Below are positions 1 to 64,000 of a stretch of DNA of 64,000 nt, in pieces. The stretch comes from Ceratodon purpureus (Eukaryota > Streptophyta > Bryopsida > Pseudoditrichales > Ditrichaceae), in the NCBI GenBank assembly GCA_014871385.1, contig CM026425.1, forward strand, positions 744,001-808,000, in the 5' to 3' direction. Within the stretch, counting starts at the first letter, position 1, and every line of letters starts with the position of its first letter. Both the position numbers and the translations under genes were made by a program. The notes under the pieces were generated by a model. That model ran no database searches and was not told where the DNA came from. It was given only the letters and a program-made list of their open reading frames with translations.

Positions 1-184
1 AATTAAACCAACTCCAAAATCTTCTACTGATCTAATTATCTATGCCTTTTGCTACTATTTTTATTCTAATATCATATTACAAAAATGTTCTCATCACTCA
101 TCGATCTCCATCACATCGCGTACTGAGCAATTGAGCTCCTTGGTCTAGCAACAATTATTTGTGCATAAAATTGCAATGAACAAC

Positions 185-435
185 TTCTTGATGGAAGTCC
201 GATGCGAGCTATCGAGCGAGTGCAGACGGGCGCCAATACTCGGGCGCGAGCATACCGGCGAGTGCAAAGGAGGAAGTAGCACCAAAATGAAATGAACAAG
301 AACTTGGTGGAAGGCCGGCGCACGCCATCAGGCGAGTGCAAACGGGCGAATGCAGTCAGGCGAGTGCGGACGGGCGAGTGCGGACAGGCGCAAGCATATG
401 GCCGACTGCAAAAAAAAAAAAAAAAAAAAAAAAAA

Positions 436-473
<38 letters not shown>

Positions 474-567
474 CTTTGACTAGTTTATGTGTGCACGTTT
501 GCTGATACGCTTGCGCCCGTCTGCGCGCGCCTGAGTGCAGACGGGCGCGAGCATACGGGCGAGTGCG

Positions 568-608
<41 letters not shown>

Positions 609-830
609 TGGTTTCTGTGTGCGCGTTTCTTGATACGCTCGCGCCCGTCTGCGCGCGCCCGAGTGCGGACGGGTGCGAGCATACGGGCTAGTGCGAAAAA
701 AAAAAACAAAAAAATAAAAAAAAATTAAAAAAAAATAAAAAAATAAAAAAATTGTTTCGCAACCGCTTGTATGCTCGCGCCTGAATGGATGCGCGCGAGC
801 GCGAGCGCGCGCAGAAGTCAGCGCTAGGTA
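185..830. repeat. GC-rich degenerate repeat with poly(A)/poly(T) runs
   Basis: Irregular repeats of a word close to GGGCGAGTGCRGACGGGCG alternate with the related GGGCGCGAGCATACGGGCG. They are broken by long homopolymer runs near 410-475, 566-604 and 697-750. Short open frames here are made of the repeat and have no protein character. The array may be a decayed satellite or retroposon cluster; I see no gene. Confidence 0.6.
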
Positions 831-1177
831 AATTTGTTTTACCCTTAACGTGAGTCAACCGGTCAATGCCCTTATGTGATGGACACGGGGGTGTGCCTTG
901 TCACCATGACGGACTAACGGACTAACGGACGGTCGGTCTATTATGACAACCATGTGAGTACTGAGTTCAAGGATTCCAGAGTCAAGGTATACCATGTCCT
1001 CGTCCTTCCAGCGTGTGTAGTCTTTGCCGCTTCCAGAGCAGCGCTCGAGACAAGTCCTTCGAAGTATGAAATTGGTTGTGGCGCTATGCTCTGAATTCGG
1101 TATAGTTTGTGAACTATATTTGCCTTAACATGCGATTTCTGATTTCTCCTGTACACGGTATGGACATGGTGATATAG

Positions 1178-1829
1178 TCATGTAAGATTTACGAAAACAA
1201 TCAATAGTACTAAAGCATTTCCGAGTTTTTTTAAATAGACTAATTCATGATTGAAGTTGTGGAAGATATTACCGTCGTGAAGTACCGCTACCACCGTTGG
1301 TACATCACCCTTAGGATCCAGGATAATACTATCTACGGAATAATGCCATGTTATGTTGCCCTTATGGTACTCGTCGATTAGAGGCATCCAAGCCTGCAAT
1401 TGGTGATTGCCGTCCCAGACCATGAACATCATATTGGAGAAAACACACAAGTCTTCGTCTGCTTGAAGCATCCTCTCAAATTCGTTGTTTACCTGCCGCC
1501 ACTCCGGACTCCACGAATCCGATATTTCTCTGGTAACCTCGGTTGAGCGTCCGTTGTTATCCACAGCAGACACATAGAAGAATCTGTTTCCCTCCATATA
1601 CCCACTGGCGATAAAATATGAAGCTAGGTGAGAGACATCACTCTTGAGGTATGGTCAAACAACGGGGAGCGACATCATCCTACAAAGAGGAATTTTAAGT
1701 CTGCTCTTGGACCTTGGCTCCCACTTCAAAGCGTCCAATCGAGAAGCCGTATTGCCAGTGGCAGCACCAACAAGATCATGAAGCTTTGAATTAACCTCAC
1801 TCCGCGTTAGTTGAATCGGGTCAGGATCT
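1178..1829 (-). pseudogene. Exon of unrecognised protein, with in-frame TGA
   Basis: On the minus strand a splice acceptor (CTTCTTGTTTGCAG) ends at 1830. The frame then stays open to 1178, except for one TGA at 1655-1657. About 60 residues precede the TGA and about 155 follow it, including a start-like ATG at 1597. The second part contains a MVWDGNHQLQAWM stretch and an ITWHYSVDSIILD stretch, which look like a folded domain rather than random sequence, but I cannot name the family. The single nonsense codon suggests a pseudogene or a sequencing error; a hidden intron is less likely because no GT donor sits just before the TGA. More fragments of the same strand may continue to about 950. Confidence 0.4.
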
Positions 1830-1924
1830 GCAAACAAGAAGGTGACAAAACCCGCCTAATTAGAATACCATTGAACTGCCAAAAATAATTCTTATTTCGG
1901 TACTCAAAAATCAACGTTATAAGC

Positions 1925-3480
1925 AACGCCGTCAACGGCATCATAAAATATAGTGTCTACACAAATAAATAAAAGAGCATTCACAGTAACAACCTGTGAT
2001 GGCACCTATGCCAACATGGTAAAATGAAACTAACTGAGGACTCGGCGAAGGCACTGCTGGTAACTTGAACTACAACCCAGGTGCATTTTTCAGTTTAGTC
2101 TATGGTTTCCAAGAAGAACTTGCACTTGCAAGCATCAAATGTACACTACAAAAAATAACAAAATTAGGACACCTCTTGGCTGATGCCGTTGCCGGCAGTA
2201 TCGTCAGCATAACCGATTCTCATAAATGTGACATACACTATTCGATGCCGGCATCAGCAAAGCTGTCTACATCGGCTTCCTGATATTAAAATCTATCAAA
2301 ATGACCACCGCCGTTACCGGCAATACACTTGATTGACAACTAAGTTATTTCTATATCCCCGGCAAAAACCGATAGCATAGGTAAAAAAAGGAAGCCATCA
2401 TCCATCTCAATGCCTCTGCCGGTGCAGGCAGGGCCCATGAGGAGGCATTCTAAAGCCGCTCGTGCTCATACAAGGCCACAAAGTCTACAAAATGGGCCTT
2501 GCCGGCAACGGCAACGGCTTTTTTGTTTAATTCGATAAATTATTTACAAATTTCAGCTAATTATGCTAACCGCATTGGTATAAATTGTGCTTCTTAGATA
2601 TTCATAAGCATTCAAAGAAGACGTTGCCGTTACCGGCAATGACTGGAACAATAAAAAAAGGACTCCATAAAAGAATTAAAACAAGGCCTTTTGAGCGATG
2701 CCGTCAACAGCATAGGTTCAGACTAAGATTTAAGGAATGCAATATCCGGTCCTTCGAGGCCATTGCCGTTGCCGGCGGTCGCATTCGTTAGGATTATCCC
2801 AAAAAAAATCTTCATTCCACAAGCGATGCCGCTGCCGGCATTGCTTAAGGCATTGACATTTTGCCAAAAAAAAGTCAACATCTTGGCTGCATCCGGCAAT
2901 GGATCTGGCATTTGAAGGATTTTTTAATTACTAGAATTCAACCTGATGGCAACGCCGTTGCCGGCATTGATGTCAAGACGACCCATGCGATATGCTGGCT
3001 GTGATCTACAGTCCATTACAAGTACCGACTGTGGCTTACAAGAAGAAAATATCTTACATACTACACCCGCTGTCAAGACGGCAACGCTCAGAAGACGACA
3101 TTTCAGCCATTGAACAAGACGACATTTCAGCCATTTTGGTCGCCGGCAATCGCATTTTGATGACCCTAGACGCAAGAAAATGAGCAAGCTTTGAGCAATG
3201 CCGGCAGCGGCATTGGTAATAGCAGTCTTCTGAGAAGAGTAGACATGTATACATAGAATGCCTACCAGTCTTTGCGGGTGCACTTACTCGGACCCAATGG
3301 CCTAGACCTTGGCAGCATTACGAGCGAGGTCCCATGGTGAAGCACATGCCCTAGCCGGCATCTATCCTCTCCGGGCCAACTTTCATACCAGAAAATCAAA
3401 AGTACTCACCCTCGGCCGAAACTGATCTAGGTATTCTTTTTAGACATGGCCATCTTGGACTCGATGTCAGCGCCGGCAAC
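1925..3480. repeat. Island saturated with TGCCGTTGCCGGCA-like words
   Basis: At least a dozen close variants of (T/C)GCCGTTGCCGGCA or its core GCCGGCA lie about 50-150 bp apart in otherwise AT-rich DNA, near 1928, 2180, 2243, 2307, 2500, 2620, 2763, 2825, 2950, 3140, 3196, 3355 and 3471. The intervening sequences do not resemble each other, so this is not an ordinary tandem repeat. I see no convincing gene between 1850 and 3540. Confidence 0.7.
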
Positions 3481-3549
3481 GCATAAGCATGGCATCAAAA
3501 AACCTCCAAAGTGTTCGGAAAAACGAGAATGATTAGGAAATCAACTTAC

Positions 3550-4657
3550 CGCTTGTGTCCTGCTGCGTCATCCGGATGTCGGTTCTGTCTTCCTCAGCCT
3601 CACCTAAATGCTCCTCCGCCTCGCCTCCTTGCGTGGCTGCATCCTCTTCTCCGCCCCATGTTGTACCGTCATCCTCCGCGCCACCAAGTTGCACAGCCTC
3701 GCCCTGTGCCTCACCAGCATGCATCGCACTTCCCGAAGGCTGCTCCTTGTCCACCTTCATAGAACCAGAATTCGCTGGTGTCTTGCGCTTTGGATGTGGC
3801 ACTTGCAGAAACACGACTGTTGTTCAGAAACTCTTGAAGTAGCATAAGCCCTGAACCCTAAAGCGAAACTTTGAGAGAATGGAGACTTAATACATACCAT
3901 TTCTGCAACTTGAATGTGGGATAAAGAACACAAGCTACGGCAAAGATGCGACAACTGAGGCTCGACAGCAACTCCAAAAGTGACCGACTCTGAATAAACA
4001 AGGCAGTATTGATAACCAGAATGTATAGTATCGAGGAAGCTAGGGTGAAATCTAACGAAATGAGCTAAGAAGGTAAGAATTATGTGCCCAAAGTAACTTC
4101 AGCCGACCTTGTCTAACTACATCCTTACTTGTCATTGTCTAACTAGGAAATCACCTCACGTAGTCTCCAATCATAATCTTTTATGTGAATGAACTATTAT
4201 GATAAGTTTGTAATGCCATGATGTGACTTGCCTCCATTAAAAATGCGGGCGCCGTAATACTTATAATTGTGACACAGTCGACAATTACCTAGACTCCTGG
4301 TATGATCATATTGCAATGGCTTCCATTTTCAATCAGAATAAACATATCATAACGAAGTATCTAAGCATCACAACTATCCAAACAGTTGAAAATGTTATAA
4401 ACTGATATAATAAAGGGCATTGTCCAGAACAATTTTGATGTATGCTGAAATAAAAAGCTGTTTAATTAACTCACCTCTGTTTCGTTTGTAACACTTTTCT
4501 CAGACATCACAGTCCTCGCGTTCCTTCCACGACGCTCGTACTCCTTTGTGCTCTCTCTTGGTTCTTCTCTACCTACAACTGGCGTCTTTTGAAACTCCAG
4601 CACTCTAGTTATTCCACTCTTTTCAAACCTCTCATTAAGTTTCCTAACCTTTGCCAT
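3550..4657 (-). CDS. Spliced hypothetical protein, partial model
   Basis: Two exon-like blocks lie on the minus strand. The first, 4475-4657, starts at an ATG, encodes 61 residues rich in Lys, Arg and Glu, and ends at a strong donor (GAG|GTGAGT) in phase 0. The second, 3550-3801, follows an acceptor (TTTCTGCAAG), encodes about 83 residues rich in Gly, Ala and Glu, and ends at another strong donor (GCG|GTAAGT). The region between (3802-4474) probably holds a further exon near 3900-3960, where a GTATGT donor is visible; phases of 4475 and 3801 do not join directly. No domain is recognised. The next exon downstream may lie in the repeat island or at 1.2-1.8 kb. Confidence 0.35.
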
Positions 4658-5249
4658 TCTACTACTAGCTAGTGCTTTCGGGTTACTATAATGCGTAGTC
4701 CTCCTCCTTCTCTACTTCTTCGTCTCTGCCTGCATGTCACTCAGAAACCAAAACCGGAAGTGCAAACCTCATAGATACGCAGACCCAGTAACAGCCCTGA
4801 GTCCCGAGCACTAAAGACTTACACTTGAGAACTTGCCAAAGGTTTATAAACCCAAAATGCTATGCACCCAAAAGCTATATGCCCATTGGGTTTATATTAA
4901 ACAGTGGAGACCTAGAAATAAACTAATAAATAGTTAGAATAATTGATTCATTCTATATTCATAGCATTCGGCTACTTTACGCTTGAAAAGACGGCTTATA
5001 CTAATCATAGAGAAATTTGGTGAGCAAGTAGGATTCTTAGCATGATGTTCCGATTAGAAAGGGCGGCTACATGATAAAAATAATTCTTATGCCAGGTAAG
5101 CTAACGAACTACATTCGTTCATTGATGTTTTTTTAAAAATTAGGTAGGACCTAACAGTTACACTATTGCATAAATTGATGACGATCGAAGCAACATTCCT
5201 CTCATTCTAGAATTTCAAATTCCTTAGTCAAGTACTATCCTCTCTCGCT

Positions 5250-5515
5250 GTGTTGGCTCATCTCCCTGCAGACAAAGTGTTAGGCATAGCCGTGCTCAAA
5301 GCACATGGTGTTGGAATTCCACTTACAAAACGTGTAGACGAGGATGGGTTGGCAACTGTGACGGCACAACGCCTGAGCCTTAGATTTCACTTCAGAGAGG
5401 AAACAGTTAGTATAGAGGAAGAGATTTATGACGATGAGACAGATGAGATCACACATACGTGTGGAAAGTGATTTCTACGGTTGGCACACCGGAGTACTAA
5501 TTCTGGTGGAAAAAA
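5250..5515 (+). mobile_element. 3' internal end of Ty3-type LTR retrotransposon
   Basis: A short open frame (5250-5471, about 73 residues, acidic C-terminus, no recognised domain) is followed by about 45 bp that closely match the sequence at 60290-60342: GTGGAAAGTGATTTC, ACGGTTG and CACACCGGA occur in the same order. A polypurine tract (GGTGGAAAAAA, 5505-5515) then leads straight into the TG of the LTR. This is the expected layout of the 3' end of an internal region. The left part of the element is missing or unrecognisable. Confidence 0.6.
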
Positions 5516-6096
5516 TGATAAAAATTAAAAATTTTGTGGAAGAAATACAGAAGTATTAAGTAGATATAGGTAACAGCCCGTTAAGACGGTTGGTTGAATG
5601 AATAAAGAACCGCACGGGTAACCAGGTTAGATCCGGTCGTACGGAGCCGGTTAAGGTGGAGAACAGTCTACGCGACGGAACCCTGACCCAAGCGGACTTA
5701 GGGCAACAGCCGGAGGATGTGGTTTACGCGGGAGAGACGGCTGCGACAATTAAAGCGCCGCCGGCCGCGACCGTCCAATGATGAAGGGCTACGACCGTCC
5801 ACCATGATGAGCTACGAACGGCCTGGGGTGAAACTGGGTATAAAAGGAGGAAGGGCAACCGTGCTCCTCCTTTCTTTTGTCGTTTTGTGAGCGTCAGAAC
5901 CTTGTGCTCCTCGGCGTAGTTCGCATTACGAGTTAGGACGGTAGGAGAGAGACGATGAGACGGAAGAGTTTTCCGTTAGTCGAGGGACTGTGGGAGGATT
6001 CGTGCGTGCAGGTGTTACCGGAGTGACTGCGAGGACGTTTAGCAGTATGGTTAGGAAGGGGAAGGAACCAGCCGAGGAAGGACCGTTGCTAGATAT
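5516..6096 (+). mobile_element. 3' LTR (family L), truncated
   Basis: The LTR starts with TGATAAAAA immediately after a polypurine tract. It is clearly related along its length to 60343-60785, including the stretch GCGACCGTCCAATGATGA and the promoter TATAAAAG at 5839-5846. The similarity in the other copy stops at 60785, so the LTR end is not seen there. About 200 bp after the TATA box an ATG at 6047 opens a frame starting MVRKGKEPAEEGPLLD. It is cut short near 6096, where a minus-strand coding segment begins. The presence of an ATG frame behind the LTR promoter parallels the large ORF at 54775. Confidence 0.65.
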
Positions 6097-6107
6097 TAAT
6101 AGTCATT

Positions 6108-6671
6108 TTATTCTTTGAACTTAATGCGTTTAGGTATCCCCCTTGCATTTTCAGCATAATTACCAACCTTCGGCTGTACTACACGACAAGCTACATCCAC
6201 GTTCACAGTTCGTCCCCCACTTGGCACTTGTCGTAGGTGGGGACGTTTCAACAATGGACGAGCTACAGTCTTCCCTCGCAATGCTTCCCTAGAATAAGTC
6301 CCCGGTGGAATCTTCCCAACCTTGGAATATGCATGAGTTGGCAAGGGCACAACCGGCTCCTCTTCAAGTACTACAAGACAACTTGGCTCTTCTACAGCCA
6401 ATGGTTCTCCTACCACGTCTAATGCTACATCCATGGTAACATTTCCGGTATGATCTTCACTGCACACATTCTCCTCATCTTCCCCCTCAACCTCCACAAA
6501 CGGATGAAATGGGCCAACCACATCATCGAGTGAAAGAGCAGTATCCCCAGCATCTTCCATAGCCAAAACACCTTCCTTCAGGAACTTGCTGCAAGACGAG
6601 AATGAACAAAGAGGAAGAGACCTTCTATTGCCACTACTTAAATATCCATGAGGTAGCTGCTTGGCGCCCAT
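6108..6671 (-). CDS. Hypothetical protein, probable 3' exon
   Basis: The minus-strand frame encodes 187 residues from an ATG at 6671 to a TAA at 6108. A likely splice acceptor (TATTTTCCAG) lies about 6 bp upstream of the ATG and the frame stays open through it, so this may be the last exon of a longer gene. The middle is acidic (Glu/Asp/Val rich, LVVLEEEPVVPLP) and the C-terminus is basic (ending RIKFKE). No domain is recognised. The stop lies about 12 bp from the end of the neighbouring LTR, so the gene's 3' end may have been altered by that insertion. The region 6672-7680 upstream shows no clear exon. Confidence 0.35.
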   Translation of the reverse strand: MGAKQLPHGYLSSGNRRSLPLCSFSSCSKFLKEGVLAMEDAGDTALSLDDVVGPFHPFVEVEGEDEENVCSEDHTGNVTMDVALDVVGEPLAVEEPSCLVVLEEEPVVPLPTHAYSKVGKIPPGTYSREALRGKTVARPLLKRPHLRQVPSGGRTVNVDVACRVVQPKVGNYAENARGIPKRIKFKE

Positions 6672-6819
6672 GAATCCTGGAAAATATAATGTTAAACGGA
6701 CTTCATCCTACTCAATGGAGTGACTTGGATTGTTAATATTATATTCTTTGATTAGGAAACAAAAATAAATTAAACAAAAATAGAGGCGGATCTGGAGGAA
6801 GATCGTTTAAAGATTCTCA

Positions 6820-7200
6820 AAGGAAATTTTAAAAAAAAAAAAAAAATTAAAAAAAAAAAATTAAAAAAAAAAAGACAAAGGTTGGAAGGAAAGCTCAAGA
6901 AATGCAGCTCAAAGAGGGTGTTTGTACACCAAGGGAAAACACGACCCAAAATGAAAATTGAAATGGGAAAACAATTTTAGAATTGAAAATGAATAAAGAA
7001 TAATTAAGAAGAAAATGAGCAAACAAATTAGAAGATAAAATGGCAATAAAAATCAATGCTGAAAAGGAATAGAAAAAGATAGATAGAGCAGGAATTGAGA
7101 AGATAGATAGAATGAAAGAACAAATTCAATAATTAAAAAATAAAAAATAAAAAATGATGAATGCCATGAAGATGAGAATGAAAGAATTTTAGTAATGTCA
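6820..7200. repeat. A-rich low-complexity tract
   Basis: Long stretches of A and AAT/AAAG words (for example 6832-6872) make up most of this interval. No gene is visible. Confidence 0.6.
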
Positions 7201-7311
7201 TGAAAATGACATAGGACTTTAAAGTGAATTTATCTATCGTACCCTCTTCCAGCCAAAGACACATATTAGAAACATAGAAGGTACTCATCAATTATTAATG
7301 AAATGCTAATT

Positions 7312-7413
7312 TACACCACGGGAATAGGGTAATAATCTTTTGAAATGAAACTCAATCCACGGTTATAGGGTAATAATTTTAAAAAATGTAATTGAATCCA
7401 CGGTTATAGGTCA
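7312..7413. repeat. Short tandem repeat, about 50-bp unit
   Basis: Two to three diverged copies of a unit containing AATCCACGGTTATAGGGTAA follow each other, separated by AT-rich spacers. A second small repeat (ATATTCTAGGA) follows at 7425-7455, and CTCCGCTCTCCGCTCGCC words at 7525-7570. No gene is visible between 7200 and 7690. Confidence 0.5.
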
Positions 7414-7694
7414 TCTAAAATTAGAAATATTCTAGGAATATTCTAGGAATATTCAAATATTCTTATTATAGAATTTATTTTTAGTTAAAAAGTTACTGTT
7501 TTTAGATTTATGACCTCATTATCTGCTCTCCGCTCTCCAATTCTCCGCTCTCCGCTCGCCGCTCGCCGCTCGCATACAAGTCTCGCCCCCTTCCGTCTAC
7601 AGATGCACCCTGTAATGATGTTGGAGTAATCGCGGCTCGCACTGGAGTAGGGAAGGATGACCCGAATGTATAACCGTAAACATGATGGAGTCAA

Positions 7695-8114
7695 AGCCCA
7701 GACTCATACAAGCTGGCCAAGCTAATGAAGGACGACAAATTCAAGAGATACTACCATCAATCAAATTGGACATTGGAGCACGTTACGCTACTAGAAGAAC
7801 AGAAGAACTTCACAGGTCCGCGCCCTGGATACGTTCCACCTAACTAAGAACCCGAGCCCTATACATTGACATGTTTTTTTAATTTGTTTTGGTCCACTAC
7901 AATCCTTCAAGAAATTTGCACCAAGACGAACAAGTATGCTACACAACGGAGCACTAGACGGTTGAGAGGGGTGAACGGTCAAAATCCGGAGGAGGACTTC
8001 GAGGCACCAGTCTGGGATAATCTGAACAGTGAGAAGGGCTCGGTGAACGTGGATGTGCCCGAGCTTAGAGCCTGGTTGGCATCAAGATCTATATCAGGAC
8101 TAATGGTCTCGTGA
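7695..8114 (+). pseudogene. Fragments of an unrecognised (transposon-like) gene
   Basis: A plus-strand frame ending at 7847 contains LEEQKNFTGPRPGYVPPN, which has the composition of real coding sequence. A second frame, 7866-8114, carries about 60 plausible residues (STRRLRGVNGQNPEEDF and following) after a non-coding-looking start. The two are in different frames with a stop between them. They precede decayed hAT transposase by about 1 kb on the same strand and may be its upstream part, but that is a guess. The stretch 8115-9130 shows no supported gene. Confidence 0.3.
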
Positions 8115-9134
8115 TGACGAGCTTTTTAATTGTTGGATCATTCCATCAGTGATGACCATGCGCCGATGGAAAGCCATCTTACAATGCTTGTATCGTAGCA
8201 CGGTGGTCACATATTCAGCAAATTAGCCTAAATAACGCGTAACACGTCAAAGTCTCCCCAAGTTTGTTCCTATAAGGAATCTGCGGTTGTCAACACAACT
8301 AAGGGAAGAGAAAATCTAAAAGAAACATAAATACAAATCCAAGAAACATCCAAGGCTAACAAAACTTTAAGGAGATTAATAAATCCCAGATAATCTCTAT
8401 GACAGAAAACTCCACTATTCCAAAGGAGGAAAGTGGTACATTGTCTATCCCAAAGATCTAAGAGAAACACATTCTATCCTAACAACACCTACAGGTCAAG
8501 AGTCCTAACCCTATAGCCGACAACTATCTACAGTCACCTTCTAGAAATTCTATTGTAGTTAGCTACTCCTAAGACGGCATTTTCGGAATAACTAGTGGAT
8601 TCTCAACTACTGCTCCACTTTTTTGCTAGATCCAGATTTTCGAAACCAAAATAATAATCCTAGGGATTCAGCTAGAATGCTCAAAGAGACTTTTAAGTTG
8701 TTTACAGGGATTTCGCCCACTAGGTTGATATCTCAGGGTTTTTTCCCTACTTCACTTCTTCCTACTAAGTAATACTCCCTTCGCCTGGTGTTTTGACGGG
8801 GGCAGTCTTCCCGCGGAAAGCCTGTCTCACTTAAGTCACTTACCACTCCCCCAGAAGGGGAAAAGAGAGAGGAAGTTCCGGGTCCAATGGACTAGCTAGA
8901 TTCTCTTTCCGCACTGACATAGTGGATACTATGCTGTGCCGGAAAACAAACCCTTCTCTTGAAGAAATGCAAATGCACGCTCGGACTACTATCCTCACAA
9001 CGAGTAGAATGCTCTGTTCAGCACGTCACACAGAGTAGGGCCGAGATTCCGCTATTCCGGGACTTTGGGCCTAAGTCACATTGGGGCTACTACTCCTATC
9101 ATCCACTGTGGGGATGAGCGTCAGGTCTTCGTAG

Positions 9135-9890
9135 GTGCACAAGGTATCTGGACCAGTATCTCGACAGGTGCACGAGGTGTCTCGATTGCGACAAAGCATG
9201 GCCAAATTTTTTTACGAGTCTAATATTCCTTTCAACGTGGCTCGAAGTGCCTCAGTCAAGGACGCGGTGTTGAAGACGTCCAATATGAAGAGATCCTATT
9301 TACCTATATCCTACCACGAACTCCAAACAAGGTTACTAATAACACAGATAAGGATTAGTTTGGAGACTTCCTTGAATGATAGGATTTTTTCCAGTGTCAG
9401 GAAGTACGGTAGAACTTTGGCCGTCGATGGATGGACTTCTGTAAGCAGTCGCCCTTTGATGAATGCAATGCTAGTCTCTCCCGTTGGTGAGCTTTTTTTG
9501 GGAGTTTTTGATACGAGCGGGAAAGAAAAGGACCTTGTCTACATGGCGACTGTCATCGAGAAGTTCATTGAATAAGTTGGGAAGGAGAACATCATTCAAG
9601 TATGCATTAATAATGCTCCGGTGATGCTCAATGCTGAGAAGTTGATCCAATCACTCTTTCAAAACATTTTCATCCAGGATATGCTGCGCAGGCGATAGAC
9701 CTTTTGGTGGAGGACTGGGGTAAGATGAAGTGGGTTAAGGACCTTCTAGAACAAGCCAAGAACTTGGTGAAGTTCATTAAGATAAGGCGAATGCCACTTG
9801 CGGTATTTCAAAAGCACGAGGCGTCTCTTAGCTTGTTGATGCCCGGTCAGACTAGGTTTGCATTCCGCTACATTATTTTAAAAAGAAAAA
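9135..9890 (+). pseudogene. hAT-family transposase, decayed
   Basis: The translation follows the DUF659 region of plant hAT-like transposases: YGRTLAVDGWTSVSSRPLMN, then FLGVFDTSGKEKD, then VGKENIIQVCINNAP, then AIDLLVEDWGKMKWVKD, and finally a MPGQTRFAFRYI segment. The frame is broken by an in-frame TAA at 9573-9575 and by a frameshift near 9670. The N-terminal BED zinc finger and the C-terminal dimerisation region are not visible. The copy ends in a poly(A)-like run at 9887-9910. It is inactive. The family call rests on motif order recalled from hAT proteins, so it should be confirmed by a profile search. Confidence 0.7.
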
Positions 9891-10669
9891 AAAAAAAAAA
9901 AAAAAAAAAACATGTCACAGTTTCTTGCATGATTCTTGGTGCATACTAAAGCTCTGTTATTTATTGTCATTTATTATATTTAGTATTGACCATATTGTGA
10001 ACTCGTGAACCTCCGGAATGGACATGGCATGGAATGTGTTATATCTCGGACTTGGAGTTGAAGAACGTGAGATTATTTCTTCATCCATGAACGTCACAAA
10101 AAATTACTGTAAATCTTTAAAGAATTCTCTTTCACCTCCAAGATTTAGAATTTTAATGTAGAGTCATTCAATGTTTTACTAGTGAATAAAGTCCAAAAAA
10201 AAAACAACATATTCGTGGAAGAATGCGTGTGTGTAAGAGATAATATGGGAAAATAAAGGAACGTAGCTACTTCTCAACTCTCGATCTTAGAGGATTTATA
10301 TTTTAAAATAATAGAATAAATACATGGATAGAATATACGCTACAAGCAGATGAACACACATGGAAGTACATCCTTTAATTAGCCCAAAGCATAACACATG
10401 AAAGTTAAAACTTTACAAATATTATGGAAGAATGAAATTTTCCAAGGAATTTGAGAGGATAGAAATAGATCATTATCATTATATGAGGCTTGATAAAACT
10501 CAATAACACTAAAATTTATAAAGAAAGTATAAGCCGGTTTACAAAAAATAAATTTGTAACATCTTATTGCTTTTCAGATATAATTGATCGCTAGTGTAAT
10601 CTATGTCCGCAAATAAACAAAATATAACAGAATTTTTGAAATTCAAAAAAGTAGAGATGTCGTTCCATG

Positions 10670-12744
10670 TCAATACCCCTCACGGTAGTGCTCCCTCAAG
10701 ATGGGCCACTTGTGTACATCTTTGAATCGGTTAATAAGATGTCCGAGTCCACCTCTCGTTCCACGATCGTTCTTGCAAACTCTATCAAGGTAAGAATCAA
10801 AAACTAAACCAAGGTCTTCAATCCTCTCAAAATGACGTGGTTGCTCTTCCGCTTCATAATATGCGATGGACATATTGCCGCAGTTGATCCTTGCGGCAAT
10901 CTTTGCAGTTGCGAACTCCTCCGATCTAATACCCAAATCTAGAATGATTTGAATATCTTGGTTCTCCTTGTGTACATATACCACGCTAGGATTCATCCAA
11001 TATCGCTTTCCCATGGTCTCTTGCATCTGTTGGGCACTCTCGAAAACCCGGGGCGACCTTTTAGGCTCATCTTTCTTCGTCATCAAGCCCCAATCGCATA
11101 CCACGATGTAGATCTTCGACTCATCCGCCGGAAAGTGAAGTAGGATGTTGTCTGGTGACAAGTCATTGTGGAGCCAACCAGATTTGTGCACCCCATCCAT
11201 AATGTTAATGAGTGCCCAAGCAAGCTCTGTTCGCTTGTTCTGATGAATGGCCGCAAACCGAATAACACCCGGATGGGGAATTCTTATCGCAAGAGATTCG
11301 TTGTTGTGGTCCACGCATGCCAAATCCGGCCTAAGAGACCAATTAAGCGGCCGTTTTTCAGCAAACTCCCAAGCTGGAGAGATTTCAGCAGACAGCTCGA
11401 TGCGAACCTTGTGTATGGTTGCATAACCACCTCTAAGGACATTTCGGTCCAATGGATGGAAAATTGCGCCTTCAGACAACACAGTTAAAGATCGCTTCCG
11501 TAAATTAATCTCAGTCTTCCTACAAAGCGGGGAATTCCACCATTCAATAGAAGCACGTCGATGCTGGGAGGAAGCATGATAAAGTGTACAGAAAAAGTGC
11601 TTATCTATTTGTCAATTTCAGCCCTTTTGCAAAAACTGCACAAAAGTGATGGAAAGATGTAATTGAAGTCAATTTTTTTTGCTAATATAGATTCTCAACT
11701 TCTTTTTGTACAACTCGGAAAAGTTTCATGCTAAGTAGACACTTTAAAGTTATTGTATGAGGGCTTCAAACCCAAGCAAAGTGGATGCAAATATTTGAAA
11801 AAGTGGCTATAAAAGAATAAAACATTATCTAAAAATCACTTTTGATGAAGTGGGGCTCTCTGTATGTTTAAGAGGTATTCTAAAATAGGCAATTCATATA
11901 CTCATTGTTTGATTTAGAATTCCAAAAGTATCGCAAGGATGTTTTTTAAGAGGGTCACTTCCTCAATACTTTTTGTCACTTTTTCTTCACCGAACATTGT
12001 TTTTTAAATTGGAAAAAACATCCTCTAAAGTCAATAGATGGCCCCAAATGAAGAAATGAAGACATTGAAAAAGTTCATTTTCATGATTTAGAACTAGTGG
12101 TCAAATTAGGTTTCGATTGAAGATCTTTTCTTCCTGAAGATGTATACAGGATACCTTCTGACATCTTAAAAAGTGACTAAAACACTCAAAAACCACACCA
12201 AAATGCTCAAAATCAGATTTGAGCTTCGAAAAACAGCACACTTCATAATCACTTCCATTTGGTCACATCGGTCACTTTGTTGTACACTTTATCATGCTTC
12301 CCCCCTGCTGTCTCCACCTCATGGACGTCATTAGTTTCTGGAAGCAATCTGCCTTTAAAAGAACATCCTTGAAGGCCTCGTCTCCCCCCCTATGCTCCCT
12401 TCCATTCTTAGCTAGAATATCACGAGCATTCCATAACGCATTATGTGCACGAGTTGCCACGAATTTCTCGTACTCGGCCTTCTTTCTCTCCTCCTTAAGT
12501 CCTTCCATTGCGGTGCCATCAAGGCATCCATAATCTTCAACTCCATCTTGAGCTTGAACTTTTTGGGCCCGTCCTCTTCATACCGAATGTAACAATTATC
12601 CAAGGAAGCAAGGGTGGTCTACTCGTAAAATCGAACGATGAATTCCATAACAAAATCCTTGCAACGTAAATTCAGTCTATCATCGATGTTCTTCTAATAC
12701 CCTAATTGCCCCACACTCTTCTCCTTCTTGTTCTTCGGCATCAT
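10670..12744 (-). pseudogene. Protein-kinase-like gene split by a DNA transposon
   Basis: On the minus strand a frame begins with a double ATG at 12739-12744 (MMPKNKKEKSVGQLGY). It meets two TAG codons and a one-base frameshift near 12508, and reaches RWRQ at the edge of an inserted transposon (11570-12301). On the other side the frame resumes and runs to 10670. The C-terminal 270 residues contain a kinase catalytic loop (HNDLSPDNILL) and a DWG in place of DFG; no glycine loop or VAIK lysine is obvious. Removing the transposon and one copy of its putative 5-bp target duplication joins the two halves in frame. Two nonsense codons and the frameshift make a working full-length product unlikely, though the kinase-like half is intact. 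It may belong to a repetitive gene family. Confidence 0.55.
11570..12301 (-). mobile_element. Non-autonomous DNA transposon (copy A)
   Basis: The element is about 730 bp and has perfect terminal inverted repeats of 21 bp containing GAAGCATGATAAAGTGTACA. A putative target duplication TGCTG lies on both sides, allowing for a few G residues at the tips. It has no open frame of its own. It is strongly similar, in opposite orientation, to the element at 47306-50205. It sits inside the kinase-like gene. Confidence 0.75.
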
Positions 12745-13700
12745 GGAAGACCTTCAAACATAAGTCCTAGTCAAATTCACTCCAATTTCTTTTACTTTAT
12801 GTTAAATTTAATAAGTAAGCATAGTCTCACATCTCACATACATCGAAGATTGCACAACAAAAAGTTCTTCGCATGCAAAATATGCATCTTTATGAGTACA
12901 AAATTACAAAGATTGTACTGTCACACAGATTCAAGTTTCACATGTTTGTACTCATTTGTCCACTTAAAGTTTTAATTCTTACATTTGAAAGAGTTGTGGG
13001 CAATCTTCTAATCTTTAACTACCATGCCTTACTATTTGATTATACCAAATGATAGTATATAATTTAAAACTTGATAAATATGGGTCTTTTTGGAGGAGCT
13101 CCAAACATGAGTTTAAAGTCAGATTTTTTTAATTTTTTTTTGGGAATTTAATGAAAGGACTTGTTGGTGCACAAGGGCCAAGAATTTAATTTTGTTAAAA
13201 CAGAATTTTTCACTTCCATTTGGCACATCAAAATTTTATGTCCTAAAATAAGCTCTAGCCCTTAAATATTCTCTATAGATTTCTTTTTTACAGATATGTA
13301 GTTAATTTTGTACAGTTTGTATTTTTTGTACATTGTGGACCAATCATCACCTCCCACATGGCATCCAAATTGGGATCCACCTAACGTGTCGAGTAACCTC
13401 TAGTGCTATTGGTCGGCGCTAGAATAGCTCGGGGACTGCGTTTTATACAATTTGTACAATTTGTACAAAATTGCCAGGAGAGCGACCCTAGCATATTCTC
13501 ATCTTTCAGCTCAAAGGTTCTGTTACACAAACGATTTGCTTTTAAGCTCTAAGTGACTAATCGCGAACACAAAAAACACACGAGTCTTTCTTTGGTCTTC
13601 ATATCCTTCCCCTTAGATGCTAACTGTAACTCACTATACAAAATTTGACTATGCAGATGTTCACCTCGTCAACGCTTTCTTACAAAACTACAACTAAGAG
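12745..13700. other. No gene seen
   Basis: This AT-rich stretch has no supported exon on either strand. It presumably includes the upstream region of the kinase-like pseudogene and the 3' flank of the gene at 14.1 kb. Confidence 0.5.
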
Positions 13701-13714
13701 AAAGTCTAATCCAC

Positions 13715-13991
13715 TTAACCACTTATTTCGTGATCAGGCCTTTGTGTGAACCATGGTGGCAAGAGGCTATTGTGTCGAAGCATGCGTGTGAGGCTCGACT
13801 CTGGCAGGAGGCTTGATTCATCTGCAACCGCGTCCTGAGGCACTCCACCATCTTCAGGAACCACCACTCGGTCTTCTATGGTAGGAGTAGCCTGATAAAT
13901 TGGCTCTTGTTGCCTTTTCGCTGTTTTAGCCACCATACGAATGTTGTCTATCAACCCTACCACACCGCCTGAAATTCCAATAACAAGGCTT
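13715..13991 (-). CDS. Possible alternative last exon of the 14.1-kb gene
   Basis: After an acceptor (TTGGAATTTCAG) the minus-strand frame GGVVGLIDNIRMVAKTAKRQ runs to a stop at 13715. It could be joined in phase to an internal donor (TTGG|GTCAGT) in the exon at 14111-14272, giving a protein with a different, longer C-terminus. Whether this is used, or is a remnant of something else, cannot be told from sequence alone. Confidence 0.3.
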
Positions 13992-14110
13992 GATAAGAAA
14001 TTTGAGCTAATCTTCCGCAACCGTAACCTCAATTTAACAGAGTTGTTAATTATTAAATTAAAGTGTATCTAACTTATCATCAAAACTTAACTTTCTTTTG
14101 GTCTACGTTA

Positions 14111-15124
14111 TCACAAATACGATGAATAGTTTATAGAAGCCCATCTATTTAGTTGTGCGGCTTCAGGATACTGACCCAACTGTCTGACCAGATTCTCGAA
14201 CCGCTCCAAAGGACGACACGCATTTTCACGTTCCTCACCTGTTGCAATATCACATTCAACCTGATATGCCTCCTGAAACATACAATGCACTTGGTTCAAT
14301 GAATTGGGAAACAACCAAAAAAGCAACAGATATACGTTGAAAAGTTAGTGTAGCTGCAATGAGAATCACGCACCCAGTGCCCACTGGTACCAGAACCTAC
14401 TAATAAAATTGGAGGTATCTTGAGACATGGGTGATATAGAACATTTCCAAATAAGCCAAAGATTCTGGCTGAATGACAAACCCGGAGAAACAACCAGACC
14501 CTGGCACAGGATCACCTCTCCTTTAAGTCGTCCCCAATAATATGGGTAGCAAACCATAGGTAGCAAACAAGAAGATCCATGCGCCATTAGGGAGCAAAGA
14601 TAATAACGTTCAATAAAAAAGGAGGGTGGGTACCTTGATATTCTCAAACTCAAAGAGAGCTTCCCAGCACCGATAAGCTTCATCGCCTTCAAGAATCGTG
14701 CACTTATCTGCACCCCAAAAATCCGCGCACAGAATTATAACCAGATGGAGGTAGCAAGAGGCCAGATATAGATTTGTCGATCAGATCGCCTGAAAGTGTG
14801 ACCTCAATTGAGACTTTGATCTGCAAGAAGTGGAAACGAGATAGGATGCATACCCGCAATCGCATGTTCTGCTTTCTCCAGAAGCGAAGGCTCCCGCACA
14901 AGACGGCTAATACGGCTTTGGTTGAAAGGCTCCATTTTCGGTACGTTCTGGCCAGTGTTGTTATGTTGAACGCCTTCGGACATGGAGGCTCTGCTACTAC
15001 CAGGGCTCATTGACAACACTTTGCCATTAAGAGATGCGATTTGCTTGCTTTGTGCTCGAGCCTGGGGCACTACTGTGTCCAAAGGGACAGCTGTGAAGGG
15101 TGCCATAAGTCCAACTGAAACCAT
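14111..15124 (-). CDS. 168-aa protein with paired CxnC-FEN motifs
   Basis: Three exons join with matching phases: 14854-15124 (271 nt), 14634-14707 (74 nt) and 14111-14272 (162 nt), giving 168 residues and TGA. The first 85 residues are Ser/Ala rich and poor in acidic residues, as in a plastid or mitochondrial targeting peptide. The rest has two similar motifs: C-x9-C-x5-FEFEN and C-x10-C-x4-ERFEN. This spacing and the acidic helix after the second Cys recall CP12-like redox proteins, but similarity is weak and I do not assign that function. It could equally be an uncharacterised plant protein. Splice donors GTATGC and GTACCC and acceptors ending TGCAG and TTTCAG are clear. An alternative 3' exon may lie at 13715-13991. 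The 5' flank (15125-15850) shows no other gene. Confidence 0.65.
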
Positions 15125-15849
15125 CTCCACTCAGGTCTTCCTTCTCTCCCGCCAAGAGCGCACAGAAGTATCTCTATCTCAAAACTCTCCCCAAAATATC
15201 AGTCTCCTGGTTCTCCGAATCGAAAGGTTCTCGAAGTCTTGAACTAAACTAGACGTAAGAAACTGATCGTGTACAAATTAGTTCGACAAATTGATGATGA
15301 GGTCGACAAGTTAGGTGCTGATTCAAACCCTTCACGCTCAATTCTGCTCAGTTCTGCAATCAAACACAACCATGACATCAAGACTTCACTAATTGTGTAA
15401 TTAACATATTTAACTTCCCCTCCCTTGCAGGTAACAACTACAAGAAACAATCACAACAACAGGGGACAAATTGCAGAGTACATACCAAAAATCAGCCAAA
15501 CCCTCACCTGAGTCACGCCCATTGCATCGCAACACCCATAACAAAGCTCGCCTTGCGTGCATGCCTGCCTGCCTGTCTCCTTCCTCCGGAAAAACCCGAC
15601 TACTTAGTGCACACACAACACGCTAACAGGAACTTAAAAGGAACGAGGAAAGGGTACGAAAAGCCTGAAGCACAAAGGCTCGACACCAATAGACAGAGTC
15701 TAAGAGAGGGGGATGAATTTGGCAGAGAAGACGAAGAAAGCGGGTAGCCCTGCCTGGGAGGGCTGCGATGCGATGCCATCTACTAATTTTGGACGCAGCA
15801 CTGATCCGTGGCAATCGAGTGCGTCTGACAATTAGTCACTTACGTAGAT

Positions 15850-15883
15850 GCGAGCGAGCGAGCGAGCGAGCGAGCGAGCGAGC
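15850..15883. repeat. (GCGA)n microsatellite
   Basis: About eight uninterrupted GCGA units lie in GC-rich DNA. The neighbouring 15125-16500 interval has no supported gene on either strand. Confidence 0.9.
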
Positions 15884-16530
15884 AGAGCGCTGATCCGATC
15901 TTCCGATCATCAACGATGGCCTGGGCGCGCGGATGGATCGACGACAGGCATCCGATCGGATCAGAGGGGGGCAGGACTTTGCCCTATCAGGACCCAGGAC
16001 CCAGTGTAAATGAATGTGATCTTATCGGGTCTGACACGGCTGAGCGGGCGCATAAGGCTTGTGACTAATTGCTACTGGCTGCATGTTTCAAGCTCCTCCA
16101 GTCTGAGCGAGAGCGCTCAGCGCAGCCTAGCCTCGGCGATGCAACCATCGCCCACTTCATTGCATTGTACTGCACTGCACTCGTCGCTTGAAGGGCTCCC
16201 GGGTCTTCGATCGCGACCATCAAGTCGAAGTAATTAATTTGGTTGTCATGGTCTCTCACTCGCAGTGCCTGGCAGCAAACGGGCCACCAGACGAACGGAT
16301 GGATGGTGGCAACTCACTAAAATCAAGCATTAAATTGAGACTACAAAAAGTCTCAATTTAACAAATATCTTCGAGGTGCTCTTTGAGCTTCCTTTAGCCC
16401 CACCGTGCATCAATCCGTTGACGTCAAAGTTGATGGTTAGAAAGGACAAGAAGTACAAGATACACCCATGGTACAAGGCAATGACCTCTAACATAATTAA
16501 CGACCAAGGGCTTACTTTCCATATTGCGAA

Positions 16531-17581
16531 TTGGCACTGGTGTCCGCCAAGGACTCCGCTGCTCCAAGTCCCAATAAACGCCCACGAGTCACAGACCTTG
16601 CAGCACTCGGGGGAAGCAACGCCATGGCCGACTTGGGACCACATACAACGGAATTCCAAGATCAGAGTATAGAGATGGCTACCTGCGTGGAGCGCATGCT
16701 CCTGTTTATCCACATCGCGGAGCAAGAGCGACTAGCCATGACAGATCTTGAAGAACGCACCAAGCGGAGGGCCACGCAAGCCATTCAAGCCGCACAGCTT
16801 CAAGCCAAGCAGACTATTGGGGAGGCTCGAGAGGAATTCCGCGTACAACTATCTGAGGCTCATCAAACCATCACCAACTTCCGGAATCAGGTAGCCAACT
16901 TGGAACTGGAACTCACCGCCGCGCACAACCAAGTAGACGCCATGGACAAGGCCAAGACCTTAGCCGAGGAGCGAGCAAAACGATTGGAGCAGCAAAACGC
17001 CGAAGCCCTAGCCAGGTGCAAAACGCTCCACGATGCATTGTCTCAGGGCACCAACACACCAAATCTGGAACCAATGGACAGCGAGGAGATGGCACGATTA
17101 TAGCAGGCACGCATTGACACAGAGAATGCAAAGACAAATTTTGAAGTCAATAAGGTCACTGTGGGTTCAGAAGGCAGCTCAATCCGTAGCCACACATGCA
17201 TACCGCATGTTGTGGGAGAATCCAACCACATCGGCAGCCCCTCTTCAAGAGTTTTTTTATTCTTGCATTGATGACGCCTTGGTCGACCTAGATTTGGAGA
17301 AATCTGAGCCCACCTGGGACATGGACTTAGAAGTCATGGCAATTGACACCCTAGAATCCTCCGGCCAGGACGCTAACCAGATGCTCGGCAACACGGTTAC
17401 CTTAACAGAGAATAATCTACCTACACACCAAAATCAGGTGATTCAGATTTCTGTACCTTCCCTGTCGTTGGAGCCATGCCAGCAGCCGGACCGCGTCTAT
17501 ATTCCCGATGCCTCCATCGACACGGAGGATACACCCCACGCATCACCTTGCCTGCCAACATCCGTCCCAGCCTCGACCTAG
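16531..17581 (+). pseudogene. Decayed coiled-coil ORF, retroelement ORF1-like
   Basis: The frame 16531-17103 encodes 190 residues, most of them a long Ala/Glu/Gln-rich coiled coil (for example RRATQAIQAAQLQAKQTIGE). It ends in TAG. The reading continues in another frame (17033-17581) with AYRMLWENPTTSAAPLQEFF and DALVDLDLEKSEPTWDMDLE, so a frameshift separates the halves. A further acidic frame, 17627-17893, follows on the same strand. A coiled coil followed by acidic sequence fits an ORF1/gag-like protein of a LINE, but no zinc knuckle is seen and no reverse transcriptase follows. It could also be a decayed host gene. Confidence 0.4.
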
Positions 17582-18516
17582 TTGCATGCACCAACAATCC
17601 ACGCCGCACCAAGTTAGTCCAATACTGTGGTACGCATTCTCCACAAAACCTTCAGGGAACATAAGATAGCCTTGCAGAAATTGGAGGAAGAATATGATAT
17701 GGAGGGGGAAGGTAGCGATGATAGCGATGCAGAGGAAGAATCTGAGATAGCCATTGCTGAAGTAAAGAAATGCTTTGCTTCCACTACTAGAAAATCAGGG
17801 TGTAAATCAATTAGTTTGGAAGAGAAGAGTCTGTTGATGTGGGGTCTTGAATCAGACAAGTTGATTCACACACATGGAAGAGGTTTGTCTTGATTTAGAA
17901 CTTGGAAATCTAAGTCCTCCACATGTGCGTCCAACGTGGACTTGCTGATGACTAGGATGATGAGTCAGGATATGACTGGGCAATCCGATGTGGCATTATC
18001 TCAAGACATAGAATTCAATTTAAACTTAGGACGTAGATTCAGCATATACTCAGGATGTAGATTTCAAAATAAACTTAGAACATAGATTTCAATGTAAATT
18101 GATGTATGTACAGATTTTTTATTTATTTTCATTTTAGACCAAATGTCGCACAGTAATAGATTTGAGGTTTAGATGAAATGTCCCAATGGAATACCAATAT
18201 GAACTCAAAATGTCATTCGTATTTACATTTCATAATATGTGTACAATGAACATTTTGGCATCATGTCGTTAAATCTATATTCTAGCATACGTCTAATCTA
18301 CAACATATCTAGATTCACTGGTCTTTTCTACCAAAACAGAAATGGCTGCTAATCTAAAACAATATGCACATCTAATCTAATCTCTAGCTAATCTAAACAA
18401 TATGCTGCATGCAGGTCTTCGACGCAAACTTCACCCATCTGAAGTCAATAAATGAAATCCACAAGTATCATGCCTTAATCGCCGATGCAAATCACAAGAG
18501 ATGGAGAGGAATATGC

Positions 18517-19417
18517 CTACAATAAAATGGAAGAATGTGAAAAATCCAACAACGAGAGAATGCCTAGGCAGTATCTAGAAATGAGATTTGCAAAAGGTGG
18601 CGTACCAAACGAGAAGCATAAAAAGGCTCGCTGCCAGCTCTTTTCACTCCTGCCCAAGGATCACATAGCCATCAGTAATACATGTCAAGCTAGCGGTGGA
18701 CAACATAGCAAGTTCAAGATACATGAATATACTTCAAACTGCAGCGAGTTGCTTTTAATTACCTCAATTTCCAAAAGGCCTCCAAGGTGCGTTTAGGACA
18801 TGAAGGGCGATTTCCGAGCTGGAAGTTCAAGCAAAAGTCACGACATTGAAACATAAACTCTTCTTCGGCTACCTCGTTCACGTACAGCCTCCCCATCTTT
18901 ACAATACTCCCCAAGATAAGTGTGCATGTCACCATGGATATGACCATCAAGCCTTCCTGTAAACACAAGATTAGTGCCCGCAAATGATGATGAACTTCTC
19001 TCTAGCAAACGGATGTTCCTTGCAGACATGAAAAGAAATCAGACTTACCACAAGTGTTGTGAGGACCCCATAGATACCCAGCACCACCTGGTTACACGAC
19101 AATCAATTGTCAGTCAACATACACACGCCCACTGACCCAGCTATACCAAATTCAAAACCACCTTCAAGAAGATTCACAAGACATTCAATACCAGCTGAAG
19201 CGAACAATAAAGGGAGAAGAAAAGGTTTGAAAAAACTCACCCAGCTATTATCTAGCTCCGCAATGAACTGTGTCAAAGTAACAGTTGCAAATCCACAGAA
19301 TAAAGCCGCCAAATTAGAGATTGCTTTCAGCTGATCGGACTTCCCCTCCAGGTCTCTCCTATTCCTTTCAACAAATCTGCGCATACAGAGTATGACTATA
19401 AGAAAAGTGCCAATCAT
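18517..19417 (-). CDS. ORAI: ORAI-like calcium channel, ends uncertain
   Basis: Four exons splice in phase: 19241-19417, 19049-19087, 18763-18956 and 18517-18649, predicting 180 residues. LKAISNLAALFCGF matches the start of ORAI transmembrane helix 1. VVLGIYGVLTTLVEGLMVIS plus MVTCTLILGSI match helix 2. FMFQCRDFC, RPSCPKRTLEAFW and SWQRAFLCFSFG match the loop and helix 3 of plant and algal ORAI. ORAI forms hexameric plasma-membrane calcium channels. The residue aligned with the human filter Glu106 is Gln here (GFATVTLTQF). The start is uncertain: either ATG at 19417 or an upstream exon joined at an acceptor ending at 19377. The last exon may really end at a GTACGC donor after FSFG, with helix 4 encoded further on; a WVKF-like segment lies near 18427-18437. 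As modelled, helix 4 is absent. Confidence 0.6.
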
Positions 19418-22400
19418 AACCTGGGCCGTAGAAAATAGACCAAAAATTCCAAGCCCCTACACTGTAATGATCCTAACCCTGCAGTAACCCATGTGCAGCC
19501 AATAAATAAAACACTAGCAAAAACATACCGTCTCACGCAAAGACACCACCCTCAATAGTCCAAAAACAACCTAAACCATAAACCCTAAACCCCGCCAAAA
19601 AAAACTCGACATGACAAAACCATTCCGGAGCAAGAAAAGAATTGCCCACAAAGAATGGCCGAATTGAAATTGCGACGGTACAATTCTGTCCTCGCCTGAG
19701 CCAAAGAGCCCGTGCGTTCTAGAGGTTCCGTTGCTCCATGTCCTGAATCTGTGGTTGTCAATCTGTGGTTGTCAACCAAAGGTTGCGAAATGAAGAACTT
19801 GTTGCGGTGGTAGACTTGCTGCGGCTGCTTGATCTTGAAGTCTAGAAGTTGTATTGCACACAACCGATCACCAACATCAACCCCACGTCGCAATAATGTC
19901 GAAATAATGTAAACCAATAAACTTCCCAATAAAACAAAAACAATCTCTCTCTCAATGCCATGGAGCGGAACCAACAACCCTAAACCCCCAAAATACTTCA
20001 CAAAACCCCGCGCGCACACAAAACCACAGGTGCCTTCCTCCATGCAATGTGCAACCGCATGGGCATGTGTCGCAGTCGGGCATTGGGTTCCGCAGCCACC
20101 GTAATTGTTCACAGCATCCACGCACTAACTGTTGCATAACCTGAATCCGGCGTTGCACTCAATGCTGCAGACCTCACTGGAGCATTTCGCTGTGCCATTG
20201 CCAGTTGTTGGGCACGTTCGAACAACGAAGCCCTAAACACCACGTCACTGTTAAACCTTTCGCCACATCAGCGTGCTTCACTTCTCGCTTACGAATGAAC
20301 AACATTTTCTAGTTGATTTTAAGATTCCGTGATAATGATCTTGATACCATTTCCCGGAATCAACTGCAAGATTGGTCTGCTGTTGGGCTGAACAGTTTTG
20401 AGTTGATTCTTTGTTGTTTTTTAGATGATATTCGAGTAGTATTCACATCGTGATTTGGCTAATTGCTATTCTAATCCTCAGGCTGACAATGTTCAACGTC
20501 CAGCTTGAAACAAGCTGCTAGACGAAACCGTATTTGACATTTATCAGTATGCCCGCACCTCCAGGTCGAAGCATAACGTGCTTCATCGTGGCGTCGCAAG
20601 AGCCATAGCCGACCTCTTCGGTAACCAAGACCCTCCCCGACGTCAAGCCCAAGTCCCACGTGAAGAAACCCGCCCGGACAAAAGACCCGCTGGCCGCCAA
20701 TCACACCATTGACCTAGCAAATCGAGGACGATTTGCAATCTCAAAGGAACGGCAAAATGTTACTCAGACACCATGTCGAACAAGGAATTAGCAGCTGGCC
20801 ACCTAGGAGAACAGGGAGTGGAAAGCTGAGTGCCGAGGCGAACATGGAGTTAACTCATCATTGTGGCCAACATGAAGGAACTAGACGGTGACACTGGATG
20901 TCACGACTAGGAATAACGGATTAGAATACACATAAAGAGTAGTATTGCGATAGTAGCAGGACTTCTGGTTTTATCACGATGCCCAAGTAGTTTTGTTGTA
21001 CCAAGCATACGTTAAGTCAATTTTCCTTTAGACTGTTGTTTTCTTGTTGCTCTCAGCTCTCACGCTCATAACTATTGTTTTTCCTCTTATGAAATAGAAG
21101 GCTGACTCAGTGGGCACTTTGGAGACACTCTGTTCTATGTGATCTCTCGGTTCATGTCTCCTTGTCTGAAATTGCATTGTTATGATATGACCTTGCTCTC
21201 TTTCCTCCTTGGTCTTTGATCTGTCTTTTTCTGTCTTGGATTCCACAGCCGCCTAGGTCCTATGCCGTTTAGACTATTTCAGTTGACGGTTGGCTTTCAG
21301 GACATTTTGAATGTCGACCAACACTTAGCCTCGGTGGTCGTAGCAGTGGAAACATAATCGCTAACTCTAGGCCACGTCACTCCAGGAACTACCTTCCTAA
21401 TCTTCAACTAACATCTCTTGAATAAACACTCTCAGTACCAAGGCTCCCCCTGGCTCCTTGCTGATCTCAGAATACTTCCTCTTGAACAGTGCTTCTTTGG
21501 TATGATATTCAGAAGTGTTTAGAAGTGTTCATGGATTAGTGAGGTTGTGATTAGTTTTCTAAATTCACTTTTGCTACTGATAATCACTTTGTGGAGCAGA
21601 ACTTCGCATTCATATGGCAAGGTTTAAATTTAACTTATTGAAACCCTAGTGTGGAGTCTTTGTATGGTGTCCTGCACCCAATAGGTGTGCTACCCCAGGT
21701 TTGTACACCGAAAGCAACGGAATCTACTCAATACACTAAGTTCAAGTGGCCACCAGCTTTCACCAGTCTGCATGAGTGGAAACGTACAAACTAACTGCAG
21801 GTTTTGATACCAGTTTCAACCCACCGAGACCAGCAAACAAAGTATCCACCTCTATCGACCAACTTTCGTACAAAGGTGCACATACTCTCCATCTGTACGG
21901 TAGGCAGCGAATTATTCACTTGAAGGAGGTAATATGTGGCCATGATTTAAGCTACATTCATCTTGAGAATATTTAGCATACACATGAACCTTCTGAGTCT
22001 AGTTGTGAGCACAGAGGAACAAGAACCACTTGGCCAGAAGAGCAAGACGGTGTAGTACAATTCGAGTATATTTAAGTTGTTATGCCACTGCAAAAATCTC
22101 ATCCCCTCTCAGAATTATTATCAGAACAGGCAGCATGCAACAGGGGTGGTCTGAAATTTGGTGACCTTGATCTTGTGATCCACAACATCGGGTAAATAAA
22201 ATACAATCTTTGAGTGATGCTTTCTAAGAATTGCATTTAGTTCGAGGCTTGCAATGAAAACCTTTTAAACATTCGAAATATTGCAGAACACAACATGAGG
22301 TTGAAGTTGGGGCTTGTTAAGAAGCACAGGATTAGCAATCGTTGGAGATAGTTGTGAAGGCAGCCATTGAATTACTTGCGGTTCTAAGCCCGTGCAGCAT

Positions 22401-22545
22401 TGTGATTTGAAATTAGGGTTCCAGGGCTTTGTGGCCTGTTCTTTGGGAGAATTGGCGATTAACTCAAAGGATGAACATCACCAAAATGCAGGAATCACCA
22501 CAAGGTGAATGAAGAAGCTAAAACTCAATTATTATTCAGATCACA
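19418..22545. other. Intergenic, no supported gene
   Basis: Several short frames exist on both strands, but none shows domain character or exon borders that fit neighbours. Telomere-like AAACCCTAAA words occur near 19575-19590 and 19978, and such teloboxes are common in plant 5' regions. The true first exon of the ORAI-like gene may lie here. Confidence 0.4.
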
Positions 22546-24311
22546 ATGCGCACATTGACAGCCTTGGAATCGTCTGTGGTAGGAGCTATCTCGGGCATGA
22601 TTGAAGTCTTCATACAGCAGCCTTCAGTGAACATCAAAAACGCTGTTCAGGTCAACCAGCACACAATTTAATGCATCTTCCCTCCTTATTTTTAATATAT
22701 TTTAATTCTCTAGGAATGTGAGATACTCTTCTCATTTTCCCTAATTTTACATGACTGATAGCACGACATTGAATCGGTTATCAACGAACACCTAAATTTC
22801 AACACAATTTCAACACAAATTGCACAATTCGGTGGCTGTAGGATAAGCAACCCGTAGTGTGGAACCCACGGATTTTGTACAGAGGAGTGATTGTAAATGC
22901 AGCAAGCATGGCACCCATAAGCGCCATTCAGTTTGGGGTTAATACAGCCTTGGAAGAGAGAATGACAGGTAATCCAAGGTATTAACCTTTTTCCATCCCT
23001 TGTGACTAGTTGTATAACAAAGTACAATGCAACTTCTTCAATGATGCATTCTTTCGCAAAATCAGCAAGACTGTTTTTCTTTTCGTTTTTCTTCGTATCC
23101 AGAGTTGCACAATTTTCAATCGGTATGTGTTGAAATTGATGGGTGTTGCTCGATGATGATGTGCGGAGCAGGGCCATTGACAACCATGGATAGGACTGGC
23201 ATAGGATTGGCAGCAGGAGCTGTGTCAGCAGTAGTGTCGAGTCCCTCCGAAGTGATAATGATTCAGCAGCAGAAAACGGGGCTGTCAATACTGAGCCAAG
23301 TCCGGTACTTGTGCCATCACCATGGCTGGCTCTCCTTGGGTCGTGGCTTTGTAAGCAACATTCATAATTTACTTTAAGCAGTCCCTGTTCGTTAACATTC
23401 ACATTTTCTCAACAAGTAACTCTTAACTTAAAGATAGGTTATGCACGTCTTCCAGTTGATTTTCAACCTTCAATTTGATCGTTTACATTGTGTAGCAATT
23501 CTTCTTGTTGTTTCTTGACCGTATCTGCTGTTGTTTACATTCACAATGTGTTGGTGAATATGATTTTGACTTGTTTAATTACTGAAAATGTATTAGACTG
23601 AGATTTTGCAGATACCTTGCTTAGTAAGGGAAGCAGTCTACACGGCCACATACCTGGGGGTGAATCCCATCCTTCACGAGGAGGTAATGAAGGTAAGTTG
23701 CGAAGGTAGTAAGAGTGGTATGAAGCTCACTCCCACTTGGGCCCTGGTGCTAGCATCTTGCATCTCAGGCACTACGGCCACTGTGATCACCCAACCAATT
23801 GACACCATCAAGACCCGCATGCAAGCCAATGTGGACTTGATCAAATACCGGTCAGTGACTTTAGTATCATCTTGTGAACAACACTAGTGGAAAAGGTATT
23901 ATGTTACATCAAAATTGAACACCAGGCAGTGGCCGATTACACCAAAAAAATTTAAAAAATTGATGTAATCAGCCACTGCCTGGTGTTCATTTTCGGTGTA
24001 ACATAACACCTTTTCCACTAGTGTTGTTCACAACACAGTTTTACGCTACATTAAAATAACATATTTAGGGCATTAAGTACCAGGCTTTTGGTTTCACTTT
24101 GATTCCTCAGACTAATCATTTGGGTGATGGGTGAAATTGTAGAAAAATGGGGTCAGCATTCCGAACAATTATGGACGAAGGAGGGTACAGAGCTCTGTAC
24201 TCGGGGATCATTCCTCGAACCCAACGGATTGTTTGTGCGGTCTTGATTTTAAGCGAAGCTAAGGAACATCTCACTCATTTGTACCTTGACCATTTGGAAA
24301 AACATAGTTGA
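22546..24311 (+). CDS. Mitochondrial carrier family protein, 272 aa
   Basis: Five exons join with exact phases: 22546-22650, 22842-22968, 23172-23350, 23612-23850 and 24143-24311 (105, 127, 179, 239 and 169 nt; 819 in total). The product has three repeats of about 90 residues. Their signature motifs are QPSVNIK, SPSEVIM and QPIDTIKTRMQ; only the third fits PX[DE]XX[KR] fully. RILYRGVIVNAASMAPISA and YRALYSGIIPRTQR lie at the usual places after odd helices. Such proteins have six membrane helices and exchange metabolites across the mitochondrial inner membrane. The substrate cannot be told. At 272 residues it is slightly shorter than the usual 290-310. Exon 3 was begun at the acceptor GGAGCAG because it keeps phase; a longer exon 3 is less consistent. 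Intron 4 carries a fold-back element. Confidence 0.8.
23872..24033. mobile_element. Fold-back MITE in intron 4 of the carrier gene
   Basis: Two arms of about 70 bp are near-perfect inverted copies (GAACAACACTAGTGGAAAAG on the left, its complement on the right) around a centre of about 15 bp at 23941-23960. It begins about 20 bp after the exon 4 donor and lies wholly inside the intron. No coding capacity. Confidence 0.8.
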
Positions 24312-25406
24312 TTCTAAAGTTACTTTGGTTTGAAAATGAGTTTCACCATCACCAAATATCTGGAAGAAAGTAGGCTCCACACGGGATCATGTATTAGCAA
24401 AATCTTGAAAACTTTCACATTGCTCGCGTCCGCCACCTTCTCTTGTTCGGCAGAATACATCACCACCTGCCTCCAGTGGCCCGTGGAATCCTCGATCTGT
24501 TCTACAATGGCGGATTCCACTCTTCCATCATGCGCTCACTCAGGGACAACTAGAATGGTGGGCAAGAGGTGGTACCATGGTAGCATCCTCTATTAAAGGA
24601 TAATTTTCACACCTAAGTGTGATAATTTTCACACGGAGGTGCAGCAGCACTGGTTAATGATGAATAAGTCTAGCTCTGGAGCGACAAGGTATAGATTGAG
24701 AGAGACTTCCACGAAGAGGCACCGTCGTCATTCGGATATCAAGTCTTCCACTGCAGCTGTCATACTGAGAATTTCCAGACAACATCTATAGTCACAGCCT
24801 TCCACCCAGGACCTGCATTTGTCTTTGCATTAGGGACATAGCTCATCAAACTGCCATGCTCACTGACTGTACCGAATATAGATCCACATACATGAAGACA
24901 AGGAAAAAGAAAAACGAATTTGATGCCGATCCAACAGAATTAATGCAAGAACAAAGAAAATCAAAATAGCAGAGGCCACTTCTATTATTACTTTTGTCAC
25001 ATAAGTCCTGGTTCCCCCGAAAGCTCTGAATCAACATTGTTCAGATAAAACCCCCGCTCTCACCACCTGGGCTCCACGCCCAGATGCAAGACACCGGTTG
25101 ACGTTTTAGGGTAACCAAGAAACAAAACCGCAAAACCGTAAAAAGTAAGCGACTACAATATTGCTTATTTCTTTGATGTTAGCCAGCGCACCCCGAAAAG
25201 CTCCAAATCTACATCGTTTGAAGAAAACCCTGCCTACTCTTGCATCGAGCTCTTTTGCAAGCAAAGGTGCAGCTCAAAGGCGAGGAGTAGCAAGAGCAAG
25301 CAAGATTTTAGGGTCAAAAGGAACATGTTACGAACTGTAACCCTAAGCATCGTCTTCAAAGTAAAATATAATATCCTCAACATGCCTGAATCTGAAAACC
25401 TAGAAC
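24312..25406. other. Intergenic between convergent genes
   Basis: This stretch separates the 3' ends of the carrier (plus) and the kelch gene (minus) and must hold both 3' UTRs and polyadenylation sites. No exon is supported. Confidence 0.6.
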
Positions 25407-28311
25407 CTAGAAAGGGTATGTGGTAATCGGAGCAGTGTCGTTGTACACTTCGTTCTTAAGATAGATATACACATGTGGGTGGTCCACGTCCAAAAAAACC
25501 TCGTTTACAGCCAATGAAGGACATTGCGGCTTGTCAATGCACAGATCCGCTCCACCAATGGCATAGGCAAGCCCACCGGTAGATGCTGCTGTAGTCCGGA
25601 AACGAGCTGTAGGGATGAAAGCCTTCTCGACCCACGTTTGGTCATCGGCATAGTAAATCTGCAGTAGCCACGATTATACACACACAATTCAGGCAAGGTG
25701 GTACCTATATTTCTCCAATATTAACAGTTCCAAGTGAGGACATGAAAAGAGGAAACAGCACGTCGAGGAGATATTCACCTCGTTAACATGCTTTGGATAC
25801 TTGTATGTGGTATTGTTCTGGTAGTGTCCTTCTCCGCCAATAACCATGATCCTATTTCCAGGAAGAACGGTAGCACCCTGTTTAACCACGCACAAACATT
25901 GCAAAGTTAATGATCGATTTTCAAATCCCACTCCATCGTAGAATAAATACATTGGGTAGTTCATGAATAAAACAAGATCGGTTCACGCACCGCATCTCCT
26001 CGAGGAGTCAGCATGTTAGGTCTTGAGGTCCACGCTCCTGTGGCTGGATTGAACGACTCTACTTCATCTGCGAACGAGTTGGCAGTAAAGGCTTGATCCT
26101 GCATTCAAAATGGAAGGCGTCAGAGCGCATGTTTGACAGAAGTCTTTTGCTGCTGACGGCCGTGATCCACCCAAAATAAGAAGAGATATACGGTAGTCAC
26201 GTTAGGGATTAAAACTAAAAACTGAAACAATCTTTATTTTTTTAATACTGATTTTTCAACTAACTAACTACCTGAATTCTCCAATTTGAAAATATCTATT
26301 CGTAAAAAATGACAGGCTTAATCTGCTTACGTAGAATCCTCCAAGAGCATAAATTTCGCCCAGAAAGTTGACACACATGAGGTCCCCACGCGCAGTTGGC
26401 ATATTAGCCAATTTGGTCCACACTTTCGTCGCAGGATCGTATACATAAGTTGCATTAAGGATTGTGTACATCTCATCGTAGCCACCGACTGCGTACACCT
26501 GCAATAACACAATAACACAGCTATTGGACGAGTTCTTAAAGATCACAACAATAGCTGTAATTCATTCACTCAAAGGTTAAAAACATTTAGTGTACAGAAT
26601 AGAAATCCAAATTTCTCTTTCTAATCACTTACTTTTTCTTTCTTTTTTTGAGGCAAATGAAGAGATTCATTGCAAATGAAAAAGTAACAAGCCCTCATCA
26701 GACCGGAGTCTAGGGCGGACTAATCACTTACTTTGCCTGCAACACTTCCAGCACACGTATCACTCAGAACCATTGGGGCCGCAGGGCCGATACTCCACGT
26801 GTTCATTGGAATGTTGTAAATGTACAATTCATTGATCGGAGCAGTGGTGTTGTCAGATGCATCTCTTCTGCCACCAACAACATAAATGGTATCCTGCTTC
26901 CCGTCTGCAATAACATTAACCATTGACAAAATCAGTACTACTGGCATGCGCTAAAGCCTATAAGTTTATTCTGAAGTGTCAAAATCCCTACAGTGCTCAA
27001 GAATACTGTTAATTTTTACAAAGCTGACCAAAATCACAAATCCCTTCCACCTCATAAGCGCCTTGAATCGTATTCTCTGGATCACAGGAAGATTAATTTC
27101 CCAACAGTGAATCAACCTCTCCAATGAAGCTGTGAGTTGTGAATTGTAATTTGTGTGCTAGAACCGAATACCATTACATCAGAAAAATTGCAATTGAATA
27201 AGAAGTCCTAGCTTATGTATCGACAAGAAATCTTACTGTCAAGAAGTGTGGCTCCAAAGCGATAGCGCGGACCGGGCATGGGAGCCATGACGGTATATAT
27301 GTGCAGCGTAGGGTCGTACTTCAAAACCTGGCTGACCACGCTGCCGTTTACGTTCTGTCCACCTAAGATGAAAATACCGTCGCTCACAGCAACAGAGGAA
27401 TGGTCCGACAACGGACCTGGAAAATCGAAAATACCACACACGTCAACGACTAATTCTTATTCTTGTCTGATCCATTCAGAACTAGTCACACATCAACATT
27501 ATGATAACGTGATCAAGCCGTGAGTTATAGGTGATTTCCTGAAGCAACAGGAAAAGCGTCCGTGGAATCCAAACAAAATGCAACGCGATTTTAAACAAAA
27601 TGCAACGCGATTTTAAACAAAAAAGCTCTGCATGCGTGACAGAAACGATCTCATCACTCTCTGAGCCAAACGAGTACACTCCCAAATTCTGGAGGAAGAG
27701 AGCACAAGACATGTCCGTCGAAGATAGTCCTAATAGAGCCAGATCATTATCTCAAAAATACCTGCTGAAAATGAAAGCTCGCCTATGAATGCTTCGAAGA
27801 GAAAACAAGAAGGACAAAAAACCGCAGATATGACTCCATCCAACACTAAAGCTGTGGGTCTCACCCGAGCCGAACAAATTCATTCCAAGGAGGTGGAGAT
27901 TATAAGAAGAAGAAGAACGATAAAAGATAATCGGAGCGGGAGAACGCGAAAGTCAAGCAATTCATCGACAAGGGAGAAAAAAGGAGCCAGTGCGAGGTGA
28001 TCACCAGGAAGGGCTGCCCGGGTGGCCCAGAAGCCGCTCCCACGGAACAAGCTTCCAGCGTAGGTAGCGCCCTCCCTGTTGCGCACGCTGGAGTGGGCGC
28101 CGAGATACACATCGGTTCCACCGACGTCGCTCTGGAGGTTGCTAATCTTCTGGTGTTGGCTGGCCCCAACTACGGCCAGCGCGATGAGCAGCGCCAGCAC
28201 CAGGAGGCCCAACAGCAGCGTGAGCAGCTGCGCCGTGCGCACGCTCCTCTTGAGCCGCTGGATCTCATAGCCCAGGCTGCTCGCGTCGGACTCCATCCCC
28301 ATAGCCTTCAT
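25407..28311 (-). CDS. Membrane-anchored kelch-repeat protein, 428 aa
   Basis: Seven exons splice in phase: 28005-28311, 27237-27416, 26732-26904, 26331-26498, 25991-26098, 25779-25877 and 25407-25658 (307, 180, 173, 168, 108, 99 and 252 nt; 1287 in total). Residues about 27-50 form one hydrophobic helix (LLTLLLGLLVLALLIALAVV) after a basic segment, so the protein is probably a type II membrane protein with the kelch domain outside the cytosol. Kelch blades are marked by GIFILGGQN, TIYVVGGRRD, VYAVGGYDEM, EIYALGGFY, IMVIGGEGHY and AYAIGGADLC, each followed by a tyrosine and tryptophan region (LYIYNIPMNTWSIG, TYVYDPATKVWTKL). Six blades make a closed propeller likely. Kelch propellers bind proteins or carbohydrates; the partner is unknown. 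A short retroposon abuts exon 3's donor, and the 5' flank is rich in simple repeats. Confidence 0.82.
26636..26719 (-). mobile_element. Short retroposon tail at the exon 3 donor
   Basis: An 84-bp insert lies in intron 3 of the kelch gene, flanked by identical CTAATCACTTACTTT copies (26621-26635 and 26720-26734). On the minus strand it ends in an A-rich tail. Its sequence (GATGAGGGC, then TTGCAATGAATCTC, then CATTTGCCTCAAAAAAA) matches the insert at 33115-33205, so both are severely 5'-truncated copies of one retroposon family. Confidence 0.75.
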
Positions 28312-28379
28312 GCCCTGGCGCAGTCACTGACGCAGGCTCCGTCCCTTGCGCTTAGCCAATTCTCGCGCGCGCACGCGGT

Positions 28380-28440
28380 CTCTCGGTCTCTCGCTCTCTC
28401 GGTCTCGGTCTCTCGCTCTCTGCCTCTGTGTCTCTCCGCT
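28380..28440. repeat. CT-rich simple repeat
   Basis: Tandem TCTCGGTCTCTCGCTC words lie just upstream of the kelch gene start (28311), in its likely 5' UTR or promoter. On the transcribed strand this is a GA-rich tract. Confidence 0.8.
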
Positions 28441-28552
28441 CCAGGAACGCCTGCGAAGGAATGCAGCAAGATGAAAATGGTGTTGTTGGAACTTGGGGGG
28501 AGGCAGTGCAGTGCGAGCCAAAAAAAGGGAAGTGAGAGTGAAGTGGAAGAAG

Positions 28553-28940
28553 AAGAAGAAGTAGTAGTAGTAGTAGTAGTATGTAGTAGTAGTGGTATGG
28601 AGCCTGGGCGATGCAACAGTGCAGTGCGGTGCAGTGCAGTGCAGTGCAGTGCAGAACAGAAGGCAGTGCCCTTCCTGCCTGAGAGAGCGAGGAGAGGCTG
28701 CGAGGTATATATGCGGAGAATCGGAGAATCGCAGACAAGTTAAGCTAACTCCTAGCAGAGAGCAGACCTGTGGGACCCACTGCCCACTGCCCACTGCCCA
28801 CTGCCTGCCCAGTGAATATGATGTAAGTTGTTCCGGCTGGCTGGGTGATATGGCAGGTCTTAACTTATTGATGAGCATCTTCCTCCCCAGTCCCGGTTCC
28901 GGTCCCGGTCCCGGTCCCGGTCCCGATCCCACCCCCACCC
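28553..28940. repeat. Cluster of microsatellites
   Basis: Four different simple repeats follow each other: (GTA)n at 28559-28593, (GTGCA)n at 28617-28653, (CCCACTG)n at 28776-28812 and (CCCGGT)n at 28890-28930. Long frames through this region on both strands are repeat translations and are not accepted as genes. Confidence 0.85.
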
Positions 28941-29342
28941 GTACTCCGTAACTCCGTGACTCCGTGACTCCGTTAGTCGTGCCCCAAGTGGCAACTTACT
29001 TACTGGGCAGAATCAATCCATTCCCATCGATTCCCCCTCCCTGCCCCCTTTCCGCTTTGCCCCCTTTCCGCTGTGCCCCCTTTCCGCTTCCCCTTGTCCT
29101 CTCTCTCTCCCTCCCTCTGCAAAAGGATCAGGATCACCATCATGATCATGGGCATCTTCCTTCCTTCCGCTCATCCCTTTTCTGCCATCCTCTACTTTGT
29201 ATTCTATACATTACAAAGGTACACTACTCCCATGGTGATGGGTCTCTGCCTACAAATTGAGATATTCTTTATCTGCTTTATTTACAGAGGTGACTCTTAA
29301 ATACCCACATAACAGTAGTTCTCTATCATTTTGGCAGGACAT

Positions 29343-29610
29343 CCCCAGGCTGGGACTTACCAAGTGCTACGAGCGTTTTTCGGAGGGGCAGGGTTGATGA
29401 GCCCTTAGTTTTTGGTTTTTTATTTTAAAATTCTTAAGGGTGTCCCTCTAGAGTAATTTGGGGCCGCAGGCCCTATTTTTGAATTCAAAATTACCAAAAA
29501 TGGCCTCGGGGGGTCCAAATTGAAAATTTCAGGGTTTTGGAAGAAAAAAGCCAACCAATGGGAGTGGCTCCTAAAAACGCTCGTAGCACTAGGTAAGTCC
29601 CAGCCTGGGG
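29343..29610. mobile_element. MITE with 40-bp terminal inverted repeats
   Basis: The element is about 268 bp. Its ends are inverted copies: CCCCAGGCTGGGACTTACC, one variable base, then AGTGCTACGAGCGTTTTT on the left, and the complement with one or two changes on the right. Flanking GACAT (29338) and GACGT (29611) may be a decayed 5-bp target duplication. There is no coding capacity. Confidence 0.75.
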
Positions 29611-29619
29611 GACGTCCTC

Positions 29620-31000
29620 TCCACGCCGTTCTCTATTGCATGGCATGGTTGAATGGGCAAGACATCTTCATGTATGAAGGTGGTCACACATGATGGTTCT
29701 CGTCTTACGTTTAGAGAATAGATTTTCTACAAGTAAATTTTTTAACCTTTGAACGCTCCAAAGAATAATTTATGTTTTATGATGACAATGGTCCTTCCTA
29801 TATCTTTGTAGTTGGAATATAAAATAAGCCTTAATGGACAATAGTAGTCTTTTATGTTTAGTTTAATGTCTCATGGACACAAATCCATTGGGTCTAATGC
29901 TCACTTCAAAATAGATCCAAAATATTTGACAAATAAGATGCTTCATTCATCATAGTTTTTAAAACTTTAAAAAAAAATTACTTCTTTTCTCTCTATGTAA
30001 AATAAATACTTATCATCCAAATTTTATTATGAATGGGTTTTAGAGTAGAAAGGGCATCTCCATGTTTTGTTTGAATTACAAAATTTATTTAAGATTTCAC
30101 AAACATTTATATTTGGAATAAAAAGAATAAACCATTTTACCACATTATTTTTACAATAGATGATAATATGAATGTACTACAAGTAATTAAAATTTCACAT
30201 ATTTTAATTTTAAAAATCAATCTATAAGAATTTCAAAAGTAATTGTAAAGAACTATCTTTTCTTTTACAAAATCACTACTAAATTTTAAATTTAAAACAT
30301 AACTATCAATAACAATGAAGATCATCATGATGGATGAAAATAATCCACATTGCTAAATTTGGTAAAAAGTTAAACCATGGCTATTAGTAAAAAAACACTT
30401 AACTTGTAGTTATAATAAATCTTTATTTTTTATTTTTATTTTTTTGAAAATATGAAAATAAAAAATATGATGAAAATCATTTGGCTACTTAAATGCTAAT
30501 GCAATAAAAGTCATTTTCATAGCCTAATTTAATTTTGATCCACATGGCCATAGTGTTTAGTATAAAAGTTGATTGTTGATTATGTTTATAATGATAAACT
30601 TTAGAATTAAATTTCAAAGTAGTTCTATGGTTATAAGCCAATATTGTAAAGGTAATGCAAATTCAACTATAGTCCTAAATTCTAGACCTAGGTCTGTGGA
30701 TGCAAGTCTACTAAATTTTTAATTACAATAAAATTGCTCAATCTGAGGATGAAAAATAAGAATGGAAAATACATTTAGAAAATTTCATTTTTTTTGGTTA
30801 GGCTTTGATGCAAAAATATCACATACTTGACCAAAGTTTAAACTGAACAACCAACCACAATTACCAAATACATATTTGACAGCGTTCCAAATTTTACACT
30901 TGGGACATTGTATAAAATTCAAAAATAATCCAAGAATAATCCAAAATATCCAAATATCTCAAAATTTGAACCCCATGTTTTGAACTTGATTTTCTACCTA
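29620..31000. other. AT-rich, no gene seen
   Basis: No supported exon, RNA gene or named repeat was found here. Confidence 0.5.
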
Positions 31001-31007
31001 CACTTAA

Positions 31008-31871
31008 CCCCTAAAGTTCTAAGAAGCCCAAAACGGCCATATGCGATTCTGGCCAGGCCAATGTGGGTGAGTTCTATTTTTGGTTTTTTGGACACTTTTT
31101 TTGGTGGTAGATGTGGATGGTAGCTTTCCATCCAGCCAAAAAAATCAACATTTGGACTCACGGTTCATGAGTTAGAGCGTTTTAAAGATTTCGGCCAAAC
31201 TTCGGGCAAGCTCTCAGCCACTGTGAATGCAGCAAATTTTGCCCAAAACTGCCCAAAACTGCCCAAAATTGCCAAACCCTGCCAAAATCTGCCCAAAGAC
31301 AAAACTTTGAAATTCCACCAAAAATTGAGATTTTGATAATTTTTAAAAATAAAAATTTCTATATATAGAGGAGACAGTAGAGCATGTTCCTGCCGTTCGG
31401 ATTTTCAATCCAAGAATTTTTCATATGCTATTTTTATTGTCAAAAAACGGCCTTTATTTGTGAATTTCAGCATACCCCCTAGTGGAAAATGATTTTTTTG
31501 GCAACCTTCCACAACTTTTTTGAATATGATAATTTTTTGGACATGTACCTAACTCACTTAGGAACAAGAATATGGAGAGACTCATTCCATATCTACTTTA
31601 AAAAATGGTTTTTTGGGCCTACAAAACTTTCTTGTCCCTTTTTTGCGTAGGGAGAAAAAACTTATTATTCAACATTGAACGTTATGATCTTGCAATTGGT
31701 GGGGAATGAGTGTGTGAGATTTGGTGGACATGTAGATATAGAAGTTAGCTACAAGATCTTACAGTTAGATGTACTAAAAAAGACCCCACTGAGTTTGCAA
31801 AATCCACCTTGCTTTGAAGAGGGGCTGTTTTGAGGCAGTTTTGATGAAAAATACCCTCAGAACTTTAGGGG
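31008..31871. mobile_element. TTAA-flanked element 1 (piggyBac-like MITE)
   Basis: The element is 864 bp and lies between TTAA at 31004-31007 and TTAA at 31872-31875. Its ends are inverted repeats, CCCCTAAAGTTCTAAG on the left and the complement of CCCCTAAAGTTCTGAG on the right. TTAA duplication with CCC-type ends is the mark of piggyBac transposons. No transposase frame is present. Inside, CTGCCCAAAA is repeated several times near 31240-31300. Confidence 0.65.
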
Positions 31872-32258
31872 TTAAAATACTTTGTAGAAATTTTAAGTTT
31901 TGTATACACACCGGCTAGGTTAGAGTTTTGAGCAGCTCTTGCTGGTTGCTGAGGAAATAAGGAAATAGGAGGTTAAAAGACATAAAGTAGAACATGGGCT
32001 GGAATCATGGAATTATCATGGATTCATGGTGGGTGTAACTTGTAACTCCCAATGACGTTGATGGTCATTCTGAATCTGATGTTGTATCACTTTGCATGGT
32101 GAAAGGATATATACCCTGCACACTGCAAAGGTATCTCCACTGTTCCATCAATGAGTATGGTTGGTTGTCCCATTGACCCAAAACCGATCAGCCCTAATTT
32201 TTAGATTGTGAAAAAACAGATGCACCTAATTTGTGCATTATAGCATGTGATTGGTTTT

Positions 32259-32867
32259 TTTTTTTTTTTTTGAAGACACGTAATAAATTTTTATTACTGC
32301 AAAAGGGAATAAACAACCGCCAAGGGCCCCGAGAGGCCCTGGTCTTAACAGGATAAGGACACCAGAAACAAAACCAAAGAAACTAAATGATGAGGAGCTC
32401 CGGAGGGCGGGTGTGCACCCAGTTGATAACCAGTCCTTGCCTGGATCCCAACCGAGTCTCAGACACCATCCATTGCTGATCGAAGCGGTCAAGAATGCGA
32501 TGGGAGTCACGGGGACGTTGCTTGAGGGCGCGCCGAACCTTGAACCATGCTACCCTGCCAGCGTCGACCATTCCCAGACCGCTTGTTGAAGTTTCACCCC
32601 GGGCCAATCGTCTTCGGCAAAGACCCTGGCATTCCGAGCAATCCAAGATTGCCAGAGCACTGCACCCCGAAGGACAGCCCAGAAATGACGAAAGGAACAA
32701 AGGCGACGAGGCCAGGGGTGGCCGAAGACACAAGTTCTCCAGTGGAACCGAGGAAAAGGGCCTGAGCCATCACCGCAAAGCCGATGTAGTACGCCCTGCG
32801 CGTAGTGCCACACCCTTTGTACCCTGGGACACTCATAAAATCGGTGTAGAATGGACTCGTCGTGTCC
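32259..32867 (-). mobile_element. 5'-truncated LINE with perfect target duplication
   Basis: The insert is flanked by identical CATGTGATTGGTTTT copies (32244-32258 and 32868-32882) and ends, on the minus strand, in a poly(A) tract. The minus strand reads as the C-terminal end of a plant LINE reverse transcriptase: DESILHRFYECPRVQRVWHY is the zf-RVT zinc-binding motif, followed by FWAVLRGAVLWQSWIARNAR. The frame is broken near 32560, so it is dead. The perfect duplication suggests a fairly recent insertion. Confidence 0.8.
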
Positions 32868-33114
32868 CATGTGATTGGTTTTGGGTCACATGTTACTTTA
32901 CACTTTTGGATTCTGTAAAAAAATGAGAAATGCATAAGGTCGACAGTCCTATAGCTGCTGACCACCCCCTTAAAATCAGCCTGTAAACCCCAAAGAAATT
33001 GGTCACATGTTTTATATGTGGCCAACTTACTATTGTGTCTGCGGTTAATTCACAGATTTGATTATTAATAAAATAACATGGTTACATGTTGGCTCCCTCC
33101 TGAACTAAGGAAGC

Positions 33115-33205
33115 GGTGTCCGATGAGGGCGTGTAATTTTCCTTTCTGCGTTGAATCTTCTTTCATTTGCTTCAAAAAAAATTTAAAAATTTAAAATAAA
33201 TAAAT
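33115..33205 (+). mobile_element. Short retroposon tail
   Basis: A 91-bp insert lies between TAAGGAAGC copies (33106-33114 and 33206-33214) and ends in an A-rich tail. It matches the insert at 26636-26719 (GATGAGGGC, TTGAATCTTCTTTCATTTGC, CAAAAAAA). Confidence 0.7.
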
Positions 33206-33295
33206 TAAGGAAGCAACTTGGTTGGAAATAGGTGAACATGTGGTTGGTTATGGGAGTGTTTGATGGCCGTGTATGGGTATATGGAATGACCTTAA

Positions 33296-34224
33296 CCCTT
33301 AAGTGCCCAGGAAAGCCAAAACGGCTTTTTGCTGTTTCGGTCAGTCTAGATAAAGGGGTTAAAATTGATATTTTAGCCTAAATTTTTTACTGGATGTTCC
33401 TTCTACTGCAAAGTGTATGTGGTAAAATTTGCAAAGCCAAATTCCAATTTTAAGACCTTCATCTAGAAATTTTAGGTTTCAAGTCCAAAACGGGCAGCTT
33501 AAAATTAGGCTTTTTTAAAAAAACAATTCTTGGAATATGTTCATAACCATACCACCACTCAAATTCTAAAGAGACCCAAGTCAAAAAATACACCAATTTT
33601 ACAAGGGCAGCCTCTAAAAATTACAAAGACAAGCTTCAATATTTTCAGTAATTTTTGAATTACTTCTTTCAAAATTCGTCAAAATTTGAGATTTTGGAAT
33701 TTTTTAAAAATAATTTCGCTCAAAAATCAAAAACTTATAAATGCACCTAATCACCGTTCAGATTTTTCTAAAACCAAATATATGTGACGTCATGCATGTT
33801 TTACTATATCAACATTTTCAGACCTGCTTCTAGAAAACAATTTTTATGAGAGCCAAAAAAAGGAATTAGTCTCTCAAATTTTCCATAGAGGTACTCAACT
33901 TGATTACCTACATGGAAACAAATATGGGCAAAATGTTTGGGGTAACAATCTTCAACTCTCCCTTTGCACCATTTTGACTATGTCACTCAGCCAATGCCCA
34001 AAAAACATTTTGCTGCAACTTTGAATATTATAATCTCTAAGATGGTAAACATCCAACGGCTGAAAATTTTATCAGTATTTTTGAAGAAGGTTTACTGAAA
34101 GATCTTACGGCTGGATGTCTAAAGAAAGCAAATGTGTTTGGTTCAAATTGTCGTTTCTTCAAGGTGGTCAAAAATCTTTGTTTTCGAGGTTTTCAGACCC
34201 AAAACATGCTTGGGCACTTAGGGG
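33296..34224 (+). mobile_element. TTAA-flanked element 2 (left arm)
   Basis: The element is 929 bp between TTAA sites (33292-33295 and 34225-34228). Its ends are inverted repeats, CCCTTAAGTGCCCAGG and the complement of CCCCTAAGTGCCCAAG. It has no long reading frame. It is nearly identical, inverted, to 34570-35497. Confidence 0.75.
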
Positions 34225-34569
34225 TTAATGGTGACTGCTAATTCAATTAGTACACATGCTTATCAACGATAACTCAGTGCTTATCAATGATGGTTGGGTG
34301 CATGAACAATCTGTTAGCAGTTTTTAGCCTTAGGTTTGGTCGACTTTTAGTGAAGTAATGGTTGGCATGCAAACACTACATTAACGGAATAGTAGCTATA
34401 TTTGTTAGCCGTTTTGGAAAACTTAATGGTTAGAAGTTAGTGTTTGGGTGGTCGGTTTTAAGTCAACTTACATGTTGGTTATATGTATTATCAAAAAATC
34501 GGCTTCTAAAACTCATAGTAAATTAAATATTCTTGCCCACATGAAATTGAAAGTTGCATTCCTCCTTAA

Positions 34570-35497
34570 CCCCTAAGTGCCCAAGCATGTTTTGGGTCTG
34601 AAAACCTCGAAAACAAAGATTTTTGACCACCTTGAAGAAACGACAATTTGAACCAAACACATTTGCTTTCTTTAGACATCCAGCCGTAAGATCTTTCAGT
34701 AAACCTTCTTCAAAAATACTGATAAAATTTTCAGCCGTTGGATGTTTACCATCTTAGAGATTATAATATTCAAAGTTGCAGCAAAATGTTTTTTGGGCAT
34801 TGGCTGAGTGACATAGTCAAAATGGTGCAAAGGGAGAGTTGAAGATTGTTACCCCAAACATTTTGCCCATATTTGTTTCCATGTAGGTAATCAAGTTGAG
34901 TACCTCTATGGAAAATTTGAGAGACTAATTCCTTTTTTTGGCTCTCATAAAAATTGTTTTCTAGAAGCAGGTCTGAAAATGTTGATATAGTAAAACATGC
35001 ATGACGTCACATATATTTGGTTTTAGAAAAATCTGAACGGTGATTAGGTGCATTTATAAGTTTTTGATTTTTGAGCGAAATTATTTTTAAAAATTCCAAA
35101 ATCTCAAATTTTGACGAATTTTGAAAGAAGTAATTCAAAAATTACTGAAAATATTGAAGCTTGTCTTTGTAATTTTTAGAGGCTGCCCTTGTAAAATTGG
35201 TGTATTTTTTGACTTGGGTCTCTTTAGAATTTGAGTGGTGGTATGGTTATGAACATATTCCAAGAATTGTTTTTTTAAAAAAGCCTAATTTTAAGCTGCC
35301 CGTTTTGGACTTGAAACCTAAAATTTCTAGATGAAGGTCTTAAAATTGGAATTTGGCTTTGCAAATTTTACCACATACACTTTGCAGTAGAAGGAACATC
35401 CAGTAAAAATTTTAGGCTAAAATATCAATTTTAAACCCTTTATCTACACTGACCGAAATAACAAAAAGCCATTTCGGCTTTCCTGGGCACTTAGGGG
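34570..35497 (-). mobile_element. TTAA-flanked element 2 (right arm)
   Basis: The element is 928 bp between TTAA sites (34566-34569 and 35498-35501), and is the inverted near-identical copy of 33296-34224. A spacer of about 340 bp (34229-34565) lies between the arms. Together they form an inverted repeat with arms of about 0.93 kb. Confidence 0.75.
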
Positions 35498-35740
35498 TTA
35501 AACCAATTTTCCCTTCAAAGAAAAATCTTTCTCGATTTACACACCTTCAAAATCAGCTAAAATCTCTTAAATAGTCGGTTTTAGGTACGTTGACCTTATT
35601 ACTTGTTGCATTTTTCCAATCCTTTTAAAATCCTATATCAAAACCTCTCGTTTTTTTTTTAGAATTTACCATTACCCAAAATACCATAAACTGCTTAAGT
35701 GGTGATTGGTTTTAGGACAATCAACCTTAAATTTAACTTA

Positions 35741-38269
35741 TGACATGAGGAGACATCTAAGTTATCTGTAAGATTCTGCATACGTGCGTGCGGCACTGCA
35801 CTGCACTGCATATCATCCAGTGTACAGGGACCCATGATCCCATTTCTCATGCCATTGCCAATGATTATCCAGGTAGCCTACCACACTAGGCCAATCAAGA
35901 CCACCACATTCCAATAATGTCAACATATTGCATTGGGTTCCCAGGAGGAGGTCAATAAGACATCAAGGGTCCTGATAAACTTTCCAAGTTTAACCAATTA
36001 CCTGAAATTTGAAAAAATAGTCATTCTTCATGAACCGTGTTGCCCCATGCACAAAACATATCTCCTTGTCAATGGAAACCCAAGTTCTGCTATGGTGAAA
36101 TGGTGAAGGAATGGGCCATGGAATCTGTACTTGAGCAATGAGCACCTATTCCCATGTGAAGGATCCAAAGGCGCACCAGAAGAAGTGAATGCGGCGGGAA
36201 TCTTGGGCGCTCCAGCCACATCCGAAGCTATAAATGCTGTATGATAAAAAAGAAGGAGGTCTTTTCAGGCTACTCCAGAGGCAACCTGCTTCACCTACAA
36301 TGCCATTTCTTCCGGGACCACTTTAGCCTGAATTTAGTGTTTCTGCGACCGGTACTTTCCAGGTACTACAAACCGGCCCAACTGGCAATCTAAACCGGAT
36401 CAAGTTGCAAGCTGCAGCCCAACATGTCAGTGAAAATGTTTCTTGCAGGCAGTCGCTGGACAGAGGCCTATCAGAACTTCCAACAGACACATGTTCTGGT
36501 AGTATTTAGCTTTCTGGTTGTAACTAACTTAAGGCCCATTCGCACTTGGCCTTAGCAAAGAGCATGCTTAAAAATTTAACAACTCCACAATTTGGGGAGC
36601 AATGCTTTCTTTTTGGAAAAGGTGTAATCAATCACTATGAGTCTGCGGCCCCTTAATTGGGACCCGGATTGATGTTTCTTGCTTTTTCCTCCCCCGGTTA
36701 TTGCTGGGCATGGGGGGTTTTTTGCACCGTAATTGATGGTTTCCCTTTTCCAAAAAAAAAAAAAAAAGGTGTAATCAATGAGGTTCGTAAAGGCCTTATC
36801 AATAGGAAGGGGATTATGTAATGGTCCTCCAAATGGGACAATACATAAGACCACTCTTATGAGAGGAAAACTAGAGAATTTTTCCAATATTGGAGGCCCC
36901 ATAAGTATTGCCTATTATCTCTCAAAGCTCTTTTGTCTTCTTAAATATTAACTAATACCCACTCTTGAAAGTGTGCCATGTGGACATCCATGTAGGATTG
37001 GTAATTACTAATGCATGTAGGTGGGAACACACACTTTTTAATGGAGATAACACCCCCTCCTAAGACCCCCTCTAAGGCCAAGTGGGAACATACCTTTATA
37101 GGGAGAGTCCAGACCCCGTCTGGGGAACTGTAAAATAATCTGAAACAACAGCCCCTGTTGCCCTTGTAAAATCACATCCCAAGACTGCCAAGGACAAAAT
37201 ATATGTACCAACTATATATGCTACCAACTGTATTTCTGCAAGCAGCATCGCACTCAGAATCCAAGAATCAAGCGATGGTACAGAGTCCATTGAAGACAAT
37301 GAAAAGGAACTTGGCAAAAGTGTGTTGAACAACACAAGCTTCAAGGCAAAATGCAAAGAGTTCCGATGCACAAAACAACAGCGGGGTTACGCTTGATAGA
37401 GATCATGATGGATACGCTAAGGCTCACCACGCTTGAGACCAGCCTCCAATCAGAAGAGTTACTACTCAACTTCTAAACACCTTAAATATAATGTACATAC
37501 TATAAAGAAGGCCCCACGGCTCCATCCTAGTATCAGAATCTGGTGATTGGGATCCAGAGCGAAACTTGCGGCGGAGCAGATCACTCTAGTAAGAAGTTGT
37601 GTTGGAACTTTAACGCAACAGATGCATCCAAGGTACAAAAAACCATTTCTTCCTGCTAAAACGCGCTATTCGAAATTGCCGCTAATTCATCTTCACGGAT
37701 TTAGCTTCGTTCCTGCGATTCAAGGGACAGAGTTGAATAATTAGTGATGACGATCTCTGAAGAACCAGAAGAAACTTAGATGATAGAATCTTTGAACTAA
37801 GAAACTTAGAACGTGAAACAAATCCTTGCAGACAGAATATAAATACAAAGCGACAAAATTCGACTAAGTTCAAGCTAGGATACGCACCTCAATATAGCAG
37901 TGTAAATGAAACTGCCATTTCCCAGTTGATTTGAAAGGAACATAAAAATAAATTTCAAATCGTTCATGAAACGTGTAATTAAAGTTCACTAATTAGTCGC
38001 GTATGAATTTAGAACATGGTACAGGGTCTCCGTTCACCCTCGAGCAAGAGCTTTGTCAAGATGGCAATAGAGTGGCGAGAATTCCCTGTGTCAAGCAGAT
38101 ATCAGATGAATCGGTCAATGCATGTTGAGGGTCTTCGCTATGCCGAGCTGCCTGAAATAAAAACTCAACTCCGATATACAAACGGAATCATATTGCAATA
38201 TTACATGTATGTGAATCCTAGTCAAAAGCGACATTGAATCAATTCAGGGTAGAATAGGGAACTTACAGA
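35741..38269. other. Intergenic with one small retroposon, no gene
   Basis: Apart from the insert at 36633-36762 there is no supported feature. The right part contains the 3' flank of the ABCG gene. Confidence 0.5.
36633..36762 (+). mobile_element. SINE-like or truncated LINE insert with poly(A)
   Basis: The insert is flanked by AAAAGGTGTAATCAAT (36617-36632 and 36763-36778) and ends in about 15 A. It shares TCCCCCGGT, GTAATTG and TTTCCCTTT blocks with the insert at 46127-46285, suggesting one family. Confidence 0.75.
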
Positions 38270-41200
38270 TCATTTCTGCTTGCTACGGTTACTGGTGAAC
38301 AAGCAGATGAGGGCGATGGCGCGTGCTACTAGGCCATAAAAAACAAGGACTACTAGGCACTGTATCCAGTGGTCAATAGAATAACCAATATTCTGCAGAA
38401 CTGCACACCGTGTAATAACCCAAACTCCTTTGTAACTGCCATAACACCCAAAAGGATCGCCTCATCAGAACCAAGACATTGAAAAATGTAGCCCTGGTAA
38501 CTAAATTGTATGATACAATTTGATACCAAGCTCTTGATTCCAAAAACACCTAAACGAGAAGGAAACACGTTTGACTGATAAGAATCTATAGACAATTTCA
38601 CACTGCAGAATCTACGCTTGTTGGTAGACAAAACAATCCCTACGCAACTCTGCACAAGCAACGAGACTTACTTTGCAGCATTCGCAATAACGTAAGCCTC
38701 GTTTGCATAACGAGCATAGCTTAGATACTGAAGTTTGAGCAGGATTCCAGTCCGTTTGACCGAAATAATTAGAGTAGCCAAAATGGGTAAAAACACCGAC
38801 CACTGCACAAACCAATAGGTAGTATTCAGCATGGAGCTTAAATTGCAACAAACGTTTCAAGGCGAATCAAGTTATTCACGGTGCTCAAAGATTTGAATGG
38901 CGAGAGAAGAATGAACTTACCAGTTGAGCCGGCGCAGGTTGGAGCAGAATAGAACAGATATAGGCAATGCCCGTCACACAATACACCAGTACCAAAGTCA
39001 CCGTAAAATTACTTACGAATGTTGACCGAGGATTACTGAAGAAAAAGAACATGGATAAGTAGATGACTGGCTTAATCACCACATTAAAGAGGTCAACCAC
39101 ATCCTTGGCTAAAAAATAAGCTACCCGATTAATCCCTGAGGCGCTCTCACGCCAAAATGTGAGCTTGTCGTTTGAAAATGTTCTCAACGAAGCAATCATC
39201 ACCAAGAGAGCTGCTCAAACCACGCAAAGAAGATTAGTATCATGGAAACCGGGGTGACAGATCGCTAGCATCTGCACTAGATAACAGCAATTCATCAACA
39301 GTCCAGCAATTCCATTTCAAGTTTCTGCCTGTCAAATCAGCCGTGGATATCTTTTCCAGGGTGTTGGCATTTAAACGTTAAAAAAATAGCGTACCGAGGG
39401 CAATAAGCGTGTAAAAATAGCCTCCAGTTCCAAGAGAGGTGTCCCTCATGTTAGAGAGGGGACCAAGACATGCCCCAGCCATCAACAAGATAATATAGTC
39501 TTGAAACTGCACCCGAGCTTCCCGAAAACGTTGCTTGGCCAACCTGCAGACATAGCAAAACTTCTGTCCTTAAGAAACGTAGAACTCCTCGCACACACCA
39601 GTCAGCACAAGATTGACAAGTGACTCTCTCTTTCGATTTGCTTCTGCACCCTGCAATTCCAGCTCATTCTGGCAAAATTAAGTTCTGGGATACCATGTCA
39701 GAGGGTATATCATACATACCGGCGGACAATAATAACGAACTGTGCGAAGAAGCCGGGAGTAACACGGCCAGATTTATTCTCGACCCTCCGAAATGAATTA
39801 ACAATCAACTCCGCCTTCACGATAAAGAATGCCCGTACTTCGTTCCAGAAATCTTGGATGAAGGTAGTCTTGCGTTTCGGCTCCTTCTTTTTCTTAAAAC
39901 TTTTACCACGGGCCATTCCGGACTTGAGCTCCGCGGCCATAGCAGACAAGTCAGGAGGGATATTCAAGCCTTTGTTGATCATCCACATGACAGGCAAGTT
40001 CTTGGGGTCAAAGTCAGGTTGGTCTATAGGTACCGCTATGCCCTCCAGGGCATCCATGTAGTGGTCAGGAGGATTAATTCGTTCGGGGACGATCAAGCCA
40101 AGCCCTGAAAAGTAGTCTTCCACTTCACTCACTGGCCCCAGGTACACCGTCCGTCCACCCTTCGCTAAGAACATCACATCGTCGAACATTTTGAACAGCC
40201 CATAACTGCAGCACCAACAAGAAAAACAACTAAGAGCTCGTGCTTCATTATCTCCGGCATAATTTCTTATTAGCTTCGTTTGACGTCATGCTTGTAATCG
40301 TAATTCTTTGAAGTCGGAATGAGCATACCTCGGTTGATGAAGCACGACACCCACATTGACCCCCATGCTGGCCTCACGACGCAAGGCCTGGAGCACGAGG
40401 CGTGAAGAAGTACTATCTAGACCCGATGTGGGCTCATCCAGAATCAAAAGCGACGGTTCCATCACCATTTCAAGACCCACGTTGACACGCTTCCGTTGGC
40501 CTCCGGAAATCCCACGCTTCTCAACAGTTCCCACCTGGGAATCTCGAATAGGGCCGAGCCCTAGCGCGGCAATGATCCGCTCCACCACCAATACTCGATC
40601 GCACTTGGGCATGCCCACAGGCAGCCTGCCATGGCAAACGACGTTTAAACTCTTTTCCATCAGACTCACCCCTCAAATTGCACAAATGTGCAGGAAATGA
40701 AGATATGCAGAAAGGAGGGAAGGACTAGAGAAGGTACAGACAGACAGACCGACCTGTAGCTTGCGCTGAACCACAAATTCTCTTCGACTGTGAGGTTGCC
40801 ATGCACGATATCGTCCTGCGGCACAAAGCCGATGATGCTCTTGTAGGACTGGATGGAGTCAGGCTTCCCGTTGATGAAAACTGCGCCGGTGGTGCGGCTG
40901 TGCGTTGCCTTCCCTGCCAGGGCATTCAGAAACGTTGTCTTTCCTGCACCCGACGGTCCCATGACTGCAGTCACGCGCCCCGGCGACAGCTTTCCCGTCA
41001 CATTGCTGAGGATCTTCTTCCCAGTGCCTTTCAGGAACAGCGAGAGGTCCACGAAGCTCAGCTCTATCGGGGGCCGCATTCTGCCGACCATTGGCGCGCC
41101 ATACTCACCCCCCATTTCTATATCCTTTCCACTGCCGAATGCTTTCTCTTTCTCGATCTGGCCATATGCGTATGCAAAGATCTGACTCTGAGACGTCCGT

Positions 41201-44200
41201 AGCTCGGCCATTCCGGTCCCCTTCTTCCCCTTCCCCTCTTTGCTTTTCCGAAGCGGGTTAGTTATACCCTCTTTGCTTTTCCTGACGGCTGTTGATCCGT
41301 CGTCAGGCACAAAGTCGGGGATCACTACAGGCGGAGCAGGAATGGGTGCGTAGAGGTCACCTTCGTCGCTGGATTCTGTGAGTGTTCCTAGCGGAACGGG
41401 GCTCAAGGGAATCTTTGCTCCGTTTGTGCTGCCGTCTTCATTGATCGTCTCCGACATCAATCCGAGAGGCGAAAGCTGGCTCGGTGCCCCTCGGAATGTG
41501 CTCAGTGGGTGCAGATCCTCCGATCTGTCATAAGCGGGCCGCTTACGAGACACACCCTTACTCAGTTTCCGAGAGAAATTCGATGCACCACGCTTGGCGG
41601 CATCTTTGGCCTGCTTCCACCTCTCCAGACCCGAAATCCTCTCTACTGCCTGCCTTTGAGCCAAGTCTCGCGCCTTCGTCTTACGCCTCTTGCGAATGTC
41701 CATGAGCCAGTCGGAGCACGTGAATACTAGCAACAGAGTGATTGTCAGAATCGCCTGCAGTGGGGCCGCAAAACAATTCAGCAATAATTCTGAGTATCAT
41801 CGCAACAAGATGCAGTCCGGAGGTATCCTCAACAGAGAAAAGAAACCAAGCATCCACCAGTTGAATTGAGCAAGGCTTTGAACTCACGCCCCCACAATCA
41901 AAATTCAGAAATCCAAACCACATCGTTTAGAATGTTAAGCAAGCTATTCATGCCCATGACCATGACCGTGCAACCATGGTGCGTGGGGCTTTTTCCTACA
42001 ACGAGATGAATCGAGTGGAAACTTGTGCGAAGGAGATCTCACAATAATCAGCCCACCCACGGCCGTAAGATTCTCCTTCTCACGCTGCACCCCCGAGCAG
42101 GACGTCAGCGACGAGCAACCTGTTTACCACAAGCAACGAAGATAGTACCAATGAGGTCAGCCAACATGGTTTGAACCCTGTGTATGTGAAGAAAACCACC
42201 ACTTCGATCTCATCCGCACAGAATTCACTGCAAGCTGAGGTTCCTGAGATGCACTTACGTTCTTCTCTGGTTGAACCAAGTCGGCAGTAATGTCTGCCAG
42301 TACAGTGAGGAAAAAGCAAAAGAAAACGAAGTCAGTTGCAATCCAATTTGAAGTATCCATGTCGCTGTACATATCGTAAGAACCTAAATTCTAACCGTCT
42401 ATTGCATACTCTCGGTGGCCTCCAAAGACAGATGGTCCAACTCAACGTAGTTTTGGATAACATCAAAATCGTCACTTCAGCAATTTTTCAGTCACCTACC
42501 CTTCGGTGCAATTGTTAGCCTCGATGGTCGTCGGACAATACTTTCCTGCCGGGCAGAAAATATTTTGTGTGGAAGAAACATCGGCCCACTTATCAGCTCC
42601 CCCGCATTCCTGGTTTGCGCCTGGCGGCACCGGATAACCGTATCTACGACACACAAAGACGCTCATCCACTTCAATCCTCGTCGGAACACGTCAAGACTG
42701 GGTATACGAGTTGGGTTACTGAAACTCGACAATTGGGATCCATTGAGCTTGATAGCTTAGGCAATAATTTTGTGAGCTTAAGCACAATGGCTACTTAGGA
42801 ATTAGAGAATAAAGCAGATACGTACAGCTTCCACAGATCCAGCAACGACATAGTAAAATCTGCACCTAGCAATGGAAGTCGGGAACTGGACGATTTGACG
42901 ACAGTAGACATTTGAGTTAAAAAGAAATAGCACTCACGGATCACACAACCCAGTGGTTTCATTGTGTGTCGCTTGAGGACAATACGCGCCAAGTGGACAT
43001 GCTGTCAAAACAGGTAAAACGAGGTTAGCCCTCAGATTCAGATGAGTGCATATCATAACACCCCATACGTCCTTTCGTGAGGTGATCGAGACTCAAGATG
43101 TAATATGCAGGCTGCAATCAGCTATTTTACTGAATCTCAGCTGAATCCAATGTGACAAGATAAAGTGCTTACGCATCATGCACGTCAAGCCCCGGGGGCA
43201 GAAGAATCCATCACAGCAAGTCTTCCGGAAAAAGATGCGAACTGGCACTATATCGCTATTCAGGCCCCCTGGAGTGAGTTTCTGAGCTGCCCATCCCGCT
43301 TCACAAGCACTATTCCATGATGAGGAATTGCAGTTCAGATTGGGTTTGGGATGGTCCAAATCTTTGATGTTGTCGAAGTAGAGTTTGACCTCGGCTAACG
43401 TGCACAGGCGATCAGAAACTGTACCCTCTGCGCACAAGTCGACGGAAAAGTAAACAATTACTACATGTTTTCATCGCCGATTCACCAGCAACATTGATTT
43501 GTCAAATTATGTCTACCCTGATTTGCGACTAAATTGAATTGGGACTCTCATCACTTGAGAATTAACGTTAAATTTGCGCCCAAACTTCCTTCCGTGAGAT
43601 GTCTTAATGTCAGAATGTAAACTACAAGGATATGCTTTGTACCAGTGTCCTGAAAACATTTGTTTAGGAATGGAGAATCCGATGGGAACCCAAACACCTC
43701 CTGTCTCTCCTTCTCCCTGCACACGTTCCGACAAATTAACGGTGAGCTGGTGAGTTCCCTCCCGATGCGAATAATGGCGCAGAGAAAGAGTGACTGGCTC
43801 ACTAACAGTTCGTAAATACTCGATCCTCAAACCTGGCCAAGGACTGCGATTTATTGTGCAAGTTCTACGATATAACTCTCCAGAAGAAACAACTAATTTA
43901 TTTAGTTTTTAAAAATAAATCTAGAGCTTAATGTTCGATTCGGTCTATGCTGGTCGATGGAACTTCGTGTGTAAATTCAGACGTTTACAAGACTCACATC
44001 AGATCTGTATCAGCGAAATTTCATAAAAAGTTCCCAGAAGAACCGCAAGTTCCCCTCGAGACCGAAGATGTGAATCGAACTGGCAAGATCCAGGGACCAG
44101 ATCGAACTGAAGTGAAACCTGATCCGAAACCGGAATTCCATCCAGAAAGAGAATTCCTTTCCCAAAATCGTGCTGAAAGCTTACCCGTCAGTGATACAGA

Positions 44201-44594
44201 AGGGCAGCTTCTGTTGAAGATTTGCTGTGATATTTTTCGACATGTCCTGAATCTGCTTGTACACCATGTCCCTCGCCACAGAGTCGGGCGTGCCAGGAGG
44301 AACAGGGTTCACGTAGCCAGGAGGATAGGCATAGCCGGGTGGCAGAGCGTACTGCCCCGGTGGAGGCGGCAGAAGTACTCCTGGTGGGGGCAAGACAAGG
44401 CCGGGTGGAGTAAAAACCCCAGCGGGAACCCCTGGAGGTGGAAGCGCGAAACCTGCTGGAGGTGGAAACGGAATAGCCGGCTGTGCACAAACCCTGCAGT
44501 GTATACCCAAAATACAGAGGATAATCAATGTCCACGGCCTAGACGTTGATCTCCTTCGTGCTGCTAGCATCGTCATTCCCCTCGCCCACGCCAT
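38270..44594 (-). CDS. ABCG: ABCG half-transporter, ABCG24/28 type, 1192 aa
   Basis: Fourteen exons join in phase: 44185-44594, 43643-43716, 43173-43427, 42938-43001, 42500-42643, 42259-42293, 42043-42119, 40754-41754, 40329-40625, 39720-40205, 39395-39543, 38921-39210, 38672-38802 and 38270-38435 (3579 nt). The order is: signal peptide, proline-rich stretch, cysteine-rich extracellular domain ([41 protein letters not shown]), a first membrane helix ([13 protein letters not shown]), a long basic and Ser-rich linker, then the nucleotide-binding domain with Walker [11 protein letters not shown]-loop FVPQDD, signature ISGGQRKR, Walker [13 protein letters not shown] and H-loop VVLHQPS, then the membrane domain with GVWVITRC near the end. 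This layout is that of Arabidopsis ABCG24/28 and the length fits. These are membrane pumps for lipidic or cell-wall substrates; the substrate here is unknown. An acceptor at 44602 just before the ATG implies a 5' UTR intron, and a GTAAGT donor near 45657 could end the upstream exon. Confidence 0.88.
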
Positions 44595-44601
44595 GCCGAC
44601 T

Positions 44602-45890
44602 CTGCGAAACAACGAACGGGAACGTCTGGATTTCAGTACAGTTCGTCTTCAGACACATCGGTACACACTATGCTACCAGCATAAAGAGAATCAGTCCTTC
44701 CTAGCTCCAACTGGTTCCGCAATAAGGATTGAAATCGTACCCTGCAACACACTCCCCTACAATCCGCCAAGGTCCCGCATTTGGATCATAAATATTCTAA
44801 ACCTGTTCCGAGATCTGTAACAATTCTGCCCGCGCTACATGGACATTGGGCTGGGGAAAATCTCCGTAAGATCCAGATCAATGCTGGAGAAACTATGTCA
44901 AGGAGAAGCAGAACTCAATGCGGCCCTCGTCCCCGATGATTCGAATGATGTCAACAACGGCGCAAATGTTCTGAAATGATCGTACATTATACTGCCTTAA
45001 ACCCACTCCTGCTACAAAGAGGATAGAACGAAATGGAATGAGCCAACTTTGTTTGGAAGACCTCCCCCCGTGTTACCACGCAGGCGAAGTGCAGTTCAAA
45101 TCCCTGAAAGTCGTCGCTAGCAGCGCGGCAGCCCAACGCGGACGCTCCTCCACTCTCGCCTACTTTCGCGCTCCGCGGTAACTGGAAACCAGTGACGAAT
45201 TATGTTAAATCTCCTGAACCACACATCAACTGCACACTTGCCTGAATGAATTCCAGAGCTCAATCAGATCACAGAAATTGAGAGCAGTGCAGTACTCCGA
45301 ATATCAGCTGCCGCGCCGAATACAGTGGTTCAGGAGGCAGATTAGAATCAGAAGGTTTAGGACAAACGTAACTTGAGCGAATACCTCCGGTGGTACCCAA
45401 ATACGAAAACAATCCTACCACGACCGATTAAGGCCTGCCGGATCGAGTACCAAGTGATGGATCACACTGAATTAACTTAGACGGACTGGCATTGATCAAC
45501 AGCACCGTGGTTCGTCTCTGACAGTCGACGAATTACCCGCTTCACTGCGAAGTTATGCTTGAGGTGGCTCCGTTAGAAAGCTTAAATTTACTGTAGTGGT
45601 GAGATCTCGACACTACTCGTCCGTCCGCGCGCATACGAATGAAACAGCAAAACTTACGTCATGAAGTTAAGTTTGATCTGGGCCCTGGGGCCTTGGCTCC
45701 CGCTGCTGCTGGGGCTCGGCTGAGGGTGCCGATGAAATCACGAACGAAAGATCCACTAGAAGCCGCCGTTAAGCGCGGGCCGCGGATGGTTTGACTCCCG
45801 ATCCCGCGCTCATCGAACCGTGTCGCCTCCTTTCTCGCAGAGAGCTCCATTTGCATTTTCACCCAATCTGCGTCTCGGACTTTCGGCACC
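44602..45890 (-). promoter_or_regulatory. ABCG 5' region with probable 5' UTR intron
   Basis: An acceptor (GTTGTTTCGCAG) ends 7 bp before the ABCG start codon. A strong donor (CATGAC|GTAAGTTT) lies near 45657 after a GC-rich stretch, which may be the non-coding first exon (about 45658-45890). No TATA box was identified. A MITE begins at 45893. Confidence 0.4.
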
Positions 45891-45892
45891 TA

Positions 45893-46460
45893 AGGTCGAC
45901 TGTCCTAATACCACCACCTTCCCCAAGTCTGACATGTAGACCTTTCTTTGGCCAACACAGTTGAGACCCAAAACCACCAATTTCACTATTCAAGTAAACC
46001 AATGCATATCAAGCATTGCAAAAAAAAGTTGGTGGTTTTGGGTATCATTATGAGTGAAATTTTGTACAACATGGTGTGAACATGGAGTAGTCTAGAGGTT
46101 TGATTTGGGTCATAGGTTACTTTGTATTTTTTTTTTAATTTTTTTTTGAAACAAACAAAGGGAAGCCCTTTATTGCCAGAAAAGAGCACAAATACAACCC
46201 AACCCCGCCAATTACGGCGAGGCCGGGGGAAAACAAGGCAAATCACTCCTCACTTTTCAAATCTATTCTAGGACTGACTAAGTTCGGTTACTTTGTACTT
46301 TGGAATTTTGTAGAAAATTGAGAAATGCATATTTCTTGTTGCATTTTTTTCCAATCCTTATGAAATCCTATTTCGAAGCCTCTCATATTTTTTTTCAAAA
46401 TTTACCACTGCTCAAAATAGCCTTAACTGTTTAAGTTGGTGGTATTAGGACAGTCGACCT
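45893..46460. mobile_element. Element C: TA-flanked MITE
   Basis: The element is 568 bp including a nested retroposon. The terminal inverted repeats, at least 24 bp, contain AGGTCGACTGTCCTAATACC and are perfect. TA flanks both ends (45891-45892, 46461-46462). It has no coding capacity. Related broken copies are elements D and E at 32-36 kb. Confidence 0.75.
46127..46285 (-). mobile_element. Retroposon tail nested in element C
   Basis: The insert is flanked by GGTTACTTTGTA (46115-46126 and 46286-46297) and starts with a poly(T) run, so the poly(A) end is on the minus strand. It includes CTTTATTG (the complement of a CAATAAAG polyadenylation-like word) and resembles the insert at 36633-36762. 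Confidence 0.7.
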
Positions 46461-46462
46461 TA

Positions 46463-47300
46463 ATTAACTTATTTGATCTGCACTCCAGGGTGCGCAGTCC
46501 AGAATTACTCTGTCCACTCCACTCCTCCTACTTCTTCTTCATTTTCCTCTAAAAGTCCGAATTTATTTAATTCCAAGGAAAAATGAAGTATAAGTTTCAA
46601 CGAACCGCCCTGGCACTAACCAGCCTGTTCTCACTCTCTCTCTCTCAATTTGCTGAATATTTTATAATTGTTACACCACACCTGATATTTTATCGTGGAC
46701 CACCTAAGGTATACACACCTATGACCGATAACTTAAGCATTTCAGCATAGTAAATCTTGGGTTATCAAGAAGGAGTTATTTTTGGTGCGTAGGAAAATAA
46801 GGTTTATGAAGAATGAGCTTTTTTTCAAAATGAATTAAGTAAAATAAGAATTACTACAAATTTTTTTGTTCAAAAGTTGGTCAGAACCCATTACCAACAT
46901 ATAGCCCCACCCATGACCGACAACAACAAGAGTAGTGAACAACAACATGTCCGTAACACTCACAAAGGCATTCTATTGGAGGACGCATCCTAAATCTACA
47001 TTTCATCAATTATCGGCTACTAGTTTTCCATTGGTCAACAATGACGAAGCCTACTTATTTGTCATGGATGTGTTATCGGTCATGGGTGTGTATACCTTAA
47101 CCATCAATTTTGCAATGAAATTTTGTCATTCGATGAAGTGGCAGGAATTTGGGTTCCAATATGGGCCCACCAAATTGTCGGACCCAAAACCTCATAACAG
47201 ACGTACATTATGAATAATGAAATGAAAGCAACAAGTTACAAGTTCGAAGATACATCTATTCTATCAAAAAAACATTGTCACAATACCATGTCACTACCTT
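46463..47300. other. No gene seen
   Basis: A plus-strand open frame at 46935-47213 lacks domain character and is not accepted. The interval is otherwise AT-rich, with no named repeat except the direct repeat at 47278-47295. Confidence 0.4.
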
Positions 47301-47305
47301 GCCTG

Positions 47306-50205
47306 CGGGAGAGCACAATGAAGTGGACCACAAAATGCAACATGTGATCATTAGGAAGTGAATTTGAAGTGTGCTATTTTTCAAAGCTCAAAGCTGATTT
47401 TGAGCATTTTGGGGTAGTTTTTTAGCATTTTAGTCACTTTCAAAGGTGTCGTAAGTTATCTCACACATGTCTACATCAAAAGAACATGTTCAATTGAAAC
47501 TTAATTTGACCACTAATTCTAAATCATGAAAATAAACTGATGACCACTAATTCTAAATCACCAAAATAATAGCATTGGCTCCCACGAACAACTGAACCAA
47601 CTCAATCATATAGCTAACAACCTCAGAATCCCACAAATTTACACAAAAATTGCCCCTCCTACCCCCCTAAACACTCTTGTTAAATCCAGCAAAAAATGGT
47701 CTAAACTATATTATCCAAACACCCCCACCAGTGACCATATATGCATTCCACAAATTCCAAATTATCAAACAAATTTACCATTAAAATCCCCCCCACAATT
47801 CAGCTACTACACCGATGGTTCCTTTATACCCCCAAGAGAAATTGGCCCAAGCAAATGGCTAAGAGAAAAAATTGGATTCGGTATTTATAGCCCCAAAGGA
47901 CTCAATATTCCCAAAAGATTACACGGTCACCAAAGTATATTACGCGCTGAAATGATGGCAGTTCACAAAACACTGAGAATTCTCAATACACAATTCCCTA
48001 ACGAACCAACATATATTTACCGATTGTCTAAATGTATTATACTTACTTAACACACAAATAAAACACTTTACATTACACAACAATCATCCAGATCAAGTCA
48101 CACTTGCCTCCATGGAAGAACTACTACAACAAAGAACACAACCAACTACAATATATAAAGTTAGAGCACACGTAGATATTGATGGCAACGAAGAAGCAGA
48201 CAAACTAGCAAAACTAGGGACACACAAAGTTCATAGAAAGGCTGAATACGCACAAGAATTTGCCCACGCAACTCCCTACTACTTCCAAAAAGACGACTGG
48301 CCATCCATGATTTCTTTTCCAGACAAAGGCCCCGTTCGAACCCTAGAAAAACAAATCAAGAAATATGATAGAGAAAACAATTTAGAATTAATGGCCATGC
48401 AAACCCCTAACATTTGCAAAGGGACAGAAAATGAAGATATAGACAATGAATTCTCCAATGAATTTTGGAATAACCCAGTTATTACAGACAAACAAAAATC
48501 ATGCCTCATCAAATTCCGTACCGGAACTTACATGGGCCAAGCTAGAAAACAGATGTTCTTTGGCAGGGATAGATTCTCGTCTATCTCAAGCTCAATTTGT
48601 AACTCACTTGAACCGGACACATGGTTACACGTACTACTCACTTGCCAACAACAACACATTCACTCACTCCAAGTCAAAAGACATAACAAAGCAGTTTGGG
48701 AAATTAGAAAACTACTTGTCTCATCTGAAAAATCTCGAAGCTTTATCCTTATGAATGCTGGCACCTTCAACGATAAACCCTCAGAAAATACCGTCCCTAA
48801 TTGGCTACTACCTTGCACGTGTGGCACACAAAGATGCCATTGTAACTCTCGATTTAGACCAGATATTCTCTACGTCAAAGGCTTACCATACCAAAGCGAC
48901 TCCCCTCCAGAAATTGACCCCAATCTCACCATACAATTCACCGAATTTACATATTGCAATGACCGATTCTCCCCAGAAACACTAGAAACCAAAACCAACA
49001 AATACAATCCATTAATTGCCAGCATCATTGCTAACGGTTGGAAAGTTGACCCCCTCATAGTTATCACACCTGGTGTCAGAGCCACCACACACATCCCATC
49101 AATGAAACTACTAGAATATCCATTCAAAATTTCCATGCCCACCATCAAAAACACCTTTAAAAATATTAATACAATTGCCATACAATATGCCATGTCTATC
49201 CTTCTCCACAAAAGAAGAATAGAAAACCACCAACGATTACCCGAGACATTGGATCCGCCCTAGCCCAAATTCTAAAACAAAAATTTTTAGTAGCTAGAGC
49301 CACTTTATTTGTATGTTAGCACACGGGTGCCAAGTCTCTTGTCACTAGGTGGGCTGTTGGTTGGCACACACATTTCGTGCCTACGATTTCTCACTTAGCA
49401 GTACCAAGCCACTTCAACCCCCACATCTGCTCAAACGAGTCCATCAAGGTTTGAGCCCAAACCAGCTGTATGATACAAACGCTCACTTCCAACCAACAAT
49501 GAGCTCGTGGCTAGGCGTTCAAACGACCACTGCAAACTACCTTATACGCCCGTTTTACTAGTTTTTTGTTACTAGTTACTTGTGACTAAAAAGTCTACTC
49601 TCGCAAGGGGGGAGTAGATCTTTACTTCCATATCTTTGTCCTAAGGACATTGGATTGGGGGTGGATCGACCAGACACTTAATTCACGTCGGTCTCCTTTG
49701 GAAACCGAAGTTTTTCTCTCTAATCTCTATTGTCTTTTAGAAGATGTTTTTTTCCAATTTAAAAAACAATATTCAGTGAAAAAAAAAATCACAAAAAGTA
49801 CCGCAAAAGTGATCCTCTTAAAAAACATCCTTGCAATACTTTTAGAACTCTAAACCAATTGTTAAGTATATAAAGTGACTATTTTAGAATACCTCTCAAA
49901 CATATATAGAGGGCATCACTCCTTCAAAAGTGATTTTTAGATAGTTTTTTGTTCTTTATTAGCCACTTTTTGAAATGACAGCATTCACTTCACTTGGATA
50001 TGAAGCCCTCATACAATAACTTTAAAGTATCTACTTTGCACGAAACTTTTCTAAGTTGTAGAAGAACAAGTTGTGAATTAATATTAGCAAAACAATTTGA
50101 CTTCAATAACATCTTTCCATCACTTTTGTGCAATTTTTGCAAAAGGGCTGAAACTGAAAAATAGCTAAGCACTTTTTTGGTCCACTTTATTCTGCTTCTC
50201 TCCGC
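47306..50205 (+). mobile_element. DNA transposon copy B, split by a LINE
   Basis: The outer parts (47306-47535 and about 49735-50205) match copy A (11570-12301) end to end in opposite orientation, including CATCTTTCCATCACTTTTGT and GCAAAAGGGCTGAAA. The termini are inverted repeats (GCGGGAGAG near 47306; GAGAAGCAGAATAAAGTGGA, as complement, near 50186-50202). The middle of the element, about 50 bp in copy A, is replaced by a LINE fragment. Outside both ends lie identical 18-bp copies of GTCACAATACCATGTCAC (47278-47295, 50215-50232). Confidence 0.75.
47536..49735 (+). mobile_element. LINE 3' fragment with RNase H domain
   Basis: The translation begins inside a polymerase C-terminal region (QLNHIANNLRIPQIYTK) and continues into a type I RNase H domain: YYTDGSFIPP, LRAEMMAVHK, a TDCLNVLYLL block in a shifted frame near 48012, and VRAHVDIDGNEEADKLAK, which together give the D-E-D-D catalytic set. 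A single-base deletion near 48012 breaks the frame. The open part 48112-49263 (383 codons) continues with a Cys/His region (SLEPDTWLHVLLTCQQQHIH, RHNKAVWEI) typical of the zinc-binding tail after RNase H in some non-LTR elements. The DNA is much more AT-rich than the LINE at 51.5-54.2 kb, so it is a different family. The part after 49263 is 3' UTR. It is inserted in transposon copy B. Confidence 0.7.
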
Positions 50206-50232
50206 CTCATATCCGTCACAATACCATGTCAC

Positions 50233-51310
50233 AAAATTATCCAAATATTACATCCATACCTTTCATCCGCAATTCCGTTTTGTTTTCAAAGGTTCCCATG
50301 TTCTTTTCATGTTTTTAATTGATTCTCACTTTCGCAATGGCCAATGCAATTCATGCACTTTCTTTTGTTGCATTGCAACACGTTGTTTGCTAGTATATAC
50401 ATATATATAGAGAAAGAGAAGAGATATGAGGCCCCTTTTACACTAGAGGTGAAAAGCCGCAAGAAAACTTTAGCCAATGAGAATGCCTAGAAATTTTCAG
50501 CCAATGACATGTCTAGAAATTTTCATGCCAATGACATGCCTAGAAATTGAGAGGACGAAGAAATGTCACTTTACACCTAAACTTTTAGTCCTAGGGACGA
50601 AACGATGAGAAAATGACATGGACATCACTTTTGTCCTTGGTAGCAACAAAAAGGCACATTTATGAAGACCCCCAAATTTTTAATATTTTTTCATAACCTT
50701 ATATTAGAAAATGTATTAAAATTTTCAGCACATTGTTTTTAGGCCCCTTCTCACTTTAAACTATATATCCAAAGGACGTTAAATTTAAAGTTAGACCTCT
50801 CAAGAATGAGCCATGGCCCTTAGCTGATTTTCTCCACGACTTCTAATTTTTAGTGCAAAGAGGGCCTGAGTGGATCGTGACGTATGCGACTGGCATGTAC
50901 CTTGGGAGAAACAGTGCCGAAAGGTGGAACACCTAATATAATTGGATTGCAAGGCGGCTTCCGGGTGGTCTTCCAGGAAGATATCCATTCACTAGAGCAT
51001 CCACAACGGTGCCTGTCAAGTGTCTCTGGCTCAGTTTGGCGGGCTTCCAGTCTTCCAATTCGCTGTTGTGCGCTTTGGAATCGTGGTTGATGCTTCGTCT
51101 AATATTTGAAGATGACTCATATAAGGGATAATCGCTCTTTGCAGGATATGACGTTGAAATAATGCAGACTAAATATCAAGTACTGTCCAGTATCAAGAGC
51201 AGAAAATTTTTGGTCAAATCTTTTGACTATTATTATTAGTTTCTCACAGCCTGGAGCACATGATAACTACCGGTATGCATTGCAAAATGAAGTGGTGATA
51301 GGTAACATTA
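50233..51310. other. No gene seen
   Basis: A short repeat of TGACATG(C/T)CTAGAAATT occurs three times at 50490-50545. No exon is supported. Confidence 0.45.
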
Positions 51311-51534
51311 TAGCGTGGGGAATGGTGCTTTGGGTGAGGAAGGTGAGCACGACTCTGACAAAGAAATGGCAAAACAGGTAGGGAGCCCCTTCGCAGGGGA
51401 TGGAGGAAGTCTCGAACTGAATCGAGCTCAGACAAGACAGTCGCTGGGGGCAGAGCGACCGGATTTCTCTAACGTCTGCACAGACACGCTCAACTTCATC
51501 GGGTCCAAGAGTCGAAGACCAAATTCCATCCCAT

Positions 51535-54251
51535 ATGCTCCCTGCAATTCGAGAATGGCTAAAGGAACGTAGAATTCATGTGGATCTTCCTACCTCACCT
51601 CTCCAACCACGTCTCTCCCAACACATGATAGCTCAGGTGAATGGAGGCAATCCTACACACTCTCCAGGGAAGGCTCGACCCGCACGGGCCTCCAGAATGG
51701 TCCGGAACAGTGCACAAAGTCCGTATCCGAAACCTAAACCGTCTCAGGTCAACCCCCCTCAAGAATGCTGATGATAGTTACACTCCTCAGCCAAAATACC
51801 CAGGGGCTCAACGACTCTAGGAAAGTTGACAGAGTTCGTAATTATTATAGGAATTACTTGAGACAAGCATATATTATATATTTGCAAGAACACAAACTCA
51901 GGGGCAGGCGTGCGTTGGCCATCAAAGAATTGATGTGGCCGGGAGCACAATTCTTTTGTCAAGACGCAGTAGCAGCTTACAATCATGCGGTAATAAAGAA
52001 GGGGCAGGTAGCGAAGGCGTATGCATGTGGGTGGCGCCACGACTTACACATATGATATGTTATTCCGGCCAAGCTCTAGGTGGTGATGCACAATGGGTGG
52101 GGTTGCATGGTGTCCCTGGGACAGACGTGGCCATAATCAACATCTACGCTCCACACACCCCTGCACAAAGATGTGCTTTGTGGCTCAAATTAATTGCGAG
52201 TCTTCCAAGCAACTGTAGATGGATTATGACAGGGGATTGGAACTTTGTTGAGCGCCCTGATGACAAATCCAGTCAGAAGCTTTCACAGACAACCGTGGAA
52301 GAAAGGAGGGAGTTTAAAGAGTTTAAGGAGCTCTTCCAGGTAGAAGATAACTTCCCCTCGGCCCAGCGACTTAAATACAGCACGGACAACAAACGAGGGG
52401 GCCGAGACATAATTTTGGCAAGGCTTGACCGCTACTATACCTTTTCAGATGGTGGCGACCCAACTAGTAAGGACAATTACAAAATACTTGGAGATTGTTC
52501 GGCCTCGGACCATCTGCATGTATGGAGGCAGATCTGCTTCGAACTGCAGCCCAAATCAAGCTCTCCGTATGTCATGAATGCATCCCATCTTAAAGAACCC
52601 GAGGTGCAACTTGGGATCAGGAGACTCTGGGCTCGTTTGTCTCACCTCCCCTTTTTTGGGAAACTCAGAAGATGTGTAAAATATTACAAAGAGTTCTGTA
52701 TCAGCAAAGCCGAAGAGAAGCGGTTCGTGGAGCAACAGTTGAGACAAGAGCTGGAGCAACTCTCGGGCGCATTGCAACAGGATACGAGCAATGAACAGGT
52801 GCAGGGGGATTTTGCGCAGGTAGCAGGCCATCTCTTGAGCTTCGAACGGTCGAAGGCCGAGGGCCAACGACTTAGGAGCCGCCTACAGTGGAAAGGCAAA
52901 GGAGACCAATGCTCGAAAGAGTTCTTCCGAGCACACCGCCAACGCTCCAACGCCTCCCACATCACGGAACTTGACGATGAGGACGGGACCACACACACAA
53001 ACCAAGCGGATCTGGCACGCATCTGCCACAGATACTATCAGAAGTTGTACACGGGGAGGGAGGAAACAAATGAGGGCGCCATGACCAAAATTTTAAGCCA
53101 CCTTTCGGACAGCTTGTCCACCCAAGCTAAAACTGCCCGTAGCGCCCTCCCAACGACAGAGGAGCTACATCACGCTCTCATGGACATGAAAGTGGGCAAG
53201 TCACCGGGACCTGACGGCATACTCTTAGAGTTCTACAGGTCCTTTTGGGATATTCTGGGGGACGAATACCTAGGAATGCTGCGGGAAGGAATTGTGCAAG
53301 GAGAATTACCGCCGGGAGTGACACAAAGGACCATCGCCCTGCTGCACAAAGGAGGTCTTAGGCGCCTCTTGACGAACTGGAGGCCCATTACTTTGCTAAA
53401 TATCAGCTACAAGATCTATGCCAAAGCTCTTCAACTTCGGTTGCAATCCGTTCTTATGGAGATTATCAGCACCAACCAATCAGCATTTTTGCCAATGCGA
53501 TTTATTCTTGATAACCTCCTGTTGACCCATGAGACAATTGCCTGGGCGGAATAATCCCAACAACCATTACTGTTTCTAAAACTCAACTTCTCAAAAGCGT
53601 ACCACATGGTTGATTGGGGATGTATGTTTCGAGTTATGGAGGCCCTAGGGTTCCCTACAGAGTTCATTGGTATGGTTCGGCTCCTCTTCCAAGGAGCCAC
53701 TACTACTGTCAAGCTCAATGGGTCCCCGTCTCCCTCACTCCGTATTGAGCGAGGGGTGCGCCAAGGCTGCCCCCTCGCTCCTTACATCTTCCTAATCACT
53801 GCTGAAGTACTGAGTCGCATGGTGGACAAGGAGCTGGCTGAAGGAAGAGTGGAGGGCATTCGGCTCCCATTTGGCAACCGCCAGCAAACTCTTGCACAGT
53901 ACGCAGACGATACCTCACTCACGCTCCTAGGGGACGAGGAGAAGGTACGCAATATGATTTACATCTTGGAAACATTTTGCCTAGCGACAGGATTAGTCCT
54001 GAACTGGTCGAAGTCAAATGGTTATTGGAAGTGCGTTAACCAGGAGTTTTCGCCCAGCCTGGACGGTCCATCAAGGGATAGCGTGGGCAGACAACGATAG
54101 TGTGAGCAAGTTGCTGGGAGCACCATTTGGACTCTCTCTTAGTACAGCCAACGTCGACGATTTTATACACACAAGGCTTGTCAAGAAACTGACGTACTAA
54201 AGCTCTACGAAGATAAACCCAACAGGTCAAGGCGTGGTGGCCAACAGCGTC
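51535..54251 (+). pseudogene. LINE retrotransposon, inactive and truncated
   Basis: The tail of an ORF1 (51535-51771, Pro-rich, ends PKPKPSQVNPPQEC) is followed by ORF2 from ATG 51765. The endonuclease domain shows LSQNTQGL, LQEHKL, INIYAPH, MTGDWNFVE and SDHLHV. The reverse transcriptase shows GKSPGPDG, WRPITLLNISYKIYAKAL, GVRQGCPLAPYIF and QYADDTSL. It is broken by a frameshift near 52005, a TAA at 53552-53554 and another stop near 54198. Motif A reads LKLNFSKAYH in place of the usual LDFxKAYD, so a catalytic Asp is Asn. It stops at LTYxSSTKINPTGQGVVANSV, where an LTR element begins. The element belongs to the APE-type plant LINEs by motif order. Confidence 0.8.
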
Positions 54252-54615
54252 TGTGGGATCCGAGAAACTCAGAATAACCCGGAAGAGCCCTAGCCGGCGT
54301 AAGTATTCCATTAATTTTTCATTTTTTTGGTTAATTAGGTAAAAACTGGCCTGACACTAGCAGTATTAGTAGTTAACGCAAACCGGATACTCCAGAAACG
54401 TTAAAACAGTTAATGTAGGAAGTGTTCCCGGAACCTGGAGTCCGAAACTCGGAAGATAAAACACGGAACGGGTGGACGATCCGAGTACTGACCGTTACTG
54501 TAACCGCGTCAAGGATCCGAAGCGACGCGGAAGTCATCATGACCCGGATAGGCGTTTACCCCGGTACGTTGGCGGCTGCAATTACGGGCCGCCACAGCGT
54601 TTATTATGCCTGGGG

Positions 54616-54623
54616 TATATAAG
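54616..54623 (+). promoter_or_regulatory. TATA box (TATATAAG)
   Basis: This TATA box lies 159 bp before the ATG of the 736-residue ORF. It is placed like the TATAAAAG boxes at 5839 and 60668 in the other LTR family, which are also followed by a purine-rich GGTAGGAGAGAGA-like leader. Confidence 0.6.
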
Positions 54624-54774
54624 CGAGGGTGTTAGGGTTTGGAGTTCCTTTTTGCAAACTGGGAGTAGAGAGTGAAAGAGCGGTGAGGTGTTTTTGTCTT
54701 TTCCGATTCACCGGCAGTTGGATTGCCGGGTTTCTTGCTGTCGGATCGTAGAGGGAGAGAAGTAAGGCGTAGAG

Positions 54775-56985
54775 ATGGCGCACGTGCAGTGTAGCATCCT
54801 TAGCCCCGGAACTCCAGTGAAGGAATCGGATATGGAGGAACTGATCACCGACCTCACTCGGATGAGGTGTGAGGGATTGTTGGCACGGCCGTGGTTACTG
54901 AAGAGTGAGGTGATGGTGAGGGAGGTCCTGGAAGGACCGGACAACCGGTGGGATAATACGATCCGAGGCAAGCCCACGCTGTGGAATGCGGAACAGTGGG
55001 CAGCAGCTTACGGTTTCGAGCAGACCGGACTCCTTTGGGCGACCCGGACGGATAAATACGTGCAGGATAGGTTCCACGGGAAGATCCATAGGAACAACGG
55101 ATACGAGATAGACGCCTGCAAGGATAGGAGGCAGAGGCAGGTCTTAGCTTTCCTCGTTCCGATCCTGTACCCGCAAAAACCGGCACAAGTTACCATTACG
55201 GTCGGGAACACCATCCTCGGAGCGTATTCAGGAGAACGTCCGGTGAATTGGGCCGCACTCATGGCGGAAGTGGTGCAGAAGATGGTGCCGACGATCGGAA
55301 AGAAGCCGACCCCACTCTCCCCTTTCCTCTTTCACCTTTACCATGCGTATGAATTGCTGAGCGATAAGGAGGACAAGACGTATACGCACGCGAAGAACTG
55401 CCTCAAATTCTCGGAGATTCCGCCCGGAATGGAACCCGATCCGCGAGGTGAGCTCTCGGATACAACGTCCTCGGAAGATGAGGACGATACGAAGGAGGTT
55501 CCGAACCCTGGCGCTACTAGGGCTCAGTCCAGATCGCGATCGGAGCAGGCTGCGTCACGACACGCGGAGCCCTCTACAGCCCGGGGAGATCCGGAACGGA
55601 GAGAGGTCAGTTCCGATCGGGGATTTCCGGTGGACCTATTTCGGGGGATTCGGGAGGAGACTCACCGGGCGCAAGCTTCTTACGATCGGATCGAAACCCT
55701 GTTCCGGAGGGTTTGTACATCACTGGGAGGTTGCTTACCGGAGGAGGTGATCCGAGAAGTGGAGTTGTTGAAGGACGCCCCAAATCTCCGGAGTGAGAAG
55801 AAGCGGCTAGAGCTTCAGTTGCAGGAGCTGACAAGGGAACTGGCAGCCAAGAGTGATGAGATCCGTAAGTTCCACGCCGAGCAGGAGGAGACTTTGGGGG
55901 AGCTTCGGAAGTTGGTGGGAAGTTCGGGAGCGGTAATCAACAAGGCCCGGCTGTTTGATGAGAACGTAGTACAGCCGGCCGATTTCGAGGACAAACAGAG
56001 GATCATCATGATCCTCTCCAAATGCGAGCACTCGATGAACATGATCCTGAAGAAGATCCGGCAGCTGCTCAATCCGAGTACCGGAAGTCCCAGTCTCAGA
56101 GTCGCTGGTCGGAGCCTCCCGCTCCCCGGATCGCCCTCTCGGGCCGTTGTAGGAGAATCTCGCGGAGTGGGGTTCCGAACCCCGATAGGGAGTAACCTCC
56201 AAGTCGAGGAGCGGATGACAGTCGAAGAGGCCGCCATGACAAATCGGACGATCGCGGAGGTGCTCCGGGAACACCAAGCACAAGTGGCGTCACCCGGAAC
56301 CAGTACAGTCCAGCAGAGCTGCGCGATTCCCACAGGTCAGGTGGAGGTGACCGGAACGACAGTCACCGAGAGGCGGATCGAGGAGAGGACGGTTTCGGAA
56401 CAGGTGACTCGGACCGTGCAGCCGGATGTTCTTCCACGACTCGGAGAGGAGGTGATCATTGCGAATTACCGAGGGGAGATAGCGGGACCGGAATGGGGAC
56501 AAGCTAGTTCACCACCCGGACGGACCCGAGTGACTCAGGAGGGGGGATTGACCCCTTCACCCACAGCCAAGACCGGAACGGTGACGCCTACTCCCACCGG
56601 AACGCCAGGAGCGGATTCCCCATCAAACAGTGTCGGTGCTTACCGGAGGTTGCGGAAAAGGAAGGAGCCGACAGAGAAGGTCCCGATTGCGATTTCAGAG
56701 TCTGACTCAGAGACGCACGAAAGCTCTCCGGTTGGGACCACCGGAACTGATACTCGGACTCCGACGTCCGGAACCCCTCCCGCACATATGATCCCGAAAT
56801 CGCCCAAGTCCCCCAAGCCCCGGATCGTTACCCGGTTGTCCTTGGAGGCTCAGGAGAGGGAGTCAAAGGCGGAACGGAGTGCTAGGCGCAAGGCAGCACG
56901 AGCAGCAGGGGCGGGCGGATCAGAGCCGCGGGTGACCAGGTCGAAGGATCGCGAGCAGGAGAGCCACAAGAAGCCAAAGAAGTGA
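54775..56985 (+). CDS. 736-aa ORF inside putative LTR, unknown function
   Basis: The frame is intact from ATG 54775 to TGA 56985. Residues 1-215 look like a globular domain (LLARPWLLKSEVMVREVLEG, WNAEQWAAAYGF, VNWAALMAEVVQKMV, TPLSPFLFHLYHAYELL), reminiscent of plant-transposon-associated domains, though I cannot name one firmly. Residues about 215-300 are Ser/Glu/Arg rich. Residues about 330-430 form a coiled coil (SEKKRLELQLQELTRELAAK). The remainder is low-complexity Pro/Thr/Ser, ending in a strongly basic tail (ERSARRKAARAAGA). There is no zinc knuckle, protease or polymerase. It lies downstream of a TATA box and upstream of the primer-binding site, so a genomic RNA would carry it before gag. 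An intact frame in a landscape of dead elements suggests youth or selection. It could be an extra capsid-like or regulatory protein. Confidence 0.6.
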   Translation: MAHVQCSILSPGTPVKESDMEELITDLTRMRCEGLLARPWLLKSEVMVREVLEGPDNRWDNTIRGKPTLWNAEQWAAAYGFEQTGLLWATRTDKYVQDRFHGKIHRNNGYEIDACKDRRQRQVLAFLVPILYPQKPAQVTITVGNTILGAYSGERPVNWAALMAEVVQKMVPTIGKKPTPLSPFLFHLYHAYELLSDKEDKTYTHAKNCLKFSEIPPGMEPDPRGELSDTTSSEDEDDTKEVPNPGATRAQSRSRSEQAASRHAEPSTARGDPERREVSSDRGFPVDLFRGIREETHRAQASYDRIETLFRRVCTSLGGCLPEEVIREVELLKDAPNLRSEKKRLELQLQELTRELAAKSDEIRKFHAEQEETLGELRKLVGSSGAVINKARLFDENVVQPADFEDKQRIIMILSKCEHSMNMILKKIRQLLNPSTGSPSLRVAGRSLPLPGSPSRAVVGESRGVGFRTPIGSNLQVEERMTVEEAAMTNRTIAEVLREHQAQVASPGTSTVQQSCAIPTGQVEVTGTTVTERRIEERTVSEQVTRTVQPDVLPRLGEEVIIANYRGEIAGPEWGQASSPPGRTRVTQEGGLTPSPTAKTGTVTPTPTGTPGADSPSNSVGAYRRLRKRKEPTEKVPIAISESDSETHESSPVGTTGTDTRTPTSGTPPAHMIPKSPKSPKPRIVTRLSLEAQERESKAERSARRKAARAAGAGGSEPRVTRSKDREQESHKKPKK

Positions 56986-57932
56986 TAGATTCCTCTCACT
57001 GCCACTTGTCGTAACTTTCCGGATTTATAGGAGTAGATTCCGGATCGGGAGATCCGTCCTAGTCGTAAAGTAGAATTCTAGGTAGGTAGTTAGGGATTAG
57101 GGTTTTGATTGAACTGCCGGCGCCGCCGCTTTTGTGGAAGCCCCTGCTTACTTAAACCAGGCAGGCGAGGCGGTCCGGGTCTTCGTTTTTGCATGTTTTC
57201 CCCCTATATTCCTTATCAGTAAAGTATTTGTGTTTTGTAAGTACTGTGCGTGATTTCCCGCTAAGTGTGAATGATCCGGGAAGGATATGAGAGTTCTGCT
57301 GTAGCTCGGATAGGAAGGTGATGGGAGTTGCGACGAGACCCGAACCGGAAAGGAAATGGGATTGAGCGGAAAGATTTAGCGGATTGTCGTAGGAGTGAAG
57401 CCTCACTGTTCCGTCCCCAAATCAACCTCATACGGAATAGCCGTCGCTAGGGTCGAAGCGGATCAAGAACTACTTGGTCGGGCTCCCTGAACTTCTGAAG
57501 AGGTTCCGTGCACAGTGAGAGGGGGAGTCGGAACGTGGTACGGGTCGCCTAGGGATAATCGAATCCTGGTTCTCCCAGATCCGGATTGGTTTGTCGTTGT
57601 AGTCCCACGGATCGGAGAGGATCGTTTGTGTGACCTGCTGGCCAGAGTACTCTAGGACAGTTGTGAGACGGTAACTGATCCGAGACGTTGGGGTTTGTGG
57701 ACGAAACACCTAATGAAAGAGAAGAATAGAGAAAGAGATAGTTAAGGAGTTACGTTCCGAAGACACTATCCGAGCAGTGGCAAGGCTCGGAACGATTAGA
57801 AGTAACTACTTGGTGAAACACTATTGAATCCCTGGACGATACTCGGAACCTAGTGACAGTACGGAAGTTTACGCTCAATTAGAGCGCTATCCGGATGTTA
57901 GTTGCGTTTCCGTGTTTCGACACGTAAAAATC

Positions 57933-57950
57933 TGGCGCCGCTGCCGCGGA
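57933..57950 (+). other. Primer-binding site, tRNA-Asp type
   Basis: TGGCGCCGCTGCCGCGGA matches, with two differences, the complement of the 3' end of plant tRNA-Asp, the primer used by Tat/Athila-type Ty3 elements. It lies 12 bp before the ATG-bearing gag frame. Confidence 0.65.
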
Positions 57951-57961
57951 TTCGATAAGCT

Positions 57962-59791
57962 GTGAACCAGGTAGATACTCGGAAGATAAGTGAGCGCAGA
58001 TTTGAAGAAAAGTGGAGTCAGATCGTGAAGGCTTCTTTTAGGTGGATATGCTGTAGTCGGAAGTCTTACGTACAGATCTTGCCTTCCGAGGAATCGGATG
58101 AAGAATTCCCAATCTCTTCCATGGTTGGGGCGCAACCGGAAGAGTTAGGGGGAAGAAGATCCTCTCGGTTGCTACAGAAGAGGGGAAGAGTTTTGGTACA
58201 CGATCTACCGGGGACGAACCTACTTCCCCGGATCCAGACTGCTGTAGAACGAGAAGGAGACGTAATCGTGGTATCGTTGGCCGGAACCTCCACAGCCGGA
58301 GCAGGTACAGCTCCTGACCCGGAAGAAGAAGAAGTCGTAGCTGACGAAGTCGAAGCCGACGCAGGAGTAGAAGAGGAGACCGAGGAAGAGGAAGAAGACG
58401 AGGAAGACAACCCAATGGCACCCTCTACCCGACTGAAGTACAACAGATTCAAAGGAGACGGAAGTCAAGACGTGAACGAATGGCTCTGTGAGTTCGAATC
58501 CATCGCTCTGGCCAATCAGGAAGATCCGGATGCGAAGAGGAGGATATTCCAAGGTCTTCTGAAGGGAGAAGCTCTCCAGTGGTACCAAGACGTTCCGGAA
58601 CGTACACGTAACGACTGGACCAGTTTCGTGACCTTGTTCCGACGTACGTTCCGTGAGGCCGGAGGAGAAGCTCGCGCACTCGGAAAGCTGAGTCGGATGA
58701 CGATGAGATCCTCCGAGTCAGTACGGAAGTACAGTCAGAGAGAAAAGGCGCTCATACAGAAACTCACTACGGCCATAGCTCCGAGTGTACAAGTGGAATG
58801 GTTTGTCGCCGGATTCCCAGAGGAGATGGGGTTTCAGATCCGACAAACCCGTCCCGCCACACTTCAGGAAGCCGTGGAAGCGGCTCAGAACTATGAGAAC
58901 TCGGCCCAATCTCTACGGAAGTCTCTGAAGCATACCGAGAAGCGGGGTAAGAAGATCCGGAAGGACAGAGAGCGTCGGCGGAGGCACGAGTCCTCCTCGG
59001 AAGATTCCGACTCTACCAGTAAGAGCGATTCCACTTCATCTAGTTCCGATCAGTCGGAAGAGGATTCAAGGGGAGCCTCGAAACGCCGAGGCGGTTCCAG
59101 TAGAGACTCCCGGCCTAGACGGAACCGAGAGTTGATCAAGGTGAAGGTGGAGGATGACGATTCTCGGAAGGTAATGAAGGAGATGAAGGAGATCCGAGAA
59201 TCGATTGCCGAACTCAACGTCCACCTTTCCGAGAATCGGAAACCTCGTAAGATGATTCCCACCAGCAGAGCTAATGTGTGGTGTGCTAACTGCGGAAAGC
59301 AAGGACATTATCCTCCGGAGTGTACTGAACCCCGCCAGAAACGAATTCACTACGTCCATCCGGAAGAAGAAGTATACTTTGCCTATCCGGAAGAGGAAGA
59401 GTTTCAGATGGAGGAGTACCAACCTGTGTATCAGGTTCAGACCACTTACGGACGAGGGAAAGCTCCGATCCAGATAGCCCGTCCTCCCGCCGGATACCGG
59501 ATCCCACAGAACGTTCCGGGTAGGCCGATGTACCAGAAGCCGACCCACGGGTACTGCTTTAACTGTGGGAGCCCGGATCATTACGCACCTAATTGTCCGT
59601 TTGAGCGACAGGGGCAAGGAGCACCACGGATCCTTCCGTGCCAAAATTGTGGAGAGTACGGTCATACGGCTCCTCAGTGTGCCAAACCGGCACAACCCCG
59701 CCCGACTTTCAAACAGGTGGAGGTCCCTCCGAGAGAGATGACTGGGCTAAACTATGGTCACTATGGTGGGATAGAGAATCCGGACAAATGA
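57962..59791 (+). CDS. Ty3-type Gag protein, 609 aa
   Basis: The frame is intact. An acidic stretch (residues about 120-140) precedes the retrotransposon gag domain (VNEWLCEFESIALANQEDPD, LLKGEALQWYQDVP, WTSFVTLFRRTFREAGGEA, residues about 160-260). A basic and Ser-rich region follows, then three CCHC zinc knuckles: CANCGKQGHYPPEC, CFNCGSPDHYAPNC and CQNCGEYGHTAPQC. Gag forms the particle and packages the element RNA. No protease, reverse transcriptase or integrase follows; only a short pre-protease segment is left, so this copy could move only with help. The frame is open just before the first ATG at 57964, so the true start may be that ATG at the codon NQ region or a later one. CGGA words are dense here, as in the flanks. 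Confidence 0.85.
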   Translation: MNQVDTRKISERRFEEKWSQIVKASFRWICCSRKSYVQILPSEESDEEFPISSMVGAQPEELGGRRSSRLLQKRGRVLVHDLPGTNLLPRIQTAVEREGDVIVVSLAGTSTAGAGTAPDPEEEEVVADEVEADAGVEEETEEEEEDEEDNPMAPSTRLKYNRFKGDGSQDVNEWLCEFESIALANQEDPDAKRRIFQGLLKGEALQWYQDVPERTRNDWTSFVTLFRRTFREAGGEARALGKLSRMTMRSSESVRKYSQREKALIQKLTTAIAPSVQVEWFVAGFPEEMGFQIRQTRPATLQEAVEAAQNYENSAQSLRKSLKHTEKRGKKIRKDRERRRRHESSSEDSDSTSKSDSTSSSSDQSEEDSRGASKRRGGSSRDSRPRRNRELIKVKVEDDDSRKVMKEMKEIRESIAELNVHLSENRKPRKMIPTSRANVWCANCGKQGHYPPECTEPRQKRIHYVHPEEEVYFAYPEEEEFQMEEYQPVYQVQTTYGRGKAPIQIARPPAGYRIPQNVPGRPMYQKPTHGYCFNCGSPDHYAPNCPFERQGQGAPRILPCQNCGEYGHTAPQCAKPAQPRPTFKQVEVPPREMTGLNYGHYGGIENPDK

Positions 59792-59914
59792 CGGTTCGTC
59801 ACGGAACTACAGGAGGGCGCGGAAGTATTAGTACACAGAGTATCAACCCGTAGTTCCGCTAGAGAACGTGCCCAGGAATCGGATCTTCCGAAATCCCGGA
59901 AGACCAGAAGGAGG

Positions 59915-60337
59915 GTGAGATCCAGGAGAGTGGATTCGGATTCGGGATCCGAACCCTCTACGGTAACCAGAGCTTTACCAGGGGAAAATGACCGTCCAAG
60001 AGCGGAAAATGGGGTGGAAGGAGGAAACCTTCCGGAAGATATCAGCGAGGAAGTTCGGAAAGAGCTCACGGATCCCCCTGCCCGGAAGATCACCAAGCCT
60101 TCGGTCCGGTTTGATGACGTTCCGGTGGTTATTCCTTCCGATCCTAGAGTGGACGAGTATGATATTCTTGGGGACAACAAATCCCTCAAGGCAAATGTCA
60201 CGATTGGACAGTTGCTCCATGACAATGTGAATTACCAGAAGGTAATCCGAGAGGCATGGACGAAGCGGAGGCGCCGAGGGGTGAAACTGTGGAAAGTGAT
60301 TTCCACGGTTGACACACCGGAATACAAATTCCGGTAG
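59915..60337 (+). CDS. Pre-protease segment of Ty3 polyprotein, truncated
   Basis: The frame, open before its first ATG (59915), contains FDDVPVVIPSDPRVDEYDIL and KANVTIGQLLHDNVNYQKVI. This resembles the conserved YDIxxxLxxxKANITxGQLL region that precedes the protease in Ty3 polyproteins. It then runs abruptly into the 3' end of the element (GTGGAAAGTGATTTCC, shared with 5461) and stops at 60337. Protease, polymerase and integrase are therefore deleted. Confidence 0.6.
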   Translation: MRSRRVDSDSGSEPSTVTRALPGENDRPRAENGVEGGNLPEDISEEVRKELTDPPARKITKPSVRFDDVPVVIPSDPRVDEYDILGDNKSLKANVTIGQLLHDNVNYQKVIREAWTKRRRRGVKLWKVISTVDTPEYKFR

Positions 60338-60342
60338 GAAAA

Positions 60343-60785
60343 TGATAAAAAAATTTAAAATTTTATGTTAGAAATACGGAAGTACAACGCCTATAAGTAA
60401 AACAACCGGTTAAGCCGGTCGGCTGAATAAATAAGTGACCGGAAGGCCAGCCGGGTAAGATCCGGTCGTCTGCGGTGGAGGAGAGACGGGTACAGTCCAT
60501 ATGACAGAGCCCTGACCCGGCAGACTTAAGGATAACCACCAAAAGGTACAACGCACACGGGGATAATGGCTGCAACCATTAAAACGCCGCCGGTCGCGAC
60601 CGTCCAATGATGAGGGGCTACGACCGTCCGTCATGATGAGCTACGAACGGGTGGTCGCGAGGGCAGGTATAAAAGGAGGAAGGACCGCCATGCTCTTCCT
60701 TTCTCTTTGTCATTTTGTGGCACGACGGGCCCTTGCGCTCTAAGGCGGTGGGCGCAGTTAGGGTTAGACGGTAGGAGAGAGACTG
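60343..60785 (+). mobile_element. 3' LTR (family L), truncated
   Basis: It begins TGATAAAAAAA after a purine-rich GGTAGGAAAA and aligns with 5516-5955, with TATAAAAG at 60668-60675. Similarity ends abruptly after GGTAGGAGAGAGAC, where TGTAATTGG begins, probably the edge of another insertion. Confidence 0.7.
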
Positions 60786-62681
60786 TAATTGGTAAAATTT
60801 ACAAATAGTGGTAAGTCATGGGAATAGGTCTTTTCGTTTAGCTTTTAACGTAACTAAAGGTCACTGCAGTAAGTAAAGAATGTATAGAATGCAAAGTATT
60901 TCCTTAAAAGAATCTCTTTATAACTCTAATGTCTTAATTACCCCAAGTCACATAAAACCCAAGTAATCCAAACTCTCAATTGGTTCAAGGGTAATGGGAG
61001 TTCAAATTGACAAGTACCATCTCTCGGTTTATTGCCATCACTCCCTTCCAAGTTCAATTAGACAATGCATTTATTATGCATATGCAAGTTCATTCATTAC
61101 TAGGTTAGAATCTAGTGTTCAACCTATTTATGCCTATGAATGATGCTTTGGGATATGTTATGATAGATCAACTTATCTCAAGCAACTCCTTGCTTGTCTT
61201 CATCTTTTTCCTCCCATCCAGCGCATTTCAAATAGACATGTAATCACTGTCTACTCATTCACATTCAATCATACTCCAACTCTACCATTCATCACAACTA
61301 TACTTCTCAATTGTATTACTCAATTACAATGACTGCACTATACTCCAATTGAATACATTCAAGTTTTACTATAATGAGAACTAATAATCACTAAGGCTGA
61401 TCACTCCTTAATAATTAATGTCACTTTTATCCATCAATGTACTCAATCTGGCTTCCATAAACTCTAAGTCATTCTCAGTCTTCTATTTCAGATGGCCAAT
61501 CTAATTTAAAAGACTATCAAGTAATACTCACTTCACTGTTCCAGTACTCACATGGAACTCTCATTCTCCATAATTCCCATTCACAACAATGCAATTGTCA
61601 ATTGGACAAACTGTTGTGTTTATTTTCCATAATTTCTATTTTCTATTCACTCAGTAACTCTTTCCTTCGTCCTGAGTTCAAATAGACAATCTCACCCACT
61701 GTTCACTCTGCTCCATCAGCATCTTTGATTTCAAATAGACAGTATCCATTTCAATTAGACAGTGTCCAGTGTGAGTCACCACATTCACTGTAACTCTCAC
61801 CAACTCTCCACTGTGTCAATTAGACATGGTCCATGCAAGTCAAGTTGACAATGTATGCATGCCCAATGCCCATGGATGCATACCGAACCACCATCTTGTC
61901 CATTTGACCAGTGTTAACTAGACATTATGCAGCAAGCAATATGAATTCAATTTGTCAATTAGACAGTAGCCCTTTGATCAAACTATTCATTCTATCTCCC
62001 ATGGACTACATATAAATCCACTGTTCAGCAGATCTGCAGTTTCAATTTGACAGTAAGCTTCGCAAATCAATTAGACAGTAATCAGTTTGCTCCAGTTCTC
62101 CATTCTGATTCTACAGTTCTGCAAATTAATACGCTATGCATCGAAGCTATAGTTCAAATTGACAAAGAGCATTGTGATTCAATTATACAGTGAGCTACTC
62201 AGGGTCAAGTTGACAATCAATTAGACAATGGAATTCTATTTTTATATTTTTTACATAATGTGACTATCACTCACACAGTGTTGTGTGGTGTGGTGAAGTA
62301 ATTCTTTCTTCTTCCTTAATTCCTAGTTATGCCTTAATTTCTAAAGGGTGTGCCTGTACGTAGAGTCAATTTGACAAGTCGTGTCTCTAGGTAGGGTCAT
62401 GTCCCCTGAATTCTACACTATTGTCCATTTGACTCTCAACCAGATTTCTACAGCCACTATCTACATGGATTTCAAATTGACATGGTAACTTGGTCCTATT
62501 TACACTGTTTTTGCTGAAAAGGACTTTTCTCAAAAAAAGTCAGCTCACATAGCCCCCCTCTTTGTCTACTTGACTCCCGGCAAGTTCCACATTTACAGCA
62601 TTGTCTACTAGACACTATGTCAACTAGACTCAAAAATTATATACAAAGATTAGCTTGCACACCCACTGTAACTACTGTCAA
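60786..62681. repeat. Non-coding part of the CAAnTnGACA island
   Basis: No reading frame is convincing. From about 61000 the sequence is studded with variants of TCAATTAGACAGT, for example at 61003, 61055, 61229, 61599, 61679, 61732, 61752, 61817, 61841, 61956, 62043, 62068, 62155, 62206, 62218, 62367, 62473 and 62679. They are spaced irregularly and are mostly in the same orientation. A word with seven fixed bases is expected about once per 16 kb per strand. Confidence 0.85.
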
Positions 62682-64000
62682 CTAGACATGGTGACGTCGG
62701 TGGTGATTACGGTGCTGGTCACCGTAATGGCTTTCCTTCTGGATCCGCTGCGCCATGAGCTTGGACACCTCCCTTCTTACTTCATCATCCTTCCGAAGTA
62801 ATTCAGTGTTATTGGAATGCTGGAAGGTTAGCCAGTTGTCAATGGCTATCTTCCGAGTTCCCCTGAATTCGTTGATGAAGCATCCATTAGACCCGTAAAG
62901 AAAATGAGTCATGGCCATGACTTCCAGCATCCTCCCCCAACGACTTGAGTGGTAACGGAGCTTGAGATTGATCAAAAACTCCGGCCTCCTCTCATCGTAG
63001 CGGTTCACATTCACCACCACCTTGAAATCCCTGTAAATCCGAGCCAAAAACTTGGAGAAGATTGCTGCTCGGAAACACACAGGGTCGGTGTGTGTGTGGT
63101 GAATCTGCCAGAAGCCCTCATAGGCCGTGGCACAATTCCATGCCGTGTCAAATTGACCAGGGATCAGTGGCCAATTATACTCCACCGAGTCAATTAGACT
63201 ATCTGGAGCCCACTTGAATCTTCTTCTACAGTCGCAGAAATGTCCATTTGTCCTCACAGCCTCAGGAGCCGCATCGGTCCAATTGACATTTACTATCTCC
63301 TTGTAGATCAAATCCCATGACCGCTCCTCCCTTCGAGACAGTCCGTAATCCTCCAGCAGCCACTCAATCGCAGTCCACGTGGGTAGCGGAAAAACCGCTT
63401 CATTGTCAAATAGACTCGCATAATTCCCCAAGTACTTGACTGTTAAGGGGGATCCTGTAACCGGTGTTCGAATGGACAGCCACCCCGGTGCCTTGTATGT
63501 GGGTGGAGGCAAGGTCAACTCGACTTGAAGATCATGGCTGGTGATCACAAGGTGATCCTTCTTCAACTCTCTCAAGGTGTCCATGATCTGCTGCCTCACC
63601 TTGTGCATCCCGTAGACATAGTGTGCCGTGGTCAACTCGCCCCTTTGAGCATAAGTCTCCCTCTCCAGCACACATGACAACTTGACAAGGATGTTATCAC
63701 GGTCATCGAACTCCTTAAGCAGCCCCTCCAAAGTTGCTGTCCATTCCTTGAGCTCCTCACTTGGCACCTTCTCCGCAACATCCACCACCTGTCTACTCGA
63801 ATCGCCCATCTTAACCAGTCTGTGACTCTCCTCCGACATGTCAAGTTGACGTCTCTTCTGTAGCTGCTCTTCCAGAGTGGTGTAGTATAACACCACTCTT
63901 GCTCCCAAGTGACCTATGGGAAGAAACAACTTCTTCTGGTCGGTCAACTGGACATCGCCTCTTGCTATCATCTCACAGATGAGATTCTGCTGATTAGCAT
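62682..64000 (-). CDS. Unrecognised protein, partial at window edge
   Basis: The minus-strand frame is open from the right edge to a stop at 62682. An ATG lies at 63971, but the frame stays open upstream, so the start may be outside the window. At least 429 residues are predicted. The N-terminal half has a charged helix-rich stretch (LEGLLKEFDDRDNILVKLSC), the C-terminal half is globular in character (FWQIHHTHTDPVCFRAAIFS, RWGRMLEVMAMTHFLYG) and the tail is His/Arg rich. No domain is recognised; it could be a host gene or an element protein. The coding sequence itself contains many GTCAAnTnGAC-like words in the same orientation as the non-coding flank. Confidence 0.55.
   Translation of the reverse strand, partial: ANQQNLICEMIARGDVQLTDQKKLFLPIGHLGARVVLYYTTLEEQLQKRRQLDMSEESHRLVKMGDSSRQVVDVAEKVPSEELKEWTATLEGLLKEFDDRDNILVKLSCVLERETYAQRGELTTAHYVYGMHKVRQQIMDTLRELKKDHLVITSHDLQVELTLPPPTYKAPGWLSIRTPVTGSPLTVKYLGNYASLFDNEAVFPLPTWTAIEWLLEDYGLSRREERSWDLIYKEIVNVNWTDAAPEAVRTNGHFCDCRRRFKWAPDSLIDSVEYNWPLIPGQFDTAWNCATAYEGFWQIHHTHTDPVCFRAAIFSKFLARIYRDFKVVVNVNRYDERRPEFLINLKLRYHSSRWGRMLEVMAMTHFLYGSNGCFINEFRGTRKIAIDNWLTFQHSNNTELLRKDDEVRREVSKLMAQRIQKESHYGDQHRNHHRRHHV

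Follow-up and report, generated by a model that had tools for sequence, protein, structure and literature searches.

The dense array of short words at the end of the window (the whole stretch of DNA analysed, 64,000 nucleotides of Ceratodon purpureus) belongs to the 3' end of a Ty3-type LTR retrotransposon, which is intact, 16.4 kb long and in minus orientation, and the repeat unit of the array is a strict palindrome of 11 bp whose fixed bases are conserved independently of the coding sequence in which many copies lie. The palindromes (dyads) are very probably selected, putative protein sites at the DNA level. By analogy with the VANC proteins, they may be read by a protein which the element itself encodes in an extra 3' gene, with anti-silencing as the outcome, and this fuller reading is put forward tentatively.

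The word CAANTNGACW matches the 64-kb window 35 times, whereas 100 dinucleotide shuffles lead one to expect 5.8 and reach 15 at most, and 32 of the matches lie at 61003-63954, where the shuffle rate predicts about 0.3; the crowding of CAAnTnGAC(A/T) near the window end claimed in a preliminary description is, therefore, real. A stricter form, TCAANTNGACA, has 24 matches in the window, all 24 within 60000-64000. The excess on the plus strand that had also been described (24 matches against 8 on the minus strand) stems from the asymmetric word chosen, since many array sites carry TTC in place of GTC on one side. A mismatch-tolerant scan showed that the repeat unit is the strict palindrome GTC-N-A-N-T-N-GAC, i.e., GTCNANTNGAC, which is even cleaner than the longer form first called nearly palindromic; the window holds 20 perfect copies, of which 19 lie in 60000-64000 and one in the other 60 kb. 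The seven positions previously named inside the minus-strand reading frame match dyads at 63147, 63189, 63277, 63405, 63514, 63840 and 63943. Moreover, the window part of the array has a single tandem repeat, a two-copy 20-bp repeat in 61728-61768, and the 15-mers flanking the dyads are barely more alike than random positions (similarity 0.310 vs 0.301, sd 0.003), which agrees with the earlier statement that tandem duplication is no explanation in this element.

The dyad array passes the window edge and extends to about C5:811000. Across the 3' part of the element (6,574 bp), GTCNANTNGAC occurs perfectly 36 times against 0.08 expected, and the spacing between GTC and GAC is strict, N5 being found 36 times and each other spacing from 0 to 14 between zero and two times. 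The central A-N-T is present in all 36 of these GTC-N5-GAC sites. Among the 72 sites that deviate from the word at no more than one position, C3, A5 and T7 are each kept in 72 of 72, and G9 in 71.

The carrier was identified by a dyad pattern search over the assembly to which the window belongs (362 Mb, 151 contigs), in which dyad pairs recur about 14.5 kb apart, an LTR signature that was then borne out on C5:803001-829000. Both LTRs are direct, with TG...CA ends and GAGAC on both sides, and the 3' LTR is 100.000% identical to the 5' LTR (C5:819454-821219) across 1,766 bp, so the element is young. The Pfam matches above cut-off follow Ty3 order (Retrotrans_gag, zf-CCHC, RVT_1, RT_RNaseH, Integrase_H2C2 and rve), a protease is found below cut-off only (Asp_protease_2, 17.6 vs 24.3 bits), and there is no chromodomain among the element's Pfam matches. 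The primer site presumably resembles that of Athila. Between pol and the 3' LTR lies a large sense ORF of 1,019 codons, whose C-terminal part is the minus-strand frame seen in the window; that the region is a retrotransposon 3' end and this frame part of the element's extra gene becomes visible only beyond the window.

Table 1. Features of the element and perfect dyads in each of its parts. Positions without a prefix are those of the window.
Feature	Position	Strand	Remarks
Whole element	C5:804784-821219	-	16,436 bp; window is C5:744001-808000
Target-site duplication GAGAC, left copy	60779..60783	.	right copy C5:821220-821224, beyond window
3' LTR	60784..62549 (C5:804784-806549)	-	1,766 bp; 8 perfect dyads, 20 with at most one mismatch
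Dyad array GTCNANTNGAC, part inside window	61001..63953	.	19 perfect, 61597 to 63953; one-mismatch sites from 61001
Polypurine tract beside 3' LTR	62550..62562	-	purine-rich on minus strand; assigned by eye
Extra 3' ORF, C-terminal part	62682..64000	-	whole frame C5:806685-809741 plus stop
Between extra ORF and LTR			3 perfect dyads in 135 bp
Extra ORF, whole			16 perfect dyads in 3,057 bp
Between pol and extra ORF			7 perfect dyads in 1,616 bp
gag-pol			0 perfect dyads in 6,576 bp (4 with at most one mismatch)
5' leader			0 perfect dyads in 1,517 bp

The element carries 36 perfect dyads, or 44 when the second LTR is counted (Table 1), and from the outer LTR end it is about 220 bp to the start of the array. 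The dyads cluster with the extra gene at the LTR-bearing end of the element. CpG depletion is strongest in the LTR (0.20), gag-pol standing at 0.43 and the ORF at 0.63, which is unlike the outcome of lasting protection from methylation. The sites tend to lack C ahead of GAC and G behind it, which resembles a consensus for an RNA mark; this reading was set aside, since CpG avoidance would explain the bias equally well.

The extra ORF allows selection on the word to be separated from selection on the protein. It holds 16 perfect dyads, while 2,000 permutations of synonymous codons gave a mean of 0.93 and a maximum of 5, and the codon-position test of the copies inside the frame found all three phases in use, with five dyad starts in frame 0, eight in frame 1 and three in frame 2. 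Variation was compared among 27 copies of the ORF (30 were fetched out of 46 matches, and three of another length were dropped). At positions capable of synonymous change, the word's fixed bases differ among copies in 2 of 49 cases against 338 of 1,076 elsewhere when any variant is counted (p 8e-6), and in 0 of 49 against 217 of 1,076 for shared variants only, while the free (N) positions of the word vary like the background (6 of 18). Over the 1.5 kb towards the LTR, compared in 30 copies, fixed bases vary in 8 of 88 cases against 551 of 1,414 elsewhere. Before the ORF, shared variants affect 7 of 72 fixed bases against 411 of 1,433 positions elsewhere, and counting any variant leaves a weak difference (34/72 vs 849/1,433, p 0.05). 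The p-values of these comparisons, which run from 1e-9 to 0.05, are guides and inexact because the copies are related by descent.

More distant copies give a mixed picture. Against a copy of 82% identity, fixed bases are identical at 171 of 184 positions and the background at 2,947 of 3,671; 15 of 24 sites recur in the same position, a further 8 align without being preserved, and 2 occur in the other copy only. In two diverged LTR relatives, by contrast, the fixed bases are hardly more identical than the background (63/72 vs 920/1,110, and 30/39 vs 520/730), which tells against the binding-site reading. Because fixed bases are kept where synonymous change is possible while free positions vary normally, the word is very probably selected as nucleic acid, and because a palindrome of fixed spacing is kept regardless of codon phase, its reader would be a dimeric DNA-binding protein.

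The word might alternatively act in RNA, as a short hairpin or a protein site in the 3' part of the transcript. A palindrome is a potential hairpin, and the sites do lie in the transcribed 3' part, but the fixed stem is just 3 bp around a 5-base loop and is commonly broken in one-mismatch sites (TTC vs GAC). Moreover, the conserved A-N-T, a mirror of itself, would fall in the loop, an arrangement that makes sense for a DNA dyad but not for a hairpin. We consider a role in RNA very improbable.

The extra ORF encodes a protein of about 1,010 residues, which has basic clusters resembling nuclear-localisation signals at residues 52, 313 and 472 and a highest 19-residue hydropathy of 1.18, with no membrane helix. 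At least 46 matches to the ORF are present in the genome, a lower bound in that 45 of 190 first-look candidates were scored, so that distant families with other words would escape this count, and 30 of the 46 are full length and stop-free. The protein is under purifying selection, with a nonsynonymous/synonymous ratio of 0.067 for shared variants and 0.21 for single variants. Pfam recognised no domain above cut-off, DNA-binding or other, over the whole frame; in the N-terminal part, Transposase_32 came up below threshold (E 0.021, 15.2 bits, cut-off 45), and DUF1985 and DUF287 were absent from the matches at E values up to 1 (whole frame) and up to 10 (residues 70-280 and 535-1019). AlphaFold2 models of the latter two segments, built from 14 near-identical copies among the 30 fetched, reached mean pLDDT values of 34 and 31, too low for a fold search, and a sequence search of the PDB with the protein gave three chance-level matches only. 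The extra ORF has no significant similarity to the upstream ORFs of two neighbouring Ty3 elements. These two upstream ORFs are related to each other.

In the proposed mechanism, a protein would grip both half-sites of double-stranded GTCNANTNGAC as a dimer. The element's extra protein would load onto the LTRs and 3' parts of its own family, finding family copies through the density of their sites, which would amount to self-recognition, and the loaded copies might be kept in, or returned to, a transcribable chromatin state, as VANC does for VANDAL. Given selected sites at the DNA level, we lean slightly towards the element's own protein as the reader; that the outcome would be anti-silencing rather than plain activation is held with less conviction than this.

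Binding by the element's protein could instead serve the replication cycle, i.e., packaging, cDNA handling or the choice of an integration place, rather than chromatin state. Such a role would suit sites which are present in the 3' end of all RNA copies and in both LTRs of the cDNA. However, packaging signals are usual in the 5' leader, which is free of dyads here, and an array that starts well inside the LTR gives no prominence to its ends, on which integrase acts, so that a replication role seems improbable.

A different reader, namely a host transcription or chromatin protein, for which the LTR and 3' end would be enhancer-, insulator- or boundary-like while the extra ORF does something else, has to be weighed against the genome-wide distribution of the word. 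The selection and dyad data fit any DNA reader, and the word is also found outside the element. Perfect GTCNANTNGAC occurs 6,193 times in the genome against 3,757 for a reversed-word control, which differs from the dyad in dinucleotides, and close dyad pairs number 208 forward and 189 reverse (some places being counted on both strands) against 1 and 1 for the control. The total is thus in modest excess, and the element family is estimated to account for most of it, roughly 2,000 of 2,436, from at least 46 ORF matches with up to about 44 dyads each, not every match being a full element. Five off-family sites (L053-L057) comprise one big tandem array, one LTR relative at 71% and three lone sites without similarity to the element. 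The big array (L053, C1:21063900-21065300) has 35 perfect dyads within about 1.2 kb, arranged in tandem at periods that include 62 and 158 bp, and belongs to family B (L053/L059, L060, L061 and L063), a repeat family whose flanks differ from those of the element. Its tandem unit has 40-70 bp in common with a stretch of the LTR and may, therefore, stem from a captured piece. Other family B pieces carry few perfect dyads, namely three in L060, two in L061 and four in L063; between L061 and L063, the two sites of L061 are identical at 16 of 16 fixed bases and the four sites of L063 at 29 of 32, against a background of 730 of 1,169.

Dyads in family B could mean a host reader, and those in L060, L061 and L063, together with a further dyad cluster at C3:20531552-20534493, speak for it. 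Against this, the modest genome excess could be mostly the element family, three of the five fetched off-family sites are lone, and the sites span the entire extra ORF, beyond what an LTR promoter would need. The dyad also does not fit the WRKY W-box, which has an invariant TGAC core in TTGAC(C/T): T stands directly before GAC in only 42 of 72 sites and one base earlier in 72 of 72, and a W-box array was rejected on this ground. We know of no plant factor with a GTCNANTNGAC site. Taken with the points in its favour, a host reader is considered somewhat unlikely.

The tandem array of L053 does multiply the word by duplication, which is what a mutation or copying process spreading the word without function would do. 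In the element, the flanks are unrelated, tandem repeats are nearly absent and the word is conserved at synonymous positions, which leaves such a process barely credible. The preliminary description had offered three causes for the array. Of these, densely arrayed sites for a protein have good support as a class of explanation, from the strict dyad, its fixed spacing and the conservation of its fixed positions, synonymous ones included, with binding itself putative; a word-copying or mutation process and the amplification of a tiny mobile motif both lack support in this element, since the flanks differ, the word is conserved and the array stops at gag-pol.

The closest known parallel to self-recognition by the element's own protein is the VANC system. 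As reported in the parts of these sources considered here, VANC21 and VANC6 of VANDAL21 and VANDAL6 confer sequence-specific anti-silencing in Arabidopsis (PMC5735166, PMC10398659), and the word to whose dense arrays VANC21 binds has 9 bases and is highly enriched in the TE family of VANC21 itself (PMC5735166). The same partial accounts show the shared features: a mobile element, a dense and family-enriched short word, an extra gene other than a transposase, words which differ between families, and an unrelated TE with the same word, AT9TSD1 there and family B here (PMC5735166, PMC10398659). The array may thus work like VANC, but its carrier, the domains of the extra protein, the placing of sites in coding DNA and the near absence of tandem units show that it is not a VANC system. 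The carrier is a Ty3-type LTR retrotransposon and not a Mu-like DNA transposon as in VANDAL; the word is strictly palindromic, for which the single orientation of VANC sites has little meaning (the asymmetric form has 24 plus-strand and 8 minus-strand matches); and 16 perfect sites lie in an ORF, whereas VANC sites, as far as the accounts describe them, are mainly in non-coding DNA. Word-bearing tandem units, which those accounts give for VANC, are found here in family B (L053) only, the element being almost without tandem repeats. Finally, Pfam did not find DUF1985 or DUF287 in the extra ORF, and binding is here predicted from sequence.

The architecture of the element has its own parallel in Athila/Tat-type LTR retrotransposons, in which a large additional sense ORF likewise stands between gag-pol and the 3' LTR; in the passages covered, such 3' ORFs are stated to have no known function, one Athila 3' aORF(+) is reported to carry a nuclear localisation signal, and no word array is described (PMC11728184). 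The extra ORF protein of the present element has no transmembrane segment by hydropathy. Dense short words are, in addition, a feature of DNA transposons. Elements of the CACTA, hAT and Mu types have many short subterminal words, bound by an element-encoded protein, which serve excision and adjoin the terminal inverted repeats, whereas the element here has LTRs and its sites are spread over about 6 kb of one end. A literature search at abstract level, which took in few subscription journals, yielded no recognised report of such an array in an LTR retrotransposon.

A blind dyad scan of the window, which had zero matches in ten shuffled controls, returned two places only, the array at the 60000-64000 end and a second at about 1001-4000. 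In the latter, TGCC-N0-GGCA occurs six times and TGCC-N6-GGCA seven times, with no other spacing. Nine relatives of this place (67-80% identity), taken together with the window copy, have 4-11 N0 and 5-10 N6 copies each, and 2 dyads at other spacings among all ten. TGCCGNNNNCGGCA occurs 2,871 times genome-wide against 187 for its control, in places at a 105-106-bp period among the matches listed. Since both the GTCNANTNGAC and the TGCC...GGCA arrays are found, dyad arrays of strict spacing exist in two or more repeat families which are unrelated and differ in their words. It is conceivable, though somewhat doubtful, that LTR retrotransposons of this moss have independently evolved self-recognition of the VANC type, in which the product of an extra 3' gene would bind a family-specific palindrome spread over the LTR, the 3' DNA and the coding sequence of that very gene, and that dyad arrays with family-divergent words are a general strategy of mobile elements in its genome.

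How a transposon resists silencing without harm to its host is largely an open matter, for which the VANC of Arabidopsis DNA transposons is the worked example. The present element may be a retrotransposon with the same logic in its sequence, having a dense word whose fixed bases are under selection, a recent copy that is intact, and relatives by the dozen. For the extra ORFs of plant LTR retrotransposons, which are large and unexplained, this would mean a concrete, testable role, and the 11-bp site together with a candidate protein provides material for a direct binding test.

The Ty3-type retrotransposon that carries the GTC-N-A-N-T-N-GAC dyad is inserted between portions of other Ty3 elements (window 54775-60337 on one side, and L010/L011, at C5:821297-829000, on the other). 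Both neighbouring elements have an ORF 5' of gag (736 aa and at least 568 aa), and these two ORFs are 25% identical over 479 columns, are without a Pfam match above the cut-off and, in the case of the 736-aa ORF, occur in at least 61 genome copies. Within the retrotransposon itself, CpG depletion is much deeper in the LTR and a short adjoining stretch (window 60784-62684; observed/expected 0.20) than it is in gag-pol (0.43) or in the extra ORF between pol and the 3' LTR (0.63), despite the single insertion that brought in all of them. Elsewhere, extra-ORF copies are paired on C6, at 87663437 and 87679805 (16.4 kb apart) and at 44496370 and 44510895 (14.5 kb apart), with identical scores within each pair; these pairs suggest tandem copies of the retrotransposon.

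Other coding features are also present in the window, including a DUF659 fragment, a relative of hAT-type transposase.

Other coding features in the window
Feature	Window position	Evidence
Non-LTR (LINE-type) remnant	51935-54100	two frames; matches to reverse transcriptase and, weakly, to endonuclease
DUF659 fragment	9135-9575	score slightly under cut-off
Protein-kinase-like ORF	10670-11611	score slightly under cut-off

Another dense array, at window 2184-3360, is built on a different strict dyad, TGCC-N0-GGCA together with TGCC-N6-GGCA, and is retained in nine relatives (67-80% identity). Genome-wide, TGCCGNNNNCGGCA is clustered and occurs 2,871 times, versus 187 for the control; three ORFs adjoining the array had no Pfam match.

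A further cluster, at C3:20531552-20534493, consists of GTCAANTNGAC pairs at close spacing, and the sequence intervening between them differs from the retrotransposon's units. The retrotransposon's own word recurs in locus L053 (C1:21063900-21065300), where a tandem array in a separate repeat family holds 35 perfect GTCNANTNGAC dyads; this array is a natural example of word expansion.
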